Notes under the pieces: model-generated
Told to the model about the DNA's origin: nothing
Databases searched by the model: none
What the model saw: only the letters and a program-made list of their open reading frames with translations
In this document: one piece after another, positions 1 to 64,000 of the stretch
How the letters are laid out: each line of letters starts with the position of its first letter
Numbering within the stretch: the first letter of the stretch is position 1
Position numbers and translations under genes: made by a program
Assembly (NCBI GenBank): GCA_025057155.1
Contig: JANWYD010000010.1
Location: forward strand, 62,001-126,000
Length of the DNA stretch: 64,000 bases
Source of the DNA: Chloroflexaceae bacterium
GTDB taxonomy: Bacteria > Chloroflexota > Chloroflexia > Chloroflexales > Chloroflexaceae
Reading direction: 5' to 3'

Positions 1-1399
1 TGTCGGGGGTGATCACCCCCTCCTGCAGGGCGATTGCGCCGACAAACTGTTTGAGGGTCGAGCCGGGCGGATACTGCCCGCTAATCGCCCGGTTGGTCAG
101 GGGCGCCTGCCGAAGCAACTCGGCCAGCGCCTCAGGGTCGCTGTTGGTGAGCAGGGCCAGCAGTTCCTCACGGCGCGCCGGGTCAACCCAGATGTTGTTA
201 TCGTAGGCCGGCAGCGAGACCAGCGCCAGTACGCGCCCATCGCGCGGGTCAAGCACCACGGCGGCCCCGGCGAAGATCGGCGCGTAGTCGCGTTTATAGG
301 CTTCGCGGGCGTTCTGCCGGCGCTGTTCGCCTTCGGCAATCCAGCGGCGCAGGATCCGCTCCACCTCGGCCTGGTAGGCCACATCAATCGTCAGCACCAG
401 GTTGTAGCCGTGCTCCACGGGGCGGACGGTCTCCACCGGGCTGATGGGGCGCTGCAACACGTCAACCAGCAGGCTCTCAACGCCGGGGCGGCCGCGCAGT
501 TCGCGCTCGTATGCCGCTTCCAGGCCGTCTTTCCCGATGCGGTCATCCGCCTGATAGGGCGGAAAGCCGATGCTGGGGGGATCGACGGGTTTGACAATTA
601 ACCCGCAGCGCCCGGCGTGACCCAGCACGTCCACCAGCGCCGTAAGCCAGGAACTTGCCGGATTGGCCGCTACCAGTTCGCATTCGTTGATCCGCCCGGT
701 ATACCCCAGCAGGTGCGAGAGCGAGGGGATCGCCCCGCTCAGCGGATAGCGTCGCCGATAGGCTTCGATGACCTCCACGCCGGGCAAATAGTTGCTGTTT
801 TCACGGATCGCCAGGGCCAGTTCGGGGCTAATGTCTTCTTTAATGACCACGCCCTGGTAGTTGCGCAGATCCTGGCGTGCCAGCAGTTCCTCGATCGGAT
901 TGCTCAGGGTCAGCACATCGCCGTGAGCCTGGACCAGTTCCAGCGCCCGCAGGCTATCGGCGGGGGCGATGATGACGCTCAGCGTCGCCCCGGCGCCAGG
1001 CGCCGGGGCCTGAAGCGCGTCCAGAGCGGCGCGCAGGGCGGGCCGCTCTGCCAGGACGCTGGTGGGTGAAAGGGTGAGCGTGCTGGTCAGGCCCGCCACC
1101 TGGCTCAGGCGCGCCAGCACCGCGGCGCGCCGTTCGGGCTCGGCGCTGCGAGAGGGCAGACGCCCGGGGATAACCGCGAGGTTGTAGATCGGCACGCTCT
1201 CTGCGAGCAGGGTGCGCCCGTCGGAGGCGAAGATCTCGCCGCGGCGCGAGGGCGCCGTAACATAGCGCCGCGTCGTGACGGCCACATCGGCGCTGTAGCG
1301 CCGGCTCTCGTGGTCGGCCACCTGGATCTGGTACAGGCGTATCACGAACAGAGCGACGATCAGCACCAGCGCCGCGCGCAGAACAATCAGGCGTGACAT
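1..1399 (-). CDS. mrdA: Penicillin-binding protein 2 (peptidoglycan transpeptidase), 3' end cut by window edge
   Basis: The frame opens with ATG at 1399 and stays open to the left edge, giving 466 codons of a class B penicillin-binding protein that cross-links peptidoglycan during elongation. The start shows a short cytoplasmic tail and one membrane anchor (about residues 4-22). A PBP dimer region follows, including GEIFASDGRTLLAESVPIYN, and then GAAVVLDPRDGRVLAL at the start of the transpeptidase domain. The active-site SxxK (STLK) lies at 50-61, so the nucleophile is about Ser447. The SxN and KTG motifs lie outside the window. It is the last gene of the mreBCD run, the usual place for mrdA. 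The Ser position is later than in E. coli PBP2, so the N-terminal half is enlarged. Confidence 0.93.
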   Translation of the reverse strand, partial: MSRLIVLRAALVLIVALFVIRLYQIQVADHESRRYSADVAVTTRRYVTAPSRRGEIFASDGRTLLAESVPIYNLAVIPGRLPSRSAEPERRAAVLARLSQVAGLTSTLTLSPTSVLAERPALRAALDALQAPAPGAGATLSVIIAPADSLRALELVQAHGDVLTLSNPIEELLARQDLRNYQGVVIKEDISPELALAIRENSNYLPGVEVIEAYRRRYPLSGAIPSLSHLLGYTGRINECELVAANPASSWLTALVDVLGHAGRCGLIVKPVDPPSIGFPPYQADDRIGKDGLEAAYERELRGRPGVESLLVDVLQRPISPVETVRPVEHGYNLVLTIDVAYQAEVERILRRWIAEGEQRRQNAREAYKRDYAPIFAGAAVVLDPRDGRVLALVSLPAYDNNIWVDPARREELLALLTNSDPEALAELLRQAPLTNRAISGQYPPGSTLKQFVGAIALQEGVITPD

Positions 1400-1412
1400 A
1401 GCCCTCAATCGA

Positions 1413-1946
1413 TTACAACTGGCTCCGCAGCAGCCGGCGCAGCAAAAAGAACAGCGGCAGGGTTGGGGTCAGGGCTACCACCACGCTGGGGAGCACAACC
1501 ACCAGCAGATACCTTTGCCACTCAACCGGGCCCGGCTGCAGGAACGGCGCCAGAACCATCTCGTAGATCAGCATCCCCACGAGCACGGCCAGCAACGGCA
1601 CGGCGGGGCGCTCCACACGCAGACGGCGCGTTAGAGCGGCCACGGCCAGAACCGCTAGGAGCAGCGCCAGCGCGTGGACCCCCAGCGGCGTCGCGGCAAA
1701 CACGTCGAGCGCCAGCCCACCGTAGAGCGCCCAGCGCAGGGCGCGACCGAGGCTTACATCGGGAAAGGCCGCGCTCACGCCGAGCAACGTCCGGCAGATC
1801 GCCAGCACCGGCACGAGCGGCAACGTAAAGCCCCCTGGCAGACCGAGGAGCGTCACCTGCACGCATGCCAGGGCGAACGACCCGGCGATCCGGCCGGCCT
1901 CGTGCGCCAGGGCCTCTTCTAATCGTCTTGGCTGAGTATCACCCAC
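1413..1946 (-). CDS. mreD: Rod shape-determining protein MreD
   Basis: This is a 177-residue hydrophobic protein with five or six predicted membrane segments and the family's typical size. MreD links the MreB filament and MreC to lateral wall synthesis in the inner membrane. The start is GTG at 1946, inside the end of mreC (28-bp overlap), preceded on the minus strand by AGGTG about 7 nt upstream, so translation is probably coupled. The next gene downstream is mrdA, 13 bp away. Family assignment rests on size, hydrophobicity and operon position more than on sharp motifs. Confidence 0.85.
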   Translation of the reverse strand: MGDTQPRRLEEALAHEAGRIAGSFALACVQVTLLGLPGGFTLPLVPVLAICRTLLGVSAAFPDVSLGRALRWALYGGLALDVFAATPLGVHALALLLAVLAVAALTRRLRVERPAVPLLAVLVGMLIYEMVLAPFLQPGPVEWQRYLLVVVLPSVVVALTPTLPLFFLLRRLLRSQL

Positions 1947-2827
1947 ACGTAGCGCACCTGGTCGGGATCGACGAAGGGCCGCACCTCCGCAATCTGGTGC
2001 TGGTCAATCAAGCGCACCCGCTCCACGCTGCCAATCGGGATGTTCGGTGGGATGGCGGCCAGTTCGAAAGGCAGGCGCAGCGCCCCGGTCAATCCGGCGG
2101 TGACCACGGCAGCGCCGGGGGCCAGCGGCAGATCGCGCGTGATCTGGCCCAGTTGCAGGCGGGAGCCGCGTTGCCACTGGCCCTGCACCAGGCCCACTTC
2201 GGCGCGGCCCTGGTGGATCACGCGGCCGCTCACCTGGCTGGAAATGTCGGTGATCAGCAGCACATCGGCGGCATGCGGACCGGTAGACTCAACAATGCCG
2301 ATGAGAGCCGCGGGCGTGCCGGGCAACTGGCTGATCACCGCCATCCCGGGCCGCAGTCCCTCACGGCTGCCGCGGGCGATGGTGATCATGCGCCGGCCCG
2401 CGTCGGGGGAGCGCACCGTCACTTCGGCGCCAAGCAGCGTCCAGGGATGCGCCTGCTGGATCGACAGTTGTTGGCGGAGGAAGGCGTTCTCGACCTGGGC
2501 CTGCTCCAGGCGCAAGAGTTGATTGCGCAATTCGCCGTTTTCGCGCTCCAGGGCGGCAATCCGCGCCTTCAGGGCATCGGCGCCCCGCGGCGCGCTGAGG
2601 AAAGCCCCGATGTCATCGCGCAGGCTCGTGAGTCGCTGGGCCACGGGGGCTGTCAGCGATTGCAGCATCTGGCGAGCGGGAGTGATGACGCCACGCTGAT
2701 CGAGGAACACCAGCGCTCCCGCCAGCAGACACAACCCCACCGCCAGGACGAACGGGCGCAGCGATGCGGGTACGGGTGACCGCTCACGGCGCAGCTTGAG
2801 CGGGCGATCATCGAGAAAATCGCGCAT
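1919..2827 (-). CDS. mreC: Rod shape-determining protein MreC
   Basis: A 302-residue bitopic protein of the elongasome. Residues about 24-45 form the membrane anchor. About 65-115 is a coiled coil rich in E/L/R (ALERENGELRNQLLRL). The rest is the extracytoplasmic beta-domain pair, with the family-typical IARGSREGLRPGMAVI. It bridges cytoplasmic MreB to periplasmic penicillin-binding proteins such as the mrdA product. ATG at 2827, 55 bp after mreB. Confidence 0.92.
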   Translation of the reverse strand: MRDFLDDRPLKLRRERSPVPASLRPFVLAVGLCLLAGALVFLDQRGVITPARQMLQSLTAPVAQRLTSLRDDIGAFLSAPRGADALKARIAALERENGELRNQLLRLEQAQVENAFLRQQLSIQQAHPWTLLGAEVTVRSPDAGRRMITIARGSREGLRPGMAVISQLPGTPAALIGIVESTGPHAADVLLITDISSQVSGRVIHQGRAEVGLVQGQWQRGSRLQLGQITRDLPLAPGAAVVTAGLTGALRLPFELAAIPPNIPIGSVERVRLIDQHQIAEVRPFVDPDQVRYVWVILSQDD

Positions 2828-2882
2828 ACGCGTTGACGCGTGTTCCCAGGAAAGCCGGACTTTCCCGGAACCTGCGCGTAAC

Positions 2883-3965
2883 CTACAACTTCGGCCGGCG
2901 GGTGTTCTGGCTACGGGTCAGGATATCCTGATAGACCTTGTTCTGGCCGAAATTCTCCACCATCTTTCCGGCGCCGCGGGCGACGCACGAGAGGGGGTCC
3001 TCGGCGATATGCACCGGCATTTTGGTTTCCGCGGCGATGCGCTTATCGAGGCCATGGAGCAGCGAGCCGCCCCCGGCCAGGGTGATGCCGTGCTCCATCA
3101 CATCGGCGACGAGTTCCGGCGGGGTTTCTTCCAGCGCCAGGCGCACCTCCTGCACAATCGCATTCACCGGCCCGGCGATGCCCTCGCGAAGCTCGACCGA
3201 ACTGACCTCGACCGCCTTGGGCAACCCGGTCAGCAGGTCGCGTCCGCGCAGCACGACTTTGATCTCCTCTTCGAGCGGATAGGCCGAGCCGGCGACGATT
3301 TTGGCCCGTTCGGCCATGCGCTCGCCGATCAACAGGTTGTATTCCCGACGGGCAAACTGGATGATCGCCTCATCAATCTCATCGCCAGCGGTGCGGATCG
3401 AGTGATTGATGACGATCCCGCCCAGGGAGATCACCGCCACCTCGGTCGTGCCGCCGCCGATGTCAACGATCATGCTGCCGATCGGCTCGTCAACCGGCAA
3501 TCCCGCGCCGATCGCCGCGGCCATTGGCTCCTCAACCACATAGGCTTCGCGCGCCTTGGCATTGAGGGTCGCGTCGCGCGCGGCCCGCTTCTCCACCTCG
3601 GTGACGCCTGAAGGGACCCCGACCACCACGCGGGGACGCGGGTCCATAAAACGCACAGCCGAGTGCGCATGGGCCTTCTTGATGAAGTAGGCCAGCATCT
3701 TCTCGACCACGTCGAAGTCGGCGATGACGCCGTCCTTCAGCGGGCGCACGGCAATGATGTTGGCGGGCGTCTTGCCCACCATAGCCTTGGCCTCGGCGCC
3801 TACCGCGTGAACCTGCTTGGTCTTGGCGTCAATGGCCACCACCGAAGGTTCACTGATCACGATCCCCTTGCCGCGGACGTGGACAAGCGTATTCGCCGTG
3901 CCCAGGTCAATCCCCAGGTCGCGGCTGAACGCTCCAAACAGCGAGTTGAGCGGATTGAAACCCAC
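2883..3965 (-). CDS. mreB: Rod shape-determining protein MreB (bacterial actin)
   Basis: A 360-residue actin-fold ATPase that polymerises under the membrane and directs lateral wall synthesis. It has the phosphate-1 loop DLGTANT (residues 20-26), phosphate-2 VDIGGGTTEVAV and adenosine motif GGGSLLHGLD, at the expected spacing and full length. The start is GTG at 3965 with GGAG seven bases upstream. It heads the minus-strand mreBCD-mrdA operon behind an extended -10 promoter at 4014-4022. Confidence 0.97.
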   Translation of the reverse strand: MGFNPLNSLFGAFSRDLGIDLGTANTLVHVRGKGIVISEPSVVAIDAKTKQVHAVGAEAKAMVGKTPANIIAVRPLKDGVIADFDVVEKMLAYFIKKAHAHSAVRFMDPRPRVVVGVPSGVTEVEKRAARDATLNAKAREAYVVEEPMAAAIGAGLPVDEPIGSMIVDIGGGTTEVAVISLGGIVINHSIRTAGDEIDEAIIQFARREYNLLIGERMAERAKIVAGSAYPLEEEIKVVLRGRDLLTGLPKAVEVSSVELREGIAGPVNAIVQEVRLALEETPPELVADVMEHGITLAGGGSLLHGLDKRIAAETKMPVHIAEDPLSCVARGAGKMVENFGQNKVYQDILTRSQNTRRPKL

Positions 3966-4013
3966 AGACCTGCTCCGGCGTTTACCGATGCTTCAGCCCA
4001 ACATAACAATCGC

Positions 4014-4022
4014 ATTATAGCA
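4014..4022 (-). promoter_or_regulatory. Extended -10 promoter of the mreBCD operon
   Basis: On the minus strand the sequence reads TGCTATAAT, an extended -10 about 50 nt upstream of the mreB GTG. No good -35 hexamer is seen at 16-18 nt, which fits the extended -10 type. Role inferred from position. Confidence 0.55.
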
Positions 4023-4090
4023 CGAGCGTAGCCGGTGGCTTGCGCCCTGAGCCTATAGTTACGTGTTCAGAGTTGGGGGAACCGCGCAGA

Positions 4091-4152
4091 CCTGGGAGCG
4101 AGGGCGTCCCGCCCTCGTCAGGATTGGAGGGCAAGATGCCCTCGCTCCCAGG
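4091..4152. repeat. Nested inverted repeat (cruciform-type intergenic element)
   Basis: Perfect 15-bp arms cctgggagcgagggc (4091-4105) and its complement (4138-4152) enclose a second perfect 6-bp pair, gccctc (4111-4116) and gagggc (4127-4132). It lies between the divergent mreB and chelatase genes. The rest of the 3966-4372 gap holds the mreB promoter and no gene I can support. Confidence 0.75.
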
Positions 4153-4372
4153 AGAAGTGTGAACACGTTCCACCCGATAGCCGATTTGACTTTTACCCTG
4201 CCTTATGAGACAATATCCAACGTCGCAGGCCCGGGGCATTGCGTCATGACGTGCCGGTAGTCAGGTGTCTGGTCAGTTCGCTCGGTCACTGCATGGCGTG
4301 GCTGTTTCCGCATTCTAGAGCGTTGTCGCTAGAGCTTCTGGCTCGCTCCGGGCTGGAAGATTTTTTATTGCC

Positions 4373-6442
4373 GTGACACTTTCCTCCCAACGTCCAATCT
4401 ACCCGTTTACCGCGATTGTTGGTCAGGAGCGGCTCAAGCGCGCGCTGATACTCAACGCGATCAATTCGCGCGTTGGCGGTGTGTTGATTCGCGGTGAGAA
4501 AGGCACCGCCAAATCCACCGCGGTGCGGGCGCTGGCGCGGCTCCTCCCGCCGATTACGGTGGTTGAAGGGTGCCCCTACTCCTGCCCGCCTGAGCGGCCG
4601 GTTGGCCTGTGCCAGGTCTGCCAGAATCGCGCCGCCGATGAGCCGTTGCCTGCCGTGGTGCGCCCTACGCGCCTGGTTGAGTTGCCCGTCTCGGCTTCGG
4701 AAGATCGCGTGGTCGGCGCTCTGGACCTGGAGCATGCCATAACCGAAGGACGGCGGCGCTTCGAGCCAGGCCTGCTGGCGCAGGTGAACCGCGGGTTGCT
4801 GTACGTGGACGAAGTGAATCTGCTCGATGATCATCTGGTGGATTTGCTGCTTGACGCCGCTGCCATGGGTGTCAATACGGTTGAACGTGAAGGCGTGAGC
4901 GTTTCGCATCCCGCTCGCTTTATTCTCGTGGGTACGATGAACCCCGAGGAGGGTGAGCTGCGTCCCCAGTTGCTTGATCGCTTCGGGCTGGCCGTGGAAG
5001 TGACCGGCCTGACCGATGTACCCTCCCGTGTGGCGGTGATCGAGCGGCGCATGGCCTACGAGTCCGATCCGCAGGGCTTTATCGCCCAGTGGCAGCGAGC
5101 AGAGGACGAACTGGCCGCCCAGGTGGTGGCGGCCCGCGAGATGTTGCCTGCCGTGCAGATCAGCCGCAGCGATATGGCCGCGGTCGCCAGTCTCTGCCTG
5201 GAGCTGGGCGTTGACGGCCATCGCGCTGACCTGACTATTCTCGAGACCGCCCGCACCCACGCCGCCTGGCGTGGCCGCACCTGGGTGACGGTCGAAGACA
5301 TTCGCATCGCCGCCGAACTGGCTCTCCCCCACCGAATGCGCCGCCAGCCGTTCGCGGAAATCCAGCTCGATGAACAGCGCATCAGCCAGATTCTCGAACG
5401 CAGTGGCGAGGCGGCCTATGGCAACGTTGGTGAGGAGCTAAAAAAAAAGGCTGAAGGCGGCGAGCCGGTTGATCGCAATGAGAGCGGCGATGATCCCGGT
5501 CAGGGCAACGGCGCGAGCGCGCTCCTGGGCGGCGCCGCCGGCGCCGATGTCAATTCCGCCTCTTCGCAGACCGGCGGCGGCAAGGTCTACGATACCGGCG
5601 CCCTCTTCCGCGCTCGGCGGATCGAAGGCGCCAGCGACCGGCATATGCGCAGAGCTGGCGGGAAACGCTCACGCACCCGCACCATGCGCAAGCAGGGTCG
5701 CTATATCAAGAGCCGGCGCGTTGATCGGGTTACCGACCTGGCCCTCGACGCCACCCTGCGTGAGGCCGCCGTCTACCAGCGTAAGCGCCGCGATGAGTTG
5801 AGCCATACCATCGCCTTGCCTCGACCCAGGCTGCTTCTCCGCAAAGCTGATCTGCGCCAGAAAGTCCGGGTGCGGCGGACGCGCAACGCCGTCTGTTTTG
5901 TGGTTGATGCCAGCTGGAGCATGGCCGCCGAAGAACGCATGCGTGAAACCAAAGCCGCCGTGCTGTCCCTGCTGCGCGACGCCTACCAGCGCCGTGACCG
6001 GGTGGGGCTGGTCAGCTTCCAGCGCGATTACGCGCGGGTCTTGCTGCCACTCACCAGCAGTGTGGAACTGGCTCAGAAACGCCTCCAGACCATGCCTACC
6101 GGCGGCAAAACGCCCCTGTCCCGGGGGATGCTTACCGCCTTTGAGCTGCTGGAGCGAGCGCGGCGCCAGGATGAGGAGATCATCCCGCTTATGGTGCTGC
6201 TTACCGACGGGCAGGCCAACGTCGCCATCGGCAATCTGCCGCCGCAGCAGGAGGCCTACCAGATCGCCGATATGATCGCCGCCCGCGCAATTCGCGCCAT
6301 TGTCATTGATACCGAGCACCCTAATTTCGAGCGCGGTCTCTCGCGACGACTCGCTGAACATCTGAAGGGCGCCTACTACCGGTTAGAAGATCTGCGCGAT
6401 GGAGGGCTGGTGCAGGCCGTTCGCCGCCAGATGCAGTTGTAA
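4373..6442 (+). CDS. AAA+/VWA metal-chelatase subunit (BchD/ChlD-type, magnesium chelatase family)
   Basis: A 689-residue two-part protein. The N-terminal AAA+ module has Walker A GEKGTAKST (41-49) and Walker B LLYVDE (142-147). A Ser/Gly/Asp-rich linker covers about 345-400. The C-terminal von Willebrand A domain has a complete MIDAS DASWS starting at Asp512. This is the ChlI-ChlD architecture that drives Mg insertion into protoporphyrin IX with BchH. The Walker A is intact, unlike many BchD proteins. A CX3C-X8-CX2C cluster (Cys67, 71, 80, 83) sits in the AAA+ part. In a phototroph BchD is the natural reading, but related fused proteins serve cobaltochelatases or unknown chelatases, and no bchH or bchI lies nearby. 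Start GTG 4373 with a weak GGAAG upstream. Confidence 0.75.
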   Translation: MTLSSQRPIYPFTAIVGQERLKRALILNAINSRVGGVLIRGEKGTAKSTAVRALARLLPPITVVEGCPYSCPPERPVGLCQVCQNRAADEPLPAVVRPTRLVELPVSASEDRVVGALDLEHAITEGRRRFEPGLLAQVNRGLLYVDEVNLLDDHLVDLLLDAAAMGVNTVEREGVSVSHPARFILVGTMNPEEGELRPQLLDRFGLAVEVTGLTDVPSRVAVIERRMAYESDPQGFIAQWQRAEDELAAQVVAAREMLPAVQISRSDMAAVASLCLELGVDGHRADLTILETARTHAAWRGRTWVTVEDIRIAAELALPHRMRRQPFAEIQLDEQRISQILERSGEAAYGNVGEELKKKAEGGEPVDRNESGDDPGQGNGASALLGGAAGADVNSASSQTGGGKVYDTGALFRARRIEGASDRHMRRAGGKRSRTRTMRKQGRYIKSRRVDRVTDLALDATLREAAVYQRKRRDELSHTIALPRPRLLLRKADLRQKVRVRRTRNAVCFVVDASWSMAAEERMRETKAAVLSLLRDAYQRRDRVGLVSFQRDYARVLLPLTSSVELAQKRLQTMPTGGKTPLSRGMLTAFELLERARRQDEEIIPLMVLLTDGQANVAIGNLPPQQEAYQIADMIAARAIRAIVIDTEHPNFERGLSRRLAEHLKGAYYRLEDLRDGGLVQAVRRQMQL

Positions 6443-6474
6443 CACGGTTCCATACACCAGGAGGAAGGGAGCAG

Positions 6475-8169
6475 ATGACCGATCAGGTACGTAGGGAAGA
6501 GTCCGCCGAGAGCGAGTTGCAACACCCGCTGCTCGACGCAGCGGACGCTCCGGCCGCTCAGAGCGAGGCTGCCACGCCGGGGCAGACGGCCGGGGCCGCC
6601 GCGCAGCCTACCCCTGAGACCACGGCTGGGGCGTCTGAGGCGGTGATGGTCGAGCCATCGGCAGCGACACCGGTTGCGGCGGAAACGACGGCGACGCCCG
6701 TTACCCCGGCGATGTCTGCGGCGCATCTCAGCGTGGTTGCCGGGGCGTCTGGCGAGGGTGACGGTGAACTGGTGACTGCCGCCTCCGCGGAAGAGACGGC
6801 GGCTTCGCCGTCTGCTAAAGCGACGGCAGAGCAGAGTGGGCCTCCCGCGACCGCGACGTCCTCTGACGGGGTCGAAACGACGATGCCAGCCTCGGAGGAG
6901 GCGCCGGTTCCCACCGTGGCTGCGGGGGCCAGTTTTGTGCCGGTGGCCGAGGAAGAAACACGCCCGCGCAAGCTGAAAGATCTCCAGCCCGGCATGGAAC
7001 TGGAGGGCCGGGTGACCTCGATTGCCCTCTATGGAATCTTTGTTGACATCGGTGTTGGACGCGACGGACTGGTGCACATCTCCGAGATGAGCGATACGCG
7101 CATCGAGACGCCCTCGGATCTCGTGCAGATCGGCGATACGGTCAGGGTTCGGGTAAAGAGCGTTGATCTGGAAGCCAAGCGCATCAGCCTGACGATGCGC
7201 ACCGGCGCCGGCGAGAAGGGCGAGGGCGCCCGTGGCGGGCGTGGCCGCTCCCGACGCGCCGAGATTGATAAAGAGCGCCTGGCGTCGCTCAAGGTCGGCG
7301 ATCTGGTGGAGGGGGTCATCACCGGCTACGCGCCCTTCGGCGCTTTTGCTGATATCGGCGTCGGAAAAGATGGTCTGATCCACGTCAGCGAACTGGCCGA
7401 GGGCCGCGTCGAAAAGCCCGAAGACGCCGTAAAGGTCGGGGATCGGCTACAGTTCAAGGTGCTCGAAGTCGATCCCGAAGGCGCTCGCATCAGCCTGAGC
7501 CTGCGCCGCGCCCAGCGCAGCCAGAAAATGCAGGGCCTGGAGGTTGGCCAGATCCTCGAAGGCACGGTGAGCGGCATCGCCCCCTTTGGCGCGTTCGTTG
7601 ACATTGGCGTCGGGCGTGATGGACTGGTGCATATCTCCGCCCTCGCCAACACGCGGGTGAACCGTGTGGAAGACGTGGTCAAGGTCGGTGACAAGGTCAG
7701 GGTCAAGGTGCTCGAGGTTGACCACCAGAGCAAGCGCATCAGTCTGACTATGCGCCTGGAGGAGCCGCCGCCTCCCGCCGAGGTCGAGGCCGAGGAAGCG
7801 CCCGAAAAGGCCTCACCACCGCCGCGCCCCTCGACGCCCCCCGCCGCCTCCGCCCGCTTTGCCTCAGCCGCCGAGGCCCGCGCCGGTCGTGATCGCGAAC
7901 GCGAGCGCCGTGAGCGCCGCGAACGCGAACGGCGCAACGTTTCGGCCCAAACGGAAACTTATACCTCCGATGATTTTGATGAGGAGTTCGTCGGCGATGC
8001 CACCCTGGAGGATCTGCTGACCAAGTTCGGCGGTCCGTCCACCAGCCGGCGCGATCGGCGGGGCAGTCGGCGCGGCGACGACTTCGATGACGAAGGCGAA
8101 GAACGGTTCGAGCGCCGCCAGCGCGACGCCATCCGGCGCACGCTGCAGCAGGTCGGGCGCGACGAGTAG
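6475..8169 (+). CDS. rpsA: Ribosomal protein S1-like, three S1 domains
   Basis: A 564-residue RNA-binding protein. Residues 1-160 are an Ala/Thr/Glu-rich low-complexity extension. Three S1 (OB-fold) repeats follow at about 169-242, 272-346 and 354-428, each with the pattern G-x-V-x-x-I-x-x-[YF]-G-[IA]-F-[VA]-D-I-G-V-G-[RK]-D-G-L-[VI]-H. The tail is first Arg-rich, then acidic, then basic. S1 helps recruit mRNA to the 30S subunit. E. coli S1 has six repeats; three plus disordered tails is a short form. A strong AGGAGG lies about 12 bases before the ATG at 6475, 32 bp after the chelatase gene. Confidence 0.85.
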   Translation: MTDQVRREESAESELQHPLLDAADAPAAQSEAATPGQTAGAAAQPTPETTAGASEAVMVEPSAATPVAAETTATPVTPAMSAAHLSVVAGASGEGDGELVTAASAEETAASPSAKATAEQSGPPATATSSDGVETTMPASEEAPVPTVAAGASFVPVAEEETRPRKLKDLQPGMELEGRVTSIALYGIFVDIGVGRDGLVHISEMSDTRIETPSDLVQIGDTVRVRVKSVDLEAKRISLTMRTGAGEKGEGARGGRGRSRRAEIDKERLASLKVGDLVEGVITGYAPFGAFADIGVGKDGLIHVSELAEGRVEKPEDAVKVGDRLQFKVLEVDPEGARISLSLRRAQRSQKMQGLEVGQILEGTVSGIAPFGAFVDIGVGRDGLVHISALANTRVNRVEDVVKVGDKVRVKVLEVDHQSKRISLTMRLEEPPPPAEVEAEEAPEKASPPPRPSTPPAASARFASAAEARAGRDRERERRERRERERRNVSAQTETYTSDDFDEEFVGDATLEDLLTKFGGPSTSRRDRRGSRRGDDFDDEGEERFERRQRDAIRRTLQQVGRDE

Positions 8170-8229
8170 AGGAGATGCGCCGCCAGTGCGTAGCCGCGGC
8201 CCATACAGGCCGTAGCTACGCGCTGCCAT

Positions 8230-8259
8230 TTGACACTGCTTCAACCCGACGAGTATAAT
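8230..8259 (+). promoter_or_regulatory. Consensus sigma-70 promoter of the rpmH operon
   Basis: TTGACA at 8230-8235 and TATAAT at 8254-8259 are separated by 18 bp, both perfect hexamers. The start site would be near 8266, leaving a leader of about 215 nt before rpmH. The leader holds an inverted repeat ccctttccgg (8314-8323) with its complement at 8339-8348, which could form a hairpin. The rest of 8170-8481 shows no gene. Confidence 0.85.
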
Positions 8260-8481
8260 AAACGGAGTTTGTTCGAATTGTTTAGGAAAAAGGGGCGAAG
8301 CCCTTCCTGCGGCCCCTTTCCGGTGCAGTGATGCCGCGCCGGAAAGGGATGCATTACAGGAGACGCAGGCCCCCATAACCCCCGCCGAGACGAAGCATCG
8401 TTGTAATATCCCTTCCTCCGGCAGGAATGGTGGACGAGGGGTGTTCCCCCGTTCTATCATTCATTATTCAGGAGTTCATCA

Positions 8482-8658
8482 ATGCCGAAGCGTACCTGGC
8501 AGCCCAAGCGCATCCCGCGCCGGCGTAAACATGGGTTTATGGCCCGTATGAAGACCAAAGACGGGCGCGCCGTGCTCCGTCGCCGGCGCATGAAAGGCCG
8601 TTGGAAATTGACCGTGAGCGACGAGCGACGCCATGACGCCCGCCGAGGGCATCGCTAG
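8482..8658 (+). CDS. rpmH: 50S ribosomal protein L34
   Basis: A 58-residue, very basic protein starting [19 protein letters not shown] and running through the L34 core ([23 protein letters not shown]). L34 is a late-assembling large-subunit protein. The family is usually about 44-46 residues; here a 13-residue basic tail follows LTV. AGGAG lies 8 nt before the ATG at 8482. The gene order rpmH-rnpA-yidC-jag is the conserved block found near the origin in many bacteria. Confidence 0.96.
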
Positions 8659-8698
8659 GGCAGTTCGTAGAGAACGGATTTTTGTTTTGAGATCTTAG

Positions 8699-8830
8699 CA
8701 GTCTGTGAACCAGGTTTTTCGGTGATCACCTGCCCCTTCCCCCGCCGGGGGAGGGCGCCCGGTTCATCCTCCCAGCGGGGGGGCGCCTGCGAGGGAGGCG
8801 GATGTGCAAGGAAACGTAACTTCACAGACG
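8699..8830. mobile_element. MITE family 2, copy a (rpmH-rnpA gap)
   Basis: A 132-bp non-coding element that begins cagtctgtgaac and ends taacttcacagacg, i.e. imperfect terminal inverted repeats. Inside are the GC-rich blocks cttcccccgccgggggaggg and gggggggcgcctgcgaggga. It shares order and text with the copies at 15641-15962 and 42854-42994. It occupies about one third of the 384-bp gap between rpmH and rnpA. No open frame in it resembles a protein. Confidence 0.75.
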
Positions 8831-9042
8831 ATTTTCGATGGGGCGCGGCGTATTCAGACACCTTCGACCCGGTGCTGGCGCGCGAACAGTTCACCTGAAA
8901 CCGCACCCGGGTTCACATGGAGTGCTGGCCGGCGGACGAATCCGTATGGTTCTCGCGCCGCTCATTGCTTTCCGCTCCATCGCGATGGTTCCCTGTCCCG
9001 GCCTGTAAACCAGGAGGGCGTTCGCCGAGGTGGGCAGGCAGA

Positions 9043-9468
9043 ATGAAGCGCGCATACCGGCTGCGCCGTCCGGAGCACTTCCGGCGCGTCAGGCGCGAAG
9101 GTCGAACATATACCTCGCCACATCTGACGCTGCAAGTCGCGGCGGGCCGGCGCAAGCGGACACGTTGCGGGTTTGTGGTCAGCAAGCAGTTTGGCGCAGC
9201 AGTGCGGCGCAATCGCGCCAGGCGACGGGTGCGCGAAGCGGTGCGCCTGGCATTGCCCTCTATCGTTCCAGGCTACGATCTCGTCTTTGTCGTTCGAGGC
9301 GTCTCGGTGCTGACTATGCCTTTCTCGTCGCTCCAGCGCGAGGTGGAACACTTGCTGCGCCGGGCATGCCTCTGGTCTGACACCGCTGGCGCCGACACCA
9401 TCGTCGACGCGCTTGCTGCTGAACATGTTCCATCGGGGAAGGGAGTGAATCCTGATCCCGTACCATAA
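9043..9468 (+). CDS. rnpA: Ribonuclease P protein component
   Basis: A 141-residue basic protein that assists the RNase P RNA in tRNA 5' maturation. The N-terminus MKRAYRLRRPEHFRRVRREG and the signature RRNRARRRVREAVR (RNR motif) are typical. The frame is open further upstream, but family similarity begins at ATG 9043, which is the start chosen. Residues beyond about 115 are a non-conserved extension. It lies 12 bp before yidC. Confidence 0.95.
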   Translation: MKRAYRLRRPEHFRRVRREGRTYTSPHLTLQVAAGRRKRTRCGFVVSKQFGAAVRRNRARRRVREAVRLALPSIVPGYDLVFVVRGVSVLTMPFSSLQREVEHLLRRACLWSDTAGADTIVDALAAEHVPSGKGVNPDPVP

Positions 9469-9480
9469 AGGATTGCACGT

Positions 9481-10479
9481 ATGGGCGCCATCTGGTCCTC
9501 GTTCGTTGGCTTTCTCGAATTAGCCCTGATCTGGTTCTCGTCCATCACGGGCAACGTTGCCCTGGGGATCGTGCTCTTTACTATCGCAGCGCGCATCGTG
9601 ATCCTGCCGTTGACCCTCAGTTCCATTCGTTCAAGCCGGCGCATGCAGGAACTGCAACCGATGATAAAAGAGTTGCAGCGCAAGTATGGCAAGGATCCCC
9701 AGAAGCTCAACGAAGAGACCCTCAAGCTCTACCGGGAGTACAAAATCAATCCCCTCGGCGGGTGTCTGCCCCTGTTGTTGCAACTGCCGATCTTCTTCGG
9801 CGTCTATCAGGCAGTCTACCATCTCTTTGGCGGCGAGGCGGGCCGCCAGTACCTTAGCGAGCGGGCCGCCGCGCGCCTTGCCGACCCGGCAATTGCCGAG
9901 ATCTTCTCTCAGAAGCTGTTCGGGGTGATCGAGGTCGGCGGTGTCACCTTCGGACCGACCGGATTCGCCGGCTTCGCCTATCTGATATTGCCTGTGCTCT
10001 CCATCGTGCTGCAACTGGTGCAGACGTTAATGGCCACGCCGCGGGTCCAGGATCCGCAACAGAAGGCCATGACCCAGATGATGATGTTCATGCCCCTGGT
10101 GTTTGGCTACATCGCCTTCACCTTCCCGCAGGGAGCGGTGCTCTACTGGGTGGTCAGCAGCGTGGTCGGCATTGTGCAGCAGTATTTCACGTCGGGCTGG
10201 GGGTCGCTGGCCAACTACCTGAAGTTCCTGCCACCGGACGGCAAGCCTTCGACGCTGACGCCAGCGCTGGCCTCCGCAGCGGCGGGCGCCGAAACCTCCG
10301 CTGCCGCGACGCCGCGCGCCGATTTCTGGAGCGTCATGCGTCCGCTGACCGAGGCGCCGGAGACGCCCCCTGAGACGCTCGCCCCGGAACCGGTACAGCC
10401 CGACGCCAGTGAAGCGCCTCCCGCACCGCGCCAGCCCGCGCAGGCCGCCAATCCGCGGAAGCCGCGCCGGCGCAAATGA
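9481..10479 (+). CDS. yidC: Membrane protein insertase YidC (Oxa1 family)
   Basis: A 332-residue insertase of the short Gram-positive/Oxa1 type, without the large periplasmic domain of proteobacterial YidC. Family sequences seen include NVALGIVLFTIAARIVILPL, the cytoplasmic loop with KYGKDPQKLNEE, INPLGGCLPLLLQLPIFFGVY, and late membrane segments ending before residue about 245. The conserved positive residue in the groove segment is probably the Arg of TIAARIV. The tail (about 255-332) is Ala/Pro-rich and ends RKPRRRK, likely ribosome-contacting. Confidence 0.95.
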   Translation: MGAIWSSFVGFLELALIWFSSITGNVALGIVLFTIAARIVILPLTLSSIRSSRRMQELQPMIKELQRKYGKDPQKLNEETLKLYREYKINPLGGCLPLLLQLPIFFGVYQAVYHLFGGEAGRQYLSERAAARLADPAIAEIFSQKLFGVIEVGGVTFGPTGFAGFAYLILPVLSIVLQLVQTLMATPRVQDPQQKAMTQMMMFMPLVFGYIAFTFPQGAVLYWVVSSVVGIVQQYFTSGWGSLANYLKFLPPDGKPSTLTPALASAAAGAETSAAATPRADFWSVMRPLTEAPETPPETLAPEPVQPDASEAPPAPRQPAQAANPRKPRRRK

Positions 10480-10610
10480 GAGCGGAACAGATAGGAACGG
10501 GGATGCTGGGCGAGATCGGGAGAGGGGGCGTGGGAGGCGCAGCCCTCCGCGTAACGATCCGTCCATCATCCGCGGGTTGTCAGGCCGCCAGCCTGCACAC
10601 AAGGAGCACT

Positions 10611-11306
10611 ATGAAGAGCATCGAGATCAGCGCGCGCACCGTCGCCGAGGCTGTTGAGCTGGCCCTGGCCCAGCTCGGTAAGGATCGTGATGAAGTCGCG
10701 ATCGCGGTGCTGGACGCCGGCGAGTCGGGCGATGAGGCCCTGGTGCGTGTGACCGTGGTTGACGATGATGAGGAGACCTCTTCCGCCCCGGTCACTCCCG
10801 CCGCGGCTTCTGGTGGGACTGAGGTGCAGGAGATCGCGCGCACCATCCTTGAGGAGTTGCTGGAGCGCATGGATATCCATGCCTATGTCACGCCGGTGGT
10901 CACACGCGTGCCCGGACAGAAGGGCGACATCGAAGAGACTATCACGCTGCACGTCGAGGGCGCCGACGAGGAGGCCATGGGACTGCTGATTGGCCGGCGG
11001 GGCGAAACCTTGCGCTCGCTCCAGTTTCTGCTCAACCTCCTGGTGAGCCGGCGCGTTCAGAAGTGGCCCCAGATTGTGGTTGATGTGGGCAACTATCGCC
11101 AGCGCCGCCAGGAGTCGCTGGAAGGTCTCGCCCGCCGCATGGCCGAGCGCGTGCGCCAGACCGGCCGCCCCATTATGCTCGAGCCGATGGCGGCCTATGA
11201 GCGGCGCATCGTGCACCTGGCGCTCCGTGAAGATAAGACGATCTACACCGAGAGCACCGGCGAGGGCGAGAACCGCAAGATCGTGATCTATCCCGCCAAA
11301 CAGTGA
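10611..11306 (+). CDS. jag: Jag/KhpB RNA-binding protein (Jag-N, KH, R3H)
   Basis: A 231-residue protein. Residues 1-50 are a Jag-N domain (MKSIEISARTVAEAVELALA). A KH domain contains GLLIGRRGETLRSLQFLLN, and a C-terminal R3H domain contains MAAYERRIVHLAL. KhpB proteins bind RNA and are tied to elongation of the cell wall in Firmicutes. ATG 10611 has AAGGAG five bases upstream; the frame is open upstream but that part is unlike the family. Placement after yidC (spoIIIJ) is classical. Confidence 0.93.
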   Translation: MKSIEISARTVAEAVELALAQLGKDRDEVAIAVLDAGESGDEALVRVTVVDDDEETSSAPVTPAAASGGTEVQEIARTILEELLERMDIHAYVTPVVTRVPGQKGDIEETITLHVEGADEEAMGLLIGRRGETLRSLQFLLNLLVSRRVQKWPQIVVDVGNYRQRRQESLEGLARRMAERVRQTGRPIMLEPMAAYERRIVHLALREDKTIYTESTGEGENRKIVIYPAKQ

Positions 11307-11317
11307 GCGTTTGACCT

Positions 11318-12163
11318 CTGAGCGTCCTGGAACCCGTTCGCTACCTTGCCATCGGGCACATCACACGCGATTATCTGCTCGAGGGCGGTTACACCCCCGG
11401 CGGCTCGGCGCTGTACGCCGCTGCGGCGGTGGCGCGCCTCGGCGTGACAGCGGGGGTGCTCACGAACGCCAATCCTGCTCATCTTCCCGCCATGCCGTCT
11501 GGTGTGGCGATTGCCGGAGCGGCCAGTTCAATTACCACCACCTTTGCCAATCGGTACGACGCCTCTGGGAGGAGTCAGTGGTTGCACGCTCTTGCGCCGC
11601 CGGTATGCTTCGAGGACTTACCTGCGTCCTGGCGCGCCGCCCCGCTCGTGCATCTCGCGCCCGTCGCTGGCGAAGTCGATCTGGCCTGGGCCGCGGCCTT
11701 TCCGCACGCCCTGGTTGGGGTAACCCCGCAGGGATGGTTGCGCGCCTGGGACGCGCCTCTGCCGGCCCCCGTGCGCCCGGCCCCCTGGCGGCCTGCGGCG
11801 GCGCTGTTGCGCTACGTCCACCTGATCGTTCTTAGCATCGAGGATGTTGGCGGTGACGAGAACCTGGCCAGGTATTACGCCCGGCTGTGCCCACTGGTGG
11901 CCGTTACGCGCGGCGCGGCGGGCGCGACGCTCTATGTGGCGGGTGAGCCGTGCTATGTGCCGCCCTTCCCCGCCCATGAGCGCGACCCGACCGGCGCCGG
12001 CGATGTCTTCGCTGCCGTGCTGCTGCTGCGCCTGTGGGAGACCGGCGATGCCCTGGCCGCGGCTACCTATGCCAGCGCGGCGGCCGCCTGCGCCGTCGAG
12101 GGCCGGGGGCTCGCCGCGCTGCCTGATCGCATGGCCGTGGAGCGGCGCCTGAGCCGCGACTAA
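11318..12163 (+). CDS. PfkB-family carbohydrate/nucleoside kinase
   Basis: The C-terminal signature DPTGAGDVFAAVLL identifies a ribokinase-like (PfkB) ATP-dependent kinase. The substrate cannot be read. The reading frame is open from just after a stop at 11312-11314, and the translated start (VRYLAIGHITRDY, then GGSALYAAAAVARLG) is clearly part of the fold, because the Gly-rich segment is a substrate-binding element. No ATG, GTG or TTG exists upstream of 11429, so I place the start at the CTG of 11318 (CTG 11327 also possible). A GTG start at 11429 would remove the conserved N-terminus. Confidence 0.75.
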   Translation: MSVLEPVRYLAIGHITRDYLLEGGYTPGGSALYAAAAVARLGVTAGVLTNANPAHLPAMPSGVAIAGAASSITTTFANRYDASGRSQWLHALAPPVCFEDLPASWRAAPLVHLAPVAGEVDLAWAAAFPHALVGVTPQGWLRAWDAPLPAPVRPAPWRPAAALLRYVHLIVLSIEDVGGDENLARYYARLCPLVAVTRGAAGATLYVAGEPCYVPPFPAHERDPTGAGDVFAAVLLLRLWETGDALAAATYASAAAACAVEGRGLAALPDRMAVERRLSRD

Positions 12164-12196
12164 CGAAAGCTCTTTTTTCTCTCCTCAGAGGGATGA

Positions 12197-12215
12197 AGGG
12201 AAACCGGGTTTCCCT
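12197..12215. repeat. Palindrome AGGGAAACC-G-GGTTTCCCT between convergent genes
   Basis: Perfect 9-bp arms around a single central base, between the 3' ends of the PfkB gene and the KimA-like gene. The same design (GGGGAAACC-C-GGTTTCCCC) recurs at 62703-62721. It may act as a weak bidirectional terminator; no U-run follows it. Confidence 0.6.
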
Positions 12216-12292
12216 ACGCTCCTCTCAATAAGCCGCCTGGCGTAAGCAAGGGTTCGGAGGAGCGCCGCCCCTCCAAACCTCCCGGAGCAGGG

Positions 12293-14146
12293 CTAGCGTT
12301 CCAGCCGGTAGGGTACACTGGTCACCACCGTGCCCTTCTGGTACATCAACGCCGTCTTGATCAGCCAGCCGGTCTGGTTGTGCAACAGGTGCTCCCACCA
12401 GCGGGCAGGCACAAACTCCGGCAGGATCACCGTGACGACGCCGTCCTTGTAATGCGACTGCACCTCGGCGATGTAGCTGCGCAAGGGTCTGAGCAAGGAG
12501 CGGAAGGGCGACTCCAGCACCACCAGCGGTATATCGCAGCCCCACTCGCGCCAGCGCACCCGTAGCCGCTCGGTCTGGTCAGGGTCGAGGTTGACATACA
12601 CTGCCGTCACATTGTCGGGGGCGATGGAGCGCGCGTACTGCAATGCGGGAAGCACGCCCTTGTGGATGCCGCTGACCAGGACGATGGCCGTATGGCGGCG
12701 CAGATCGGGGAGCTTGACTGCCGTGGAGAGGGAGAGTTGCTCGGCCACGCGCAGGTAATGCTGGTGAATGGCCTGGAAGACCAGCACGAGCAACGGGATA
12801 AGGGTCAGCACGATCCAGGCGCCGTGGGTAAACTTGGTAATTGCCAGGATCACCAGGACAATCGCCGTGAGCACCGTGCCCACTGCGCTGATGAGCGCCC
12901 CCCGTTGCCAGCCCGGCTCGCGCATGCGCAACTGGCGTCGCACCATGCCGGCCTGCGACAGGGTGAAAGAGATGAATACCCCCACGGCGTAGAGCGGCAG
13001 CATGGCGATCTCGTTAGCCTGGAAGATCACTACCAGCAGCGCCGAGAAGAAGCCCAGGGCCAGAATGCCGTTGGAGAACACCAGACGGTCACCCCGTGAG
13101 GCGAACTGCCGGGGCATGAACCGGTCACGCGAGAGAAACGACGCCAGCCGTGGAAAGTCGGCGAAGGCGGTGTTGGCCGCCAGCACCAGGATGAGCGCCG
13201 TGGCCACCTGGATGCCAAAATAGGCCGGGCCGGTTCCCACCACCGTGCGCGCAATCTGCGAGACGATTGTTTCGTGGGTGATCTCGTTGGGCACGGCCTG
13301 GTGCAGATGCGCCAGCCAGGTGATTCCTAAGAACATGGAGATCAGCAGAATGACCATGATTGTCAGGGTCGCAGCGGCATTTCTCGCTTCCGGCGGCTTG
13401 AAGGCCTGCACCCCGTCGCTGATGGCTTCGATGCCGGTGAGCGCGGTGCAGCCGGCGGCGAAGGCGCGCAGGATCAGCCAGAGACCAAGCGCCTCGCCGA
13501 GCTCGGGAACTGGCGGCGGAACAGGGTGGACCACCGGTGTGGCTCCGTAGAGCGCGTCTTTGACGAGGGCGAAGGCGATCAGGCTGAGAATGCTGACGAC
13601 GAAGGCGTAGGTGGGCACGGCGAAAATCGCTCCGCTCTCCTTGACGCCCCGCAGGTTCGCCAGTGTTACCATGGCGATACACAGAAGGGCGATCTCCACG
13701 GCGGCGTGCTTCAGCCCCGGGTAGCCCCAGGTGCTGGCCAGCGAGGTGATGGCCGCTACCCCTGCAGAGATGCTGACCGCAACCGTCAGCACGTAGTCAA
13801 TCAGCAGCGCCGCTGCGGCGACCAGGCCCGCCGTATCGCCCAGGTTGTCACGGCTGACGATGTAGCCGCCCCCGCCCCGCGGGTAGGCCCGAATGGTCTG
13901 CCGGTAGGAAAAGGCGACAATGGCCAGCAGCGCGGCAATGGCCCCGCCAATCGGCAGCGCCAGACCCAGAGCCTGCGTTCCCGCCAGAATGAGCACCGTC
14001 AAAATAGCCTCGGTCGCGTAGGCCACGGAGGAGAGCGCATCAGAAGAAAATACGGCCAGCGCCGTGGCGCGTGTGAGCCGTTCTTGATGCTGTTGTTCAG
14101 TGGCAATGGGCTTGCCGACCAGAAAACGCTTGATCTGCAATGCCAT
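12293..14146 (-). CDS. KimA-like potassium transporter (APC superfamily)
   Basis: A 617-residue protein with about 12 membrane segments (residues 25-450) and a soluble C-terminal domain. The N-terminus (IKRFLVGKPIATEQ, FSSDALSSVAYATE, SYRQTIRAYPRGGGGYIVSR, LLIDYVLTVAVSISAG) closely follows Bacillus KimA (YdaO), a high-affinity K+/H+ symporter controlled by c-di-AMP. Plain amino-acid permease is the alternative. Start chosen at ATG 14146 because it has GAAGGG nearby and matches the KimA N-terminus; an upstream in-frame start would add 19 residues. The leader carries a promoter and a terminator-like hairpin. Confidence 0.8.
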   Translation of the reverse strand: MALQIKRFLVGKPIATEQQHQERLTRATALAVFSSDALSSVAYATEAILTVLILAGTQALGLALPIGGAIAALLAIVAFSYRQTIRAYPRGGGGYIVSRDNLGDTAGLVAAAALLIDYVLTVAVSISAGVAAITSLASTWGYPGLKHAAVEIALLCIAMVTLANLRGVKESGAIFAVPTYAFVVSILSLIAFALVKDALYGATPVVHPVPPPVPELGEALGLWLILRAFAAGCTALTGIEAISDGVQAFKPPEARNAAATLTIMVILLISMFLGITWLAHLHQAVPNEITHETIVSQIARTVVGTGPAYFGIQVATALILVLAANTAFADFPRLASFLSRDRFMPRQFASRGDRLVFSNGILALGFFSALLVVIFQANEIAMLPLYAVGVFISFTLSQAGMVRRQLRMREPGWQRGALISAVGTVLTAIVLVILAITKFTHGAWIVLTLIPLLVLVFQAIHQHYLRVAEQLSLSTAVKLPDLRRHTAIVLVSGIHKGVLPALQYARSIAPDNVTAVYVNLDPDQTERLRVRWREWGCDIPLVVLESPFRSLLRPLRSYIAEVQSHYKDGVVTVILPEFVPARWWEHLLHNQTGWLIKTALMYQKGTVVTSVPYRLER

Positions 14147-14201
14147 ACGGTTCAGCCCTTCAAACCGCTCACCAGCAATCGGTCGTAAAAGAAGCGCAAA
14201 C

Positions 14202-14234
14202 AAAAAACCTGACTACCGTGGCAGTCGGGTTTTT
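14202..14234 (-). terminator. Intrinsic terminator/attenuator in the leader of the KimA-like gene
   Basis: On the minus strand the RNA reads AAAAACCCGACTGCCACGGT followed by AGTCAGGTTTTTT: a stem pairing CGACT with AGTC(A)G and the A-run with a six-U tail. It lies about 55 nt upstream of the start codon and downstream of the promoter at 14297-14328, so it would stop transcription before the gene unless regulated. A second potential stem, GGACC with GGTCC (14242-14246 and 14261-14265), lies just before it. Confidence 0.65.
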
Positions 14235-14296
14235 ACCTGTTGGACCGCGCTGGTGATGATGGTCCTTATCCATTGATCAAAGCCCAATGTGCCAGC

Positions 14297-14328
14297 ACTA
14301 TAGCAAAATGTTGGCCCTTGCACGTCAA
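14297..14328 (-). promoter_or_regulatory. Extended -10 promoter of the KimA-like gene
   Basis: The minus strand has TTGACG (14323-14328) and TGCTATAGT with -10 TATAGT at 14297-14302. The 20-bp spacing is long, but the TGn extension compensates. Predicted start near 14290, giving a leader of about 145 nt. The remainder of the gap (14329-14597) holds degenerate palindromic text (ggggtgtgaggaaccc and complement-like partner) and the upstream region of the ABC ATPase gene. Confidence 0.5.
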
Positions 14329-14597
14329 TGTTTCTTGCCAGTGCGTGATGATCCTTCAACTCTTCACTGCGGTTGAAGGGGTGTGAGGAACCCGGCTTTC
14401 CCCACACCCCTGCCCGATGCGCGCGTTTGCAAGGGCACAGCCCTCCTACGAGCGCCTGTCGGCAGGAGGGGCGGGGAGGGCTGCGCACTCCACAGGATTA
14501 CATCCTGGTATGCCAGCGCGGTGCGGCACAGCCGCGCCAGTACCTGGTGTAGAATATCACAAATCTCGGTTTCCAGCGCACAGGACCGACGCGAACC

Positions 14598-15545
14598 ATG
14601 ACAGACCTGGCAATTGTGACCCGTGGTTTACGCAAGCACTATGGTGCGGTGATCGCGGTTGATGGGATCGACCTGGCGGTCCCCACCGGGACGATCTACG
14701 CACTGTTGGGGCCGAACGGGGCGGGCAAGACGACAACCATCAATATGCTCACCACTCTGGCCGTGCCGACGGCAGGCGAGGCGTTCGTGTGCGGCTACGA
14801 TGTTGTCCGGCAGGCCGATCAGGTGCGCGCGTGCATCGGGGTGACATTTCAGGACATCGTGCTCGATGCCGATCTGACGGGCCGCGAGGTGCTTGACATC
14901 CATGGCCGGCTCTACCGCCTGCCCGCCGCCTTGCGCCGCCAGCGTATCGCGGAACTCGTCGAGCTGGTGCAACTGGGCGAGACGATTGACCGGCGTGTGC
15001 ACACCTATTCGGGCGGCATGAAGCGCCGGCTGGAACTGGCCCGCGGGCTGATGACCGATCCCCGGGTGCTCTTTCTCGACGAGCCGACGCAGGGCCTCGA
15101 CCCGCAGAACCGGGTGGGGATCTGGAGCTACCTCCGCTCCTTGAACCGTGAGCGCGGTCTGACGCTCCTCCTCACCACCCACTACATGGACGAAGCGGAG
15201 GCCCTCGCCGGGCGGGTAGGCATCGTTGACTACGGCCGTCTTGTCGCCGAAGGAACGCCGGGTGAGCTGGCAGCCGCTCTGGGCGCCGATGTGATCCGCG
15301 TGCGTGGTTCCGGAAATCGGGAGCATTTCGTGTCCCACGTCGCGGCCCTCCCCTTCGTTGCGCGCGTCGAAATCGATCCGGAAGCGGCAATGGTGCTGGT
15401 GTACGTAGATAGCGGCAGCCGGCGTCTGGTTGAGGTAGTGGGCCTGGCTAGCGGTGACGGCTTTGTGGTCGAAGACGTGACAGTCTCGCGTCCTGGCCTC
15501 GGGGATGTGTTTTTGCACCATACCGGGCGGGCGCTCCGTGATTGA
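14598..15545 (+). CDS. ABC-2 type exporter, ATP-binding subunit (DrrA-like)
   Basis: A 315-residue ATPase with Walker A GPNGAGKTT (38-46), signature YSGGMKRRLELARG, Walker B VLFLDEP and switch histidine in TTHYMDEAE. The extra C-terminal domain (about 220-315) is typical of the DrrA/NatA class, which energise export of drugs, lipids or polysaccharides with a separate ABC-2 permease. The partner permease is at 16045-16800, but 499 bp of repeat-filled DNA now separates the two genes. Substrate unknown. Confidence 0.93.
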   Translation: MTDLAIVTRGLRKHYGAVIAVDGIDLAVPTGTIYALLGPNGAGKTTTINMLTTLAVPTAGEAFVCGYDVVRQADQVRACIGVTFQDIVLDADLTGREVLDIHGRLYRLPAALRRQRIAELVELVQLGETIDRRVHTYSGGMKRRLELARGLMTDPRVLFLDEPTQGLDPQNRVGIWSYLRSLNRERGLTLLLTTHYMDEAEALAGRVGIVDYGRLVAEGTPGELAAALGADVIRVRGSGNREHFVSHVAALPFVARVEIDPEAAMVLVYVDSGSRRLVEVVGLASGDGFVVEDVTVSRPGLGDVFLHHTGRALRD

Positions 15546-15640
15546 GGATGAGGGAAACGCGCTTTCCCGAAGCCTCTGCCTGATAGAACTCGCCCGGCCC
15601 ACCCTTCCGGGTTGGGCCCGACCCTCCAGCCTGGGCTAGA

Positions 15641-15962
15641 TAGTCTGTTAACAAAGTTTGTCGCTAGACCCTCACCCACTCTCTAACCCTTCCCCGCCGG
15701 GGGAGGATCTCAGGTATATTTTTGGGCGAGCAGGGGTTTTCAGCATTCCAATGCGCTTACGGTCCTCACCCCCCTGCCCCCCTCTCCCGCGCGCGGGAGA
15801 GGGGGGAGTTGGGTGTCCCAATGCCCCGGATGGCGAATGCGACGTGAGGATGCTGGAAACCCCTACACCTGAGAAGCCGGGGGAGGGCGCTCGGCTCCTC
15901 CCCCAACTGGGGGAGGCTGGGAGGGGGCGGAAATGCCAGGGAACTTACTTCGGAGAATACTA
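15641..15962. mobile_element. MITE family 2, copy b, interrupted by a family 1 MITE
   Basis: Left part 15641-15706 reads tagtctgttaacaaagtttg and continues ctaacccttccccgccgggg; right part from about 15876 continues gcgctcggctcctcccccaa and ends gggaacttacttcgg. Removing 15707-15886 gives an element of about 142 bp colinear with copies at 8699 and 42854. The right end is degraded. The insert is flanked by gccgggggagg at 15696-15706 and 15876-15886, an 11-bp direct duplication. Confidence 0.75.
15708..15874. mobile_element. MITE family 1, copy A (nested insertion)
   Basis: A 167-bp element starting tctcagg and ending cccctacacctgaga. Its centre is a perfect palindrome ctctcccgcgcgcgggagag. 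The blocks gcattccaatgcgctt, gtcctcacc, gttgggtgtcccaatg and gtgaggatg(tg)ctgg are shared with copy B at 62526-62698. The left terminal repeat is diverged in this copy (tctcaggtatattttt). No coding capacity. Confidence 0.8.
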
Positions 15963-15973
15963 AACTCTCCAGG

Positions 15974-16003
15974 TTGATATAAACCCTTTTCATTGTGTAT
16001 AAT
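15974..16003 (+). promoter_or_regulatory. Promoter of the ABC permease gene
   Basis: TTGATA (15974-15979), 18-bp spacer, TATAAT (15998-16003). The start site near 16010 gives a 35-nt leader to the ATG at 16045. It lies immediately beyond the nested MITEs, so the permease does not depend on read-through from the ATPase gene. Confidence 0.75.
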
Positions 16004-16044
16004 CTAGCTGTGAAATCTGCCTGGAACATGAAAGGTCTACACCT

Positions 16045-16800
16045 ATGAATGCGACCCTGGTCATCTGGAACAAGCATATGACCAAGTTCCTCCGCAGCAC
16101 CGAAGAACTGCTGGGGTTGCTGCTACAGTCAGTGCTGTGGGTCGTGCTCTTTGGCGTGGGCATGCGCGGGATGATCGGCGAGGTGGACGGCAGCGACTAC
16201 ATGTCCTACATCCTGCCGGGAATCATCGCGCTGAGCGCCCTGGGCGGGTCGGTAGGCGGCGGCATGGTGCTTCTCGACGAGCGCCTGCGCGGCATTCTGA
16301 AGGAGTATCTGGCCGCGCCCATCCCTCGATTGAGCATTCTCCTCGGCAGTGCCACGAGCACCGCCACCAAGGCGTTGATCCAGGCCCTGATCATGCTGCT
16401 GGTAGGTATTCTCATGGGCGCTCGTCTGGCGCCTAACCCGTTCGGATGGTTGGCCTCCCTGCTCTTGCTGACGATCTTCGCGGTAGGCTTCAGCGGGTTG
16501 GCGCTGGCCGTGGCTGCCGTCTCGCGCTCGATTGCGGGCTACCACGGCATGATCTTCCTCTTCAACCTGCCGCTGCTTTTCGCCTCGAATGCCCTCTATC
16601 CGCTCGCTGTGCTGCCGGGATGGATGTTGGCCATCGTTTTGTTCAATCCGACCACCTATCTCATCGATGCGGTGCGTGGCCTGGCCTTCGGCACGCCCTA
16701 TACCCTCCCGTTGCCCCTCAGCGTGGCCGTGCTGACGCTATTCGCCCTCGCCTGCACCTGGCTGGCGCTGGTGGTATTTCAGCGTTCCATTCGGGGTTAA
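16045..16800 (+). CDS. ABC-2 type transporter permease
   Basis: A 251-residue protein with six predicted membrane segments and the ABC-2 pattern (SYILPGIIALSALGGSVGGG, then FNLPLLFASNALYPLAVLPGW before the last helices). It would pair with the ATPase at 14598-15545 to form an exporter. Start ATG 16045. The substrate is not evident. The C-terminal FNLPLLFxSNAxYP motif matches the daunorubicin/polyketide-type permeases. Confidence 0.9.
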   Translation: MNATLVIWNKHMTKFLRSTEELLGLLLQSVLWVVLFGVGMRGMIGEVDGSDYMSYILPGIIALSALGGSVGGGMVLLDERLRGILKEYLAAPIPRLSILLGSATSTATKALIQALIMLLVGILMGARLAPNPFGWLASLLLLTIFAVGFSGLALAVAAVSRSIAGYHGMIFLFNLPLLFASNALYPLAVLPGWMLAIVLFNPTTYLIDAVRGLAFGTPYTLPLPLSVAVLTLFALACTWLALVVFQRSIRG

Positions 16801-16913
16801 AGACAACCACCGACCTCGGGGAGGCGTTTCCTCTCGTAAGACTCTCTCCTCAGGCGGCCATGCATGCCCCGTAGTTGGGCGGGGGGCAGCTCTCGACCTT
16901 CCTGCCCTTCTGG

Positions 16914-16949
16914 ACCGGCAGGGGCGACCGGTCGATCGCCCCTGCCGGT
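16914..16949. terminator. Hairpin between convergent genes
   Basis: Perfect 14-bp arms accggcaggggcga (16914-16927) and complement (16936-16949) with an 8-nt loop, in the gap between the permease and the LytM-like gene that run towards each other. No U-tract. A relative with one mismatch occurs near 58782-58808, so it may be a dispersed repeat used as a terminator. Confidence 0.6.
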
Positions 16950-17040
16950 ATGCGCGATGACGCCCGACACTCTACCGGCGCCAACGGCTTCTCTGTGCCG
17001 CTCAGGGTTCCTCGGGGGATCAAGCATTCCGGTCAGCGCT

Positions 17041-18105
17041 CTAACAGCCCACCAGGGGCGTCGGGTCAATGTTCACGCCACCGCGCCAGACCTGATAATC
17101 CAGGTGGGGGCCGCTGGCCACGCCACTATTGCCCATCAACCCGATCTGTTCTCCGGCGCGCACAAACTGTCCGTGTATCACCGTGATCAACGCCAGATGC
17201 CCGTAACCGGTGCGCCAGACGCCGCCGGGGTCCTGGATGGAGACGTAGTTGCCTCCCGGGTGACTGTTGGGGGTGACGGTAGCATAGCCGTCGTGGGTGG
17301 CGACGATCGGCGCGTACCAGCTTGCCCCTGCCTCAGCGTACCCATCACCATCGTCGTCTACGGCGAGGTCAATCGCGCCCCAGATCGCAGCGGGGGCATG
17401 GGTGCCGACGCCGTAGCCCTGGGTAATTACCACGCGCCCACGGGTAGGCGCAACCGGGCAGCCGAGTGGACCGGCGTCGCTCAGGCGAAAGGGCGGGAGG
17501 GTTTCAATCGATGGCAGGGGAGCGGGAGCGAGATGTTCAGCCGGTGGCGGGCCGGCCAGCAGGGCCGGGCTGAGAGCTGCGGGGGGCGTGGTTGGAGCGG
17601 GAGCGGGGAAAGGCGAGGGGTGCAGCATCGTCGGCAGGGCGCCAACAGCAGGGCGCATTGGCGATGCTTGCGGCGCCTTGATGGCAATGGGAGCGGAATT
17701 GCTGGATCCGGGGTCGGGGTCGCTGGCGCGTGGTTGGGAGTTGCTCGTGGCTATGGCTGCCGGGAGCGAGACATTCCAGCGCGGGAGATCCATCTCGGAG
17801 CGAACAGTGGCTCCAGCAGCGGCGAGTGAGGTGGCCACGGTCAACGTGGCAAGGAGCTGTAAGAGGCGCTGGTCAGCCGGTGGAGCGACGGCAGCCGCCA
17901 CGGCGCCGGTCAGGCGCCGGTGCGCCCCGGTGAAATCGGTTGGGCGCAGGCCGAGAAAGTGGGCCAGACGCTCGCGCTGCTCGGGGCTAAGCCGGCGCAG
18001 GCCGTGCTCAATCTCGGCAATCTGGCGGGCGGGGATACCGGTCCGGGCGGCAAGATCCAGCAAGGACAGAGCATGGCGGGAGCGAAGGCTGCGAAGGGTC
18101 TCCAT
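17041..18105 (-). CDS. HTH-LytM fusion protein with degenerate M23 peptidase domain
   Basis: A 354-residue protein. Residues 1-60 are a Cro/C1-type HTH (LSLLDLAARTGIPARQIAEIEHG). A membrane segment lies at about 84-104 (LLQLLATLTVATSLAAAGATV), then a Pro/Ala-rich linker to about 215, then an M23/LytM fold with GNYVSIQDPGGVWRTGYGHL and GPHLDYQVW. The usual zinc ligands are altered: HxxxD reads WGAID and HLHF reads HLDY. It therefore probably binds or regulates rather than cuts peptidoglycan. Start ATG 18105 has AGGAGA seven bases upstream. It resembles RodZ-like layouts but is not RodZ. Confidence 0.8.
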   Translation of the reverse strand: METLRSLRSRHALSLLDLAARTGIPARQIAEIEHGLRRLSPEQRERLAHFLGLRPTDFTGAHRRLTGAVAAAVAPPADQRLLQLLATLTVATSLAAAGATVRSEMDLPRWNVSLPAAIATSNSQPRASDPDPGSSNSAPIAIKAPQASPMRPAVGALPTMLHPSPFPAPAPTTPPAALSPALLAGPPPAEHLAPAPLPSIETLPPFRLSDAGPLGCPVAPTRGRVVITQGYGVGTHAPAAIWGAIDLAVDDDGDGYAEAGASWYAPIVATHDGYATVTPNSHPGGNYVSIQDPGGVWRTGYGHLALITVIHGQFVRAGEQIGLMGNSGVASGPHLDYQVWRGGVNIDPTPLVGC

Positions 18106-18224
18106 AGTGCTGTCTCCTGAGCAGGTCAAAACGTAACCCTAGCCTAGCACGGGGGCGGGCCAGGCGACGCCAACTCAGGATGACAGAAGCATAAACGCTG
18201 GATTACAGTCTGGTATCCAGACCA

Positions 18225-18506
18225 TCACGCTCCGGGCGCCTCGCGCCGGGCGGCTTCGGCTTCAAGTTCGGCGAGTTTGCGCCGGTACTCGCGGCGTTCG
18301 AGCCGGTTGAGGGTAACATAGCCGCCAAGGACCGCGACGAACATCCCCGGCCAGAACAGCCAGGCGAAGTGAATCTTGATGCTGAAAATAAACACAGCGG
18401 TCAGGATTACGAGGAACACGATCCCGGCAGCCATGTACGGTTCAAAGCCCGTGCTGTTCAGATAGGCTTCATCACGGGGACTGAAGCGACGACCTTCCTG
18501 TGCCAT
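18225..18506 (-). CDS. Small membrane protein with two transmembrane helices
   Basis: A 93-residue protein. Two hydrophobic helices at about 24-45 and 47-68 are joined by the short turn KIHFAW, followed by a charged Glu/Arg/Ala coil (LERREYRRKLAELEAEAARRE). A purine-rich AAGGGGG lies upstream of ATG 18506. It looks like a 2TM-domain protein; function unknown. Monocistronic in context. Confidence 0.7.
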   Translation of the reverse strand: MAQEGRRFSPRDEAYLNSTGFEPYMAAGIVFLVILTAVFIFSIKIHFAWLFWPGMFVAVLGGYVTLNRLERREYRRKLAELEAEAARREAPGA

Positions 18507-18630
18507 ACGAACCCCCTTGCAGTACCGGGCGAGCGTCGTTGCCGGCTGAACTGTATCCTAGCACAGGGGTCGCCTTTTCGCTAGAGGAAAAGGGTTTTGC
18601 ATAAATGTTGCAAAGGGGTGGAAAGACACG

Positions 18631-18655
18631 TGGGGCAATCCCCAGGATTGCCCCA
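18631..18655. repeat. Hairpin repeat tggggcaatcc/ggattgcccca
   Basis: Perfect 11-bp arms with a 3-nt loop, between 18507 and 18727. The core ggcaatcc-N3-ggattgcc recurs at 63276-63294. It could terminate the SRPBCC gene, whose 3' end lies 73 bp away, or simply be a dispersed palindrome. Confidence 0.6.
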
Positions 18656-18727
18656 CCGGGGATCTGGCTTTCCCAGGACTCTGCTGAGGCAATAGGGCAA
18701 TGCCCCTGGCAGCCCTGGCCGGAGAGG

Positions 18728-19234
18728 CTAGGTCTCAATATCAATGCGCTGGGAGCGCGGCACGGTGCTGGTAGTGCCGCCGAAGAGCGCGGCCATGCTG
18801 GGTGGCGGGCCTTCAATGGCCTGGCGCAGGCGTTCGAGCTGGATGCGCATATCCAGGCTCGCCAGGAGGCGACCGATGCCGAGCACAAACACCCGCAGAC
18901 CGGGATTCGGGACCTCGTACTCGACGCGGTTCTGCACCACGGTGCGGTTGCCGTCGGGGAACCAGCGCCACAGCTCGGTGCCTTCCCAGAGACCCTCGAT
19001 CTTCATCACAATCTTGCCCGAGTCGCGTTCAACGACGGTATAATCGGCGCCCGCCAGGGCCAGCGGTTTGAGGCGCATTTTATGGATGCTGCCGAGGGTC
19101 ATCAACTCACCCTGGATCGGTTCGAGCACGACCTGAGGCGAGCGCCACTGGTTCATCAGCTCTGGCGATGTCAAATAGCGTTCGACCACATCCGGGGTGG
19201 TGTTAATCGAGACCCACTCTTCCTGAACAATCAT
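18728..19234 (-). CDS. SRPBCC (START/Bet v1-like) domain protein
   Basis: A 168-residue protein beginning MIVQEEWVSINTTPDVVERY, the typical entry of a polyketide cyclase/SRPBCC ligand-binding fold (first strand, then helices near 14-30). The C-terminal helix region carries LLASLDMRIQLERLRQAIEG. Such proteins bind hydrophobic ligands; the ligand here is unknown. ATG 19234 is preferred over an upstream in-frame start because GGGAG precedes it. It follows the NADH dehydrogenase gene with a 69-bp gap and may be co-transcribed. Confidence 0.75.
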   Translation of the reverse strand: MIVQEEWVSINTTPDVVERYLTSPELMNQWRSPQVVLEPIQGELMTLGSIHKMRLKPLALAGADYTVVERDSGKIVMKIEGLWEGTELWRWFPDGNRTVVQNRVEYEVPNPGLRVFVLGIGRLLASLDMRIQLERLRQAIEGPPPSMAALFGGTTSTVPRSQRIDIET

Positions 19235-19303
19235 TCCACTACTCCCGGGGCGCGCGCCCCCTTGTGCCGCCAGGGTTGCGGCGCGTAACACCTCGCCCTG
19301 TTA

Positions 19304-20485
19304 TCATGTGAGCGACCGTTCCAGCGTCGCGCGGTAGTATTGTTCGACGCCCTGTTTGAGCAGCACCGCCGGATAGCCGGTAACCGGCAGGCCCAGGGGG
19401 TTGCCCACGGCATAGTGATGGCCGAGTGACACCAGTTCACCCAGCACCAGCGGTTCGTAGGTGCGCGGAGGCCGGCCCTCCACTTCGGCGAGCAGCGTCT
19501 CGGCGAGATGCGCGCCCTGGCGCATCGCGAAACTGGCCGTTGCTGGCACGGTGTCGCCATTATAGCCCATCGGAATGGCAGCGCAGTCGCCGGCAGCGAA
19601 GATCAACGCCTGATCGCGCACGCGCAGGTAGCGGTCTACCAGCACGCGTCCCGCGGCATCAACCGGCAACCCCGAAGCGCGCAGAAGGGGAGGCCCCTGA
19701 ATCCCGCCAGCCCAGACGATGGTCCCGGCGCGGAGGACGCGATTCCCGGCCAGGCGCAGGAGGTGGGGCTCCACTGCCTCGACGATCGTGTTCAGGTAGA
19801 CGCTGACCCCCTGTTCATCGAGGATGCGCTCGGCGGTGCGGGTGGCCCATTCGCCAAACTGGCTCAGGAGGAGCGACGTGCGTTCGACGAGGGCGATGCG
19901 CACCTCGCGGCGCGGCGCGCCGGTCTGGACGCAGAGATCGTCAACCCACTCGGCCAGTTCGCCGGCAAACTGGCAGCCGGTATAACCACCGCCAACAATG
20001 GCAGTGGTGAGGAGGAGGCGCTGTTCGCGGGGATCCCCGCTTTGCGCGGCGGCCTCGAACCGGGCTACGATATGGTCGCGGAGGCGCAGCGCGTGCTGGA
20101 AGGTGTGCAGAGGAAGGCTGTGCTCGCGCGCGCCAGGCACGTTGCCATAGGCTGTTTCCGCACCCAGGGCGATCACCAGGCGGTTGTAGCTCAGGACGCG
20201 ACCATCCTCGAAATGAACAGTTCGCTGCACGGGCGCGATTTCGCGCACCGTGCCCTGCACGAAACTGATGGTGTGATTCTGCAGCAGGGTCTTCAGGTCG
20301 TAGATTGCCGCTTCCGGAGGCATGGCCGCCGCTGCAACGCGATGGATCACCTGGATCAACTGGTGGTAGCTATGTTGGTCAACCAGGGTGACCTGATCGG
20401 AATGACCACGCTCACGCAGCAGGCGGTCAAGATCGAGAGCGGCGCGAAGGCCAGCATAGCCGGCGCCCAGAATAACGATATGCAT
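19304..20485 (-). CDS. ndh: Type II NADH dehydrogenase / FAD-dependent oxidoreductase
   Basis: A 393-residue flavoprotein. The N-terminal FAD dinucleotide fold is IVILGAGYAGLRAALDL. A second nucleotide-binding fold is TTAIVGGGYTGCQFAGELAEW. The FAD-contacting GDCAAIPMG lies near residue 310. NDH-2 oxidises NADH at the membrane face and reduces quinone without proton pumping. A C-terminal hydrophobic/amphipathic part (HHYAVGNPLGLPVTGYPAVLLKQ) is typical for membrane attachment. Start ATG 20485; the frame is open 50 codons further up but that stretch lacks family features. Sulfide:quinone reductase is unlikely, as the catalytic Cys pair is absent. Confidence 0.88.
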   Translation of the reverse strand: MHIVILGAGYAGLRAALDLDRLLRERGHSDQVTLVDQHSYHQLIQVIHRVAAAAMPPEAAIYDLKTLLQNHTISFVQGTVREIAPVQRTVHFEDGRVLSYNRLVIALGAETAYGNVPGAREHSLPLHTFQHALRLRDHIVARFEAAAQSGDPREQRLLLTTAIVGGGYTGCQFAGELAEWVDDLCVQTGAPRREVRIALVERTSLLLSQFGEWATRTAERILDEQGVSVYLNTIVEAVEPHLLRLAGNRVLRAGTIVWAGGIQGPPLLRASGLPVDAAGRVLVDRYLRVRDQALIFAAGDCAAIPMGYNGDTVPATASFAMRQGAHLAETLLAEVEGRPPRTYEPLVLGELVSLGHHYAVGNPLGLPVTGYPAVLLKQGVEQYYRATLERSLT

Positions 20486-20766
20486 AGGTCTGCCCAGCGG
20501 CTGAAAAACGTTCAGTGGTATCCATCTCGTTTTTAGGATACCACGCTTTTCGCAAGCGGAATCAAAAAAACCGCCCTGCTGACGCTGCGTAGCCGTCTCC
20601 GGGGCGCCATAGCGAGGGGGAGCGCGCACCTGCAAGACGAAGAAACGCAGGAACCACCCTCAGTGGCGCCAGACCGGCATCATGCCGGCGACTCCACCGT
20701 GCGGTTCCTACGCTTGCTTGCTTCGACTCGCGCGCTCCCTCTTCCGCCTCTGTCCGAGGGCGCCCT

Positions 20767-21216
20767 CTATGCGGAGGGAGTTTGCGGTGGTCGTTCGACC
20801 CACTCGTCCACCTTCGCGGCGGCGCGCTCGACCTGATCGGCGGCGCGGCCAGCAGCGCGACCCACGCTGGCGCCGAACTCGTCCGCGGCGCGGGCCAGGC
20901 GCTCGGTGAAGGCGCGGGCGCGCTCAGTGAGTTGTTGCGGGCTGGGCAGACTCGGCGCGGACGCAGTCCCAGCGAAGAGATCATCAACCACTCGCTCCGA
21001 CACTGCGGTCAATTCCTTGGGGAGCGCGACGGCGGCGAGAGCAAATTCAGCCATTGCGCGCCGGGCGCGCACCCGTGAGTTCTTCGGCAGCAGAATTAAC
21101 GGGATCGCCGCGATCGACAGGCCCACGCGGGTGAGCCCGCCAACCAGCACGGCGGTGAGTTCAAACAGACCCTCTCGTTCCGTGCGGGTAATGCTGGTGG
21201 TTCCGGTGTCGCTCAT
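20767..21216 (-). CDS. Small membrane-associated protein, paralogue of the next gene, beside bchG
   Basis: A 149-residue protein starting MSDTGTTSITRTEREGLFE, with AAGGAG before ATG 21216. A hydrophobic stretch (about 20-45) ends LILLPKNSRVRARRAMAE. The second half is an Ala-rich amphipathic helix (EFGASVGRAAGRAADQVERA). Its core aligns by eye with the neighbour at 21332-21652 (GGLTRVGLSIAAIPLILLP against GGIFRLGFSLIMLPLGLLP). Function unknown. Position suggests a chlorosome or pigment-assembly role. The 281-bp gap 20486-20766 upstream of the NADH dehydrogenase holds nothing I recognise. Confidence 0.7.
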   Translation of the reverse strand: MSDTGTTSITRTEREGLFELTAVLVGGLTRVGLSIAAIPLILLPKNSRVRARRAMAEFALAAVALPKELTAVSERVVDDLFAGTASAPSLPSPQQLTERARAFTERLARAADEFGASVGRAAGRAADQVERAAAKVDEWVERPPQTPSA

Positions 21217-21331
21217 AGAAGTTCTCCTTAATGCTGGTGCGATACCGTATCGCGCCGGTGGCGCCTGGCGGTTGGCCGACCATCCTCGTGTTCCGAGGCG
21301 TCCGGCGCCGCCAGGTTGTGCTAACAGGCTC

Positions 21332-21652
21332 CTAGTTTGCCGACACCTCGTCCTTTGGCGCCTTCGTGTGGCTTGCCCCCTGCGGCGGGATTTCGGCGGC
21401 CCACGCCTCGATCGCCTGGCCCGCGGTCTCGGCGAAGTCGCGCGGGAGCGTTGCGAAGGCATACATGAGTTCCCTGGTCGCGTTCCGCATGTGCGTGCGT
21501 GTTTCGATGGGCAGAAGCCCCAGGGGGAGCATAATGAGCGAGAAGCCCAGACGGAAGATCCCCCCGCCAAACTCCACCACCGACTCAACCAGGCTGTCGC
21601 TTCTGCGCGCGGGCAGCGTCCGCACCCGCACCTCACCTGTGGTTTCCGTCAT
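21332..21652 (-). CDS. Small membrane-associated protein, paralogue of the downstream gene, beside bchG
   Basis: A 106-residue protein. A hydrophobic segment (about 28-48, GGGIFRLGFSLIMLPLGLLP) is followed by a basic/amphipathic helix (TRTHMRNATRELMYAFATLP) and a charged tail. It shares the GG-[IL]-x-R-[VL]-G-[FL]-S core, the LLP turn, and an LP-[RK]-[DE] motif with the 149-residue product of the next gene. Duplication is the simplest explanation. Start ATG 21652, 91 bp after the bchG stop. No known family recognised. Confidence 0.7.
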   Translation of the reverse strand: MTETTGEVRVRTLPARRSDSLVESVVEFGGGIFRLGFSLIMLPLGLLPIETRTHMRNATRELMYAFATLPRDFAETAGQAIEAWAAEIPPQGASHTKAPKDEVSAN

Positions 21653-21743
21653 GGCCGACCTCCATTATCTTATCTCAGAGCGCTGCTGCCAGGCCAGGCT
21701 TCACGCCAGCCCCCGTGTTTGACTTGAGTGCATGCTCTAGACG

Positions 21744-22694
21744 CTATCCAAAATAGCCGCCCACCATAAGCGCTGACACGACCTGAATGAGCACCACAAA
21801 CGGATTACTGGTCACCAGATAGCGCAAATAGTTCTTCTGGTTCGGCTCACGATACAACTGAACCTGGTTGCGAATTGGCGCGACAATTGCAAGCAGAATA
21901 AACGCCGCCACCCAGAAATAGCCCCAGATGAACGCCAGCGCCATGAGGAGCATCTGGGAGAGATTAATGGTCAGGAAGGCTATAATCAGCGTCTTATGCA
22001 CCCCAATAACCACCGGCAATGACTGTAACCCGTGCAGCCGGTCGCCCTCAACGCTCTTGATGTCATTCAGAAAGAGCATGCCCGAAGCTATCGATCCATT
22101 GATCCAGGCAACAATCACGCTCTGCCAGGTTAGCGGCGCAAAGATCAGATGGCCGACCAGCCAGCTCATACTGACATAGCCCAGCCCGACTGCGGGGGGG
22201 CCGAGAAAAAAGTGCTTCTTGAGCTTGACCGGAGGCATGCTGTAGAGCACCGATAGAATGATGCCCAGCACCGCCAGGATCGTGATCAGCGCGCTCCCGA
22301 AAATCAGCGATACCAGAAACGTCGCCGCTCCCAGCACGATCCAGTTCAGGCGCGCTTCGTTGAGCGTGACCAGTCCGGCTGGAATTGGTCTTCCCGGATC
22401 ATTGATCGCGTCAATGTCGCGGTCGAAGTAATCGTTAATGCTCTGACTAAAACCGGTGCCCAGCGGGCCGCACATCAGCGCCCCCAGCATTGCCATTGCC
22501 CAGTCGCGCCCGCTCGTCCACTGGAAGCCGATGTCTTGCCCCGAAGCGAGCGCTCCGAAAAGGGTGACAATCGCAGGCGAGATCCACGTCACCGGATCGG
22601 CTAGTTCGATGTGCGCGCGGATCTTTTTGCCCAGCGAGACCTGCTTTTCAGAGGTTGTGATCATTGATGTGTCAATGCTCTCTGTGACGTCCAA
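21744..22694 (-). CDS. bchG: (Bacterio)chlorophyll synthase, UbiA family
   Basis: A 316-residue polytopic prenyltransferase that esterifies (bacterio)chlorophyllide with a long-chain alcohol in the membrane. The first Asp-rich motif is NDYFDRDIDAINDPGRPIPAG (from residue 87); the second is NDIKSVEGDRLHG (about 205). These follow the ChlG/BchG/BchK pattern, and the protein has about nine membrane helices. Whether it is BchG (BChl a) or BchK (BChl c) cannot be settled by eye, so the symbol is tentative. Start TTG 22694 one base after the bchU stop; ATG 22664 is an alternative that drops ten residues. Probably translationally coupled to bchU. Confidence 0.87.
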   Translation of the reverse strand: MDVTESIDTSMITTSEKQVSLGKKIRAHIELADPVTWISPAIVTLFGALASGQDIGFQWTSGRDWAMAMLGALMCGPLGTGFSQSINDYFDRDIDAINDPGRPIPAGLVTLNEARLNWIVLGAATFLVSLIFGSALITILAVLGIILSVLYSMPPVKLKKHFFLGPPAVGLGYVSMSWLVGHLIFAPLTWQSVIVAWINGSIASGMLFLNDIKSVEGDRLHGLQSLPVVIGVHKTLIIAFLTINLSQMLLMALAFIWGYFWVAAFILLAIVAPIRNQVQLYREPNQKNYLRYLVTSNPFVVLIQVVSALMVGGYFG

Positions 22695-22695
22695 A

Positions 22696-23763
22696 CTACA
22701 TCTTCACCGCTTGATACAACACATGGTCGTATGCTTCATCGAAGCTGATCTCGCCAAAGCCCAGTTCTCGCAGCAAGTCGGGATAGATTGTATGCTCCTT
22801 GAAGTCCAGCACCGAAAAATCCATCCCGATGCTGCACAGGTAGTGGGTCAGGTAGTCATAATTCGGGCGCTGCGGGTTGCTGATGTCCATATCCAGGATA
22901 ACGACGCGACCGCCGACGGGAAGGGCGTCATAGGCCTTCTTCAGCAGCATTGCCGAGAACTGGCGGTTCATCGGGTAGAGAATGCGGGCGAAGAGTACGG
23001 CGTCACCCTCCGGATAGGGTTCGCGGTACATGTCCACCGCCACGGGCGTGACCCGCTCGCTCAGGCCACGGGCGGCCATGTTCTCCCGTACCAGGTCCAG
23101 CGCGCTGGGCAGGTTCAGCAGCGTGACGCGCAGGTCGGGATATTTGTCGCACAAAGCCGCCGCGATGTCGCCAATCCCCCCTCCCACGTCAATCAAGTGG
23201 CGGACGCCCTCCAGCCGGGCCTTGTCGCGCAGCAACTTCTGCACGAAGTGAATGTTGGAGCGGTGGATGGTTTCGTAGAAGACGCTGTCCTCACGCGTGC
23301 GCGGCGGATGCGGCACCTGGCTGGTAAAATCCAACTTGCCGCGGGTCACATCGGCGAGGTTGCCGAAGAAGCTCTGCACCAGATCGGCCATGAAGCCTAC
23401 GAATGGCACCATGGTCATGTTGCGATGGTGTTCGGGATCGGTGAAGAACTGCTCGGCGAAGGGCGTCAGGCGCCAGTTGTCGTCGGCGTTCTGTGCCAGG
23501 CCAATCTGTTGCATTGCGATCAACAGGCGTTTAAGCCGCGCTGGCACGCTGCCGGTAATTTCGGCAAGGGCGGCAACGGTCTGGGGGCCGGCGGCCATGG
23601 CCTCGAACAGGCCCAGTTCCGAGGCGGCTTTCAGTACGAAGAAATCCACCGCACCCTTGAAAACCATCTCGTATGCCCGCTCCACATGTCGTGCGAGCTC
23701 CTCATCGTCGTGCATACAGCGGCAATCAGGGAAACAGCGAAACTGCGCCTGCGAACTGGTCAT
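22696..23763 (-). CDS. bchU: Bacteriochlorophyllide c/d C-20 methyltransferase BchU
   Basis: A 355-residue SAM-dependent enzyme that methylates C-20 of the chlorin ring, turning BChl d into BChl c precursors. It follows the Chlorobaculum BchU sequence closely by memory: ELVFKG-type start (YEMVFKGAVDF), TGSVPARLKRLL, VPHPPRTREDS, FYETIHRSNIHF, SAM loop LIDVGGGIGDIAAAL, and the end RKYDHLL-like AYDHVLYQAV. An O-methyltransferase-fold relative such as CrtF is less likely. Start ATG 23763 has AAGGG nine bases upstream. It is followed directly by bchG. Confidence 0.92.
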   Translation of the reverse strand: MTSSQAQFRCFPDCRCMHDDEELARHVERAYEMVFKGAVDFFVLKAASELGLFEAMAAGPQTVAALAEITGSVPARLKRLLIAMQQIGLAQNADDNWRLTPFAEQFFTDPEHHRNMTMVPFVGFMADLVQSFFGNLADVTRGKLDFTSQVPHPPRTREDSVFYETIHRSNIHFVQKLLRDKARLEGVRHLIDVGGGIGDIAAALCDKYPDLRVTLLNLPSALDLVRENMAARGLSERVTPVAVDMYREPYPEGDAVLFARILYPMNRQFSAMLLKKAYDALPVGGRVVILDMDISNPQRPNYDYLTHYLCSIGMDFSVLDFKEHTIYPDLLRELGFGEISFDEAYDHVLYQAVKM

Positions 23764-23943
23764 GACCATCGGCCCTTTTGCTAAACGACCACAGGACGGG
23801 TCAGCGTCGGAACTACCGTGTCTCAAAGCCTGCCCGGACTGCGCCGGGGCGCTATGCCGCCCATGCGCCACAGGGGGCGCGATACCCGCCAATCGGCATT
23901 ATCGGATTCAGGAGTCGTCCGGCCCTGTATCCTCCGCCACGCC

Positions 23944-23976
23944 TTTGTATTATAATACAAAAGAAGGGTATTTCAA
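23944..23976 (-). promoter_or_regulatory. bchU-bchG promoter with an 18-bp palindrome over the -10
   Basis: Minus strand TTGAAA (23971-23976), 16-bp spacer, TATAAT (23949-23954). The -10 lies inside the perfect palindrome TTTGTATTATAATACAAA (23944-23961), the sort of symmetric site a dimeric repressor would use. Predicted leader to bchU is about 175 nt. The promoter overlaps the last bases of the hydrolase gene upstream. This AT-rich patch stands out against GC-rich surroundings. Confidence 0.65.
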
Positions 23977-24692
23977 ACAACCGGCGCCTCTATTAAGGCT
24001 TCTTTCCTCAACACCCGGCCCCAGCGAGCCAGGCCGGCGCGGTCGCCATACCAGGGGCGCCCGTGGAGCGGCGAGTGGCTCACGCCGTCCACCACCAGAT
24101 ATTCCGCGCCCCGCAGCGCCGCGCAGTGCAGGGTAGTGACGCCGTCTCCCCATGCCTGCTCGTGTTCCGCTCCGGAAACCATCACATAGCTTCTGCGGGC
24201 CATCCGCTGGCGCAGGGTTCCGCGAGGATGGCCCTGAATGGCCCGTCCAATCACTGAGACGTAGCGCACATCAGCATAAAACGCGCCCGGATAGGCCTGG
24301 TTCACGAATCCGACCGACCGGCGCGTCCAGTACTCCTGGCTGTGATGGGGCGTGCCGAGCATCACCAGCGTCCGAACGTAGCGCCGTCCGCCATAGATAT
24401 GCCCCAGGTAGGGTTGTTCACCCAGGTACATCCGCGCCACGGTGCCGCCGACGCTGTGGGCCAGCATATCTACGGTGTCGGCGCCGGTCTCTTCGAGCGC
24501 GCGCGCCACCGTGGCGCGCACAATCTCCAGCACGGGCCGGAAATCCCAATCACGGGTCAGCGCCCAGCGCACCCGCCCGATAGGCGCTACGAACACCCGA
24601 TAGCCATACGGCGGCTGCTCGAGAGCCGCAGCCAGCTCCGCGAAATCGCCCGGACCGGTTAGATAGCCTCCAATCAGGACCATTGGACGCAT
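23973..24692 (-). CDS. Alpha/beta-hydrolase (lipase/esterase-like), tandem copy 2
   Basis: A 239-residue hydrolase: oxyanion region VLIGGYLTGPGDF near the start, nucleophile elbow AHSVGG (AHSxG), candidate acid Asp in WGDGVTTL and His in VSHSPLHG. Strongly similar in layout to the next gene upstream (24777-25478), so the two are a tandem duplicate. Start ATG 24692 chosen where similarity begins; the frame is open upstream. Substrate unknown. Adjacency to bchU makes a pigment-ester substrate conceivable, but this is inference only. Confidence 0.8.
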   Translation of the reverse strand: MRPMVLIGGYLTGPGDFAELAAALEQPPYGYRVFVAPIGRVRWALTRDWDFRPVLEIVRATVARALEETGADTVDMLAHSVGGTVARMYLGEQPYLGHIYGGRRYVRTLVMLGTPHHSQEYWTRRSVGFVNQAYPGAFYADVRYVSVIGRAIQGHPRGTLRQRMARRSYVMVSGAEHEQAWGDGVTTLHCAALRGAEYLVVDGVSHSPLHGRPWYGDRAGLARWGRVLRKEALIEAPVV

Positions 24693-24776
24693 ATATCTCG
24701 CTTTGCGTGACACGTGCCGCGTCGTCGTTTCCGCCCGCGGTCGAGGAAGCAGGTCTGAACCTCTCCGATCCACGCA

Positions 24777-25478
24777 TCAGGCCGGAACGGCGACTTCCTC
24801 GAACCATAACGGGACGACCTCGGGGGCGCCATACCAGGTGTGGGGCGCGTTGTAGGGCGCATGGCGCGCGCCTTCCAGGATGATATTGTCAGCACCCTCC
24901 AGGTAGCACGCATCGGTCGGTACGATTCCATCGCCGATCTGATGGCCGTTGCCAAATGATACCTCATACGAGCGAAAGGCAATGATCTCCTCCAGGGTGC
25001 CAAAGCGTCGCCCGCGCACGCTTCGCCCCGCGACGGAGCGATAGCTGATGTGAGGGTAGAAGGCGCCCGGGTAGCGTTCGTTAATCAGGCTGGCGAAGTT
25101 CTTGACCCACACCTCGTAGGTGGTATGGGCGGTGCCCAGCGTGGTAAGGCTGGCGACGAAGCGCTGCCCATCGTAGCGTTTGCCATTGTAGGGCAGGTGG
25201 CCAAGATAGGCGCGAGCGATGCGCCCGCCAGCGCTGTGGCCGATGAGGTCAATGCGGTCAGCCCCGGTTTCGGCGAGCGCCAGTTCCACCGTTTGCGCCA
25301 GCACATCGAGCACCGGTGTGAAGTCGGGATCACGCAGCGAGGCCCACGCGATACGTCCGAAGTCTGTGATATAGACAATACGCCCGTAGGGAGGATTGGC
25401 CAGCGTGCGAGCCATGCGCACGTAATCGCCTGGTGATGAGAGCCATCCCCCCACAATCACGATTGGCCGCTGCGGCAT
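24777..25478 (-). CDS. Alpha/beta-hydrolase (lipase/esterase-like), tandem copy 1
   Basis: A 233-residue hydrolase with IVIVGGWLSSPGDYVRMA, nucleophile elbow GHSAGG, candidate Asp in IGDGIVPTD and His in GARHAPYN. It shares these elements in order and spacing with the downstream gene; about half the residues look the same by eye. No signal peptide. Part of the chlorosome block, downstream of a strong hairpin at 25543-25583. Function unknown. Confidence 0.8.
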   Translation of the reverse strand: MPQRPIVIVGGWLSSPGDYVRMARTLANPPYGRIVYITDFGRIAWASLRDPDFTPVLDVLAQTVELALAETGADRIDLIGHSAGGRIARAYLGHLPYNGKRYDGQRFVASLTTLGTAHTTYEVWVKNFASLINERYPGAFYPHISYRSVAGRSVRGRRFGTLEEIIAFRSYEVSFGNGHQIGDGIVPTDACYLEGADNIILEGARHAPYNAPHTWYGAPEVVPLWFEEVAVPA

Positions 25479-25542
25479 ATCTCTCCTTACGAAAATGGTT
25501 CGACTGATGGCGAATTATCTGCAACAGAGACTTGCTCCCCAT

Positions 25543-25583
25543 AGCTCTACATCTCCACGAACCATTCGTGGAGATGTAGAGCT
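25543..25583. repeat. Perfect 19-bp inverted repeat (hairpin) in the chlorosome block
   Basis: agctctacatctccacgaa (25543-25561), loop cca, then the exact complement (25565-25583). It separates the low-complexity chlorosome-cluster gene from the hydrolase pair. There is no U-run, so an RNA stability or processing element, or a partial terminator reducing expression of the distal genes, is more likely than a classic terminator. Confidence 0.75.
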
Positions 25584-25632
25584 GTGAAGATGCGGGTAGA
25601 AGGTGCGGCTGGCATGCCAACCGAAAGGCGCT

Positions 25633-26688
25633 TTAGCCCTGCTTGCTGGTCTCGTCTGCGGCTTTTTTAGCAGCCTGGGCGGCCTTTTCCGCGGCCTGGG
25701 CAGCCTTTTCTCCAGTCTTCTCCACGGCCTGGGCGGCCTGCTCGGCCGCTCTGGCGGCGCTCTCGGCGGTCTTCTCCGCAGCCTGGGCAGCCTTCTCTCC
25801 AGCCTGCTCGCCCGCTCTGGCAGCGGTCTTCTCAGCCGCCTGGGCCGCGCTCGCGACGGCAGGGGTCGCGGTGCTGGTCGCCGGGGAAGGCGGCGCGCTT
25901 GATGGCGGCGGCGGCGTATAGACCTGCGCGGCCTTCTTTGTCTCGTCGCTGTCGTTAGTGGTGGTCACCCGGATGCGCCGGGGTTGATCGCGTCCGCCGT
26001 TGCCGCCTTCGATGCCGCGGCCGCGCCCGCCTAGCACGGCGTCGGTCAGTTCGCGGGCCATATGGAAGAGTTCCTCGGTCTGGAAGCGGGTCCAGTAGCT
26101 ATAGAATTTCCAGACGTCGGTGAAGGTGGTACGGACCTCGCGGGTGAACTGCTCCAGGCCCTGGGGGGGCAGGGCGCCACGAATGTAGGAGCGGATCAGG
26201 TAGCCGATCGGCTGCACCACTCCTCCAACTGCAGGCAACGGCGCGCCCGGAGGACTGGTTTCAGGACGTGGCGCCGGGGGTGGAGGAGCGGATGGCTCGT
26301 ATGAACCCGACGCGGCAAACGCCCGGTAGGCGCCTGGCTCGCCGGGCGGGGTATAAGTCGGTGTAGATGGGGTGTAAGTGGGTCTGGCCGGAGTGTAACC
26401 GGGTTGCGGCGCATAGCCGGGGGTGGCGGCGGGGCCGTAGCCGGGCGCGGGGGCGCCGCTGGAGCGGGGGGTGGCGGCGGGGCCGTAGCCGGGCGCGGGG
26501 GCGCCGCTGGAGCGGGGGGTGGCGGCGCCGTAGGCCAGTGCCGGGCGTGCCGGTGGCGGCGCAAGCGGGACGCTGACATCAGCGCCCGGCCCATAGTCGG
26601 GCAGCTCTTCGTCGAGGTTCAACCATTTGCGGACGAAGTCGGGCAGCCAACTGTATGAGCCGCTCGGAGAACCATACTTGTCGGCCAT
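25633..26688 (-). CDS. Low-complexity protein of the chlorosome cluster (candidate chlorosome envelope protein)
   Basis: A 351-residue modular protein. Residues 8-30 (SGSYSWLPDFVRKWLNLDEE) are compact. About 40-150 is Pro/Tyr/Ala-rich, with two exact 16-residue repeats of ATPRSSGAPAPGYGPA type and further PGYTP-like units. About 155-215 is a folded-looking helical region (YIRGALPPQGLEQFTREVRT, FYSYWTRFQTEELFHMAREL). Then PRRIRVTTTND, and 275-351 is an Ala/Lys/Glu amphipathic repeat (EKAAQAAEKTAE and variants) like apolipoprotein, LEA or phasin helices. Chloroflexus chlorosomes contain CsmM, N, O, P and Y proteins; this may be one of them, but I cannot assign which. Confidence 0.7.
   Translation of the reverse strand: MADKYGSPSGSYSWLPDFVRKWLNLDEELPDYGPGADVSVPLAPPPARPALAYGAATPRSSGAPAPGYGPAATPRSSGAPAPGYGPAATPGYAPQPGYTPARPTYTPSTPTYTPPGEPGAYRAFAASGSYEPSAPPPPAPRPETSPPGAPLPAVGGVVQPIGYLIRSYIRGALPPQGLEQFTREVRTTFTDVWKFYSYWTRFQTEELFHMARELTDAVLGGRGRGIEGGNGGRDQPRRIRVTTTNDSDETKKAAQVYTPPPPSSAPPSPATSTATPAVASAAQAAEKTAARAGEQAGEKAAQAAEKTAESAARAAEQAAQAVEKTGEKAAQAAEKAAQAAKKAADETSKQG
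26422..26517. repeat. 48-bp perfect tandem repeat inside the low-complexity gene
   Basis: Two identical 48-bp units (26422-26469 and 26470-26517), with a partial third unit after them. Length is a multiple of three, so copy changes alter the protein by 16 residues without frameshift. Likely length-polymorphic between strains. Confidence 0.85.
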
Positions 26689-26745
26689 AGACGTTTCCTC
26701 TCATCTCGTGCGCAGGGCGTCTGCGCTTGGTCGGCCCAGACGGTG

Positions 26746-27630
26746 CTAGCCCAGGGCGAAGATGCGCCGGCGCTGGCGATGGTACGGCGCGAAGCAGAAA
26801 TCAATAATCTGGCTCAGATCGTCACCGGGATACCGCCGGTCAAGGGTGATAATGGCGTCGAGCACGTAGAACACCTGGTCGGGCGGCGTCTGCGGAGGGC
26901 AGCGCACCAGATTGCTGATCAACTGTCGTCGCAGTTCCAGGCTGTAGCGCAGCGAGGTGACGGCGAGTTTGTTGAGCAGCGCGTCGCGAAGGTCAACATT
27001 ATCCGTGGCGCGTTTGAGCCAGCGCGCCAGCCCGAGGCGCTCGCTCTTGTCCAGGTAATAGTTGACCAGGTCTACCAGGCCGACATCACTGGTGATCTGC
27101 ATCATCTCCTGCCAGCGTTTCTCGAACGGTTGGTAGTTAAAGGCCGGCAGGGCGCAGAGTTGAGCGACCAGGTTGCTGGCGGTGTAGTACGGTTCGCGCT
27201 CGAAGGTGCGAACGAGACCGGCCTCGCGTTCGGCGAGCAGTGATACCGCTTCGCGCACCACGCCATCGCTCTCGTCGTAGCCGCCGGAGCGCAGATGCAT
27301 CTCGTGGGCCAGTTCGTGCAGGGCGATCGCGATACTGGCATCTTCGTCCCAGCGGCCCAGGCTGACAAACGACCCGCTGCGAGGCGAAAAGGTGCCGCTA
27401 TCAGTCCAGGGGCCGGAGGGCTTGCTGCCTTCCAGAGCTTCGAAGGTCAGGCGCTCGTTCAGAATCTCTGGCGCCATTGCCGTGCCCCACATCTCAGCCG
27501 TGAGGCGGCGCACCTTGCGCGCCATGCGCGCGGGATGGTAGCGGTGCTCGCCGACCATCAGCACCTGGTTGCCGGCGCGATCCATGTCGATCGCCACCTG
27601 CTGGCCATTGGCTCGAAGAAGCAGTTGCAT
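26746..27630 (-). CDS. Putative zinc metalloprotein with HELAH motif
   Basis: A 294-residue protein without signal peptide. A zincin motif HELAHEMH begins at residue 105, followed by EAVSLLAEREAG (about 127-138), where a Glu could be the third zinc ligand. The N-terminus is beta-rich (LLLRANGQQVAIDMDRAGNQ). The C-terminal half is helical with LRYSLELRRQLISNLV. I recognise no named family. It lies between the low-complexity chlorosome-cluster gene and an alpha/beta-hydrolase in the same direction with short gaps, so it is likely part of the operon. Protein processing is a plausible role: CsmA is known to be C-terminally processed. Confidence 0.72.
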   Translation of the reverse strand: MQLLLRANGQQVAIDMDRAGNQVLMVGEHRYHPARMARKVRRLTAEMWGTAMAPEILNERLTFEALEGSKPSGPWTDSGTFSPRSGSFVSLGRWDEDASIAIALHELAHEMHLRSGGYDESDGVVREAVSLLAEREAGLVRTFEREPYYTASNLVAQLCALPAFNYQPFEKRWQEMMQITSDVGLVDLVNYYLDKSERLGLARWLKRATDNVDLRDALLNKLAVTSLRYSLELRRQLISNLVRCPPQTPPDQVFYVLDAIITLDRRYPGDDLSQIIDFCFAPYHRQRRRIFALG

Positions 27631-27651
27631 ACCCGAATCTCCGCCTCTGCG

Positions 27652-28620
27652 CTAACGCGCTCCACGCAAGAAGAGCCTCATGATCTGGATGACCTGTTCG
27701 GGAAGCTCGAACAGGATCAGGTGTCCGCAGCGGGGCACCTCAAGGTACTGGCCGCTTGGCGCCAGTTGGATCAACTTGCGCCCGCCCGATGGGCGCATAA
27801 TCGGGTCCCCTGCACCAGCGACGAGCAGGATGGGCCGGCGCACGCTGGCGATCTGGTCTGCCACCGCCTCCAGCACCTCCCGGCGCGCCAGTTCCCGTGC
27901 CGAGACGCGCACCGCCTCCGGGTCGCAGAAGCGCAGGCTCAGGGTGGCCAGTTTGACATCGCTGACCGGAGCGGTATTCTTCGACAGTACGGCCAGGGCA
28001 TAGAGGTAGGGGATCCACCACAGGCCCCGCCGCTCGATCGGGCGCAATATCCGGTTGAAGACCGTATCGAGCGTCCAGGGGGTCAGCGCTGAGGCGAACT
28101 TATTGTACTGGAAAAGGGCGAAATTGAAGAAGGCCAGGGAGCGCACCTGCGCCGGAAAGTGCGCCGCGTAATGCAGGGCCACGAAGGACCCCAGCGAGAA
28201 GGCGGCAATGTGGTGCGGCGGCAGATCCAGCGTCTCAGTCAGCGCCTTGAGATCGGCGCTGAAACCGGCCACGGTGTAGTCGCGGTTGGGATCGCTATCG
28301 GAGAAGCCGTGGCCCTTCAGATCGTAGGCGATCACACGGTAACCTGCCTGGGCAAGCGGATCGATGATGTGGTGCCACCAGTAGGAGGAGCAATCCCAGC
28401 CATGGATGAGCATCAGCGGTTCGCCATCGGCCGGTCCGACGTCCATGTAATGATGGGTCACCCCGCGCACGTCAACGAAACGCGCCCGCTCCAGCAGCCG
28501 GAGTTCGCCTTCCAGACGCTTCCGCTCGCCTGCGCTGAGCTTGCCGGCAAGTTTTGTCTCCACCTCGGCTTTGTAGGTGGCGTACTTGGCGGTAGGGGCC
28601 ACGTGTGACGTTACGGTCAT
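27652..28620 (-). CDS. Alpha/beta-hydrolase fold protein (BchO-like possibility)
   Basis: A 322-residue protein. An N-terminal helical stretch (about 1-48) precedes the core: HHYMDVGPADGEPLMLIHGW (oxyanion), nucleophile elbow AFSLGS (Ser), candidate Asp in GAGDPIMRPSGG and His in CGHLILFE. A proton-transfer-independent esterase or a BchO-type Mg-chelatase accessory protein are both possible. The genomic setting favours a role in pigment metabolism, but sequence alone does not decide. ATG 28620; 21 bp to the next gene. Confidence 0.75.
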   Translation of the reverse strand: MTVTSHVAPTAKYATYKAEVETKLAGKLSAGERKRLEGELRLLERARFVDVRGVTHHYMDVGPADGEPLMLIHGWDCSSYWWHHIIDPLAQAGYRVIAYDLKGHGFSDSDPNRDYTVAGFSADLKALTETLDLPPHHIAAFSLGSFVALHYAAHFPAQVRSLAFFNFALFQYNKFASALTPWTLDTVFNRILRPIERRGLWWIPYLYALAVLSKNTAPVSDVKLATLSLRFCDPEAVRVSARELARREVLEAVADQIASVRRPILLVAGAGDPIMRPSGGRKLIQLAPSGQYLEVPRCGHLILFELPEQVIQIMRLFLRGAR

Positions 28621-28672
28621 GGCCGTCTTTCTACGTAGCGTTCAGCTACGCGCTACCAACCGGCCTGGCGGC

Positions 28673-29779
28673 TCACTCCACCCAGAGCCGGAGAACCTCG
28701 CCTTCCACTCGCGCGCGCAGGCGGCCTCCTTCGGCGATGCCCGGCAACAGGATATGCCGGCGCTGCTCGCCCAGCCGCACCACCACTTCCTCGCTCACCA
28801 GCGCCAGGTCGAGGCTCTTGGGGTCCATAAACGGAATGTAGAGGCGCACTTCCCGTTCACCTACGGGCGGGCGGGAGGGCGCGGTTGGGCTGTAGATGTC
28901 ACCATCGCGATAGAGCGCCGCGCCGCGCAGCGCCCATGTATCGCGGTCAGCGGGACGGGTGGGCAGCGGCCCTACCCGCAGATGCGGACGCACATCGCCG
29001 GTTTCGGGCGAGAACTCACGCCGCGAAGTTTCATCCACCTCGCTCAGTTGTCCGGCGACCACCAGTTCGTCCATCGCCAGACCGTGGAAGCCCAGCGCCA
29101 TGAGCGCCTGGCGCACGGCTGGCAGGTGCAGTTCCTCGGGAGTGACAACCATACGCACGCGCGTGCCGGTGACGCCGTCGAAGCGGGCGCGGTGCTCCTC
29201 CAGGTTCACCCGCAGATCCTGGAGCGGGGCCAGTGCGCTCGGAGCGAGCAACGTGGCGGGGATCAGCGCCATCTCCTGTGACAGCCGCGAACGCCCCGGG
29301 CCGCGGTCAAGCCCGAAGACCAGCCGGAGCAGCCAGCGCAGGCTGTCGGGCAGACCCATCGAGCGGATGAGCGTATCGGGGGTTGGGCCGTCAAAGATGA
29401 GCAGGTCGAAGCGTCCCGTTTGCCGGGCCCGTTCGGCCACCAGCAGCGCGGCGGTGGCGTCCATGCCGGCGAAGGCGGGCAGTTCTTCGGAGCCGATCTC
29501 GCGCAGACGGTTGACGAAATTGCCTCGCAGGGTGCTGCGCACCTCTTCCCAGCGGTTGCCGATCTCCTCGATAGGATTGATCTCCATCGCCGCCAGGTGC
29601 GGTTCAAGTTCGAGGGGCCGTGAACCGAGGCTCTGTCCAAGCAGCGCACCGACCAGGTGCCCGGGGCCAACCGAAGCCAGCAACACGCGCGCGCCGCGGC
29701 GCGCGGCGTGGCAGGCCGTGGCGAGCGCTGCGGCGCTCTGCAAAAGGTTGTTATACGACGTAAACACCAGAATGCGCAT
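28673..29779 (-). CDS. ArsA/Get3-like protein lacking the P-loop
   Basis: A 368-residue relative of the ArsA ATPases upstream. It keeps the frame of the fold: ILVFTSYNNLLQSAAALATA at the P-loop site, FDGPTPDTLIRSMGLPDSLRW matching the switch II segment, and the C-terminal HSP20-like domain (VRLYIPFMDPKSLDLALVSE). The catalytic GKGGxGKT loop has no counterpart, since no GK[ST] is present. It is probably a non-hydrolysing partner or regulator of the two intact ArsA proteins. Start ATG 29779. The family call is from aligned blocks by eye. Confidence 0.75.
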   Translation of the reverse strand: MRILVFTSYNNLLQSAAALATACHAARRGARVLLASVGPGHLVGALLGQSLGSRPLELEPHLAAMEINPIEEIGNRWEEVRSTLRGNFVNRLREIGSEELPAFAGMDATAALLVAERARQTGRFDLLIFDGPTPDTLIRSMGLPDSLRWLLRLVFGLDRGPGRSRLSQEMALIPATLLAPSALAPLQDLRVNLEEHRARFDGVTGTRVRMVVTPEELHLPAVRQALMALGFHGLAMDELVVAGQLSEVDETSRREFSPETGDVRPHLRVGPLPTRPADRDTWALRGAALYRDGDIYSPTAPSRPPVGEREVRLYIPFMDPKSLDLALVSEEVVVRLGEQRRHILLPGIAEGGRLRARVEGEVLRLWVE

Positions 29780-29971
29780 GAAGTTGCCTGCGGTTCGCCC
29801 CCGCCCTCGTGAACGTAACGGGCGCACCGGCCGGGCGAAGAGGGCGGCGCGCCACCGATGGGTTGTCATTGGCTATTATGCCAGATGGCCAGCCAGACCG
29901 TCTGCCGGGCCGTGCAGGAACGCTCTTCCAGATGCCCCGCGCCGAACCCGCAACTCGCCATTGCCACCGCC

Positions 29972-31213
29972 TCAGGCGGCCTCGACCCGTACTTCGTCGG
30001 ACTCGCCTACGAGCGGTTGGATGCATTCCTCAACCGTTTCGCGGAACTCCAGGCGCAGCACCCCGTCTTCATAGCGATGCTCGCCCAGGATGCAGTTGTA
30101 GAGAATGCGGGGCAGCGCGATAGTGCGCTGAATGCGCCCGACCGAAAGCGATAGATCCGGACCGCTGCGGGTCAGTTCGACCGCTTCTTCTTCATCGAGG
30201 AAGGGCAGGCGCAGACACAGTTCGTACTGTCCGCGCTCCCCCTCTTCGTTCCACTGCTCCAGCCAGATCGGGCGCTCGTCGTAGAGCACCGCCCCGGGGT
30301 CCGCCGTTCCAAACGTGGCGCGCCCGATCGCCTCGAGAGCCTTGACGCCGATCGGCTCGCCTTCCTGCAATACCGTGCGAAAGATCGGCGTCGGGGCGAA
30401 ACTGGCGTCAATCTCGCGCAGGTAACCCTGCTGAAGGCGCACCCAGTAGTCGAAGTAGGGGCCGAGATCGGCGCGCCGGGGGAGAATCTTATTGACCATC
30501 ACCGCGTCTACCAGCATGCCATAGAGGTTAAGGAAGGTGTAGGCGCGGCGCGTCTCCAGCAGCGGCAGCCGTTCCGGGTTGAGCACCAGACGCAGCGAGA
30601 TCTCCGGGCTGAGCAGGAAATTGGCCAGTTGCTCCATCTTTTCCAGCAGGGCGCCCACCTCCTGGAAGAAGCGATCATCAGGCAAGTCGCGTTTGAAGGT
30701 GCGCGCGACATTGGCCAGGCCACGGTACACGCGGAAGAACTTCTTGCCGGCGTCACCGCCGATGATCATCTCCGGATAGGCCAGCAGGCGCAGAGTATTC
30801 CCGGTGGGAGCGGTATCGAGCACAATCGCGTCCCAGCGGCCGCTCTGCGCTTCCTGCATTACCCGTTGCAGGGCGAGAATCTCATCGAGACCAGGTTGAT
30901 TGGCCAGTTCCGCCGCCGTGGAGCGATCAATGCCCCGGTTGGCGTAGGTGGAGGCGACGAACTGCTGGAAGCCTCCCAGGTTATGGCGCCACTCGTAGAT
31001 TGTATCCACTTCCAGGCCATACAGCCCGGGGATAATCGGCGTGGGGCGGTCGCGGCTGATGGTTGTGCCCAGGGCGTCGGCCAGGGAATGGGCCGGATCG
31101 CTGGAGAGCACGAGCGTCCGGCGACCCATACGAGCCAGCAGCGTCGCCGTCGCCGCCGAGATGGTAGTCTTCCCGGTGCCGCCTTTCCCCGAGTAAATGA
31201 TAACACGCGTCAT
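29972..31213 (-). CDS. ArsA/Get3-family ATPase (chlorosome cluster, copy 2)
   Basis: A 413-residue ATPase with a deviant Walker A IYSGKGGTGKTTISAAT at the start, SDPAHSLADALG (switch I area), DTAPTGNTLRLL (switch II), then MVNKILPRR, and a C-terminal HSP20-like beta domain (YELCLRLPFLDEEEAVEL). Bacterial ArsA/Get3-like proteins bind or target hydrophobic clients. No arsB or arsR is nearby, so arsenite efflux is unlikely. With two further family members and csmA in the same operon, a role in inserting or assembling chlorosome proteins is inferred. Confidence 0.88.
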   Translation of the reverse strand: MTRVIIYSGKGGTGKTTISAATATLLARMGRRTLVLSSDPAHSLADALGTTISRDRPTPIIPGLYGLEVDTIYEWRHNLGGFQQFVASTYANRGIDRSTAAELANQPGLDEILALQRVMQEAQSGRWDAIVLDTAPTGNTLRLLAYPEMIIGGDAGKKFFRVYRGLANVARTFKRDLPDDRFFQEVGALLEKMEQLANFLLSPEISLRLVLNPERLPLLETRRAYTFLNLYGMLVDAVMVNKILPRRADLGPYFDYWVRLQQGYLREIDASFAPTPIFRTVLQEGEPIGVKALEAIGRATFGTADPGAVLYDERPIWLEQWNEEGERGQYELCLRLPFLDEEEAVELTRSGPDLSLSVGRIQRTIALPRILYNCILGEHRYEDGVLRLEFRETVEECIQPLVGESDEVRVEAA

Positions 31214-31306
31214 ACGTCCCCTGACGGTAGTTTGGCCCCTGCGGGCGCGCTTCGACGGAACGCCGCAGGTCGAAGCGCACGTGTGGCGCGCTTTGACCGA
31301 CCGATG

Positions 31307-32797
31307 CTACTCTTCGTACTTTCCGTTGGCGCTCACGCCGGTTGTTTCCGTATCCCGTTCAACCCGGCTCACGGTGATCCGGCGCACGGGCGCCGCACGC
31401 GGCGCTTCGGTTGCCGGCGGCGCTTCGGTTGTCAGTGGCGCGGAGGCCAGGTCGTCCACCGGTGGCATAGCGACCTGCTCAGCCGCTGGCGGCGCGACGG
31501 CGGCCGGCTCGTCCACCGGCGGCGCCGGGTCAGACGGGGGTGCGGGCGAGTCAACACGCCGCACGCTGATGCTGCGACGCACCGGTTCGACGCGAGTCGG
31601 GGCCTCGGCGGGCGGTGCGGCGGCAGCCGGTTGCCGTGGCGGAGCGGACTCGATCTCAACCGGCGTGCTGGTGGACGCGCGGCGCACTGTTGCGCGCACC
31701 TGAATCCGCCGGGCCTGTCCGTTCTCGCTTTGAGGCTCATCAAGCGGTTCGGCGAACCGCACCGCTGCGCGAACCACCGGTCCGACAGGGGCCAGCGGGC
31801 CGCCCTGGGCTTCCTGTTGCGCCGCCACGTGGTAGAGGCCGCGCATGGCATTGCGGCGCACCCGTGGATCCTGCAGCCCGTTCACTAGTTCGGTCGCTCC
31901 GCTCACCGCGTCGCTGGCCCGACGCAGCCCGCGGGCCAGTTTGCGCGGCCCCTCAAGCACCAGACGCAGCGAGCGGCTGACATCATACATGCTAGGCTGT
32001 TCGGGCAGGGTCGGCAGGGAGCCGGCCGGCCCGGGCTGAGCGGTATACGTTCCACCGCTCCCGGCCGCTGCGGTACGGCGCTGGCTCTCGTAGGAGGCGA
32101 TCAGATTGCCCGGCGTGGTTGGGGGCGTCAGGCTGGCGGCCGACTCCTTGTTCGCCCAAAACCGCCACCAGCGCGGGCGGCGCGTGCCGTTCGTCTCCGT
32201 GCCCGACTGGGGCGCCGCGGGCGGCAGCGGCTCAGGGGTGGTAAAGAACGGTTGCAGGGGCTGGCGCTCGACAACCGGGAAGCGCTCGACAAAGGCTCGC
32301 ACCAGTTCGTCACCCGCAAGCCCGGCCACCACCTGATCGCCCACCCAGCGCACCATCTCGGCCAGGACGCTGACGTCGTCAAACGGCATGTAATCCAGCG
32401 TGTTGATCACCAGCCGTTCACCTGAGCCCGGCTCCTCGGCTGAACCGTTAATCACCACGCGACGGGTGCGCGGGGCCACCGGCGGCAGGCGGAAGGCCAG
32501 GGATACCCGACCGTGCCAGGGGTCCCAGGTTTCGGCACTGACAATATCAACGTCCTTCCATTCGAACCCATCTACCGTATCGTTGAAAAACCCGCGCGCC
32601 CAGGTAATTACCCGACGGTCGGTGAGAGCGATGTAATCCGAAAGGGCCAGGCCGCCGACGCGGCGGCGCTGCTCGTCCAGCAAAACGCCGTCGAAGAGCG
32701 CGAGGAGCGTCTCGCCCTCCTCGAGCAGCCCGCGGTAACGCAGCTCTTCAACGCTGGCCGCATTGACATTGACGCCGAGATACGGGCGAGTGCTCAT
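31307..32797 (-). CDS. CsmM/CsmN-type candidate chlorosome protein, long form
   Basis: A 496-residue protein. Residues 18-150 form a PH-like module (LEEGETLLALFDGVLLDE, SDYIALTDRRVITWARG) shared with the next gene upstream. A middle helical part includes LGRPRKLARGLRRASDAVSG-like text. From about 350 it is Pro/Ala-rich with repeats of the form R-[RS]-I-x-V (RRIQVRATV, RRSISVRRV, RRITVSRV). Chloroflexus CsmM and CsmN are known paralogous envelope proteins but are smaller (18 and 11 kDa), so the name is a position-based suggestion. RBS AGGGA within the end of the preceding gene, nine bases away. Confidence 0.65.
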   Translation of the reverse strand: MSTRPYLGVNVNAASVEELRYRGLLEEGETLLALFDGVLLDEQRRRVGGLALSDYIALTDRRVITWARGFFNDTVDGFEWKDVDIVSAETWDPWHGRVSLAFRLPPVAPRTRRVVINGSAEEPGSGERLVINTLDYMPFDDVSVLAEMVRWVGDQVVAGLAGDELVRAFVERFPVVERQPLQPFFTTPEPLPPAAPQSGTETNGTRRPRWWRFWANKESAASLTPPTTPGNLIASYESQRRTAAAGSGGTYTAQPGPAGSLPTLPEQPSMYDVSRSLRLVLEGPRKLARGLRRASDAVSGATELVNGLQDPRVRRNAMRGLYHVAAQQEAQGGPLAPVGPVVRAAVRFAEPLDEPQSENGQARRIQVRATVRRASTSTPVEIESAPPRQPAAAAPPAEAPTRVEPVRRSISVRRVDSPAPPSDPAPPVDEPAAVAPPAAEQVAMPPVDDLASAPLTTEAPPATEAPRAAPVRRITVSRVERDTETTGVSANGKYEE

Positions 32798-32806
32798 AGT
32801 CGTTCC

Positions 32807-34030
32807 CTACTCTCGAGTTGTTACTGGCTCCACCCGCCCGGCGGCGGACGGGCGGCGCTCATCAGACGCTAAACGATCCGTGTGGCCGACGTCGCCGGCG
32901 CCGCTCCGGGCGACGGGAAAGGCGGGCGCCGCCGCGCCCCGGCGGCGCAGGGGAATATCGCGCCGGTCAGGGAATGGAGCGGGCGGGCTCGGGGCCGCGC
33001 GCGGGGGCTCGCTCTGCGGGGCGGGCGGCGTGGCCGACGCTGGCGCGGCCTCGGCGGAAGCGGGCGCGCGGCGGCGCAGAGGGATCTCGTGGTAACTGCG
33101 ACCTCCCGGCGGCTGAGGCGCGGCGGGCCGTTCAGAGCCTTCGCGCGCCGCGGACGCGTCGGCCGGCGCCTCAGCGGCGACCGTCGCCGTCGAGGCCGGA
33201 GGCGCGCCCGTCTGGCGATTGAGCAGACTCATCGCCATCTGCTGCGCCACCGGGTTGTTCGACACCGTCATAACCAGTTCATTGATGGCGCGAACCGCAT
33301 CGGCGAGATCACGCAGACTGCCATTACTCAGCACACTCAGATCGAAGGGCAGATCAGCTTCGCGCAATGATCGGCGCAGCGTATCCCACGCCGAGCGGGC
33401 GAGACGGCCCGCAGCGTAGACCTGGCCGGGGGGAAGGCTTGCCGGGTCCTGATAAAAGGCGGGGAGGGGCGCGCCGGGCGCGCTCGCGGCGGCGCCAACC
33501 CAGCGGTAGGGCGGTTCGCCGGGCCGCGGCCCGTCTGCGTGTCCAAAAATCTGCTCACTCAGCGCCGCGATCACTTCCGGGCCGGCGTCGCGCGCATCAA
33601 AGCCTGCCTCGAGCATGCTGCGGGCTGTTTCGCTGGCGGTGCGCAGCAGTTTCAGCCCGGCCTGCAGATCGGCAAGGGGCAGCAGGGTCAGCGTAAAGCG
33701 CTGATCCTCCTCGCCGGGGGCGGCGAAGCGCAGTTGCAACTGGGCGTGGAGCGGATCAAGCCCGCTCCCCTGCGCCTCGACCAGTTCAGCGAGCGGGAAG
33801 GCGCAGCAGAGGTGCTGCCCGTAGTCTCGCGCCCAGAGCACCACCCGCAGGCTGGTGATCAGGCAGTAATCGTGCAACGTCGGCCCGCTCAGGCGCCGAC
33901 CGTTCTCATCGAGAAGGACGCCGTCAAGAGCGACGAGCACGTGCTCATCGTGCTCGATCACGTTGAGCATCTCGAGTTCGGCCAGATGGGCCGGAACAAT
34001 CGTATGGCTATGGTAGAGCAGACTGATCAT
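32807..34030 (-). CDS. CsmM/CsmN-type candidate chlorosome protein, shorter paralogue
   Basis: A 407-residue paralogue of the downstream protein. The PH-like N-terminus reads VIEHDEHVLVALDGVLLDEN, LHDYCLITSLRVVLWARD. A central helical region follows (LRDLADAVRAINELVMTVS, NNPVAQQMAMSLLNRQTG), then a Pro/Ala/Arg-rich end with HEIPLRRRAP and RDIPLRRRGA motifs that mirror the RRIxV motifs of its neighbour. Lies 75 bp after csmA and nine bases before its paralogue. ATG 34030 chosen over an in-frame TTG four codons upstream; neither has a clear Shine-Dalgarno. Confidence 0.65.
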   Translation of the reverse strand: MISLLYHSHTIVPAHLAELEMLNVIEHDEHVLVALDGVLLDENGRRLSGPTLHDYCLITSLRVVLWARDYGQHLCCAFPLAELVEAQGSGLDPLHAQLQLRFAAPGEEDQRFTLTLLPLADLQAGLKLLRTASETARSMLEAGFDARDAGPEVIAALSEQIFGHADGPRPGEPPYRWVGAAASAPGAPLPAFYQDPASLPPGQVYAAGRLARSAWDTLRRSLREADLPFDLSVLSNGSLRDLADAVRAINELVMTVSNNPVAQQMAMSLLNRQTGAPPASTATVAAEAPADASAAREGSERPAAPQPPGGRSYHEIPLRRRAPASAEAAPASATPPAPQSEPPRAAPSPPAPFPDRRDIPLRRRGAAAPAFPVARSGAGDVGHTDRLASDERRPSAAGRVEPVTTRE

Positions 34031-34105
34031 AGTGAGGCGCAAGGGATCTGGATACAGGATACCCGCTCGCGCGGCATACCCTGCATCCAGGCCCCTACCC
34101 TCCTG

Positions 34106-34351
34106 CTACCGGTTGAAGCGCGAACGAATGCGCTTCGGGCGGAAGCTGCCGACCTCGCGAGCGGTGTAGCCACTCTCGCCGCTGCCGCTGCGGGCAATGC
34201 CCGGATAGGCATTGCGGTTGATGTTCTCGACCGCGGCCGAGGTCGCCTGCAGCGCGTTCGACACCCATTGCCAGTGGCCCTGGAACATGATGTCGCCGAT
34301 CTGAGCGACCTGCGCCGACGACTCCGAGAACCAGCCTCGTGTCACGGCCAT
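34106..34351 (-). CDS. csmA: Chlorosome baseplate BChl a-binding protein CsmA (precursor)
   Basis: An 81-residue precursor. Residues 4-51 (TRGWFSESSAQVAQIGDIMF, QGHWQWVSNALQA, NINRNAYPG) match the Chloroflexus CsmA amphipathic baseplate helix. His26 is the presumed BChl a ligand, next to Trp28. The Ser/Gly/Arg-rich C-terminal part (about 52-81) corresponds to the extension removed in mature CsmA. It forms the paracrystalline baseplate that passes energy from the chlorosome to the membrane. Excellent Shine-Dalgarno AAGGAGGT eight bases before ATG 34351, in line with high expression. Lies 114 bp after an ArsA gene. Confidence 0.96.
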   Translation of the reverse strand: MAVTRGWFSESSAQVAQIGDIMFQGHWQWVSNALQATSAAVENINRNAYPGIARSGSGESGYTAREVGSFRPKRIRSRFNR

Positions 34352-34465
34352 GCGTACACCTCCTTAACCTAAATGGACACCCTATAGGCTACGGGGCGCA
34401 GCCCCGATAACCCCAGCCTGAGCGCGAGCAAGAACGGGCGGGCGCCCACGCCGTCGCGTGCCGCC

Positions 34466-35665
34466 CTACGATCGCACCCCGTTTGCCGCATAGAACGGGA
34501 CGATCAGCCAGTCGCCGTCCATTTCGGCCTGGCCGGCCTCCTGGCCTGCCAGGCTGGTAGGCAGCGTGATCACCCGTCGAAAATCGCCGATCTGGATCAC
34601 CAGTTCGTCGCCGTTCTGGAACAGATCGAGTTGATTGACATCGGCAAAGGGCAATTTCAGCTTCACCCGGTAGCTGCCGTCGTGCAGCTTGCTGATATCC
34701 ATCGGCGCCTCGCGGTAAAGCACCGCGGTGGGATCGCTGTCGCCATAGATGTCTCCCCCCATCACGCGCAGCTTCTCCAGCCCCACCACCTCTTCGGCGT
34801 AGTAGGGCACCCGCCGGATGGGCAGGGGTACGAACGACTGCTCAACGTCCTGGAGGTAGCGTTGCTGGATCTCCTTCCAGTGGTTCAGATAGCCGCTGTC
34901 CTTCTCCACGGGCAGGATCTTGTTCACGATGACCATGTCAACGGTCATGCCATACATTGACAGGTATGTCAGGGCCCGCTGGCTTTCCTTGATGACCATC
35001 TTCTCCGGGTTCATCACCAGACGGATCGAGGTCTCGAGGGGGTTCGACAGCGTTTCGGTAACGCCCTCCATCTGCCGGAAGAGATCGTCTACCGCCTCGT
35101 AGACTTCCGACGGCGCGACCATCTTGTTCAGGCCGGGGGTGATCCGGCTCATCGGGCGGATCAGGGGCTTGATGAGATACTTCTCCGCGCCCCGCAGCAT
35201 CCCTATCGCCCACTTGAAGCTCTCGGGGGCCGACAGCAGCCGCAGCGTCTCGCCTGTGGGCGCGCAGTCGATGACCAGGAGATCGTAGTCGCCCGCATCC
35301 TTGTGCTTCTTGATCCTGATGAGCGGGAAGGCCTCTTCCATGCCCGGCAGAATGCTCATCTCATCGGCCAGGATGCCCTCGACCCCCTGTTCGGCCATCA
35401 ACTGCGAGAAGTGCTGCCGCACGATCCCCCAGTTGGCCTCAATGTCGTGATAAATGCTGACTTCCAGAGCGTCGAGGGTCGGGGTGATCCGTACCGGATC
35501 CGGCCCCAGCGGTCCTTCCAGATCCAGTGAGTCGGCCAGGCTGTGCGCCGGATCGGTGCTCATCACAAGCGTGCGCAGGCCCATATCGGCGGCGCGCAGG
35601 GCAGTGGCTGCAGCGACGCTCGTCTTGCCGACGCCGCCTTTGCCGGTGAAAATCAGGGTACGCAT
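34466..35665 (-). CDS. ArsA/Get3-family ATPase (chlorosome cluster, copy 1, intact)
   Basis: A 399-residue ATPase with LIFTGKGGVGKTSVAAATAL (residues 5-24), STDPAHSLADSL, DCAPTGETLRLLSAPESFKW and MVIVNKILP: all elements of the ArsA/Get3 nucleotide site. A C-terminal HSP20-like domain (KLKLPFADVNQLDLFQNGDE) covers about 320-395. Single ATPase domain, so dimeric function is expected. It is the first gene of the chlorosome operon, directly before csmA. The client is not known; handling of amphipathic chlorosome proteins is an inference. Confidence 0.9.
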   Translation of the reverse strand: MRTLIFTGKGGVGKTSVAAATALRAADMGLRTLVMSTDPAHSLADSLDLEGPLGPDPVRITPTLDALEVSIYHDIEANWGIVRQHFSQLMAEQGVEGILADEMSILPGMEEAFPLIRIKKHKDAGDYDLLVIDCAPTGETLRLLSAPESFKWAIGMLRGAEKYLIKPLIRPMSRITPGLNKMVAPSEVYEAVDDLFRQMEGVTETLSNPLETSIRLVMNPEKMVIKESQRALTYLSMYGMTVDMVIVNKILPVEKDSGYLNHWKEIQQRYLQDVEQSFVPLPIRRVPYYAEEVVGLEKLRVMGGDIYGDSDPTAVLYREAPMDISKLHDGSYRVKLKLPFADVNQLDLFQNGDELVIQIGDFRRVITLPTSLAGQEAGQAEMDGDWLIVPFYAANGVRS

Positions 35666-35810
35666 CGTTGCCTTTCCAGGTCGGAGCGCTCGACGAGTTG
35701 ATGCAGGCGAGTATCAGGGGATTGGCCCCACGCCCGGGGCCAGAGTTTTTGCTTAAATGCCAAAACTATGCAGCAATAAGTACGGCCCTCCATCTGCTTG
35801 CTGTGGTGCA

Positions 35811-35839
35811 ATAGTACCATGTTTATCGGGCAGTGTCAA
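35811..35839 (-). promoter_or_regulatory. Main promoter of the chlorosome operon
   Basis: Minus strand TTGACA (35834-35839), 17-bp spacer, TACTAT (35811-35816). Predicted start near 35804, leaving a leader of about 140 nt before the first ArsA ATG at 35665. No other good promoter is seen before csmA. Confidence 0.72.
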
Positions 35840-36288
35840 CAAAAGTTGCTCATATGCACGGAGGCCGCCGAAGGCGCTCCGAAGGGCCAGATGTGCCTCA
35901 AACCGTCGCGCGGTTCCTTCCGCGTCCGCCTTATGGTCGCCTCGTGGATGCCCGGCGCGCCGCCTTCGACTACGAGGCGCCCGGAGAATCGGCATGCACA
36001 GGGCCTTCCGCAGCGCGCTCCGGGCGAACCTTTTTGTCTTATTTGCAACAAGACCTGTGCCGTATTGCGCATGTCAGATCGCTGTACACGGATTTGCCGG
36101 CGCGCCTCGCAGCAAGGCAGAAAGTGAACGTTTCGCAGGTTTGCGCGCCGAACCTAATCGTCCTCCGGCTGTCGGGTGGCGTGCGCAGCTTCTTCTCTAC
36201 CCTTCCTGCCCGGCGGGTTGACGCCTCCCATGGTACACTACCCTGGGCAAGGTTGGTAGAGGTGTAGAGTTAAGCCTACGCAACAGAG
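35840..36288. other. Intergenic stretch upstream of the haemoglobin gene, no gene seen
   Basis: Part of the 623-bp gap between divergent transcription units. Apart from the chlorosome promoter I see no RNA gene and no frame with protein-like character. A weak extended -10 (TGGTACACT near 36232) could serve the haemoglobin gene. Confidence 0.5.
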
Positions 36289-36684
36289 ATGAGCGATCAC
36301 CCCTCAATCTACGAGCAAATCGGCGGCGCGCCGATGATCCGGCGCATCGTTGAGCTTTTCTACGCCCGGGTCGAGCGCGATCCGCTGCTGCGTCCGATGT
36401 TTCCCGCTGACCTTGAACCGGGCAAGGAGCGGCAGTTCCTCTTTCTCTGCCAGTACTTCGGCGGCCCCGATGACTACCAGCGGCTGCGCGGCCACCCCCG
36501 GCTGCGAATGCGCCACGCCCCCTTCCCTATTGACCGGGCCGCCCGTGATGCCTGGCTCGCCCATATGCTGGCCGCCCTTGACGAGGCCGGCGTGCCCGAA
36601 CCCGCTCGCACGGCCATGCGCCGCTACTTTGAGCACGCTTCCACGGCCATGATCAACCAGGCGCCCCTGATCCAGCCGTCCTGA
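36289..36684 (+). CDS. Group II truncated haemoglobin
   Basis: A 131-residue 2-on-2 globin. Marks of group II (TrHbO) are YEQIGG at the start, Tyr25 (B10), LRPMFPADLEPGKERQF, the proximal His76 in RMRHAPFPI, and Trp89 at the G8 position in DAWLAHML. Such globins bind O2 tightly and may scavenge O2/NO or peroxide. Next to haem A biosynthesis and oxidase assembly genes. ATG 36289. Confidence 0.92.
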   Translation: MSDHPSIYEQIGGAPMIRRIVELFYARVERDPLLRPMFPADLEPGKERQFLFLCQYFGGPDDYQRLRGHPRLRMRHAPFPIDRAARDAWLAHMLAALDEAGVPEPARTAMRRYFEHASTAMINQAPLIQPS

Positions 36685-36711
36685 TGCTCTGCGCGCCATT
36701 CGAAGGGGGAC

Positions 36712-36728
36712 GCAACCCTCCGGGTTGC
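36712..36728. repeat. REP-like hairpin gcaaccc-tcc-gggttgc
   Basis: Perfect 7-bp arms and 3-nt loop, 28 bp after the haemoglobin stop. The same gcaacc(c)-N3-ggttgc core occurs near 55651-55671 and 63921-63969. May act as a terminator. Confidence 0.6.
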
Positions 36729-36798
36729 ATCACGGTGTTGAACCAGATTGCGAATTGATCACAGATCGTTAAGATCTGCGAACCGGTCTGCCGGGGCC

Positions 36799-36828
36799 TT
36801 GCTTCGTTCGCCCGGCGCGTGCTATAAT
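36799..36828 (+). promoter_or_regulatory. Promoter of the haem A/O synthase operon
   Basis: TTGCTT (36799-36804), 18-bp spacer, TATAAT (36823-36828) with an extended -10 TG at 36820. Predicted start near 36835, about 57 nt before the GTG at 36892. Confidence 0.7.
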
Positions 36829-36891
36829 CCGCTGCAAACTTGTGAAGAAACGCACGAGGTTGGCGCCGGAGTTTCTGGAAAGTGAGGGCCT

Positions 36892-37104
36892 GTGCTTGCC
36901 CATATCCTCTTCTGGCTCATTGCAATCGTCTTTGTCACCGGTCATGCGCTGCTGGTGCGCTCGGCCTGGCGCCTCCGGCGCCCCTCCGTTCAGCCGCCCG
37001 ACCGCGTCCCGCGCAGCGACCCGCGCGGCGATCTTGGCTGGACGCTGGTAACCGCCGCCGCCACGGCGGTGATGTTCTACGCCGCCTATGCCGCCCTGCC
37101 CTGA
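36892..37104 (+). CDS. Small two-helix membrane protein before ctaA-ctaB
   Basis: A 70-residue protein with two hydrophobic helices (residues 2-22 and about 50-68) and a basic linker (RLRRPSVQPPDRVPRSDPRG). GTG 36892 has GAGGG just upstream. It lies 92 bp before the haem synthase fusion in the same direction and could be an oxidase-assembly accessory. No family recognised; the support is hydropathy, RBS and operon position. Confidence 0.6.
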   Translation: MLAHILFWLIAIVFVTGHALLVRSAWRLRRPSVQPPDRVPRSDPRGDLGWTLVTAAATAVMFYAAYAALP

Positions 37105-37196
37105 CGGCGGGCTGGCTGATGCTTCCGTTCTTGCCGCAGGATAAGGTCGGGCTCCCCTGTCCCGGCGGTCTCGCTGTCTGATAGTGGTTCCCTGTT

Positions 37197-38933
37197 ATGC
37201 CTCACATTACTGTGCGCCGTCTGACCCTCATCGGCGCAACCGCCACGCTGCTGGCTATTGCTTCCGGCGGTCTCGTAACCGCCACCACGAGCGGCGCCGC
37301 CTGTCCGGGGTGGCCGCTCTGCGCCGATGGGGTTGCGTGGTCTGCCGGGCCGGCTGTCTGGATCGCCGTCGGCCATCGGGTCGCCGTGTTGCTCGCCGCG
37401 CTGCTGGCGCTGTGGGGCGCCGTCCTCGCCTGGCGCGCCCGCGAGCTTGAGACCCGGGTGCGGCTGCCCCTGCTGCTTGCTCCCCTGCTTGGCATGCTCC
37501 AGGTCGGCCTCGGCGCGCTGATCGTGCAGTGGCGTCTCTTCAGCGCCGCTGATGTGTGGCATCTGGCGCTGGCGCTGCTGGTGCTGGCCTGCCAGGTGGT
37601 CCCGCTGGCCGTACTGGCGCAGCCGCGGGCTGAAACGGGCCGGCTGGGCGCGCGCGCCGTCCGCGAAGCCCGTCGCCTGCGCGGCCTGGCCTGGTGGACC
37701 GCCGGGGCCGTGGGGGTGCTCACCGTGGCCCTCAGCGCGCGCGCCGCCACGCCGGGGGCCAGCGCGGCCGCGCTGCTGCCCGCCAACGCCTTCGGCGCGC
37801 TGGCTATAGCCGGCGCGCTGGCAAGCGGGACGTTCTGGCAAACCTGGCGCACGCGGCGGGGCGATCGTCTGCTCCTGGGCATGGCCGCGCTCCTGGCTGC
37901 GCTGATTGCCGCCGAGAGCCTGGTGCTGGTCCTGCCGCCTGCGGCAGCCGGTTTTGGCGTGGGCCTCGGCGCGGTGGTGTGGAGCCTGGCCCTTGCCCTG
38001 GCCGTACTGGCGGAGCGCCGCCCGGCGCCGGTCGCCGCGCTGGCGGCTCGCGTCGAGGCCCGGCGCGAGCGCACATCGCTCATCAGCGACTACCTTAGCC
38101 TCACCAAGCCCAGGGTGATCTCGCTCCTGCTCGTGACCACCCTGGCGGCAATGTATATCACCGAGGCTGGCGCGCCATCGCTGTGGCTGGTGTTCTGGAC
38201 GATGGTTGGCGGATATCTGGCCGCAGGCGGCGCCGGGGCGATCAACTGCGCCTTTGACGGCGATATTGACGTGAACATGGGCCGCACCAGCCGCCGGCCG
38301 GTGCCCAGCGGGCGCATCACTCCGCGCAATGCGTTCATCTTCGGCCTGGCGCTCAGCCTCCTCGCCGTGGCGGTGCTGCTCGTCTTCACCACTCCTCTGG
38401 CAGCGCTGTTCGCGAGCCTGGGCATCGTCTATTACGCCCTGTTCTATACCCGCTGGCTCAAGCGCAGCACCTGGCAGAACATCATCATCGGCGGCGGCGC
38501 GGGGGCGATCCCGCCCCTGGTGGGCTGGACGGCCGTTGCCGGGAACTTGAGTCTGGCCGCGGTGGTGCTCTTCGCCATCATTTTCTACTGGACGCCGCCG
38601 CACTTCTGGGCGCTGGCCCTGGTCAAGCAGAAGGATTATGCGCGAGCGGGGGTGCCGATGCTGCCAGTAGTGGCGGGCGAGGTCGAAACGCGCTGGCAGA
38701 TCCTGGTGTACTCGACGCTGATGGTGGCCTTGAGCGGCCTGCTCACTGCGATTGGCGCGATGGGATGGGTGTACTTCGCTGCGGCGGCCCTGCTCGGCGC
38801 TGTGTTCTTGCGCTACGCCTGGCTTGTCTGGCGCCGGGGCGATCAGGCCAGCATCTGGGGGCTCTATAAGTACTCGCTGCTGTATCTGGCCTTGCTCTTT
38901 GCGGCCATGGCTCTGGACCGGGCGATCTTGTAG
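37197..38933 (+). CDS. Fused haem A synthase (CtaA) and haem O synthase (CtaB/CyoE)
   Basis: A 578-residue polytopic protein. The first half (about 1-285) is a CtaA/COX15-type domain with GGLVTATTSGAACPGWPLCA, the His motifs VGHRVAVLL and VWHLALALL, and a second four-helix set. The second half (about 297-578) is a UbiA-family protohaem IX farnesyltransferase: SLTKPRVISLLL, then NCAFDGDIDVNMGRTSRRPV with the Asp-rich substrate site, and YWTPPHFWALAL. CtaB makes haem O from haem B; CtaA oxidises haem O to haem A for cytochrome oxidase. Fusion couples the two steps. Start ATG 37197. Confidence 0.93.
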   Translation: MPHITVRRLTLIGATATLLAIASGGLVTATTSGAACPGWPLCADGVAWSAGPAVWIAVGHRVAVLLAALLALWGAVLAWRARELETRVRLPLLLAPLLGMLQVGLGALIVQWRLFSAADVWHLALALLVLACQVVPLAVLAQPRAETGRLGARAVREARRLRGLAWWTAGAVGVLTVALSARAATPGASAAALLPANAFGALAIAGALASGTFWQTWRTRRGDRLLLGMAALLAALIAAESLVLVLPPAAAGFGVGLGAVVWSLALALAVLAERRPAPVAALAARVEARRERTSLISDYLSLTKPRVISLLLVTTLAAMYITEAGAPSLWLVFWTMVGGYLAAGGAGAINCAFDGDIDVNMGRTSRRPVPSGRITPRNAFIFGLALSLLAVAVLLVFTTPLAALFASLGIVYYALFYTRWLKRSTWQNIIIGGGAGAIPPLVGWTAVAGNLSLAAVVLFAIIFYWTPPHFWALALVKQKDYARAGVPMLPVVAGEVETRWQILVYSTLMVALSGLLTAIGAMGWVYFAAAALLGAVFLRYAWLVWRRGDQASIWGLYKYSLLYLALLFAAMALDRAIL

Positions 38934-39325
38934 CTGGTTGACTCCTGCGAGACTGCGTCTCTGCCAGGGCGCTACGCATGACCCGAATGTCACAACCGGT
39001 TGCGCAGGCGGTTGCCCAGGACCGCGTCTTGATGCAGAGGGGCCGGTTCCGCCCCTGAGGCGCTAGCGGAGCTTCAGGCGTCGCTGCGTACACCGGCATG
39101 GGCAGGAAGGTCGGGGGGCCGCGCCCCTCCCTCCTTATGGGTGATGCACAGGCAGGGACGAGACTCCGGGGTCCTCGCGGCATATGAGGCGGCGGCGCCT
39201 GTTCCGAAAGCTTCTTTTCAAAAGTGAGGGCTAGCGTTTTTTGTGCATAACATGTTATACTACGCGCGAAGAATCCCTTCCGGCGCGGCCGGGACGTGAC
39301 GGATTCGACGAGGAGGTAATCATCT
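38934..39325. other. Gap between haem synthase fusion and iscA, with an extended -10
   Basis: No gene seen. Near its end, TGTTATACT (39253-39261) is an extended -10 without a good -35, about 65 bp before the IscA-type ATG, and is the likely promoter for that gene. Confidence 0.5.
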
Positions 39326-39754
39326 ATGACCACGATCGGGGATAATCTGATCGGCACCCAACCGGCGACCGTTCAGCCTATTCTGAGCGTTAGCGAGCTG
39401 GCATCGTCGCGGCTGCTTGCAATGATGCGCGAGAAGGGTCTCGAAGGCTATGCCCTGCGCGTCTTCGTTTCCGGCGGCGGCTGCTCGGGGTTGCAGTATG
39501 GCATGACGTTTGATAATGAGACTCTCGAGGGCGACAACGAATTCAGCACCGGCGGTCTGCGTGTGCTGGTTGACCGGATCAGCGCCGGGTATCTGATGGG
39601 CGCTTCGATTGATTACGTTGACAGCTTGATGGGCGGCGGCTTCAAGATCGATAATCCCAATGCAGTTTCGAGCTGCGGGTGCGGGCACTCCTTCCGCACC
39701 GCGAGCAGCGGCGACGCGGGCGCGAGCGGCGGTGGCTGCAGCTCCTGCGGTTGA
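39326..39754 (+). CDS. A-type iron-sulfur carrier (IscA/ErpA family)
   Basis: A 142-residue HesB/IscA-fold protein that carries or delivers Fe-S clusters. The three family cysteines are present: Cys53 in SGGGCSGLQYG, and Cys117/Cys119 in SSCGCGHSF. Extra features are a Gly/Ser tail with two more cysteines (GGGCSSCG, Cys138 and Cys141) and a 20-residue N-terminal lead. AGGAGG lies nine bases before ATG 39326. Which of IscA, ErpA or SufA it represents is not decidable here. Confidence 0.92.
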   Translation: MTTIGDNLIGTQPATVQPILSVSELASSRLLAMMREKGLEGYALRVFVSGGGCSGLQYGMTFDNETLEGDNEFSTGGLRVLVDRISAGYLMGASIDYVDSLMGGGFKIDNPNAVSSCGCGHSFRTASSGDAGASGGGCSSCG

Positions 39755-40044
39755 GAGCCAGTCCGGACCACCGGATGATTTCGATTGCCGTTCGCCAGGT
39801 CTTGAGAGCGACCGACGCTGTTGTCACAGCTCGAAGAATACGCGGATTTGCACTCCTGCGGCTGTCCGGCTTGCAGAGTGGATGAGGTGCGGAGGGCGGA
39901 AGGCCCTCCGTTACCCTTTTTACCTTGTCCGCGCAGGGCGCGCCCTGGCCCGGCGTGGCGTTGCTTGCCGGTGCGTCAGGTGTATGCAGGTGGATCCGGC
40001 GGGCCGTGCCTCTCGACCCTCTCTGGGTGCCCATTCGTTTTGCG

Positions 40045-40383
40045 ATGTACGCCCCTGCCTACCTTGAAGGCATTCGCCTCTTCAATGCTGGCCAGTACTG
40101 GCATGCCCACGAGCAATGGGAGCTTTGCTGGCGTGCAGCCAGCGGCGACGACGCCCTATTCTACAAAGCGATCATTCAGGCCGCCGCGGCGCTGGTAAAA
40201 TGGCAGCAAGGCAACACCCGCGGTCTGGCGCGCAACTGGGCTAAGAGTCGGGCCCGTCTGGACCAGCTTCCCGACCGTTTTCATGGCCTTGATCTGGCCG
40301 CCCTCCGCGCTCAACTCGATCTGATCTGCTCCGGCGCCAGCGACGCGCCGCCGCTGTTGCATCTCGATTCTTCACCATTGTGA
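40045..40383 (+). CDS. DUF309 family protein
   Basis: A 112-residue helical protein starting MYAPAYLEGIRLFNAGQYWH with the family motif HAHEQWELCWR and the second helix pair FYKAIIQAAAALVKWQQGN. DUF309 proteins have no settled function. The frame is open further upstream, but family similarity begins at ATG 40045. The 290-bp gap between the IscA gene and this one shows nothing else. Confidence 0.82.
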   Translation: MYAPAYLEGIRLFNAGQYWHAHEQWELCWRAASGDDALFYKAIIQAAAALVKWQQGNTRGLARNWAKSRARLDQLPDRFHGLDLAALRAQLDLICSGASDAPPLLHLDSSPL

Positions 40384-40917
40384 ACTGTGAACGGCCATAC
40401 GGTGCACCTCTGAATCATTACTGCGCAGCCAGCCCGCGTGGGTTAGCGCAGAGGGTGATTGGGAGCACGCGGTCCGCTTTCACCCTGCCGCCGCGGTTTG
40501 CCAGGCGCCTGGCCTCCGCTTGCCCTTCCCGCTGGGGCGAACATGCGGCCAGACAGGCGCAGTTTTCAAGAGTTGATCAAAAAAGTTAAGAAATCACGAG
40601 GTATGGTATAGTTACAATGTGGAATCATATGTAGGGTATGCTGTTTCGGATGACTGCCGGGGTCAGAATGACATCGCGAAGGCTCGCAGTGTTTTCGTAA
40701 GCCATCCTAATGAGCTTCTTTGCATTTTCCAGACCGGTAGCGTCCATCAACGCTACGGTATAGGGGCCAGACACGCCCGTGCGCGCGGGCTGACGCCCCG
40801 GCAGGAGCGTCACCGTCGGCGCCGCTTTCACGGGCGTCTCTGTCGATCGTGCTGCCAGTCGCGCACGCCAGGAGCCTCTACCAGGACGCTTATGCTGCAT
40901 GCCAGAAAGGGACTGAG
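40384..40917. other. 534-bp intergenic stretch, nothing recognised
   Basis: It is less GC-rich between about 40560 and 40740, with TATAGT at 40610-40615 as a possible -10. An open minus-strand frame of 91 codons (40625-40900) has no Shine-Dalgarno or family resemblance, so I do not call it. Confidence 0.4.
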
Positions 40918-41925
40918 GTGTCAGCGAAAATACTCGTAGTGGACGATGATCCAGCGATCCTCGATCTCCTGGTGCGCATTCTTAAGCGTGATGGGTATCA
41001 ACCAATCACAGCGGTGAACGGTCGCCAGGCGCTGGATCTCGTTGAGCGAGAAGCGCCTGACCTGATCCTGCTGGATGTCACCATGCCCGTCCTGGATGGC
41101 TTCTCCGTTTGCCAGCAATTGAAAGATAACGAGGCCACAGCGCTCATCCCCGTGACGATGCTCACCGGGTTGGATGATCGCGAGCACCGGCGGCGCGGCC
41201 TGGAGGTGGGCGCCGACGATTTTTTGACCAAACCGTTTGAACAAAGCCTGCTCCGCGCACGGATCCGTTCTCAGTTGCGGATCAAACGCCTCACCGACCA
41301 GCTCGAACGCACCGAGAACGTGATTTTTATGCTGGCCCTGGCGGTGGAGGCCAAGGATGCCTACACCGAGGGCCATCTGCGGCGTCTGTCGAGCTACAGC
41401 GAGCAACTGGCCCAGGCCATTGGCCTGAGCGCCACGCAGGTGCGCGCCATTCGTTTTGGAGGCTTGCTGCACGATATCGGCAAGATCTCCATTGACGACG
41501 CCATTCTCCGCAAGCCTGGCAGGCTTAGCCCGGAAGAGTACGCGCAGATCAAGCTGCACCCTGAGCACGGCGCGCGGATCGTCTCGCAGATGCGCTTCGC
41601 GCCCGATGTCTGCCCGATTATTCGCCACCACCACGAGCGCTGGGACGGCAGCGGCTATCCCCTCGGACTGCGCGGCGAGGAAATCCCCATTGGCGCACGT
41701 ATCGTCGCCATCGTTGACGCCTACGATGCCATGATGACCGACCGGCCCTACCGCCGCGCCCTGGGTCGCGCCGAGGCGCTGCGCCGCCTGCGGGAGGGCC
41801 GGGGGCGTGAATGGGACCCCGTGCTGCTTGATCGCTTCCTGGAGTTGATCGAAACAGGACGACTGGTAGAACCCGTCGAGAGCGGGGTGCATACGTTTGA
41901 TATGCTGTGCCAGCCAGAGGAGTAG
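40918..41925 (+). CDS. Response regulator with HD-GYP c-di-GMP phosphodiesterase domain
   Basis: A 335-residue protein. Receiver domain 1-120 has the acidic pocket VVDDD, phospho-acceptor in LILLDVTMPVLDG and Lys in LTKPFE. HD-GYP domain (about 140-325) has LLHDIGKISI and HHHERWDGSGYP, the full signature, and a following DAYDAMMTDRPYR. It probably hydrolyses c-di-GMP upon phosphorylation. GTG 40918 with AAGGG at the right distance is preferred; the frame extends 23 codons upstream. No histidine kinase is adjacent. Confidence 0.92.
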   Translation: MSAKILVVDDDPAILDLLVRILKRDGYQPITAVNGRQALDLVEREAPDLILLDVTMPVLDGFSVCQQLKDNEATALIPVTMLTGLDDREHRRRGLEVGADDFLTKPFEQSLLRARIRSQLRIKRLTDQLERTENVIFMLALAVEAKDAYTEGHLRRLSSYSEQLAQAIGLSATQVRAIRFGGLLHDIGKISIDDAILRKPGRLSPEEYAQIKLHPEHGARIVSQMRFAPDVCPIIRHHHERWDGSGYPLGLRGEEIPIGARIVAIVDAYDAMMTDRPYRRALGRAEALRRLREGRGREWDPVLLDRFLELIETGRLVEPVESGVHTFDMLCQPEE

Positions 41926-41946
41926 AGGGCTGGCGCCGGGTGAATA

Positions 41947-42786
41947 ATGTACGCTGAGGCGCTGGAATATCTCACCAGTCCCCATCATCCTGATGCGCCG
42001 CTGGTGTTGGAGCCGGATGAGCGGCGGGCCGACGACGGCGAAATTGTCAGCGGCGTATTGCGTTGCCCGGTCTCTGCGGCACGCTACCCCATCGTCGAGG
42101 GCATCCCCGATCTGCTTGGTCCCATCCGTTTCCCCGAGAGTCTGACTCAGGCGCTGAATCTGTTGCCGCTTACCGCGTGGGGCTACGAGCGCACCTGGCG
42201 CCCGAATGCGCTCACGCTGCTGACCGGCGAGCCATTTGGCTATCAACGGGAGCTGTCCCTGATCACTGCCATGGCCGCGCCGGAGCGCGGCGGGCTGATG
42301 GTTGATGTGGCCTGCTCAAATGGACTGTACGCTCGGGCGCTCGAGCATGCCCGCGGGGACACGCCGGGCCATGTGCTGGGGATTGACTACGCCATGCCCA
42401 TGCTGCGACAGGCACGCGCCTTTGCCCGCGCCGAAGGGCTGCGCATCAGCTATGTGCGCGCCAGGGCCGAAGCGTTGCCCTTCGCCGCCGGGACGGCGTC
42501 GGTGCTGGCAATGGGCGGTTCGCTCAACGAGATGGGTAATCAGGCTCGCGTGCTGCGCGAGCTGCGACGGGTGCTCGCGCCTTCCGGGCGAGCGGCGCTG
42601 ATGTGCCTGGTTCGCGACGAGCGCGCTCCGGGCCGCGCCGTGCAGTCTTTCCTCGGTCTGGCAGGGGTGAACTTTCCCACCCTGGAGCAACTGAACCACG
42701 CCTTCGCCGTCGCCGGCCTGCGTCTGCGGGCCCAGTGGCGCTACCGGGTGGTGGTGTTTAGTCTGCTCACCGCCGATGCGGTCTGA
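41947..42786 (+). CDS. SAM-dependent methyltransferase with Trm112-like N-terminus
   Basis: A 279-residue class I methyltransferase. The SAM-binding loop is LMVDVACSNGLYARAL, followed by GIDYAMPMLRQARAF and a hydrophobic ALPFAAGTASVLAM strand. The N-terminal 55 residues (DGEIVSGVLRCPVSAARYPIVEGIPDLL) resemble the Trm112/YcaR module often fused to UbiE-like enzymes, without the usual cysteine pairs. Substrate unknown; quinone or lipid methylation is possible. It lies 21 bp after the HD-GYP gene, so probably co-transcribed. Confidence 0.85.
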   Translation: MYAEALEYLTSPHHPDAPLVLEPDERRADDGEIVSGVLRCPVSAARYPIVEGIPDLLGPIRFPESLTQALNLLPLTAWGYERTWRPNALTLLTGEPFGYQRELSLITAMAAPERGGLMVDVACSNGLYARALEHARGDTPGHVLGIDYAMPMLRQARAFARAEGLRISYVRARAEALPFAAGTASVLAMGGSLNEMGNQARVLRELRRVLAPSGRAALMCLVRDERAPGRAVQSFLGLAGVNFPTLEQLNHAFAVAGLRLRAQWRYRVVVFSLLTADAV

Positions 42787-42853
42787 ACACAGGAAATCTC
42801 GTTTCTCCACGCCTCCGGCGACAGAGGATCCGAGACGACGTTGCCTTCCTGGG

Positions 42854-42994
42854 CAGTCTGTAAAGTAAGTTTCCTGGCATCTCCACCCCCCTTCCAGCCT
42901 CCCCCCAACGGGGGGAGGCGCCAGGCGCCTTCTCCCGGCGGGGAAGGGTTAGGAAGAGGGTTGGGATTTAGCGAAAAACTTCGTTCACAGACTG
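42854..42994. mobile_element. MITE family 2, copy c (best preserved)
   Basis: A 141-bp element with ends cagtctgtaaagtaagttt (42854-42872) and the complement of cagtctgtgaacgaagttt at 42976-42994, 17 of 19 matched. Inside: cctccccccaacggggggag and cccggcggggaagggttagg palindromic blocks. Inverted relative to the copies at 8699 and 15641. Lies between the methyltransferase gene and the leaderless DUF58-cluster promoter. Confidence 0.82.
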
Positions 42995-43070
42995 CTGAAA
43001 GTGCCTTTTCGATATTCTGCGCGGCGCAGCCGCATAACGATAACAATCGTCTCATAGGCGGCATTTCGCA

Positions 43071-43100
43071 TTGACGGGGCGTGAGTGTCACGGGTATACT
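43071..43100 (+). promoter_or_regulatory. Sigma-70 promoter giving a probable leaderless mRNA
   Basis: TTGACG (43071-43076), 18-bp spacer, TATACT (43095-43100). Seven bases after the -10 falls exactly on the GTG at 43107, the predicted start codon of the next gene, so the transcript would have no 5' leader. Confidence 0.72.
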
Positions 43101-43106
43101 GCAAGG

Positions 43107-44384
43107 GTGCGACACACGCTACAGCTTCAGCTTGATCGGCTTGCCAGCGACCGCTGGGCGCGGCAGGGCGTGCGTATCCTTTTACGCGCGACCACGCTGG
43201 CCCTGTCTCTGGTGTGTCTGGCCCTTGGCGCGTATCTGCTCACCGGCCAGCCCCTGCGCTGGACGCTGATCGGCGCTGCAGCCCTGACCTGTATCGCTCT
43301 GGGGGCCGCGCTGGTGCTGCGTCCGCGCATGCGCGCGGTTGAAGTGGCGCGCCGGCTTGATCGCCGCTTCCAGCTCCACGAGCAGTTGACCACCGCTCTT
43401 GAGGTTGGCCCGCAGAGCGAGGGCGTCGGAGCGCACCTGTACGACCAGGCCCGGCGCACCCTGGCCCAGATCCGTCGCCAGACGGCGGCGCGCCAGCGCT
43501 TTCCCTGGTCGGAACTGGCCCTGGTGGTCTTCCTGGCCGTGCTCATGGCCGGTCTGGCGATACTGGCGACGATTGAGACCGAGCGCCTCGTGCCGCCCGT
43601 TGAGCCGCTTCCGGCGCTGAATCGCCCCCCCGATCCAGCCGCGCGCTTCCCCCAGGAGCCGTTCCAGCCGCCACCCGGCGACCAGACCTCCAACGACCCT
43701 GGCGTGGCCTCGGCGCTTGCGCCCAGGCCGGGAGACGCCGCGGCACTGGCCGCCCTGGCCAATGCGTTGCGCGACCAGAGTCTGACACGCCCCGTCGCCG
43801 AAGCGCTGGATCAGGGCGATGTCGCCGGCGCCGCCCGGCAGTTGCGCGAGCTGGCCGGGCAGGCCGGGCAGATGTCCGTCGGGGCGCGCGGCGATCTGAG
43901 CCAGGCCCTGCGGGAAGCTGCCGCACAGACGGCGCCGAGCAACCCTGACTTTGCCGATCAGGTGGAGCAGATTGCCGATAATCTCGACGCCGGTGAGGCT
44001 CAGGCGGCCGAGGCGCTGGAGCGCCTGGCGGAACTGGTGGAGCAGGCTGGCGCAGGATCTCAGGCCGGCCAGGCTACGGGGGAGCAGGCGGGCCAGCCGG
44101 GCGCGAGCGGCGGGGGCGCCGGGCAGGGCAGTCTGCCCGGACAGCAGCGTGAGCGTAGCCAGCGCCTCGGCGTTGAGGGGGTGCCTCTCGAACTGGCTGG
44201 CGCCGGCCCCGGCGACGCCCCGGCGCCCGGCGCCGCCGATCAGGCTGCGGGTGCGGGCGGCCCGGCAGGGGCGGGAGGCTTCGCCCGTGGCAGTCCGAGT
44301 AGCGAGCGGATTGCGGTTGATGCCGACCCGCTGCGTATTCCCGGTGATCTCCGTGATGTGGTTCAAGACTATTTTTCGCCGTAA
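43107..44384 (+). CDS. Membrane protein heading a DUF58/VWA cluster (DUF4175-like)
   Basis: A 425-residue protein. Membrane helices lie at about 21-42, 46-66 and 130-153. The rest is a Pro-, Ala-, Gly-rich extracytoplasmic region with helical repeats (LREAAAQTAPSNPDFADQVE, EALERLAELVEQAG). GTG 43107 is taken as start because the promoter above places the transcript start there; reading further upstream would translate the promoter itself. It ends 29 bp inside the DUF58 gene. No motif gives a function. It may be the membrane platform for the following VWA proteins. Confidence 0.72.
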   Translation: MRHTLQLQLDRLASDRWARQGVRILLRATTLALSLVCLALGAYLLTGQPLRWTLIGAAALTCIALGAALVLRPRMRAVEVARRLDRRFQLHEQLTTALEVGPQSEGVGAHLYDQARRTLAQIRRQTAARQRFPWSELALVVFLAVLMAGLAILATIETERLVPPVEPLPALNRPPDPAARFPQEPFQPPPGDQTSNDPGVASALAPRPGDAAALAALANALRDQSLTRPVAEALDQGDVAGAARQLRELAGQAGQMSVGARGDLSQALREAAAQTAPSNPDFADQVEQIADNLDAGEAQAAEALERLAELVEQAGAGSQAGQATGEQAGQPGASGGGAGQGSLPGQQRERSQRLGVEGVPLELAGAGPGDAPAPGAADQAAGAGGPAGAGGFARGSPSSERIAVDADPLRIPGDLRDVVQDYFSP

Positions 44385-45309
44385 GCCGGCTGCTCCCCTC
44401 GGCCCGGGAAGCGCCACGATACCCTCGGCAGGGCGGCTGTTCGATGAGGCTTTTCTGCGGCGCCTCGAACGGATGAGCATGCAGGCCCGGCGCACCCTGC
44501 GCGGCAACCCCTCCAGTGGCGAACATCCCAGTCGCCGCCGCTTGCCGACCACTGTATTCAGCGAACATCGCCCCTACACCCCCGGCGATGATGTGCGCTA
44601 CGTGGACTGGAACGCCTATGCTCGCCAGGAACACGTGCTGCTCAAGCTAGGCGAGGCGGAGCAAGATGTGCACGTGCATCTCTTGATTGACGCCTCACGC
44701 AGCATGACGATAGGCGACCCGCCACGCCTGCGGCTGGCCCAGCAACTGGCGGGCGCGCTGGGTTACCTGGCCCTGGCCCATAGCGACCGCCTGCACGTGG
44801 CGCCCTTTGGTCAGCAGGCGGGGCGATCCTTCGGCCCTGCTCAAGGTAAGAGCCGCACGGTTGACATGTTCCGCTTTATTGAGCGCATCACTCCCCAGCC
44901 CGATACGCGGGTGGGGGTCGTCCTGGCCGACTATGCCCGCGCCCATCCGCAGGGCGGGTTGCTGGTGCTCTGCTCCGATCTGCTCGCTACTGATAGCCTG
45001 GAGGCAGGCCTACGCGCCCTGGCCCCGCCGCGCTGGCAGGTGCTGGTCCTGCACCTGCTCGACCAGCGCGATCTGGAACCAGGTCTGCAGGGGCCGCTGG
45101 AACTGGAAGATAGCGAAACGGGCCAGCGTCTGGCAGTGACGCTCGATGAGGCCACTCTGCGCGCTTACGTTCGCGCCGCGCGCGAATGGCGGGAGCGGAT
45201 CGCCGGGCTGTGCGCTCGTCGCGGCGCGCGCTACGCGCCGATCATGAGCCACTGGCCGCTCGAACGGCAGATCATCCCCTACCTGCACGCGCGCCGCCTG
45301 CTGTCGTGA
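44356..45309 (+). CDS. DUF58 domain protein (MoxR-cluster type)
   Basis: A 317-residue cytoplasmic protein. The DUF58 core is RPYTPGDDVRYVDWNAYARQ, followed by a VWA-like fold with DASRSM (MIDAS DxSxS), GALGYLALAHSDRLHV and LVLCSDLLATDSLE. The family commonly occurs with MoxR AAA+ ATPases in cell-envelope or metal-related clusters. No moxR is in this window. Start ATG 44356 inside the previous gene. Confidence 0.9.
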   Translation: MWFKTIFRRKPAAPLGPGSATIPSAGRLFDEAFLRRLERMSMQARRTLRGNPSSGEHPSRRRLPTTVFSEHRPYTPGDDVRYVDWNAYARQEHVLLKLGEAEQDVHVHLLIDASRSMTIGDPPRLRLAQQLAGALGYLALAHSDRLHVAPFGQQAGRSFGPAQGKSRTVDMFRFIERITPQPDTRVGVVLADYARAHPQGGLLVLCSDLLATDSLEAGLRALAPPRWQVLVLHLLDQRDLEPGLQGPLELEDSETGQRLAVTLDEATLRAYVRAAREWRERIAGLCARRGARYAPIMSHWPLERQIIPYLHARRLLS

Positions 45310-45415
45310 GGCAATCTAACCGGATAACCTGGTTGTCCCACAAGGTGTATGCCAGTTTCTGTTGCTATCGAGCGCATACGCATCATTACCCGGTCTTACC
45401 GGGAAGCGGCAAGCT

Positions 45416-45443
45416 AAAATCCAGAATCCGAAATCCAGAATCG
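45416..45443. repeat. Heptamer tandem repeat aaaatcc-type, four units
   Basis: AAAATCC, AGAATCC, GAAATCC, AGAATCG in succession in the 150-bp gap before the BatA-like gene. The heptamer ATTTTGG/CCAAAAT family also forms the inverted repeat at 58521-58580. Confidence 0.65.
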
Positions 45444-45459
45444 TGTACGAGGGCGCCAG

Positions 45460-47322
45460 ATGAGTTTGCTCGCCCCCCTCGGGTTACTGGCACTGTTGAC
45501 CCTGCCGGTTATTGTCATTCTGCACATGCTGCGCGAGCGGCGCCGGCGGGTGATCGTGCCTTCACTGTTGCTCTGGCAGTTGCTGCCTCAGAGCCATGCC
45601 GCGCGCCAGCGACGCCGGCTTTCCATCACCCTGCTGCTGCTGTTGCATCTCCTCGTCGCCGCGCTGCTGGCTCTGGCCCTGGCGCGCCCGCAGTGGGACG
45701 GAATAGGCTTCGGGGGCCAGCGTCACCTGGCCCTGGTGATTGACACGTCGCTCAGCATGGCCGCCCCGGCGCCCGGCGCGGGCGGCAGCCGCCTCGATGC
45801 CGCGCGGATCCGCGCCCGGTCGCTGCTTGCCGCCTCTGGCGCGAGCAGCGCCACGCTGATCGCTGCCGGCCCGCAGGCGCAGGTCATTGACGGTGATGCC
45901 GGCAATGGCGCCCGGCTGGTCGCCGCCCTTGCCCGGCTGCAACCGGCCGGGGTGGGGAGCGACGTGGCGGGTGCGCTGACCCTGGCCGAAGCCTCCCTGC
46001 GGGGCCGTCCCAACCCCCAGATCATCGTGCTGACCGACGCGGCCCTTCCGGCGCTCGCCGGTGAACTCGCCACGCGCGCGGCGACCGTTCCCATTCGCTG
46101 GGAGACGGTGGGCGGCGAGCTGGACAATCGCGCCATCGTCGCCTTCGCGGCGCGACCGCGTTCCGGCACCGGCCCGGTTCAGGTGTATGCGCGGGTGGCG
46201 AATTACGGTGGCGGAGCGCTACGCACGGTGGTGCGTTTGTACGGCGACGACGCCCTGCTCGATGCTCGCCCGGTCATGTTGCGGCCCGACGGCGAGGTTG
46301 AGTTAACCTGGACAGTGCCGCGGGGCATCGGGTTTTTGCACGCGGAAGTGGACGGCGATGACCCCCTGCCTGCCGATGATCGCGCCGATCTGAGCCTGGC
46401 CGCGCATCGCCCCGTGCGCGCGCTGCTGGTTTCCGAGCAGCCAGCCGCCCTGGAGCGGGCCCTGCGCGCCGTGCCCGGTGTAGAGCTTACGGTGGCAGCC
46501 CCATCCGAATATCGGGACAATCCGGCGGATCTGACCATCTTCGACGGGTTCCTGCCAGCGGCCTGGCCCTCCGGCGGCGTGCTGGCCATCCATCCGCCAC
46601 GCGACGCGACCTTACTCGCCGCCGGACCACCCGCGCCGATTTCCGGTGAGGTGGCCATCACTCCGGCGGGGGCGGATCTCCTGGAGGGGATCAGTCTGGG
46701 GGCGGTGGAGTTCGGTCCGGCCACATCGGTAACTCCTCCCGCGGAGGCGGTTACGTTGCTGAGCCGGGCCGGCCAGCCGTTGATCTTCCGCTGGCGGTTC
46801 GCCGATAGCGTGATCGCGGTCTGGGCATTCGACCTCTCGCAGGGTAATCTGACGACGCGGCTGGCCTTTCCCCTGCTGGTGGCCCGCACCGTGCGCGATC
46901 TGACCCCCCCGGCCGCCCCGGCTTCGACTCTGGCCGGGACGACTTTGAGCCTGCCTGTGGATCCCCGGGCGACCGTGGTGGAGGTGACCGCGCCCGATGG
47001 CACGACGACCCCGGTGGACGTCGGGCCCGAAGGTCGCGCACAGGTCACATTTAACCAGATCGGGCGCTACACCCTGGTGGAGCTGGCAGGCGACCGGCAG
47101 TTGTATAGTGCCCGAGTAGGGGTGAATGCCGGAGCAGCCTCGGAGTCTGATCTGCGGCCCCGGCCTGTGCCCGGGCCGGTGGCGGCGCCGTCGCCGCGTC
47201 GTGAAGGTGATGAAGCCGCGCAACCGCTCTGGCCCTGGCTGGTGGCGGTCGCGCTCCTGGTAATCCTCGGCGAGTGGGTGTATGTGCACGCTCGCCGGTC
47301 GCGCGCCTTTGCCGAAAGCTGA
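45460..47322 (+). CDS. BatA-like VWA membrane protein (aerotolerance-type)
   Basis: A 620-residue protein. Two N-terminal helices (LLALLTLPVIVILHMLRERR and LLLLLHLLVAALLALALARP) are the BatA N-terminal domain. A VWA domain follows with DTSLSMAAP (MIDAS). Then beta-rich extracytoplasmic domains, and a C-terminal helix (PLWPWLVAVALLVILGEWVY). Envelope stress or protein assembly roles are usual for the family. ATG 45460. Confidence 0.85.
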   Translation: MSLLAPLGLLALLTLPVIVILHMLRERRRRVIVPSLLLWQLLPQSHAARQRRRLSITLLLLLHLLVAALLALALARPQWDGIGFGGQRHLALVIDTSLSMAAPAPGAGGSRLDAARIRARSLLAASGASSATLIAAGPQAQVIDGDAGNGARLVAALARLQPAGVGSDVAGALTLAEASLRGRPNPQIIVLTDAALPALAGELATRAATVPIRWETVGGELDNRAIVAFAARPRSGTGPVQVYARVANYGGGALRTVVRLYGDDALLDARPVMLRPDGEVELTWTVPRGIGFLHAEVDGDDPLPADDRADLSLAAHRPVRALLVSEQPAALERALRAVPGVELTVAAPSEYRDNPADLTIFDGFLPAAWPSGGVLAIHPPRDATLLAAGPPAPISGEVAITPAGADLLEGISLGAVEFGPATSVTPPAEAVTLLSRAGQPLIFRWRFADSVIAVWAFDLSQGNLTTRLAFPLLVARTVRDLTPPAAPASTLAGTTLSLPVDPRATVVEVTAPDGTTTPVDVGPEGRAQVTFNQIGRYTLVELAGDRQLYSARVGVNAGAASESDLRPRPVPGPVAAPSPRREGDEAAQPLWPWLVAVALLVILGEWVYVHARRSRAFAES

Positions 47323-47328
47323 ACGTGG

Positions 47329-49893
47329 ATGCTCTTGCGTAATCCTCAGTTGCTCTGGCTCCTGCTGACGCTGCCCGCGTTTGTGCTGTTCTGGCGCTGG
47401 CATGGAGTGCGCGTCCCCGCAGCGGCGCTTGTGCTGCGCCTGTTGACCGTAACGCTGCTGATTCTGGCCCTGGCCAACCCCCTCATTGGAACGACGCCGC
47501 TCCCGGAGAGTGCGCTGGTGCTGCTAGTGGATCAATCGGACAGTCTCTCGGAGGGGACGCGCGCGGGGTTGCGAACACAGGCTGCGGAGCTGGCACGAAG
47601 CGCCGGGGCCGGAGTGAAAGTGCTCTACTTTGGCGCGAACGTAGTCAATGCTGGCTTGTCGGATGACGAGACGCAGATGCCCGCGGCCCTCGATCCGGGC
47701 GGCAGCGACCTGGCGGCAGCGCTCCGCGCGGCACGGGCACTGTTGCCCGGCGGCGGCCAGGTCATCCTGATCTCCGATGGTCTTGCCACCACCCCGGACG
47801 CGCTGCTTGAGGCCCGCCTGGCCGCGCAGGCCGGCGTGCGGGTGGACGTGGCGCCTGTCGTGCCCGCCGAGGCGCCGGAGGTGGCGATCGCCGGCCTGGA
47901 CGTGCCGCGAGCTCTGCGCCTGGGTGAAGCGTATCCGATCGCGATCAACGTGCGCTTCAGCCCCGCGCCAGGGGCTGCCGAGCCGGTGCGCGGGCGCCTG
48001 CGCCTGTGGGAGGGTGAGGCGCTGCTGGGCGACGAAGAGGTGCTGCTGTCTCCCGGTGAGGAGGTGTTTACCTTCTCGCACACTGCCGGGGCGGTGGGCG
48101 TCGTCCGGCTGCGGGCCGAGCTTGAGACGCCGGTGGGCGACACCTACAGCGCCAACAATCGCGCCGCGGCCGTTGCCGAAGTCAGCCCGCCGCCGCAGGT
48201 GCTGCTGGTAGCCGCCAGCGACGACGAGGCCGCCCTGCTGGGCGATGCCCTGCAGCGGCAGGGGGTGGAGACGCGCCGGGTGCGCCCCGCCGAGATGCCC
48301 TCGCGCCTGGTTGACCTGGCGGCCTACGACGGGGTGGTGCTGGTGGATGTGCCAGCAGCGGCCCTGAGCCTCGACCAGATGGCCAGCGTGCGGGAGCTGG
48401 TGCGGAGCGAGGGGCGCGGCCTGGTCGCGATTGGCGGGCGCAATTCCTTCACCCTGGGGGCCTACAAGGACACGCCCCTCGAAGAGACGCTGCCAATCAC
48501 CATGGAACCGCCGCCCCGTCCCCAGCGCACCGAGATCGCCCTGCTGCTGATCGTTGATCGCTCGGCGAGCATGACCGCCGCAGTGGGGGTCAGCAAGTTT
48601 GATATGGCCAAGGAAGCGGCCATCCTGGCAACCGAGAGTCTCAAGCCCGAGGATCGCATCGGGGTGCTGGCCTTCGATACCGGGAATCTCTGGGTGGTGC
48701 CCTTCCAGCAGGTGGGAGCAGGCCCGCGCCTGGCGGCCATCCAGCAGGCCATCCTGGAGCTGCCCAGCGGTGGCGGCACTGATATTGAACTGGCCCTGAC
48801 CGAGGGCCTGCCGGCCCTGGCCCGGCAGCCCGCCAGTGTGCGCCACGCCGTGCTGCTGACCGATGGGCGCAGCTTTACCAACAATATGGCCAACTACGAG
48901 CGTCTGGTGCGCACAGCCCGCGCTCAACAGATCACTCTCTCGACCATCGCTATCGGTGAAGACGCCGATACCGCCCTGCTCGACCAGTTGGCCCGCTGGG
49001 GCGCCGGGCGCTACTACTTCGCTGATCGTCCTGAGGAGATTCCCCGGCTCACTCTGCTAGAAAGCGAAATTGCCCGCTCCGTCCCCCTGGTCGAGGGGGT
49101 GGTGCAGCCGCTTCTCGACCGGCCACACCCGATACTGCGCGACTTCGCCCCGGCTGAACTGCCCGAGCTGGCCGGCTACGTGGCCGCCACCGCCCGTCCC
49201 GCGGCGGATGTGGTCCTCCGCGCTCCCGAAAACGATCCGCTGCTGGCTGCCTGGCAGTACGGGCTGGGGCGCGCCGTGGCCTGGACGCCGACGGCTGGCG
49301 AGCCATGGGCCGCGGCATGGACGCGCTGGGAAGGTTTTGAACGCTTCTGGGCGCAAACGGTGCGGTACACCTTGCCCGAACCTGACAGCGGACCGCTTCA
49401 GGTGCGCATCGAGACCCGTCCGGGCGGGGCGCGCCTGGTGGTGGACGCCGTGCAGCCGGGGGGCGTCCCCGTAGACCTGGCCACGGTAAACGCGCGGGTA
49501 ACCCTGCCCGGCGGCGAGCAGCGCGCCTTCGATGTGCCGCAGACCGCTCCCGGTCGCTACACGCAGGATCTGGTGCTGGCCGTGCCGGGCGCCTACCTGG
49601 TCTCGGTGGTATTGCTCCACGATGGTCGCCTGCAACAGCGTGACGTGGGCTTTGTGCAGCCCGTCGCGCCGGAGTATCGCCAGCGGAGCGACCCCGCCGA
49701 AGGGCGGGCGCTGCTGGAAGCCATCGCCGCAGCTACCGGGGGGACGGTGCTGGCCGATCCGGGGCAGGCGGGTCTGCCGGCCGCGGGCGCGCTGGAAGCG
49801 CCGGAGGGGCTATGGCCCTGGCTGCTGGGTCTGGCGCTGGGGCTGTGGGTGCTGGAGATTGCCGTGCGGCGCGGAGTCTTCGTGCGCTCGTGA
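47329..49893 (+). CDS. Large VWA-domain membrane protein
   Basis: An 854-residue protein. Two N-terminal helices, then a first VWA-like fold with LLVDQSDSLSEG and LISDGLATTPDALL. The middle has a class I glutamine-amidotransferase-like fold (PPQVLLVAASDDEAALLGDA, GRGLVAIGGRNSFTLGAYKD). A second VWA with LLLIVDRSASMTA and LLTDGRSF follows, then a beta-sandwich end and a C-terminal helix (GLWPWLLGLALGLWVLEIA). It lies 6 bp after the previous gene. Fits the DUF58/VWA cluster; function unknown. Confidence 0.87.
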   Translation: MLLRNPQLLWLLLTLPAFVLFWRWHGVRVPAAALVLRLLTVTLLILALANPLIGTTPLPESALVLLVDQSDSLSEGTRAGLRTQAAELARSAGAGVKVLYFGANVVNAGLSDDETQMPAALDPGGSDLAAALRAARALLPGGGQVILISDGLATTPDALLEARLAAQAGVRVDVAPVVPAEAPEVAIAGLDVPRALRLGEAYPIAINVRFSPAPGAAEPVRGRLRLWEGEALLGDEEVLLSPGEEVFTFSHTAGAVGVVRLRAELETPVGDTYSANNRAAAVAEVSPPPQVLLVAASDDEAALLGDALQRQGVETRRVRPAEMPSRLVDLAAYDGVVLVDVPAAALSLDQMASVRELVRSEGRGLVAIGGRNSFTLGAYKDTPLEETLPITMEPPPRPQRTEIALLLIVDRSASMTAAVGVSKFDMAKEAAILATESLKPEDRIGVLAFDTGNLWVVPFQQVGAGPRLAAIQQAILELPSGGGTDIELALTEGLPALARQPASVRHAVLLTDGRSFTNNMANYERLVRTARAQQITLSTIAIGEDADTALLDQLARWGAGRYYFADRPEEIPRLTLLESEIARSVPLVEGVVQPLLDRPHPILRDFAPAELPELAGYVAATARPAADVVLRAPENDPLLAAWQYGLGRAVAWTPTAGEPWAAAWTRWEGFERFWAQTVRYTLPEPDSGPLQVRIETRPGGARLVVDAVQPGGVPVDLATVNARVTLPGGEQRAFDVPQTAPGRYTQDLVLAVPGAYLVSVVLLHDGRLQQRDVGFVQPVAPEYRQRSDPAEGRALLEAIAAATGGTVLADPGQAGLPAAGALEAPEGLWPWLLGLALGLWVLEIAVRRGVFVRS

Positions 49894-50948
49894 TGCAGGC
49901 CGTGATTGACCGCCTGATCCGCCGGGCCATTGCCGAGAAGGTGTTTCCGGGCGCCGTAGTGCTGGTGGCGCGCGAGGGCAAGCGGTTGCACCACGCCGCC
50001 TACGGCTTCACCATGTACAATGCGCCTGGTTCGCGCCCTCTGACTCCGACGGACATCTTCGATATCGCCTCGCTCACCAAGGTCTTTACCGCCAGCGCCG
50101 CCCTGGCGCTGTACGATGCCGGGTTGCTCGATCTGGAGGCCCCGGTATGCCGCTATCTGCCGCGCCTGGGCGCGGAGCAGGTGCTGGTGCGCCATTTGCT
50201 GACGCACACCTCGGGGCTGGACGTGCGGCTCTCGGTGCTGCGCGCGCTTGGTCCGGAGGGCATTCGCACGGCAGTGTACGGGGCCACGCCGGCGCGCCCG
50301 CCGGGAAGCGTGGCAGCCTACACCAACATCAACAGCTTCCTGCTGGGTGAAGTGGTGAGCGTGCTGGCCGGCATGCCGCTTGACGCGGCCATTGGCGCGT
50401 TGATCCTCGAGCCACTGGGGATGCGCGAGACAGGCTTTTGCCCGCCTCTGGAGCTGCGGGCGCGCATTCCGCCGACAGAGGTCGAGCCAGACTGGCGCGG
50501 CCTGGTCCACGGCGTGGTGCACGACGAAAGCGCGTATGCCCTGGGGGGTGTGGCGGGCCACGCGGGGTTGTTCAGCACGGCCGGCGACCTGGAACGCCTG
50601 CTGCGCATGTGGCTACAGGGCGGGGCATGGGAGGGCCGCCAGATACTGCGAGAGGCTACGGTAGCCGCGGCGCTGCACGACTATACCGGGGCCTTGCCGG
50701 CGCTGGCGGGAGCGCCCGCGCGGACGGGCCTGGGATGGATGCTCGACCGGGCGAACTTCATGGGCGCGGCGCCGGCAGGGAGCTTCGGGCACACTGGCTT
50801 CACCGGCCCGGCGATAGTAGGCGTGCCTGCGCGGGGCCTGGCCCTGGTGGCGCTCAGCAACCGCACCTACCCCCGACGCACGCCGCCGCCGTACCGGCAT
50901 CACGCGGTAACAGCGGCGGCGCTGGAAGCGGCGCTGGAGTGGAACTAA
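49893..50948 (+). CDS. Class C beta-lactamase-like serine hydrolase
   Basis: A 351-residue member of the beta-lactamase/esterase superfamily. Nucleophile SLTK (SxxK), YTNINS as the YxN motif, and GHTGF as the HTG variant of KTG. Start ATG 49893 overlaps the stop of the previous gene by one base (TGATG); the frame runs further upstream inside that gene. No signal peptide, so a cytoplasmic esterase or peptidase is more likely than antibiotic resistance. Convergent with pstB: only one base separates the two stop codons. Confidence 0.85.
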   Translation: MQAVIDRLIRRAIAEKVFPGAVVLVAREGKRLHHAAYGFTMYNAPGSRPLTPTDIFDIASLTKVFTASAALALYDAGLLDLEAPVCRYLPRLGAEQVLVRHLLTHTSGLDVRLSVLRALGPEGIRTAVYGATPARPPGSVAAYTNINSFLLGEVVSVLAGMPLDAAIGALILEPLGMRETGFCPPLELRARIPPTEVEPDWRGLVHGVVHDESAYALGGVAGHAGLFSTAGDLERLLRMWLQGGAWEGRQILREATVAAALHDYTGALPALAGAPARTGLGWMLDRANFMGAAPAGSFGHTGFTGPAIVGVPARGLALVALSNRTYPRRTPPPYRHHAVTAAALEAALEWN

Positions 50949-50949
50949 A

Positions 50950-51750
50950 TTACCCGAAGCGCCCGGAGACGTACTCCTCGGTGCGCTTGTCGGAGGGGTT
51001 CTGGAAGACCTTTGAGGTCACATCGTACTCGATCAATTCACCGGCGCGGTCCGCCTTGTCCATCAGGAAAAATGCCGTGTAATCGGACACGCGGGCAGCC
51101 TGCTGCATATTGTGGGTCACGATCACGATAGTGTAGCGCAGCCGCAGTTCCAGCATCAACTCCTCAATCTTGAGGGTCGAGATCGGGTCAAGGGCCGAGC
51201 ACGGCTCATCCATGAGGATCACCTCGGGCTGCACGGCAATCGCCCGGGCGATGCAGAGACGCTGCTGCTGGCCGCCGGAGAGGGAAAGACCACTCTGGTG
51301 GAGCTTGTCCTTGACCTCTTCCCAGAGGGCCGCTCCGACGAGGGCGCGTTCGACCAGTTCGTCCATCTCGGCCTTGGTGCCCTTCCAGCCATTGATGCGC
51401 GGGCCGTAGGCGATGTTGTCGTAGATGCTCTTGGGGAAGGGATTGGGCTTCTGGAACACCATGCCGATCTGGCGCCGCACCTGCACCGCGTCCACGTCAG
51501 GATCGTAGAGATTCTGGCCGTGGTAGAGCACCTCGCCCTCGGTGCGGGCGCCGGGGATAAGGTCGTTCATGCGGTTGAAGGAGCGCAGCACTGTAGACTT
51601 GCCGCACCCCGACGGGCCGATCAGCGCGGTGATTTTGTTCCGTTCGATGCTGAAGGTTACATTCTTCACCGCCCGAAACGCGCCATAGTAGATATTCATG
51701 TTCCGCGTTTCGATGGCGTATTTCGAGTCATTCATGGTTGTAGTGGTCAT
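50950..51750 (-). CDS. pstB: Phosphate ABC transporter ATP-binding protein PstB
   Basis: A 266-residue ATPase with Walker [11 protein letters not shown], signature [15 protein letters not shown], Walker [15 protein letters not shown] and the H-loop [14 protein letters not shown]. The text [17 protein letters not shown] and [15 protein letters not shown] are typical of PstB. It energises phosphate uptake. It starts four bases inside pstA (ATGA overlap), the usual translational coupling. Confidence 0.97.
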
Positions 51751-53081
51751 GTAGACACCCTCTTGGAGCGCAGATAGTTGCGGAGCAAGATCGCCGTGGC
51801 ATTCAGCGACAGCAGGAGAATGAGCAGAACGATGATGGCCGCGGCGGCAATCGCGCGAAACTCCGGCTGGGGCCGCGAGGTCCAGTTATAAATCTGGAGG
51901 GGCAGGACGGTAAACTTGGAGAAGAGGCCGCTGGGATCGGTCACAATGAAGGTCGAGGCGCCGATAACGATCAGCGGCGCGGTCTCGCCGATAGCGCGGG
52001 AAATCGCCAGGATGGTGCCGGTAAGAATGCCAGGCATCGCATGGGGCAAGACGATCTTCCAGACCGTCTGCCACTTCGTGGCTCCCAGGCCGAAACTAGC
52101 CTGGCGCAGCGAGCTCGGCACGGCGCGAATGGCCTCCTGGGAGGAGATAATCACCACCGGCAGGACGAGGAGCGACATCGTGAGGGCGGCCGACAGGATC
52201 GTGCGCCCGTTGGCCGTCGTAGGATCAGCATACCCGAAAACGGCGCCGCTAGTAATTTGCTGCATGGAGCGCACGAAGATCGCCAGGCCCAGAATGCCGT
52301 AGATGATCGAGGGCACGCCGGAGAGGTTGTAGATATTAGTTTCGATCAAACCCGATGTGCGCTGCAGGGCATTGTTCATCCAGCGCCCGACAGGGGAGCG
52401 TTCATCGAAGGGCTTATCGTTCTTGTATTCCTCGAGATAGATTGCCGCGCCAACTCCCAGCGGGAAAGAGATGAGCATGGTCAAGACCAGGAGGAAGAGA
52501 CTTCCCAGGATCGCGGTGCGGATGCCGGCCTCAACAGGATCACTCGACATCGGTTTGACGATAAAGTCCCAGGAGAGCCAGCTTTTGAACTGGATCTCGG
52601 CGCGGGGGTGGCTCTCGCGCAGTTCAGCCTCGATGGCCGGGCGGTTGAAGAGGAACTCAGTGAGCGAGTAGACGGCGACCACCTCGGGCTTGATGATCTC
52701 CTCGTTGATGATGTCAATCAGTTCCTCGCGGCTGCGCTCGGCCAGTGGCCGTTCCCGTTCGAGGTTCTTCAGGACGCGGGAGCGCAGGTTCGTTTCCAGG
52801 ATGGCAATCAGTTCTGCCTGCGACAGTTCTTCGAGCGGGCGGCCGTCGGTAAGCTCCTCTTCCTCTACCGTATACTGCACCCCGATGCCGCCGAAGGCGT
52901 CATCAACAATATTGTAGGCCAGCATCAGCAGGATAATAATACCGAAAATGGTGCTGGCCAGCAGGATGCCTTCCCAGACCTTGCCGCGGCGCTGGCGCTC
53001 GCTGACATTCTCGCGAGCGGCCTCGCCCTCGGGGAGGCTGCCGATTGACCGGGGCTGCGTCCGTTGCGATTCTGTGCTCAT
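51747..53081 (-). CDS. pstA: Phosphate ABC transporter permease PstA with extra periplasmic domain
   Basis: A 444-residue permease, long for the family (about 290). Extension: a cytoplasmic lead and first helix at about 38-62, then a charged insertion of about 130 residues ([20 protein letters not shown]) before the second helix near 185. From there the usual PstA core follows, with [40 protein letters not shown] (EAA loop) and [11 protein letters not shown]. The insertion should face outward and may contact PstS. Same direction and overlap with pstC and pstB. Confidence 0.95.
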
Positions 53082-54043
53082 CAGTCGTACACCTCCCGGA
53101 AGCGTCGCACGATCCTGCGGCTGGCGATGTTGAGTGCCAGGGTGATAAAGAAGAGGAGCAGACCGACGGCAAAGATCGACTTATAGTCCATACTGCCATA
53201 GCTCGGGTCGCCGCCGGAGATGCGCGCGATATAGCCGGTCATCGTTTCGGCAGACTCGAAGGGGTTCCAGGTCAGGTTCGGTTTGGCGCCGGCCGCGAGG
53301 GCCACGACCATCGTTTCGCCGACGGCGCGCGACATTGCGACGATGCACCCGGCGAGGATGCCAGAGAGGGCCGCAGGCACCACCACCTTGATGGCCGTCT
53401 CCCACTTGGTGGCGCCGAGGCCAAAACTGGCCTGCCGCAGGCTGTTAGGCACGGCGCTCAGGGCGTCTTCACTCAGGGTGGCGATAATAGGGGTGATCAG
53501 CACGCCCACCACCAGACCTGCTGACAGCATGTTGTAGATCGAAACGACATCGCCAAAAATCCCGCGCAGAATGGGGGTCACAAACGTGAGGGCGAAGAAG
53601 CCATACACCACAGTGGGGATCCCGGCCAGCAATTCGATGACCGGCTTGAGAATGCCGCGGGTGCGTTCCGAGGCGTATTCGCTCAGATAGATCGCCATGC
53701 CCAGCCCGAGAGGGACAGCGACGAGCATAGCAATCAAACTGATCACCAGCGTCGCGTTGACCAGAGGCAGAACGCCGAACTCATTGATGGGCGGTTGCCA
53801 AACAGTGCCGGTAAAGAACTGAACCAGAGTCACTGCGGGATCGGCGAAAAAAGCGAGTGACTCCTGAAATAACACATAGACGATGGCAACAGTGGTAAAA
53901 ATCGAGACAAAACCACAAACAATGAGCACGGTCTGGATGATCGACTCGCCAATCCGGGGGCGTTTCCGCAGGTCTATGGTCTGGGGAACGGTTACCGCAA
54001 GCGCCGCGCGCTGTTCAGCTTTGGCCTGGGCCTGATCTGCCAT
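53081..54043 (-). CDS. pstC: Phosphate ABC transporter permease PstC
   Basis: A 320-residue permease with six helices. The EAA loop contains [20 protein letters not shown] and later [15 protein letters not shown]. Family-typical [19 protein letters not shown] is present. Start ATG 54043 (AAGGA upstream); the frame reaches 17 codons higher, but the shorter start matches the known N-terminus type. Stop overlaps the pstA start by one base. Confidence 0.95.
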
Positions 54044-54194
54044 ACGTATTGTCCTTGGGTTTTTAGCGCCTAGTGTTAGAGACTGTCTAGACAACCAGGC
54101 GATAAATATTTGGTTTAGGTCTGGGAGGGCTATGCCCTCCCAGACCTTCGTAATCTAAGACTGGCTTGTAGATGTGACCGTCACTTCTTGCCGG

Positions 54195-55298
54195 CTACTT
54201 CTGCGCGTCGAGCCAGCGCTGGCGCGCCTCGTTCAGAGCATCGTCGCTAGCCGGGAAGTAGCCCACCTCCTTAATCTCTTCATCAACATAGGTCAAGTAG
54301 AAGTTGATGAAGGCGTTGACCTGGGGCTTCTCCTTCATGATCTTGGCATCGGAGTAGATGAAGAGCGGGCGGGCAAGCGGATACTCGCCGCTCTCGGCCG
54401 TTTCATCGGTCGGCTCGACGCCTTCGATCTTGACGGCGCGCAGCTTGCTGCGCTCCGAGGCATAGTAGGCGTAACCGAAGTAGCCAATCGCGTAGGGAGA
54501 ACCTTCAACGCCCTTGGCCAGAACGTTGTCGTCCTCCGAGAGTTGCGGGTTGGCGGACAGGATCGGCTGAGGATCCTTGTCGAAGATCACTTCGACGAAG
54601 TAGTCGAAGGTGCCGGAGTCGGTGCCGGGGCTGTAGAGCTGGATCGGCTGGTCGGGGAAGCTGGGGTCCACTTCGCTCCACTTCTTCACCTTGCCCGAGA
54701 AGATGTCGGCAAGTTGCGCCTTCGTCAGGTTCTCGACGAAGTCGTTCTGAGCGCTGACCACCACTGCGAGGGCGTCGGTGCCGACGCGGAACTCGATCGG
54801 CGTGCGCCCGATGGCCGCGCAGTTCTCGGTCTCTTCCTTCTTGATCGGGCGCGAGGCGTTGGCGATATCGGTCTCGCCAGCCTTGCAGAAGCGCTCGAAG
54901 CCGGCGCCGGTGCCGATGCTGTCAATAGTGATCTGGCCGCCGAACCCGTCCTTCTTGAACAATTCGGCCATACGCTCGGTGAGCGGGTAGACTGTCGAGG
55001 AGCCGGCGATAATGATGTTGCCGCTCACCGAAGCCGGGTTGACTTCAGGCAGTTCGATCAAGGCGCCGCCTGCGGGCGGAGTGGTCGGTGCAGGAGCGGC
55101 GGTGGGCGCCGCGGTAGGGGCGGGAGCGGCAGTGGGCGCCGCGGTCGGCGCCGGTGGCGCAGTGGGCGCCGGAGCTTCTGTAGCAGGGGGAGCCGGAGCA
55201 GTGGTCGGAGCGGTGGCAGTGCCGCCGCCGCAGGCGGCAACAAGTGGCAGGAGCAGCAAGAATGCCACCAGTGCCGCCAGAGTGCGAACACGAGACAT
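54195..55298 (-). CDS. pstS: Phosphate-binding lipoprotein PstS
   Basis: A 367-residue secreted binding protein. Signal ends LVAACGGG, so a lipoprotein with acylated Cys at about residue 23. A long Ala/Pro/Thr spacer (about 28-85) is followed by a PBP-like-domain fold with IIAGSSTVYPLTERMAE, SIGTGAGFERFCKAGETDIA (phosphate-site serines) and PLARPLFIYSD. GAGGAGGG lies 7 bases upstream of ATG 55298. First gene of the pstSCAB operon, behind a PHO-box-like site. Confidence 0.96.
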   Translation of the reverse strand: MSRVRTLAALVAFLLLLPLVAACGGGTATAPTTAPAPPATEAPAPTAPPAPTAAPTAAPAPTAAPTAAPAPTTPPAGGALIELPEVNPASVSGNIIIAGSSTVYPLTERMAELFKKDGFGGQITIDSIGTGAGFERFCKAGETDIANASRPIKKEETENCAAIGRTPIEFRVGTDALAVVVSAQNDFVENLTKAQLADIFSGKVKKWSEVDPSFPDQPIQLYSPGTDSGTFDYFVEVIFDKDPQPILSANPQLSEDDNVLAKGVEGSPYAIGYFGYAYYASERSKLRAVKIEGVEPTDETAESGEYPLARPLFIYSDAKIMKEKPQVNAFINFYLTYVDEEIKEVGYFPASDDALNEARQRWLDAQK

Positions 55299-55483
55299 AA
55301 CGATACCCTCCTCTGAGCTAGTCGTTGCGGAACACCCCTGTGGCATACCGCATTCGTGGCGTGAATATGCGTTCCCGGAGCGTCGCTGATGTGGAGCTTC
55401 GGGAAGGCGACTCGCAGGCGCACAGGCAGCGTGGCCTTGTTAGCATAATACTCACGCCAACAGCGACATCTTAGCGGTTTGAG

Positions 55484-55521
55484 ATTAAATGCCGCACAAG
55501 GAAATGTTAACTTATTGTTAA
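55484..55521 (-). promoter_or_regulatory. PHO box and promoter of pstSCAB
   Basis: The minus strand has TTAACA at 55516-55521 and again at 55505-55510 with five bases between, the 11-bp direct-repeat layout of PhoP/PhoB sites in Bacillus-type systems. A -10 TTTAAT follows at 55484-55489, 15 bp beyond the second repeat, which doubles as the -35. Leader of about 180 nt. The part from 55522 to 55720 holds only palindromic repeat text (e.g. gcgcaacc-tgga-gggttgcgc near 55651). Confidence 0.72.
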
Positions 55522-55720
55522 GAGGCTGTCCGAATGCCGGTTAACTGATGACAGGCGGGGAGAGCTTTTCCTTGCCAGGCCCTGTGCGCCACTCGTAAGG
55601 TTGGCGCTGCCAGGCTGGACGGGCGTGGGGAAGCCCGGCTTCGCCGCCCTGCGCAACCTGGAGGGTTGCGCTACTGCGACAGGCGGGCGGGTAGGGAACC
55701 CGGATTTGCCCCCGCCACCT

Positions 55721-56626
55721 TCATACCCCATACACCGGATCACTCGTGCCGCTGCGGTAGGCATAGGCCATGCGGCGCGTGTTCCAGGCCAGGCCAGGCC
55801 GGCCGTCGGGCGTGAGCACAATGCAACCGCCGGCGCCGCCGCTGACGCGCCGGTTGAGGATGCGCACCGCGGCTTCGGCGGCGGCCTGGGGCGGCAGGCC
55901 CCGTTCGAGCATGTCAACCACACGGCGAGCGAGAGCGACGCGCACGATCGCTTCGCCCCATCCGGTGCAGACGGCGCCGCCGACCTGTGCGTCGGCGTAC
56001 AGGCCGCAGCCGATCAGCGGCGTATCGCCGACCCGTCCGGGGAGCTTGAAGGGCGTGCCGCCGGTGGAGTTGGCGGCCACCAGGTTGCCGCTCTGATCGA
56101 GAGCGATGGCCCCCACCGTATCGCGGCCACCCAGGACATGCCGCGCGTCGCTGTCGGCAGCGGCGACCTGGCCGGCGCGCCACGCTTCCCACAGCTTGCG
56201 CTCGCGTTCGATCACTAGCTCGCTGTTGTCGCACAGGGGGATGCCCTGAGCGGCGGCGTAGCGTTCGGCGCCTTCGCCGACCAGAAAGGTGGCCGGGCCT
56301 TCCAGGAGGCGATGGGCCAGACTGATGGGATTGCGCACGCGGCGGAGATTGGCCACGGCGCCGTAAAGCAGGCTCCGTCCATCCATCATTGCGGCATCGA
56401 GTTCAACTGACCCCGCGGCGGTGAGGTGTGAGCCGGTGCCAGCATCGAAAGTGGGATCGTCTTCCAGCAGGCGCACGGCAGCCTCGCACGCCTCACGCGC
56501 CGACCCGCCGCGCTCAAGAATGGTCCAGCCCGCGGCCAGCGCGGCCCGGCAGCCGGCCAGATGGGCCTCAACCTGCTCATCGGGGATGGCCCAAGCGCCG
56601 CCGTGGACGATCATTGCTATACGCAT
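55721..56626 (-). CDS. Isoaspartyl peptidase/L-asparaginase (Ntn hydrolase)
   Basis: A 301-residue type III asparaginase-like enzyme, which self-cleaves and uses the new N-terminal Thr. The catalytic Thr is in GGRDTVGAIALD. Supporting motifs: VHGGAWAIPDE at the start, FDAGTGSHLTAAGSVELDAA and GGTPFKLPGRVGDTPLIGCG. It removes isoaspartyl residues or hydrolyses asparagine. ATG 56626. Single gene, no operon partner on its strand. Confidence 0.93.
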   Translation of the reverse strand: MRIAMIVHGGAWAIPDEQVEAHLAGCRAALAAGWTILERGGSAREACEAAVRLLEDDPTFDAGTGSHLTAAGSVELDAAMMDGRSLLYGAVANLRRVRNPISLAHRLLEGPATFLVGEGAERYAAAQGIPLCDNSELVIERERKLWEAWRAGQVAAADSDARHVLGGRDTVGAIALDQSGNLVAANSTGGTPFKLPGRVGDTPLIGCGLYADAQVGGAVCTGWGEAIVRVALARRVVDMLERGLPPQAAAEAAVRILNRRVSGGAGGCIVLTPDGRPGLAWNTRRMAYAYRSGTSDPVYGV

Positions 56627-56820
56627 GCGCTACTACCCCAGGTCTGCAATGCTACCGAAGTCTTAATCTATCACAATAGCGACAGGGGCGCAAAGGTGCG
56701 CTTGCGGATTTTAGATTCAGGGACCGAGCGTGTTGCCGCTGGATTCAGGCGGCGTTGGACTGATGCAGGTCGTCTGGAACCGTGCCAGTGTCAGTTAGGG
56801 TCGGTGAGAGCGGGCCATGC

Positions 56821-56853
56821 AAAGAGCCGCCGCACCTTGCTGCGACGGCTCTT
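56821..56853 (-). terminator. Terminator after the tRNA-Ala pair
   Basis: Minus strand AAGAGCCGTCGCA (56841-56853) pairs with TGCGGCGGCTCTT (56822-56834), one mismatch, loop of 6, followed by a short U-run. It lies 8 bases after the tRNA-Ala(GGC) gene. Confidence 0.75.
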
Positions 56854-56860
56854 GCTACTC

Positions 56861-56936
56861 TGGTGGAGCCAAGCGGGCTCGAACCGCTGACCTCAACACT
56901 GCCAGTGTTGCGCTCTCCCAGCTGAGCTATGGCCCC
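56861..56936 (-). tRNA. tRNA-Ala (anticodon GGC)
   Basis: A 76-nt cloverleaf read on the minus strand: GGGGCCA acceptor with TGGCTCC (G3-U70 pair, the alanine identity element), D arm GCTCAGCTGGGAGAGC, anticodon loop CTGGCAG with anticodon GGC, T loop TTCGAGC. CCA is encoded. Confidence 0.95.
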
Positions 56937-56943
56937 TACCCTG

Positions 56944-57016
56944 TGGACGCACGGGGATTCGAACCCCGGACCTCGACAGTGCGATTGTCGCGCTCTCCCA
57001 ACTGAGCTATGCGCCC
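56944..57016 (-). tRNA. tRNA-Ala (anticodon CGC)
   Basis: A 73-nt cloverleaf: GGGCGCA acceptor pairing with TGCGTCC with the G3-U70 pair, D arm GCTCAGTTGGGAGAGC, anticodon stem CGACA/TGTCG with loop ATCGCAC (anticodon CGC), T loop TTCGAAT. The 3' CCA is not encoded (discriminator A then CAG). Seven bases separate it from tRNA-Ala(GGC). Confidence 0.93.
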
Positions 57017-57028
57017 ATGGCCTGTGAA

Positions 57029-57057
57029 AGTATACCACCACGGGTGACGGATGTCAA
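57029..57057 (-). promoter_or_regulatory. Promoter of the tRNA-Ala operon
   Basis: Minus strand TTGACA (57052-57057), 17-bp spacer, TATACT (57029-57034), twelve bases before the first tRNA-Ala. In the rest of the gap (57058-57333) I see no gene; a weak -35/-10 pair (TTGGAC, TTACAC near 57207-57236) may serve the next plus-strand gene. Confidence 0.85.
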
Positions 57058-57333
57058 ACGAGTCAGCCGAGACGCCAGGGCTAATGCAAAGTCTTTGGGG
57101 TTTGCCTCAAACGCCGGGTTTTCGATGGTTTTGGCGGCGCAGCCGCCCCACACCTCATCTTCGGCGACGGACTTTGCTCAAGCCCTGCTTCAGCCAAAAC
57201 GCGTTGGACACGACGCTTGCAGACGTGTTACACTGTTTCTTAACATCCCGCGTCGCAGGAAGGACGGCTCTCTGGCCGGCAGGGGCGCAGGGAAAGGCGG
57301 TGTATCCGCTTTCACGTTAGAAAGGATTTGTTT

Positions 57334-58515
57334 GTGTCTACACCTGGTAATGAGCTTCGCCGGCTCGGCGCCATGCTGCTGCTAGGGGTTGTTGCGGGCG
57401 CCGCCGCGCGTCACTATATCGAGAGTCGCACGCGCAGCGAGGGCTACCGCCCGCCACGCCTGATTGACTGGCAGCAGGCCCGCGAGATGGCTCTGCGCGT
57501 GGCGCAGTGGGAGCAGGCGCCGGTGCTGAACCGCGCCTATCGCCAGGAGCAGTATTTTCGTCTGGTGAAGCGCAGTGAGCCGTTGATCGCGGAGTACCTG
57601 GGGGTGCAACTGCCTCAGCCGATCAGCCGGGTGTATGTCCACGACCGGCGCGAGTGGCTGGAGGCGAACTTTGCGTCGTTCGAGCAGTTGTTCCGCCCGA
57701 TCGAGGAGATTTACGAGCGGAACGGCGGCGGGCGCAGCGTGAGCGCCGTGCTCTTCGGCGAACTGAACGGCAAGTTTCTCGGCGCGCAACTGGGCTTGCT
57801 GCTGGGCTATCTGGCCCGCCGTGTGCTTGGCCAGTACGATCTGAGTCTCCTCTCGCCTGATCCCGCCACCCGCGGCGCGCTCTACTTTGTCGAACCGAAT
57901 ATTGCGCGCGTCCAGCAGCAGCTCGGCCTCAATGACGAGGATTTCCGCCTCTGGATCGCTCTGCACGAGGCCACCCACGTGTTCGAGTTTGAGGCGTATC
58001 CGTGGGTGCGCCAGCACTTCCGCGATCTGTTGCAGCAGTATTTCGATCAGCTCAATCTGCAACTGGAGCGTTTCGGCAACGGGTTGCCGCAGTTGCTGGT
58101 TCGCATCGCCCAGGGCCTTGCCAGCGGCCAGCACTGGATCGAGACCATGTTGACCCCCGAGCAGCGGCGGATCTTTGAACAACTCCAGGCGCTGATGTCG
58201 CTGGTCGAGGGCTATGGCAACCATGTCATGAACGCGGTGGGCCGGCAGTTGCTGCCGAGTTTCGAGCAAATCGAACAGCGTGTGGCCCAGCGCCAGGCGA
58301 ATAAGACGGTCCTCGAGGTGCTGATAAACCGGATTACGGGCATGGATCTGAAGCTGATCCAGTACCAGCAGGGTGAGGCCTTCGTCAACGCAGTGACGCA
58401 AACCCGTGGGGTGGTCTTCGCCGCCCGCGTCTGGGAGCGGCCTGAGAATCTGCCTACCCTGGAGGAGATCCGCAATCCGGGAGCCTGGATCAGGCGTATG
58501 GACCGGCAAGGATAA
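57334..58515 (+). CDS. DUF2342-type zinc-dependent metalloprotein (F420-biosynthesis-associated family)
   Basis: A 393-residue protein. An N-terminal hydrophobic segment (about 10-22, LGAMLLLGVVAGAAA) could anchor it. The zincin motif HEATH starts at residue 211 in LWIALHEATHVFEF, with a downstream Glu-rich helix (SLVEGYGNHVMNAVG) that holds candidate third ligands. The pattern fits the actinobacterial/Chloroflexi DUF2342 group. GTG 57334 has AGGA 7 bases upstream and is preferred over TTG 57328. Protease activity is not proven for the family. Confidence 0.85.
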   Translation: MSTPGNELRRLGAMLLLGVVAGAAARHYIESRTRSEGYRPPRLIDWQQAREMALRVAQWEQAPVLNRAYRQEQYFRLVKRSEPLIAEYLGVQLPQPISRVYVHDRREWLEANFASFEQLFRPIEEIYERNGGGRSVSAVLFGELNGKFLGAQLGLLLGYLARRVLGQYDLSLLSPDPATRGALYFVEPNIARVQQQLGLNDEDFRLWIALHEATHVFEFEAYPWVRQHFRDLLQQYFDQLNLQLERFGNGLPQLLVRIAQGLASGQHWIETMLTPEQRRIFEQLQALMSLVEGYGNHVMNAVGRQLLPSFEQIEQRVAQRQANKTVLEVLINRITGMDLKLIQYQQGEAFVNAVTQTRGVVFAARVWERPENLPTLEEIRNPGAWIRRMDRQG

Positions 58516-58520
58516 TTTGG

Positions 58521-58580
58521 ATTTTGGATTTTGGATTTTGGATTGCCATATACGGAAATCCAAAATCCAAAATCCAAAAT
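58521..58580. repeat. Inverted heptamer repeat (24-bp arms)
   Basis: Left arm 58521-58544 (attttgg repeated three times plus att), 12-nt centre, right arm 58557-58580 exact complement. Found in the 292-bp gap between convergent genes, where it could fold as a strong terminator. Otherwise the gap contains a weak relative of the 16914-16949 hairpin near 58782-58808. Confidence 0.8.
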
Positions 58581-58807
58581 GGCCATACTCCTCCACCAGT
58601 TGCCCGGCAGCGGTGCAGGGATCAAGAAAGTGGCCGCGTTCCAGGGAGGCGCGCTACGAAGGCGCGGGTCACTGCCAGACGGACGGGGGCGGGTGCGATG
58701 CCTGCCTGAAGTGAAGGCAGACGGCCCGGGGGCGGGTTCTGGGAGGGCGAGGATCTCTCACGAACACGTCTCAGGGCGGACAGGCAGGGGTGACCGGCTG
58801 GTCGCCC

Positions 58808-60931
<2,124 letters not shown>

Positions 60932-61029
60932 CTACGATTCGTTCCCTCAATAGCCGGGGTGTAGGGAAGCCGGGTTCCCCCTTTGTTTGTCAGAGTGACA
61001 TATTTCACGCATTATGACGCATTATTCGA

Positions 61030-61035
61030 TATAAT
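61030..61035 (+). promoter_or_regulatory. Possible -10 of the cyclopropane synthase gene
   Basis: TATAAT in an AT-rich patch, 56 bp before the ATG at 61091. A direct repeat acgcattat(g)/acgcattat(t) lies just upstream (61007-61025); no clear -35. Confidence 0.45.
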
Positions 61036-61090
61036 TGTTCAATCTATAACCCCTTGCTGGTTGTATTGTACCTGTGGAGGAGGGTCAACG

Positions 61091-62470
61091 ATGGACTTTC
61101 TGCAAGCGCCCAGGCAAACAACGACGCAGCAAGCTGCTACGGACTCGGTTGATCTGAGCCGTAAGATCCTGGCGGATCTGTTTGGACCTCCAGAACGGCG
61201 CGCTTTCGCCGTCGCCTTCTGGGATGGCAGCCGCGAGGCGCCGGGCGGGGCGCCCGCGTTCACGCTGGTGTTGCGACGTCCCGACGCGCTTCGGCGCATG
61301 CTCGCGCCCCCCTCGGAGTTAACCCTGGCCGAAGCCTATCTGCGTGGCGATATTGACATCGAGGGCGATCTCGGCGCCGCCAGCGGAGTGGCCGACGAGC
61401 TTGGGGCCTTGCTGACCGCTCCAGGGCGCCTGGCGCGGGTAATGCTGCGCCTGCAGGCCCTCCCTGCCGCTGATGAGACGCCGGTTGCTCAGACGGACGG
61501 GCGGTTTCAACACCAGGGTCAGCGCCATTCGCTGGAACGCGATCGCGCCGCCGTGCGCCACCATTATGATCTCGGCAACGACTTCTATGCCCTGTGGCTG
61601 GACCGGCGCATGGTCTACTCCTGCGCCTACTTCCCGACAGGCGGCGAGACCCTCGACGAGGCTCAGGAGGCCAAACTGGAGTTGATCTGCCGGAAGCTGC
61701 GCCTGCGCCCCGGCGAGCGCTTGCTCGACATTGGCTGCGGCTGGGGCGGGTTGATCAGCTATGCTGCCGAACGCTACGGCGTCGAGGCCCTGGGCATCAC
61801 CCTCAGCGAGGCCCAGGCCGAACTGGCTCGCGAGCGAATCGCGGCGGCAGGGTTGAGCGGGCGCTGTCGGGTGGAGATCTGCGACTATCGCGAACTGCCG
61901 CCCTCAGAGGTGTTCGACAAGGTTGTCAGCGTGGGCATGGTCGAACACGTTGGCCGCGCGCAGATGCGCGCCTACTTCGAGGCGGCCTTCCGCCACACCC
62001 GCCCCGGCGGCCTGTTCCTCAACCACGGCATCGTCCTGGCGACGCGGCAACGCCAGACCAGCCTGAGCCGCATCGGGGCCAGGCTATGGGGGCAGGGGGC
62101 CTTCATTCAACGCTACATCTTCCCCGACGGCGAGTTGTTGCCCGCTGGCGAGATGTTGAGCTACGCTGAGGAGTGCGGGTTCGAGCCGCGCGACCTGGAG
62201 AGCCTGCGCGAGCATTATGCCGTGACCCTCGATCACTGGCGGCGGCGCCTGGAGGCGCGCCAGACCGAGGCGGTCGCGCTGGTGGGCGAGCGGTTGTACC
62301 GCGCCTGGCGGCTCTACCTGGCCGGTTCGGCCTGGCGCTTCCGCGTCGGGCAGATCGGCATTGTGCAGATGTTGTTCGCCCGGCAAACCGCCCGTGGCCG
62401 GGTTGAATTGCCCCCGACCCGGGCCGATCTGTACGCCGAGCGACCTCTGGAGTGGAGTGTAGGGGGATGA
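61091..62470 (+). CDS. cfa: Cyclopropane-fatty-acyl-phospholipid synthase
   Basis: A 459-residue SAM-dependent enzyme that adds a methylene bridge across cis double bonds of phospholipid acyl chains. SAM site LLDIGCGWGGLISYAAERYG; HHYDLGNDFYALWLDRRMVY and SCAYF in the front; VSVGMVEHVG and HYAVTLDHWRRRLE behind. N-terminal helical cap (about 1-150). GGAGGAGG precedes ATG 61091; the upstream open frame is not used. It would modify membrane lipids, often in stationary or stress conditions. Confidence 0.94.
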   Translation: MDFLQAPRQTTTQQAATDSVDLSRKILADLFGPPERRAFAVAFWDGSREAPGGAPAFTLVLRRPDALRRMLAPPSELTLAEAYLRGDIDIEGDLGAASGVADELGALLTAPGRLARVMLRLQALPAADETPVAQTDGRFQHQGQRHSLERDRAAVRHHYDLGNDFYALWLDRRMVYSCAYFPTGGETLDEAQEAKLELICRKLRLRPGERLLDIGCGWGGLISYAAERYGVEALGITLSEAQAELARERIAAAGLSGRCRVEICDYRELPPSEVFDKVVSVGMVEHVGRAQMRAYFEAAFRHTRPGGLFLNHGIVLATRQRQTSLSRIGARLWGQGAFIQRYIFPDGELLPAGEMLSYAEECGFEPRDLESLREHYAVTLDHWRRRLEARQTEAVALVGERLYRAWRLYLAGSAWRFRVGQIGIVQMLFARQTARGRVELPPTRADLYAERPLEWSVGG

Positions 62471-62525
62471 CGCCGAAGGTTGGGCCACTTGTGCACCCTC
62501 GGGTGGGAGGGGAGGTGGGGAAACC

Positions 62526-62698
62526 TCTCAGGTGTAGGGTTTTTCGAGCGAGAAGGAGTTTTCGGCATTCCAATGCGCTTGTGATCCTCACCCCCCGCCC
62601 CCCTCTCCACCGTAGGTGGAGAGCGGGAAGTTGGGCGTCCCAATGTCCCGGATGGCGCATGTGACGCGAGGATGTGCTGGAAAACCCTACACCTGAGA
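62526..62698. mobile_element. MITE family 1, copy B (best preserved)
   Basis: A 173-bp element with perfect 18-bp terminal inverted repeats tctcaggtgtagggtttt (62526-62543) and complement (62681-62698). Flanking 13-bp direct repeats aggtggggaaacc at 62513-62525 and 62699-62711. The central stem ctctccaccgtaggtggagag differs in sequence from copy A yet keeps base pairing, suggesting the fold matters. No coding capacity. Confidence 0.85.
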
Positions 62699-62702
62699 AG
62701 GT

Positions 62703-62721
62703 GGGGAAACCCGGTTTCCCC
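62703..62721. repeat. Palindrome GGGGAAACC-C-GGTTTCCCC beside MITE 1 copy B
   Basis: Same design as 12197-12215: 9-bp arms around one base. Copy B of MITE 1 lies at its left side, and the left arm text is duplicated as part of the 13-bp direct repeat. Confidence 0.6.
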
Positions 62722-62789
62722 GCTTTCCAACTGCTGTTGGGGCGCCTGAGCTCCCAGCACCGGTTGGAAGCCGGTGAAGCAATCTCAAC

Positions 62790-62818
62790 TTGAGCGCGGC
62801 GGCGCGATCTGGTATAGT
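62790..62818 (+). promoter_or_regulatory. Promoter of the PCuAC gene pair
   Basis: TTGAGC (62790-62795), 17-bp spacer, TATAGT (62813-62818). The start would be near 62825, immediately before the GTG/ATG of the next gene (62826/62829), so the message is probably leaderless. Confidence 0.65.
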
Positions 62819-62828
62819 CCCATTTGTG

Positions 62829-63269
62829 ATGGATGCCACGCAGATAGGGGAAGGAACTGTTCGCCGCCGCGCCGTATCGCTCTGCATGCCCGGCCGTATC
62901 GCCTGGAGCAGGAGTGCAGCCTGGCGCTGGCTGCCGCGCGCCCTCGGCCTGCTGATCGCCCTTGAACTGGGCCTGCTCGCGCCCCTCACCTGCGTGTTCC
63001 ACTGCTTCCTGGCGGCGCGCGGGGAACGACCGGCAATCGCCTGGTTCCTCTGCGGCGCGCACCACCCGCCGGCGGCGACGATCGCCGACGCCGACGCGCC
63101 CGCGGCAGGCTCGCCCAGAGCCTTCTTCGAACTGCTTCCCCCGGCGCCGCCGCTGCTGCCCCTGGCTGGCCTGCTGACGCTTATCGCCGTCCTGAGCCTT
63201 GCTCGAGGTTATGTTCCGCCCTTCCTGTCACCGCCGACACCTCCACCGCGTTCTGTGTTCCCCAGGTAG
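62829..63269 (+). CDS. Membrane protein linked to the copper chaperone gene
   Basis: A 146-residue protein. A helix near 33-57 (ALGLLIALELGLLAPLTCVF) carries Cys and is followed by HCFLA. WFLCGAHHPP in the centre has further Cys/His residues. A second helix lies at about 115-135 (LLPLAGLLTLIAVLSLARGY). Cys/His near the outer face and the PCuAC neighbour suggest copper handling, by inference only. Resembles DUF2946-type layout. ATG 62829 (or GTG one codon earlier). Confidence 0.68.
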   Translation: MDATQIGEGTVRRRAVSLCMPGRIAWSRSAAWRWLPRALGLLIALELGLLAPLTCVFHCFLAARGERPAIAWFLCGAHHPPAATIADADAPAAGSPRAFFELLPPAPPLLPLAGLLTLIAVLSLARGYVPPFLSPPTPPPRSVFPR

Positions 63270-63275
63270 TACAGA

Positions 63276-63294
63276 GGCAATCCGGAGGATTGCC
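63276..63294. repeat. Hairpin ggcaatcc-gga-ggattgcc
   Basis: Perfect 8-bp arms, 3-nt loop, between the membrane protein and the PCuAC gene. Same family as 18631-18655. Confidence 0.6.
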
Positions 63295-63388
63295 CCACCC
63301 CGCAGGCAGAGGGTGGGGGAACCTTGTGTCTCGCAAGTTTACGACAGCAAGCGGATTAACCGCATTTTATACCTGGAGGACACGAATT

Positions 63389-63892
63389 ATGCGAGTGACA
63401 AACGTGCTCGTGCTCATACTGGTGGGCGTGGCCCTGCTGGCTGGTTGTGGCGCGTCGGCGCCTCAGATTTCCGTCAACGAACCCTGGGTGCGCGCCGCCA
63501 AGATGACCGGGATGGATGCCCAGGGCGGGATGAGCGGCCATGGCAGTCACGGTGGCACCGATATGACGCCTCCGAGTGGCACCAGCGCCGCCTACATGGT
63601 GCTGGTCAATCGGGGCGGCGCAGGCGACCGGCTTGTCTCTGCCAGCACCGATGTTGCCGAAGTGGTCGAGTTGCACGAGACCAAAATGGTGGATAATGTG
63701 ATGCAGATGGCGCCGGTCACCGGCGGCATCCCCGTCCCCGCGAATGGCCAGGTCGAATTGAAGCCCGGCGGCCTCCACGTGATGCTGATCGGATTGAAGC
63801 GTGATCTGGCCGCGGGCGAGACCGTCCGGCTGACGCTGAAGTTCGAACGCGCCGGCGAGGTGACGGTGGACGCTCCGGTGCGGATGCCTTGA
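63389..63892 (+). CDS. PCuAC-family copper chaperone, lipoprotein
   Basis: A 167-residue extracytoplasmic copper-binding protein that delivers Cu(I) to the CuA site of cytochrome oxidase. Lipobox LLAGC (Cys20). PCuAC fold with NEPWVRAAK, an inserted Met/His-rich loop (MTGMDAQGGMSGHGSHGG), AAYMVLVNRG, LHETKMV and GGLHVMLIGLKR, which together form the HxM type copper site. GGAGG lies about ten bases before ATG 63389. Confidence 0.92.
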   Translation: MRVTNVLVLILVGVALLAGCGASAPQISVNEPWVRAAKMTGMDAQGGMSGHGSHGGTDMTPPSGTSAAYMVLVNRGGAGDRLVSASTDVAEVVELHETKMVDNVMQMAPVTGGIPVPANGQVELKPGGLHVMLIGLKRDLAAGETVRLTLKFERAGEVTVDAPVRMP

Positions 63893-63920
63893 GGTGGGCA
63901 CAGGCCCCGTGAAGCGCATG

Positions 63921-63969
63921 TGGGACAACCCTCCGGGTTGCATGTGGGACAACCCGGAGGGTCGTCCCA
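63921..63969. repeat. Long imperfect hairpin after the PCuAC gene
   Basis: Arms of 20 bp (tgggacaaccctccgggttg and near-complement at 63950-63969, 19 of 20 pairs) with a 9-nt loop. It contains the gcaaccc-N3-gggttgc core of 36712-36728. Likely terminator or dispersed REP-type repeat. Confidence 0.65.
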
Positions 63970-64000
63970 TAATCTGGCTACTTCATAACCGATTGGAAAA

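Follow-up and report, generated by a model that had tools for sequence, protein, structure and literature searches.

We analyzed a window of 64,000 nucleotides (contig 10, positions 62001–126000) from the 5.13-Mb genome of a member of the Chloroflexaceae (Chloroflexales). Between the genes for an ABC transporter ATPase and an ABC-2 permease, one short repeated element (family 1, copy A) lies nested in another (family 2), as an earlier note on this DNA had proposed (Table 1). When the flanks were rejoined without copy A and without one copy of the duplication, they formed a single continuous family-2 element, matching positions 1–136 of the family-2 model (HMM, E = 7e-26). On inspection of the sequence, copy A begins with ATCTCAGGTATA... 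and ends with ...TACACCTGAGAA. The 11-bp text reported on both of its sides is an exact repeat, and a perfect match (11/11) placed precisely at the two ends of a defined element would arise by chance with a probability of ~2e-7. The interruption, previously placed at 15696–15886, is real, but copy A proper covers only 15707–15875, positions 15876–15886 being the second copy of the duplication. The right end of the interrupted family-2 element (~15962) is degenerate and its own duplication is not readable. Alignment of the copies agreed with the earlier claim that family 2 continues uninterrupted across this site at 8699 and 42854; the latter copy aligned to the interrupted one best on the minus strand (83% over 63 nt), because family 2 is nearly palindromic.

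Table 1. Features of the nested locus and related copies within the window
Feature	Position	Strand	Description and basis
ABC transporter ATPase gene	14598–15545		One side of the interrupted family-2 element
ABC-2 permease gene	16045–16800		Other side of the interrupted family-2 element
Family-2 left half, interrupted element	15641–15706	+	Left end TAGTCTGTTAACAAAGTTT; family-2 HMM on rejoined site, copy alignment
Target duplication, left copy	15696–15706	+	11 bp, GCCGGGGGAGG; register set over 80 copies
Family 1 copy A	15707–15875	+	169 bp, gene-free MITE, most likely of IS4 type; HMM match, end/duplication analysis
Copy A imperfect terminal inverted repeats	~15707–15721 and ~15861–15875		
Target duplication, right copy	15876–15886	+	11 bp, GCCGGGGGAGG; register set over 80 copies
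Family-2 right half, interrupted element	15887–15962	+	Degenerate right end ...GAATACTA; HMM, copy alignment
Uninterrupted family-2 copy	8699–8829	+	77% identity to family-2 consensus; alignment
Uninterrupted family-2 copy	42854–42994	+	75% identity to consensus; nearly palindromic; best fit to interrupted copy in reverse
Second family-1 copy (L070), outside family 2	62525–62699	+	Exact 11-bp duplication GGTGGGGAAAC at 62514–62524 and 62700–62710

The family-1 model was built from 52 seeds and gave 96 matches in the sequence collected from this genome, 80 of them near full length. Copies of both families were gathered by searches and from stretches of sequence rather than from the whole genome, so that their counts are lower bounds. 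Family-1 elements are ~169–176 bp long, within the size limit for MITEs (<~600 bp), have no coding capacity and carry the ends CTCTCAGGTGTAGGG. Like other MITEs, they combine terminal inverted repeats, a duplication of fixed length and a high number of copies with ends that are common to transposase-bearing elements. Among the 80 near-full copies, identity between the two flanks was 75% at 11 bp compared with ~44% at other registers; 39 of them agreed at ≥10/11 positions in the 11-bp register, and about half lacked a clean duplication. Family-1 loci in related Chloroflexales genomes gave 85% flank identity at 11 bp, with ≥10/11 in 25/34 copies. This sharp peak identifies 11 bp as the length of the family-1 target duplication. 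The duplication starts with G or C in 94% and ends with G or C in 90% of the family-1 copies; G/C at the duplication ends has been reported for Tn5 targets (PMC1525189). Family-1 ends are nearly confined to Chloroflexota MAGs, mostly Chloroflexales, e.g., Chloroflexaceae SKW209 and Roseiflexus SKYB12, and the few matches elsewhere, each a single exact match in an unrelated genome, may be due to chance. The window's second family-1 copy (62514–62710 with its duplications) sits inside another palindrome, GGGGAAACCCGGTTTCCCC, resembling those at several other family-1 sites (e.g., L037, L066, L120).

Family 2 is ~139 bp long, and its terminal inverted repeats have the ends TAGTCTGTRAA. With up to 2 mismatches allowed, 318 such ends were detected in the genome against 1 in a reversed control, which corresponds to roughly 160–250 copies. 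The target duplication, which together with the inverted repeats is typical of a MITE, was best supported in a 5-bp register (65% identity; exact in 18/54 rows, with many copies counted once per strand). No convincing autonomous partner (parent IS) of family 2 was found among the collected loci. Family 2 also occurs in head-to-tail arrays of three copies (L024/L030, C27:24326–24748) and two copies (L018, C6:13139–13414), whose neighbours are separated by a 5-bp sequence. Elsewhere in the window, at 58499–58595, inverted arms of TTTGGATTTTGGATTT repeats are 80% complementary over 40 nt. In the literature searched, which was of limited coverage, we found no published account of family 1 or family 2.

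The best explanation of the locus, to which we assign a probability of roughly 0.92, is that a family-1 non-autonomous transposon inserted, most likely by means of an IS4-family transposase, into a pre-existing family-2 element. This reading draws on directly observed features: the boundaries, the 11-bp duplication, the continuity of family 2, the recurrence of the arrangement and the ends held in common with IS4-family elements. A family-2 element would first have been present between the two transporter genes; family 1 would then have inserted into it, most likely via an IS4-family transposase, and staggered joining to a target 11 bp apart followed by gap repair would have generated the duplication GCCGGGGGAGG. 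The earlier note had named recombination between family-2 copies as the alternative that could refute nesting. In such a scenario, the two family-2 halves would derive from different copies and would have been brought together, through recombination or gene conversion, on either side of a family-1 copy. The many copies of both families make such an exchange possible, and some of the family-1 copies that lack a clean duplication may have arisen by it. Nevertheless, the duplication at copy A is exact, measures 11 bp and has the same register as in other copies, and the halves abut correctly in family-2 coordinates. Recombination does not account for an exact duplication whose length is shared by dozens of family-1 copies, and we regard it as extremely improbable here.

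That family 1 inserted into family 2 can be deduced from the duplication, which consists of family-2 text, and from the existence of uninterrupted family-2 copies, in agreement with the earlier claim that family 1 moved when family 2 was already in place. The relative ages claimed for the two families hold as well: identity to consensus was 92% for family 1 versus 76–77% for family 2, and the more diverged family 2 would thus be the older. Reciprocal nesting, with family 2 dividing a family-1 copy, was not detected in the sequence collected from this genome. Together, the divergence, the host and insert identities given below and the lack of reciprocal nesting support the view that family 2 came first. 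The earlier note had also proposed to look for the uninterrupted element in related strains. Two congeneric genomes encode the same ABC ATPase/ABC-2 permease pair, separated by spacers of 116 and 41 bp compared with 495 bp here. Neither family 1 nor family 2 was present at the orthologous spacer in these two nearest relatives compared, and the spacers are too diverged to reveal an exact empty site. Most simply, both insertions would have occurred after the split from these two genomes.

Nesting of this kind is recurrent. When the flanks of the 80 family-1 copies were rejoined and scanned with the family-2 model (E < 1e-5), 21 of the 80 copies were found nested in family 2, and 19 of these matched on both sides of the junction. 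The nested fraction was 15/64 in a set defined by end pattern and 13/39 with family 1 alone as query, and it therefore does not stem from the initial query, in which family-2 sequence was included. In related genomes 3/34 family-1 copies were nested, in a sample that holds few family-2 matches (13 in 426 kb). It could be argued that both repeats simply pile up in limited intergenic space without any target preference, and indeed many copies are intergenic and G+C-rich, and a target model trained outside family 2 already ranks the family-2 arms high, as described below. However, 21/79 nested copies were observed where the genome share of family 2 predicts ~0.5 and an assumed 12% intergenic share ~4.5 (binomial P ~2e-9 against the latter), and eight insertions fall at a single position, which makes a density effect unlikely; with a 10% share, P is still 2e-5.

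These eight copies occupy one identical site, CTCCCCAACCC, located exactly at family-2 positions 37–47 or at the mirror position; copy A, inserted at family-2 position 54, lies outside this hot spot. An insertion position shared so exactly would also be expected if composites of family 2 carrying family 1 had spread as a unit by a family-2 transposase, the nesting itself having arisen once or a few times. This possibility was tested and rejected on the basis of the insert and host identities and the unshared flanks. The eight hot-spot inserts were 88.7% identical mutually versus 87.9% to other family-1 copies, their family-2 hosts were on average only 69% alike, and no 16-mers common to the outer left flanks of the hot-spot composites were found; the other nested copies, copy A included, are at different positions. 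Spread as a unit is thus very unlikely. With such dissimilar hosts, and inserts hardly closer to each other than to the remainder, the hot-spot insertions look like separate, independent events in already diverged hosts. Having occurred ~20 times, and at a preferred site, the nesting is a matter of target preference and not of age alone, a point missed in the earlier note.

The basis of this preference was approached by a target model trained solely on family-1 insertions outside family 2. Relative to the whole window, this model places the hot spot at the 97th percentile, and family 2 contributes ~2.8 times its expected share of the top-5% sites, which indicates that a preference for G+C-rich targets accounts for part of the family-2 bias; the insertion point of copy A reached just the 76th percentile. 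Palindromic structure may add to the bias, although the test was mixed: the palindromicity of insertion sites was significant against shuffles (p = 0.001) and not against neighbouring DNA (p = 0.29). Targeting of hairpins as the sole cause was thereby not supported. We infer that family 1 lands in family 2 repeatedly because the transposase prefers G+C-rich, often palindromic targets such as the family-2 arms offer.

Candidate sources of movement were found among elements with family-1 ends in other genomes. Locus L219 (1426–2800), from the same taxonomic family, contains a 1375-bp element with family-1 ends and a 390-codon open transposase frame with the YREK signature WYRLRAWIEASYKAMK. Its transposase has a glycine where relatives have the second catalytic aspartate and may therefore be inactive, and the 11-bp duplication is absent (4/11 match). 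Loci L190/L232 (Roseiflexus SKYB12) contain a degenerate 1362-bp element with family-1 ends and an exact 11-bp duplication. Homologues of the L190/L232 transposase are encoded on cyanobacterial (Stanieria, Nostoc) and Methylomagnum plasmids, in elements having inverted repeats of similar sequence (16–18/18 between ends) and perfect 11-bp duplications. The homologous transposases match PF01609 and also NCBIfam IS4_2, the latter below the model's cut-off; among solved structures, the transposase had no counterpart. They contain the Y(2)R(3)E(6)K signature, its invariant residues being Y271, R274, E278 and K285 of A1, which is the hallmark of the IS4 family (PMC2266710). Further IS4 characters are the DDE transposase, the single ORF, the 11-bp duplication (about one helix turn, 8–13 bp in the family) and a length of 1293–1362 bp in the elements with duplications. 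The same ends and 11-bp duplications on YREK-containing IS4-family elements point to family 1 as most likely an IS4-derived MITE, probably moved by an IS4 transposase acting in trans.

Within the genome under study, the search detected no intact matching transposase; the only trace is an IS4-type fragment at C7:66644–67168 (L106 880–1570 = C7:66479–67168), adjoined by a family-1 copy without duplication. Family 1 may therefore no longer be mobile there. The C20 transposase, the only one retrieved by a PF01609 search of the same genome, was discarded as a source as it is without matching ends, and a genus-wide PF01609 search revealed no transposase flanked by such ends. A full-length transposase frame was also observed in an IS4-type element at L216 (1386–2757) that is inserted precisely in the middle of a long palindrome, CACCCCCCCTAGCCCCC / GGGGGCTAGGGGGGGTG; the element has no 11-bp direct duplication.

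De Palmenaer et al. 2008 (PMC2266710) described the IS4-family insertion sequences and tabulated seven subgroups. The presumed parents of family 1 resemble this family in having a single gene, a length of ~1.3–1.4 kb, the YREK signature and a duplication of about one helix turn, and their 5'-CT ends are as in IS10, IS50 and ISPepr1 (PMC2266710). A fixed 11-bp duplication together with CT ends, however, matches none of the seven rows: duplications are 9 bp for IS10, 8–9 bp for IS50 and 7–8 bp for ISPepr1, while IS231 (10–12 bp) and IS4 (10–13 bp) have other ends (PMC2266710). Unlike IS4-family elements, family 1 itself is gene-free. Its short length, absence of genes, inverted repeats, duplication, high copy number and full-length relatives elsewhere are as in other bacterial MITEs (PMC10969869); the word "nested" does not occur in the text of that review. 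A parallel in target choice is ISRm22, an IS4-family element inserting in the REP palindromes of Sinorhizobium meliloti, which shares the preference for G+C-rich extragenic palindromic repeats and the G/C at the duplication ends (PMC1525189). ISRm22 is a complete IS whose copies all lie in REPs, at the axis of the palindrome, and it has 6-bp repeats (PMC1525189), whereas family 1 is a MITE that has 11-bp duplications, about a quarter of its copies within a single repeat family and a hot spot located in an arm.

The nesting cleanly exemplifies a type of event that is already known, and the interaction of two MITE families within a genome adds a further case without a new mechanism; the genome-wide insertion bias is of modest interest. 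More tentatively, and with considerable doubt, family 1 could show genuine semi-specific targeting of the family-2 arms, the IS4 lineage responsible then belonging to none of the described subgroups. If true, family 2 would serve as a landing pad, so that an IS4-type MITE stays out of genes. For an uncultured Chloroflexales lineage, the locus shows in which order two repeat families invaded, and it links an abundant MITE family with a transposase of IS4 type; the ~20 natural insertions into the same repeated target are useful for understanding how IS4 transposases choose G+C-rich palindromes.

Follow-up and report, generated by a model that had tools for sequence, protein, structure and literature searches.

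What work could a Get3-type protein do in a phototrophic bacterium once its ATP site has been lost? Get3 is the textbook example of a protein that uses ATP to capture membrane proteins and let them go. Within the DNA analysed here, a stretch of 64,000 nucleotides from a Chloroflexaceae bacterium (hereafter the window), a protein designated A is encoded among chlorosome genes together with two homologues, ArsA1 and ArsA2. From the sequence, the original prediction had described A as a third ArsA/Get3 homologue that lost its nucleotide-binding loop next to two ATPases with intact loops, while a switch II-like segment and an HSP20-like C-terminal domain were kept, and had proposed that the three form a hetero-oligomeric complex for chlorosome proteins. 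The features of the locus are collected in Table 1.

Table 1. Features of protein A and of the surrounding gene cluster (window coordinates)
Feature	Coordinates	Strand	Remarks
bacteriochlorophyll synthase, BchK by position	21744..22694	-	TIGR01476 E 7.6e-107; position as in the available part of PMC3150298
BchU, bacteriochlorophyllide C-20 methyltransferase	22696..23892	-	TIGR02716 E 1.5e-148
alpha/beta hydrolase	27652..28620	-	directly downstream of A; best NCBIfam match BchO, under cut-off
protein A (P0001, 368 aa + stop)	28673..29779	-	P-loop-less, Get3d-like, C-terminal alpha-crystallin domain
alpha-crystallin (ArsA_HSP20) domain, A residues 308-368	28676..28858	-	best-conserved part of A
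A/B signature RWxxRxxxGxDRGxGxS, residues 148-164	29288..29338	-	conserved in A and B; mostly missing from active paralogues
switch II of A, residues 130-137 DGPTPDTL	29369..29392	-	Asp130 retained
former switch I of A, residues 36-41 SVGPGH	29657..29674	-	catalytic Asp replaced by Gly38
former P-loop of A, residues 6-15 FTSYNNLLQS	29735..29764	-	
ArsA2, Get3/ArsA-family ATPase	29972..31213	-	GKGGTGKT intact; directly upstream of A
conserved chlorosome-cluster ORF	31307..32797	-	distant paralogue of 32807-34042
conserved chlorosome-cluster ORF	32807..34042	-	N-terminal PH-like domain predicted
csmA, chlorosome baseplate protein	34106..34351	-	Pfam Bac_chlorC E 9.3e-26
ArsA1, Get3/ArsA-family ATPase	34466..35665	-	GKGGVGKT intact

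The sequence features named in the original prediction were all recovered: the altered loop of A, the intact loops of both neighbouring ATPases, the switch II-like segment at residues 130-149 (DGPTPDTLIRSMGLPDSLRW) and the HSP20-like domain, which is matched by Pfam ArsA_HSP20 at residues 308-364 (E 3.5e-09). The body of the protein is matched by Pfam ArsA_ATPase at residues 15-250 (E 1.1e-21), both matches being above the curated cut-offs. The SYNNLLQS of A aligns to the GKGGVGKT of ArsA1 without a gap and at equal length, indicating that the loop was changed by substitution and not by insertion or deletion; Gln14 occupies the position of the Walker lysine, and Tyr9 that of the intradimeric lysine. 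A frameshift or sequencing error was excluded, since the loop length is unchanged and four genomes of the same genus also lack the lysines. A contains a single cysteine, C23, and consequently no CXXC zinc motif.

Orthologues of A, 48-94% identical, were gathered from relatives, and the motifs were read in an alignment of 134 of the 136 detected proteins; the two not aligned were the broken A of genome G020 and an ArsA1 that was short or identical. Among 29 distinct A sequences, neither P-loop lysine is retained in any: the intradimeric position is occupied by H (14), Y (7), F (4), Q (2), N (1) or E (1), and the Walker position by Q (25) or R (4). The switch I Asp is replaced by Gly throughout, Asp130 of switch II is retained in 27, and the A-loop Asn is found in only eight, with the following K and P aligned to gaps in all 29. 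In contrast, both lysines and the switch I Asp are present in all 83 sequences of ArsA1 to ArsA4 (ArsA3 and ArsA4 being further paralogues). Counted by genome, no lysine was found in the loop of any of the 31 A-positive family genomes read, out of 33; thirty were read directly and G330 through locus L105, which matches in place and length, the two outside the count being G020, with its broken N-terminus, and G283. The loss is thus conserved among relatives, as the original prediction had suggested should be looked for, and an orthologue with an intact P-loop, the sign of local decay, was not encountered among those read.

A is under purifying selection. By the Nei-Gojobori method, dN/dS was 0.082-0.128 for three pairs from the genus of the window and 0.019-0.074 for four Chloroflexus pairs; ArsA1 and ArsA2 are more constrained, at 0.029-0.075. 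Some of the dS values are above 1 and therefore rough. Recent local decay of A was ruled out by these values together with the orthologue-wide absence of the lysines. A is no longer most constrained where ATP was once bound but in the alpha-crystallin domain and the signature segment: in blocks of 20 residues over 15 genomes, identity of A is 57% in the first block and 76% and 82% in the last two, versus 97% in the first block of both ArsA1 and ArsA2 and 63% and 45%, respectively, in their last block. A set of residues is specific to A and its paralogue B, described below. L137 (Thr in active paralogues), P174 and P101 are present in 51 of 51 A/B sequences and in 0 of 83 active paralogues, D158 in 51 of 51 versus 2 of 83, R152 in 50 versus 2, R190 in 48 versus 0, and H342 in 47 versus 0. 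Several of these fall in or near the signature segment, C-terminal to switch II, in a region which, as placed by homology, would belong to the client-binding domain of the Get3 fold. A shortening of the client-binding stretch in A was considered and rejected, the interval P144-R209 spanning 65-69 residues in A, 68-69 in ArsA1, 62 in ArsA2 and 66 in ArsA4; the mean hydropathy of this stretch did not distinguish A from the paralogues compared.

The fold of A is predicted with good confidence to be Get3d-like with an alpha-crystallin domain, and not an unrelated one, an outcome that would have spoken against a Get3 homologue. The AlphaFold2 model (55 sequences) has a pLDDT of 87.8 and a pTM of 0.87, falling to a pLDDT of about 76 at residues 151-160 and about 69 at residues 161-170, around the signature; its alignment contained active paralogues, which biases the model in favour of the family fold, whereas the matches by sequence are independent of it. 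In Foldseek searches with this model, NosGet3d and AtGet3d ranked at the top, and VIA-align superposed it on NosGet3d with Z 27.2 and rmsd 3.8 over 330 residues, the alpha-crystallin domain included, followed by archaeal Get3 and AtGet3d, each at Z 21.5. By sequence, too, the closest solved structure is NosGet3d (All4481; 3igf/8egk), a member of the Get3 form associated with photosynthesis, with E 8.4e-22 for the single sequence and 4.8e-23 for the family profile. NosGet3d is also the best solved relative of B, and for ArsA1 and ArsA2 archaeal Get3 ranks first.

As to class, the top NCBIfam match of A is NF050088 (Get3d) at 100.2 bits, under the curated cut-off of 325. TIGR04291 (ArsA) gives 26.4 bits against an equivalog cut-off of 650, A having a single ATPase domain and not a tandem, and TIGR00345 (GET3/TRC40) gives 69.2 bits against a subfamily cut-off of 135, A being devoid of Walker A. 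Get3d of Nostoc and Arabidopsis is described, in the available part of PMC10248533, as closed without nucleotide, with a hydrophobic chamber, slow ATP hydrolysis, a degraded switch I, no A-loop, and binding of tail-anchored clients independent of the alpha-crystallin domain. A resembles Get3d (3igf, 8egk; AtGet3d 8elf) in its predicted alpha-crystallin-bearing fold, the absence of CXXC, an A-loop mostly gone, an altered switch I and phototrophic hosts. Get3d, however, retains the intradimeric lysine and a Walker A Lys or Arg and hydrolyses ATP according to the same part of that paper, whereas A lacks both lysines and the glycine loop. Judged by sequence, A would best be called a Get3d-like pseudo-ATPase, a variant that departs from Get3d at the Walker A lysine. 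Green nonsulfur bacteria are said there to retain the Walker lysine, a statement that holds for ArsA1 and ArsA2 and not for A or B, which qualify it. ArsA1 and ArsA2 are homologous to A over the full length, with the same domain order and in the same operon-like cluster, but are only 22-25% identical to it and have intact catalytic motifs in every copy compared. The arsenical pump ATPase ArsA (TIGR04291, PDB 1f48) has the ArsA_ATPase domain in common with A, which is single-domain and without the ATP site. The plasmid records gave one match to A, from Nonomuraea, at 28% identity.

A second paralogue without a P-loop, overlooked in the original prediction, is encoded in the same genome outside the window. 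This protein, B (G000:C16:49926-51020), is 39% identical to A, has TGPAGIAAL as its loop and carries both Pfam domains. No lysine is retained in any of 19 B sequences and three f4 forms (f1, f2 and f4 are family codes in the genome sample); B aligns with gaps at the loop, but its N-termini show none there. A combined A and B profile, run over a phylum sample of 301 genomes with at most six candidates scored per genome, exceeded 360 bits in all 19 f1 genomes of the sample and in the f4 genome G030, and the next matches, active paralogues included, reached at most 240 bits. In the phylogenetic tree, A, B and the f4 forms make up one clade, supported at 96/91 with NosGet3d included. As a check on long-branch attraction between degenerate sequences, the tree was rebuilt with NosGet3d and the alignment positions of the P-loop, switches and A-loop removed; the clade was then supported at 100/100, though the program issued a warning about the joining of long branches. 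From this single clade, the simplest history is probably that ATP use was lost once, anciently, and that duplication to A and B followed. The A/B side joins NosGet3d at 98/98, but strict descent of A from Get3d is uncertain because NosGet3d is one partial sequence, the sole cyanobacterial or plant member, on a branch of length 3.01.

The chlorosome context that had been assigned to the pseudo-ATPase was borne out by the presence of csmA, bchU and bchK in the same cluster. The family-wide gene order, with small variations, is ArsA1, csmA, two unannotated ORFs, ArsA2, A, alpha/beta hydrolase, two ORFs, one or two hydrolases, bchU and bchK. Among 30 A-bearing loci (L104 being the same place as L042), ArsA2 directly precedes A in 29 and the alpha/beta hydrolase directly follows it in 28, the remaining two being L039, which stops there, and L053, an exception; the order ArsA2-A-hydrolase was found in 28. 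The gap between ArsA2 and A is 1-192 bp in all 15 loci measured, both genes pointing in the same direction, and ArsA2 and A are therefore probably co-produced.

For C. aurantiacus, the available part of PMC3150298 lists csmA as Caur_0126, bchU as 0137, bchK as 0138, csmM as 0139 and csmN as 0140. By counting, the A orthologue of this species would be Caur_0130, an unsure number because the same count comes out one off at the published bchU; no paper naming Caur_0130 was found in the open-access literature. The available part of PMC2963123 has four ArsA entries for C. aurantiacus, two of which appear, from protein lengths and numbering, to be ArsA1 and ArsA2; the gene number after that of ArsA2 is not among the four. 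A Chloroflexus ArsA of the length of ArsA2 groups there with the ArsA of Chlorobi and Chloracidobacterium, and ArsA2 may be a chlorosome-specific Get3. In a check of 13 genomes, an ArsA2 orthologue above 500 bits was present in G000, G003, G006, G010, G020 and G304, and none was present in six csmA-less genomes with adequate assemblies or in G016, where the cluster is cut.

Several other genes of the cluster were noted in passing. For the ORF at 32807-34042, a PH-like fold is predicted over roughly the N-terminal 165 residues, with a pLDDT of about 90 and a best Foldseek E of 8.7e-05; the remainder is of low confidence. The ORF at 25633-26688 is Pro/Ala-rich, evolves fast, is highly variable between genera and has no Pfam or NCBIfam match. 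Past bchK are an ORF at the csmM/csmN position with a marginal apolipoprotein-like match (20767-21636) and a pyridine nucleotide-disulphide oxidoreductase (19304-20635).

The distribution was surveyed in 41 family genomes of 18 genera, with A called at 345 bits or more. A was detected in 33 genomes and csmA likewise in 33, both in 30, A only in three (G003, G020, G021), csmA only in three (G006, G010, G016), and neither in five (G013, G017, G018, G326, G328). G003 and G020 are incomplete, with contigs ending within the cluster, and the contigs of G006 and G016 end at the place of A; G010 and G021 seem to be genuine exceptions. The G010 assembly (81% complete) has the whole cluster on one contig, with the hydrolase following ArsA2 directly. 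In G021 (91% complete) A is open and full-length, and ArsA1, csmA, ArsA2 and BchU were not found in the assembly. One flank of A in G021 carries a regulator-like gene 70% identical to the gene beside ArsA1 in G010, and the other a small ORF at the csmM/csmN position and further genes that come after bchK elsewhere. At this locus, L053 (G021:C263:22000-40000), the greater part of the chlorosome cluster has been deleted to either side of A, which makes it a useful natural experiment. Outside the family, in G304 (same class, probably Chlorohelix), csmA adjoins ArsA1 and an ArsA2 orthologue is present at 55% identity; profile and homologue searches detected neither A nor B there. Counterparts of the ORFs at 31307-32797 and 32807-34042 adjoin csmA in G304 too.

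Of the 41 family genomes, 34 carry B, as do three f4 genomes. The seven family genomes without B all carry A and the eight without A all carry B, so that one or the other is present in all 41; chance would leave about 1.4 genomes with neither, and the pattern is suggestive only. When 25 f1 genomes were checked for a type II reaction centre, 24 had one, the exception being G006 (88% complete). In f4, B is present in three of four genomes that have a reaction centre and absent from the one that has none; B was not detected in the f2 genome G028, which has a reaction centre.

Our leading interpretation, to which we give about an even chance, is that A works without ATP as a chaperone or carrier of the Get3d type, with antenna proteins or lipids as its cargo. 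A would form its own Get3-type homodimer, and this dimer would stay closed, as Get3d already is without nucleotide. Its hydrophobic chamber, its alpha-crystallin domain or both would shield amphipathic envelope proteins (CsmA, CsmM/CsmN) or lipids, and the cargo would be released on touching the membrane or the growing chlorosome and not through ATP hydrolysis, ATP-driven deliveries being left to the neighbouring ArsA1 and ArsA2. A would stand at the end of the Get3d road, with the body unchanged and the ATP site gone; its dimer state, clients and mode of release are our conjectures. Several points weigh against this interpretation. In the parts of the Get3-family literature covered, an ATP-free working cycle is without precedent, since NosGet3d and AtGet3d are still ATPases. 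A and the chlorosome are not strictly linked: csmA occurs without A in G010 and G304, and A without csmA in G021. The strict descent of A from Get3d is, as noted above, uncertain. Finally, the Arg at the Walker position of four of the 29 A sequences could still touch phosphate, NosGet3d also having Arg there.

The short, same-strand spacing of ArsA2 and A would also suit a pairing of A with ArsA2 or ArsA1 as a regulatory pseudo-subunit, tuning or blocking the ATPase or broadening the choice of clients, and a mixed Get3-like pair is on record for M. tuberculosis (Get3-like A and B, BagA/BagB, PDB 6bs3), co-crystallised and likened here by names and title. Mutual dependence of A and the active paralogues is, however, argued against by G021, which keeps A with neither ArsA found, and by G010 and G304, which hold ArsA1, ArsA2 and csmA without A. 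In addition, judging from the mechanism in the available part of PMC10248533, a dimer of A with an active partner would be deprived of the trans lysine for hydrolysis and could only inhibit. We consider such a pairing unlikely; of the original proposal, the conserved pseudo-ATPase in the chlorosome cluster stands, and the hetero-oligomer with the active paralogues is not supported. Equally unlikely in our estimation is that A is a component of chlorosome envelope or assembly in which the Get3 fold merely holds the alpha-crystallin domain or carries lipid or pigment, with no chaperone cycle. That the alpha-crystallin domain is the most constrained part of A is consistent with such a role, as is the lipid-like density in the crystal chamber of AtGet3d, whose head group is held by Arg (PMC10248533, available part); the arginines R148, R152, R190 and R197 are conserved in A and B and missing from most active paralogues. 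A is nevertheless not named among the chlorosome proteins of C. aurantiacus in the available parts of PMC3150298 and PMC9316378.

Slow decay of a paralogue that survives by accident in a crowded operon is very improbable. A does evolve faster than its neighbours, with a mean identity of 60% versus 84% for ArsA1 and 78% for ArsA2 and a dN/dS about twice theirs, and it is absent from G010 and split into two pieces in G020 (71% complete). But it is open in every other locus read, in 11 of 12 A-bearing genera (the G003 copy is cut by a contig end), its dN/dS is far below 1, new residues have become fixed in it, and it persists in G021 though its neighbours are gone. Just as hard to credit is a hidden NTPase that binds nucleotide through other residues: Asp130 is kept in 27 of 29 sequences, the Walker position is polar and NosGet3d, with Arg at that position, is an ATPase (PMC10248533, available part), but A has lost both lysines, the switch I Asp, the A-loop K and P and most glycines of the P-loop.

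Returning to the ATP-independent chaperone or carrier, a wider version of it that embraces both A and B is put forward tentatively and with some doubt. An ancestor of the phototrophic Chloroflexales may have dropped ATP in one Get3d-like lineage, A and B may capture and release hydrophobic clients free of nucleotide, with membrane, lipid or the alpha-crystallin domain acting as the gate, and after the split of this ATP-less lineage A may have become the chlorosome-cluster form and B the dispersed form.

No description of A or B was found in the open-access literature on Get3d, on chlorosome Get3/ArsA proteins and on pseudo-ATPases, as far as the available parts of these papers extend. A conserved branch of Get3 that has given up the ATP site and kept the fold and the alpha-crystallin domain would offer a natural test of which steps of the cycle require ATP. 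With A, a candidate chaperone is placed amid the chlorosome genes, which bears on the assembly of the antenna envelope; a motor-less version of a known chaperone probably does useful work beside the antenna genes.
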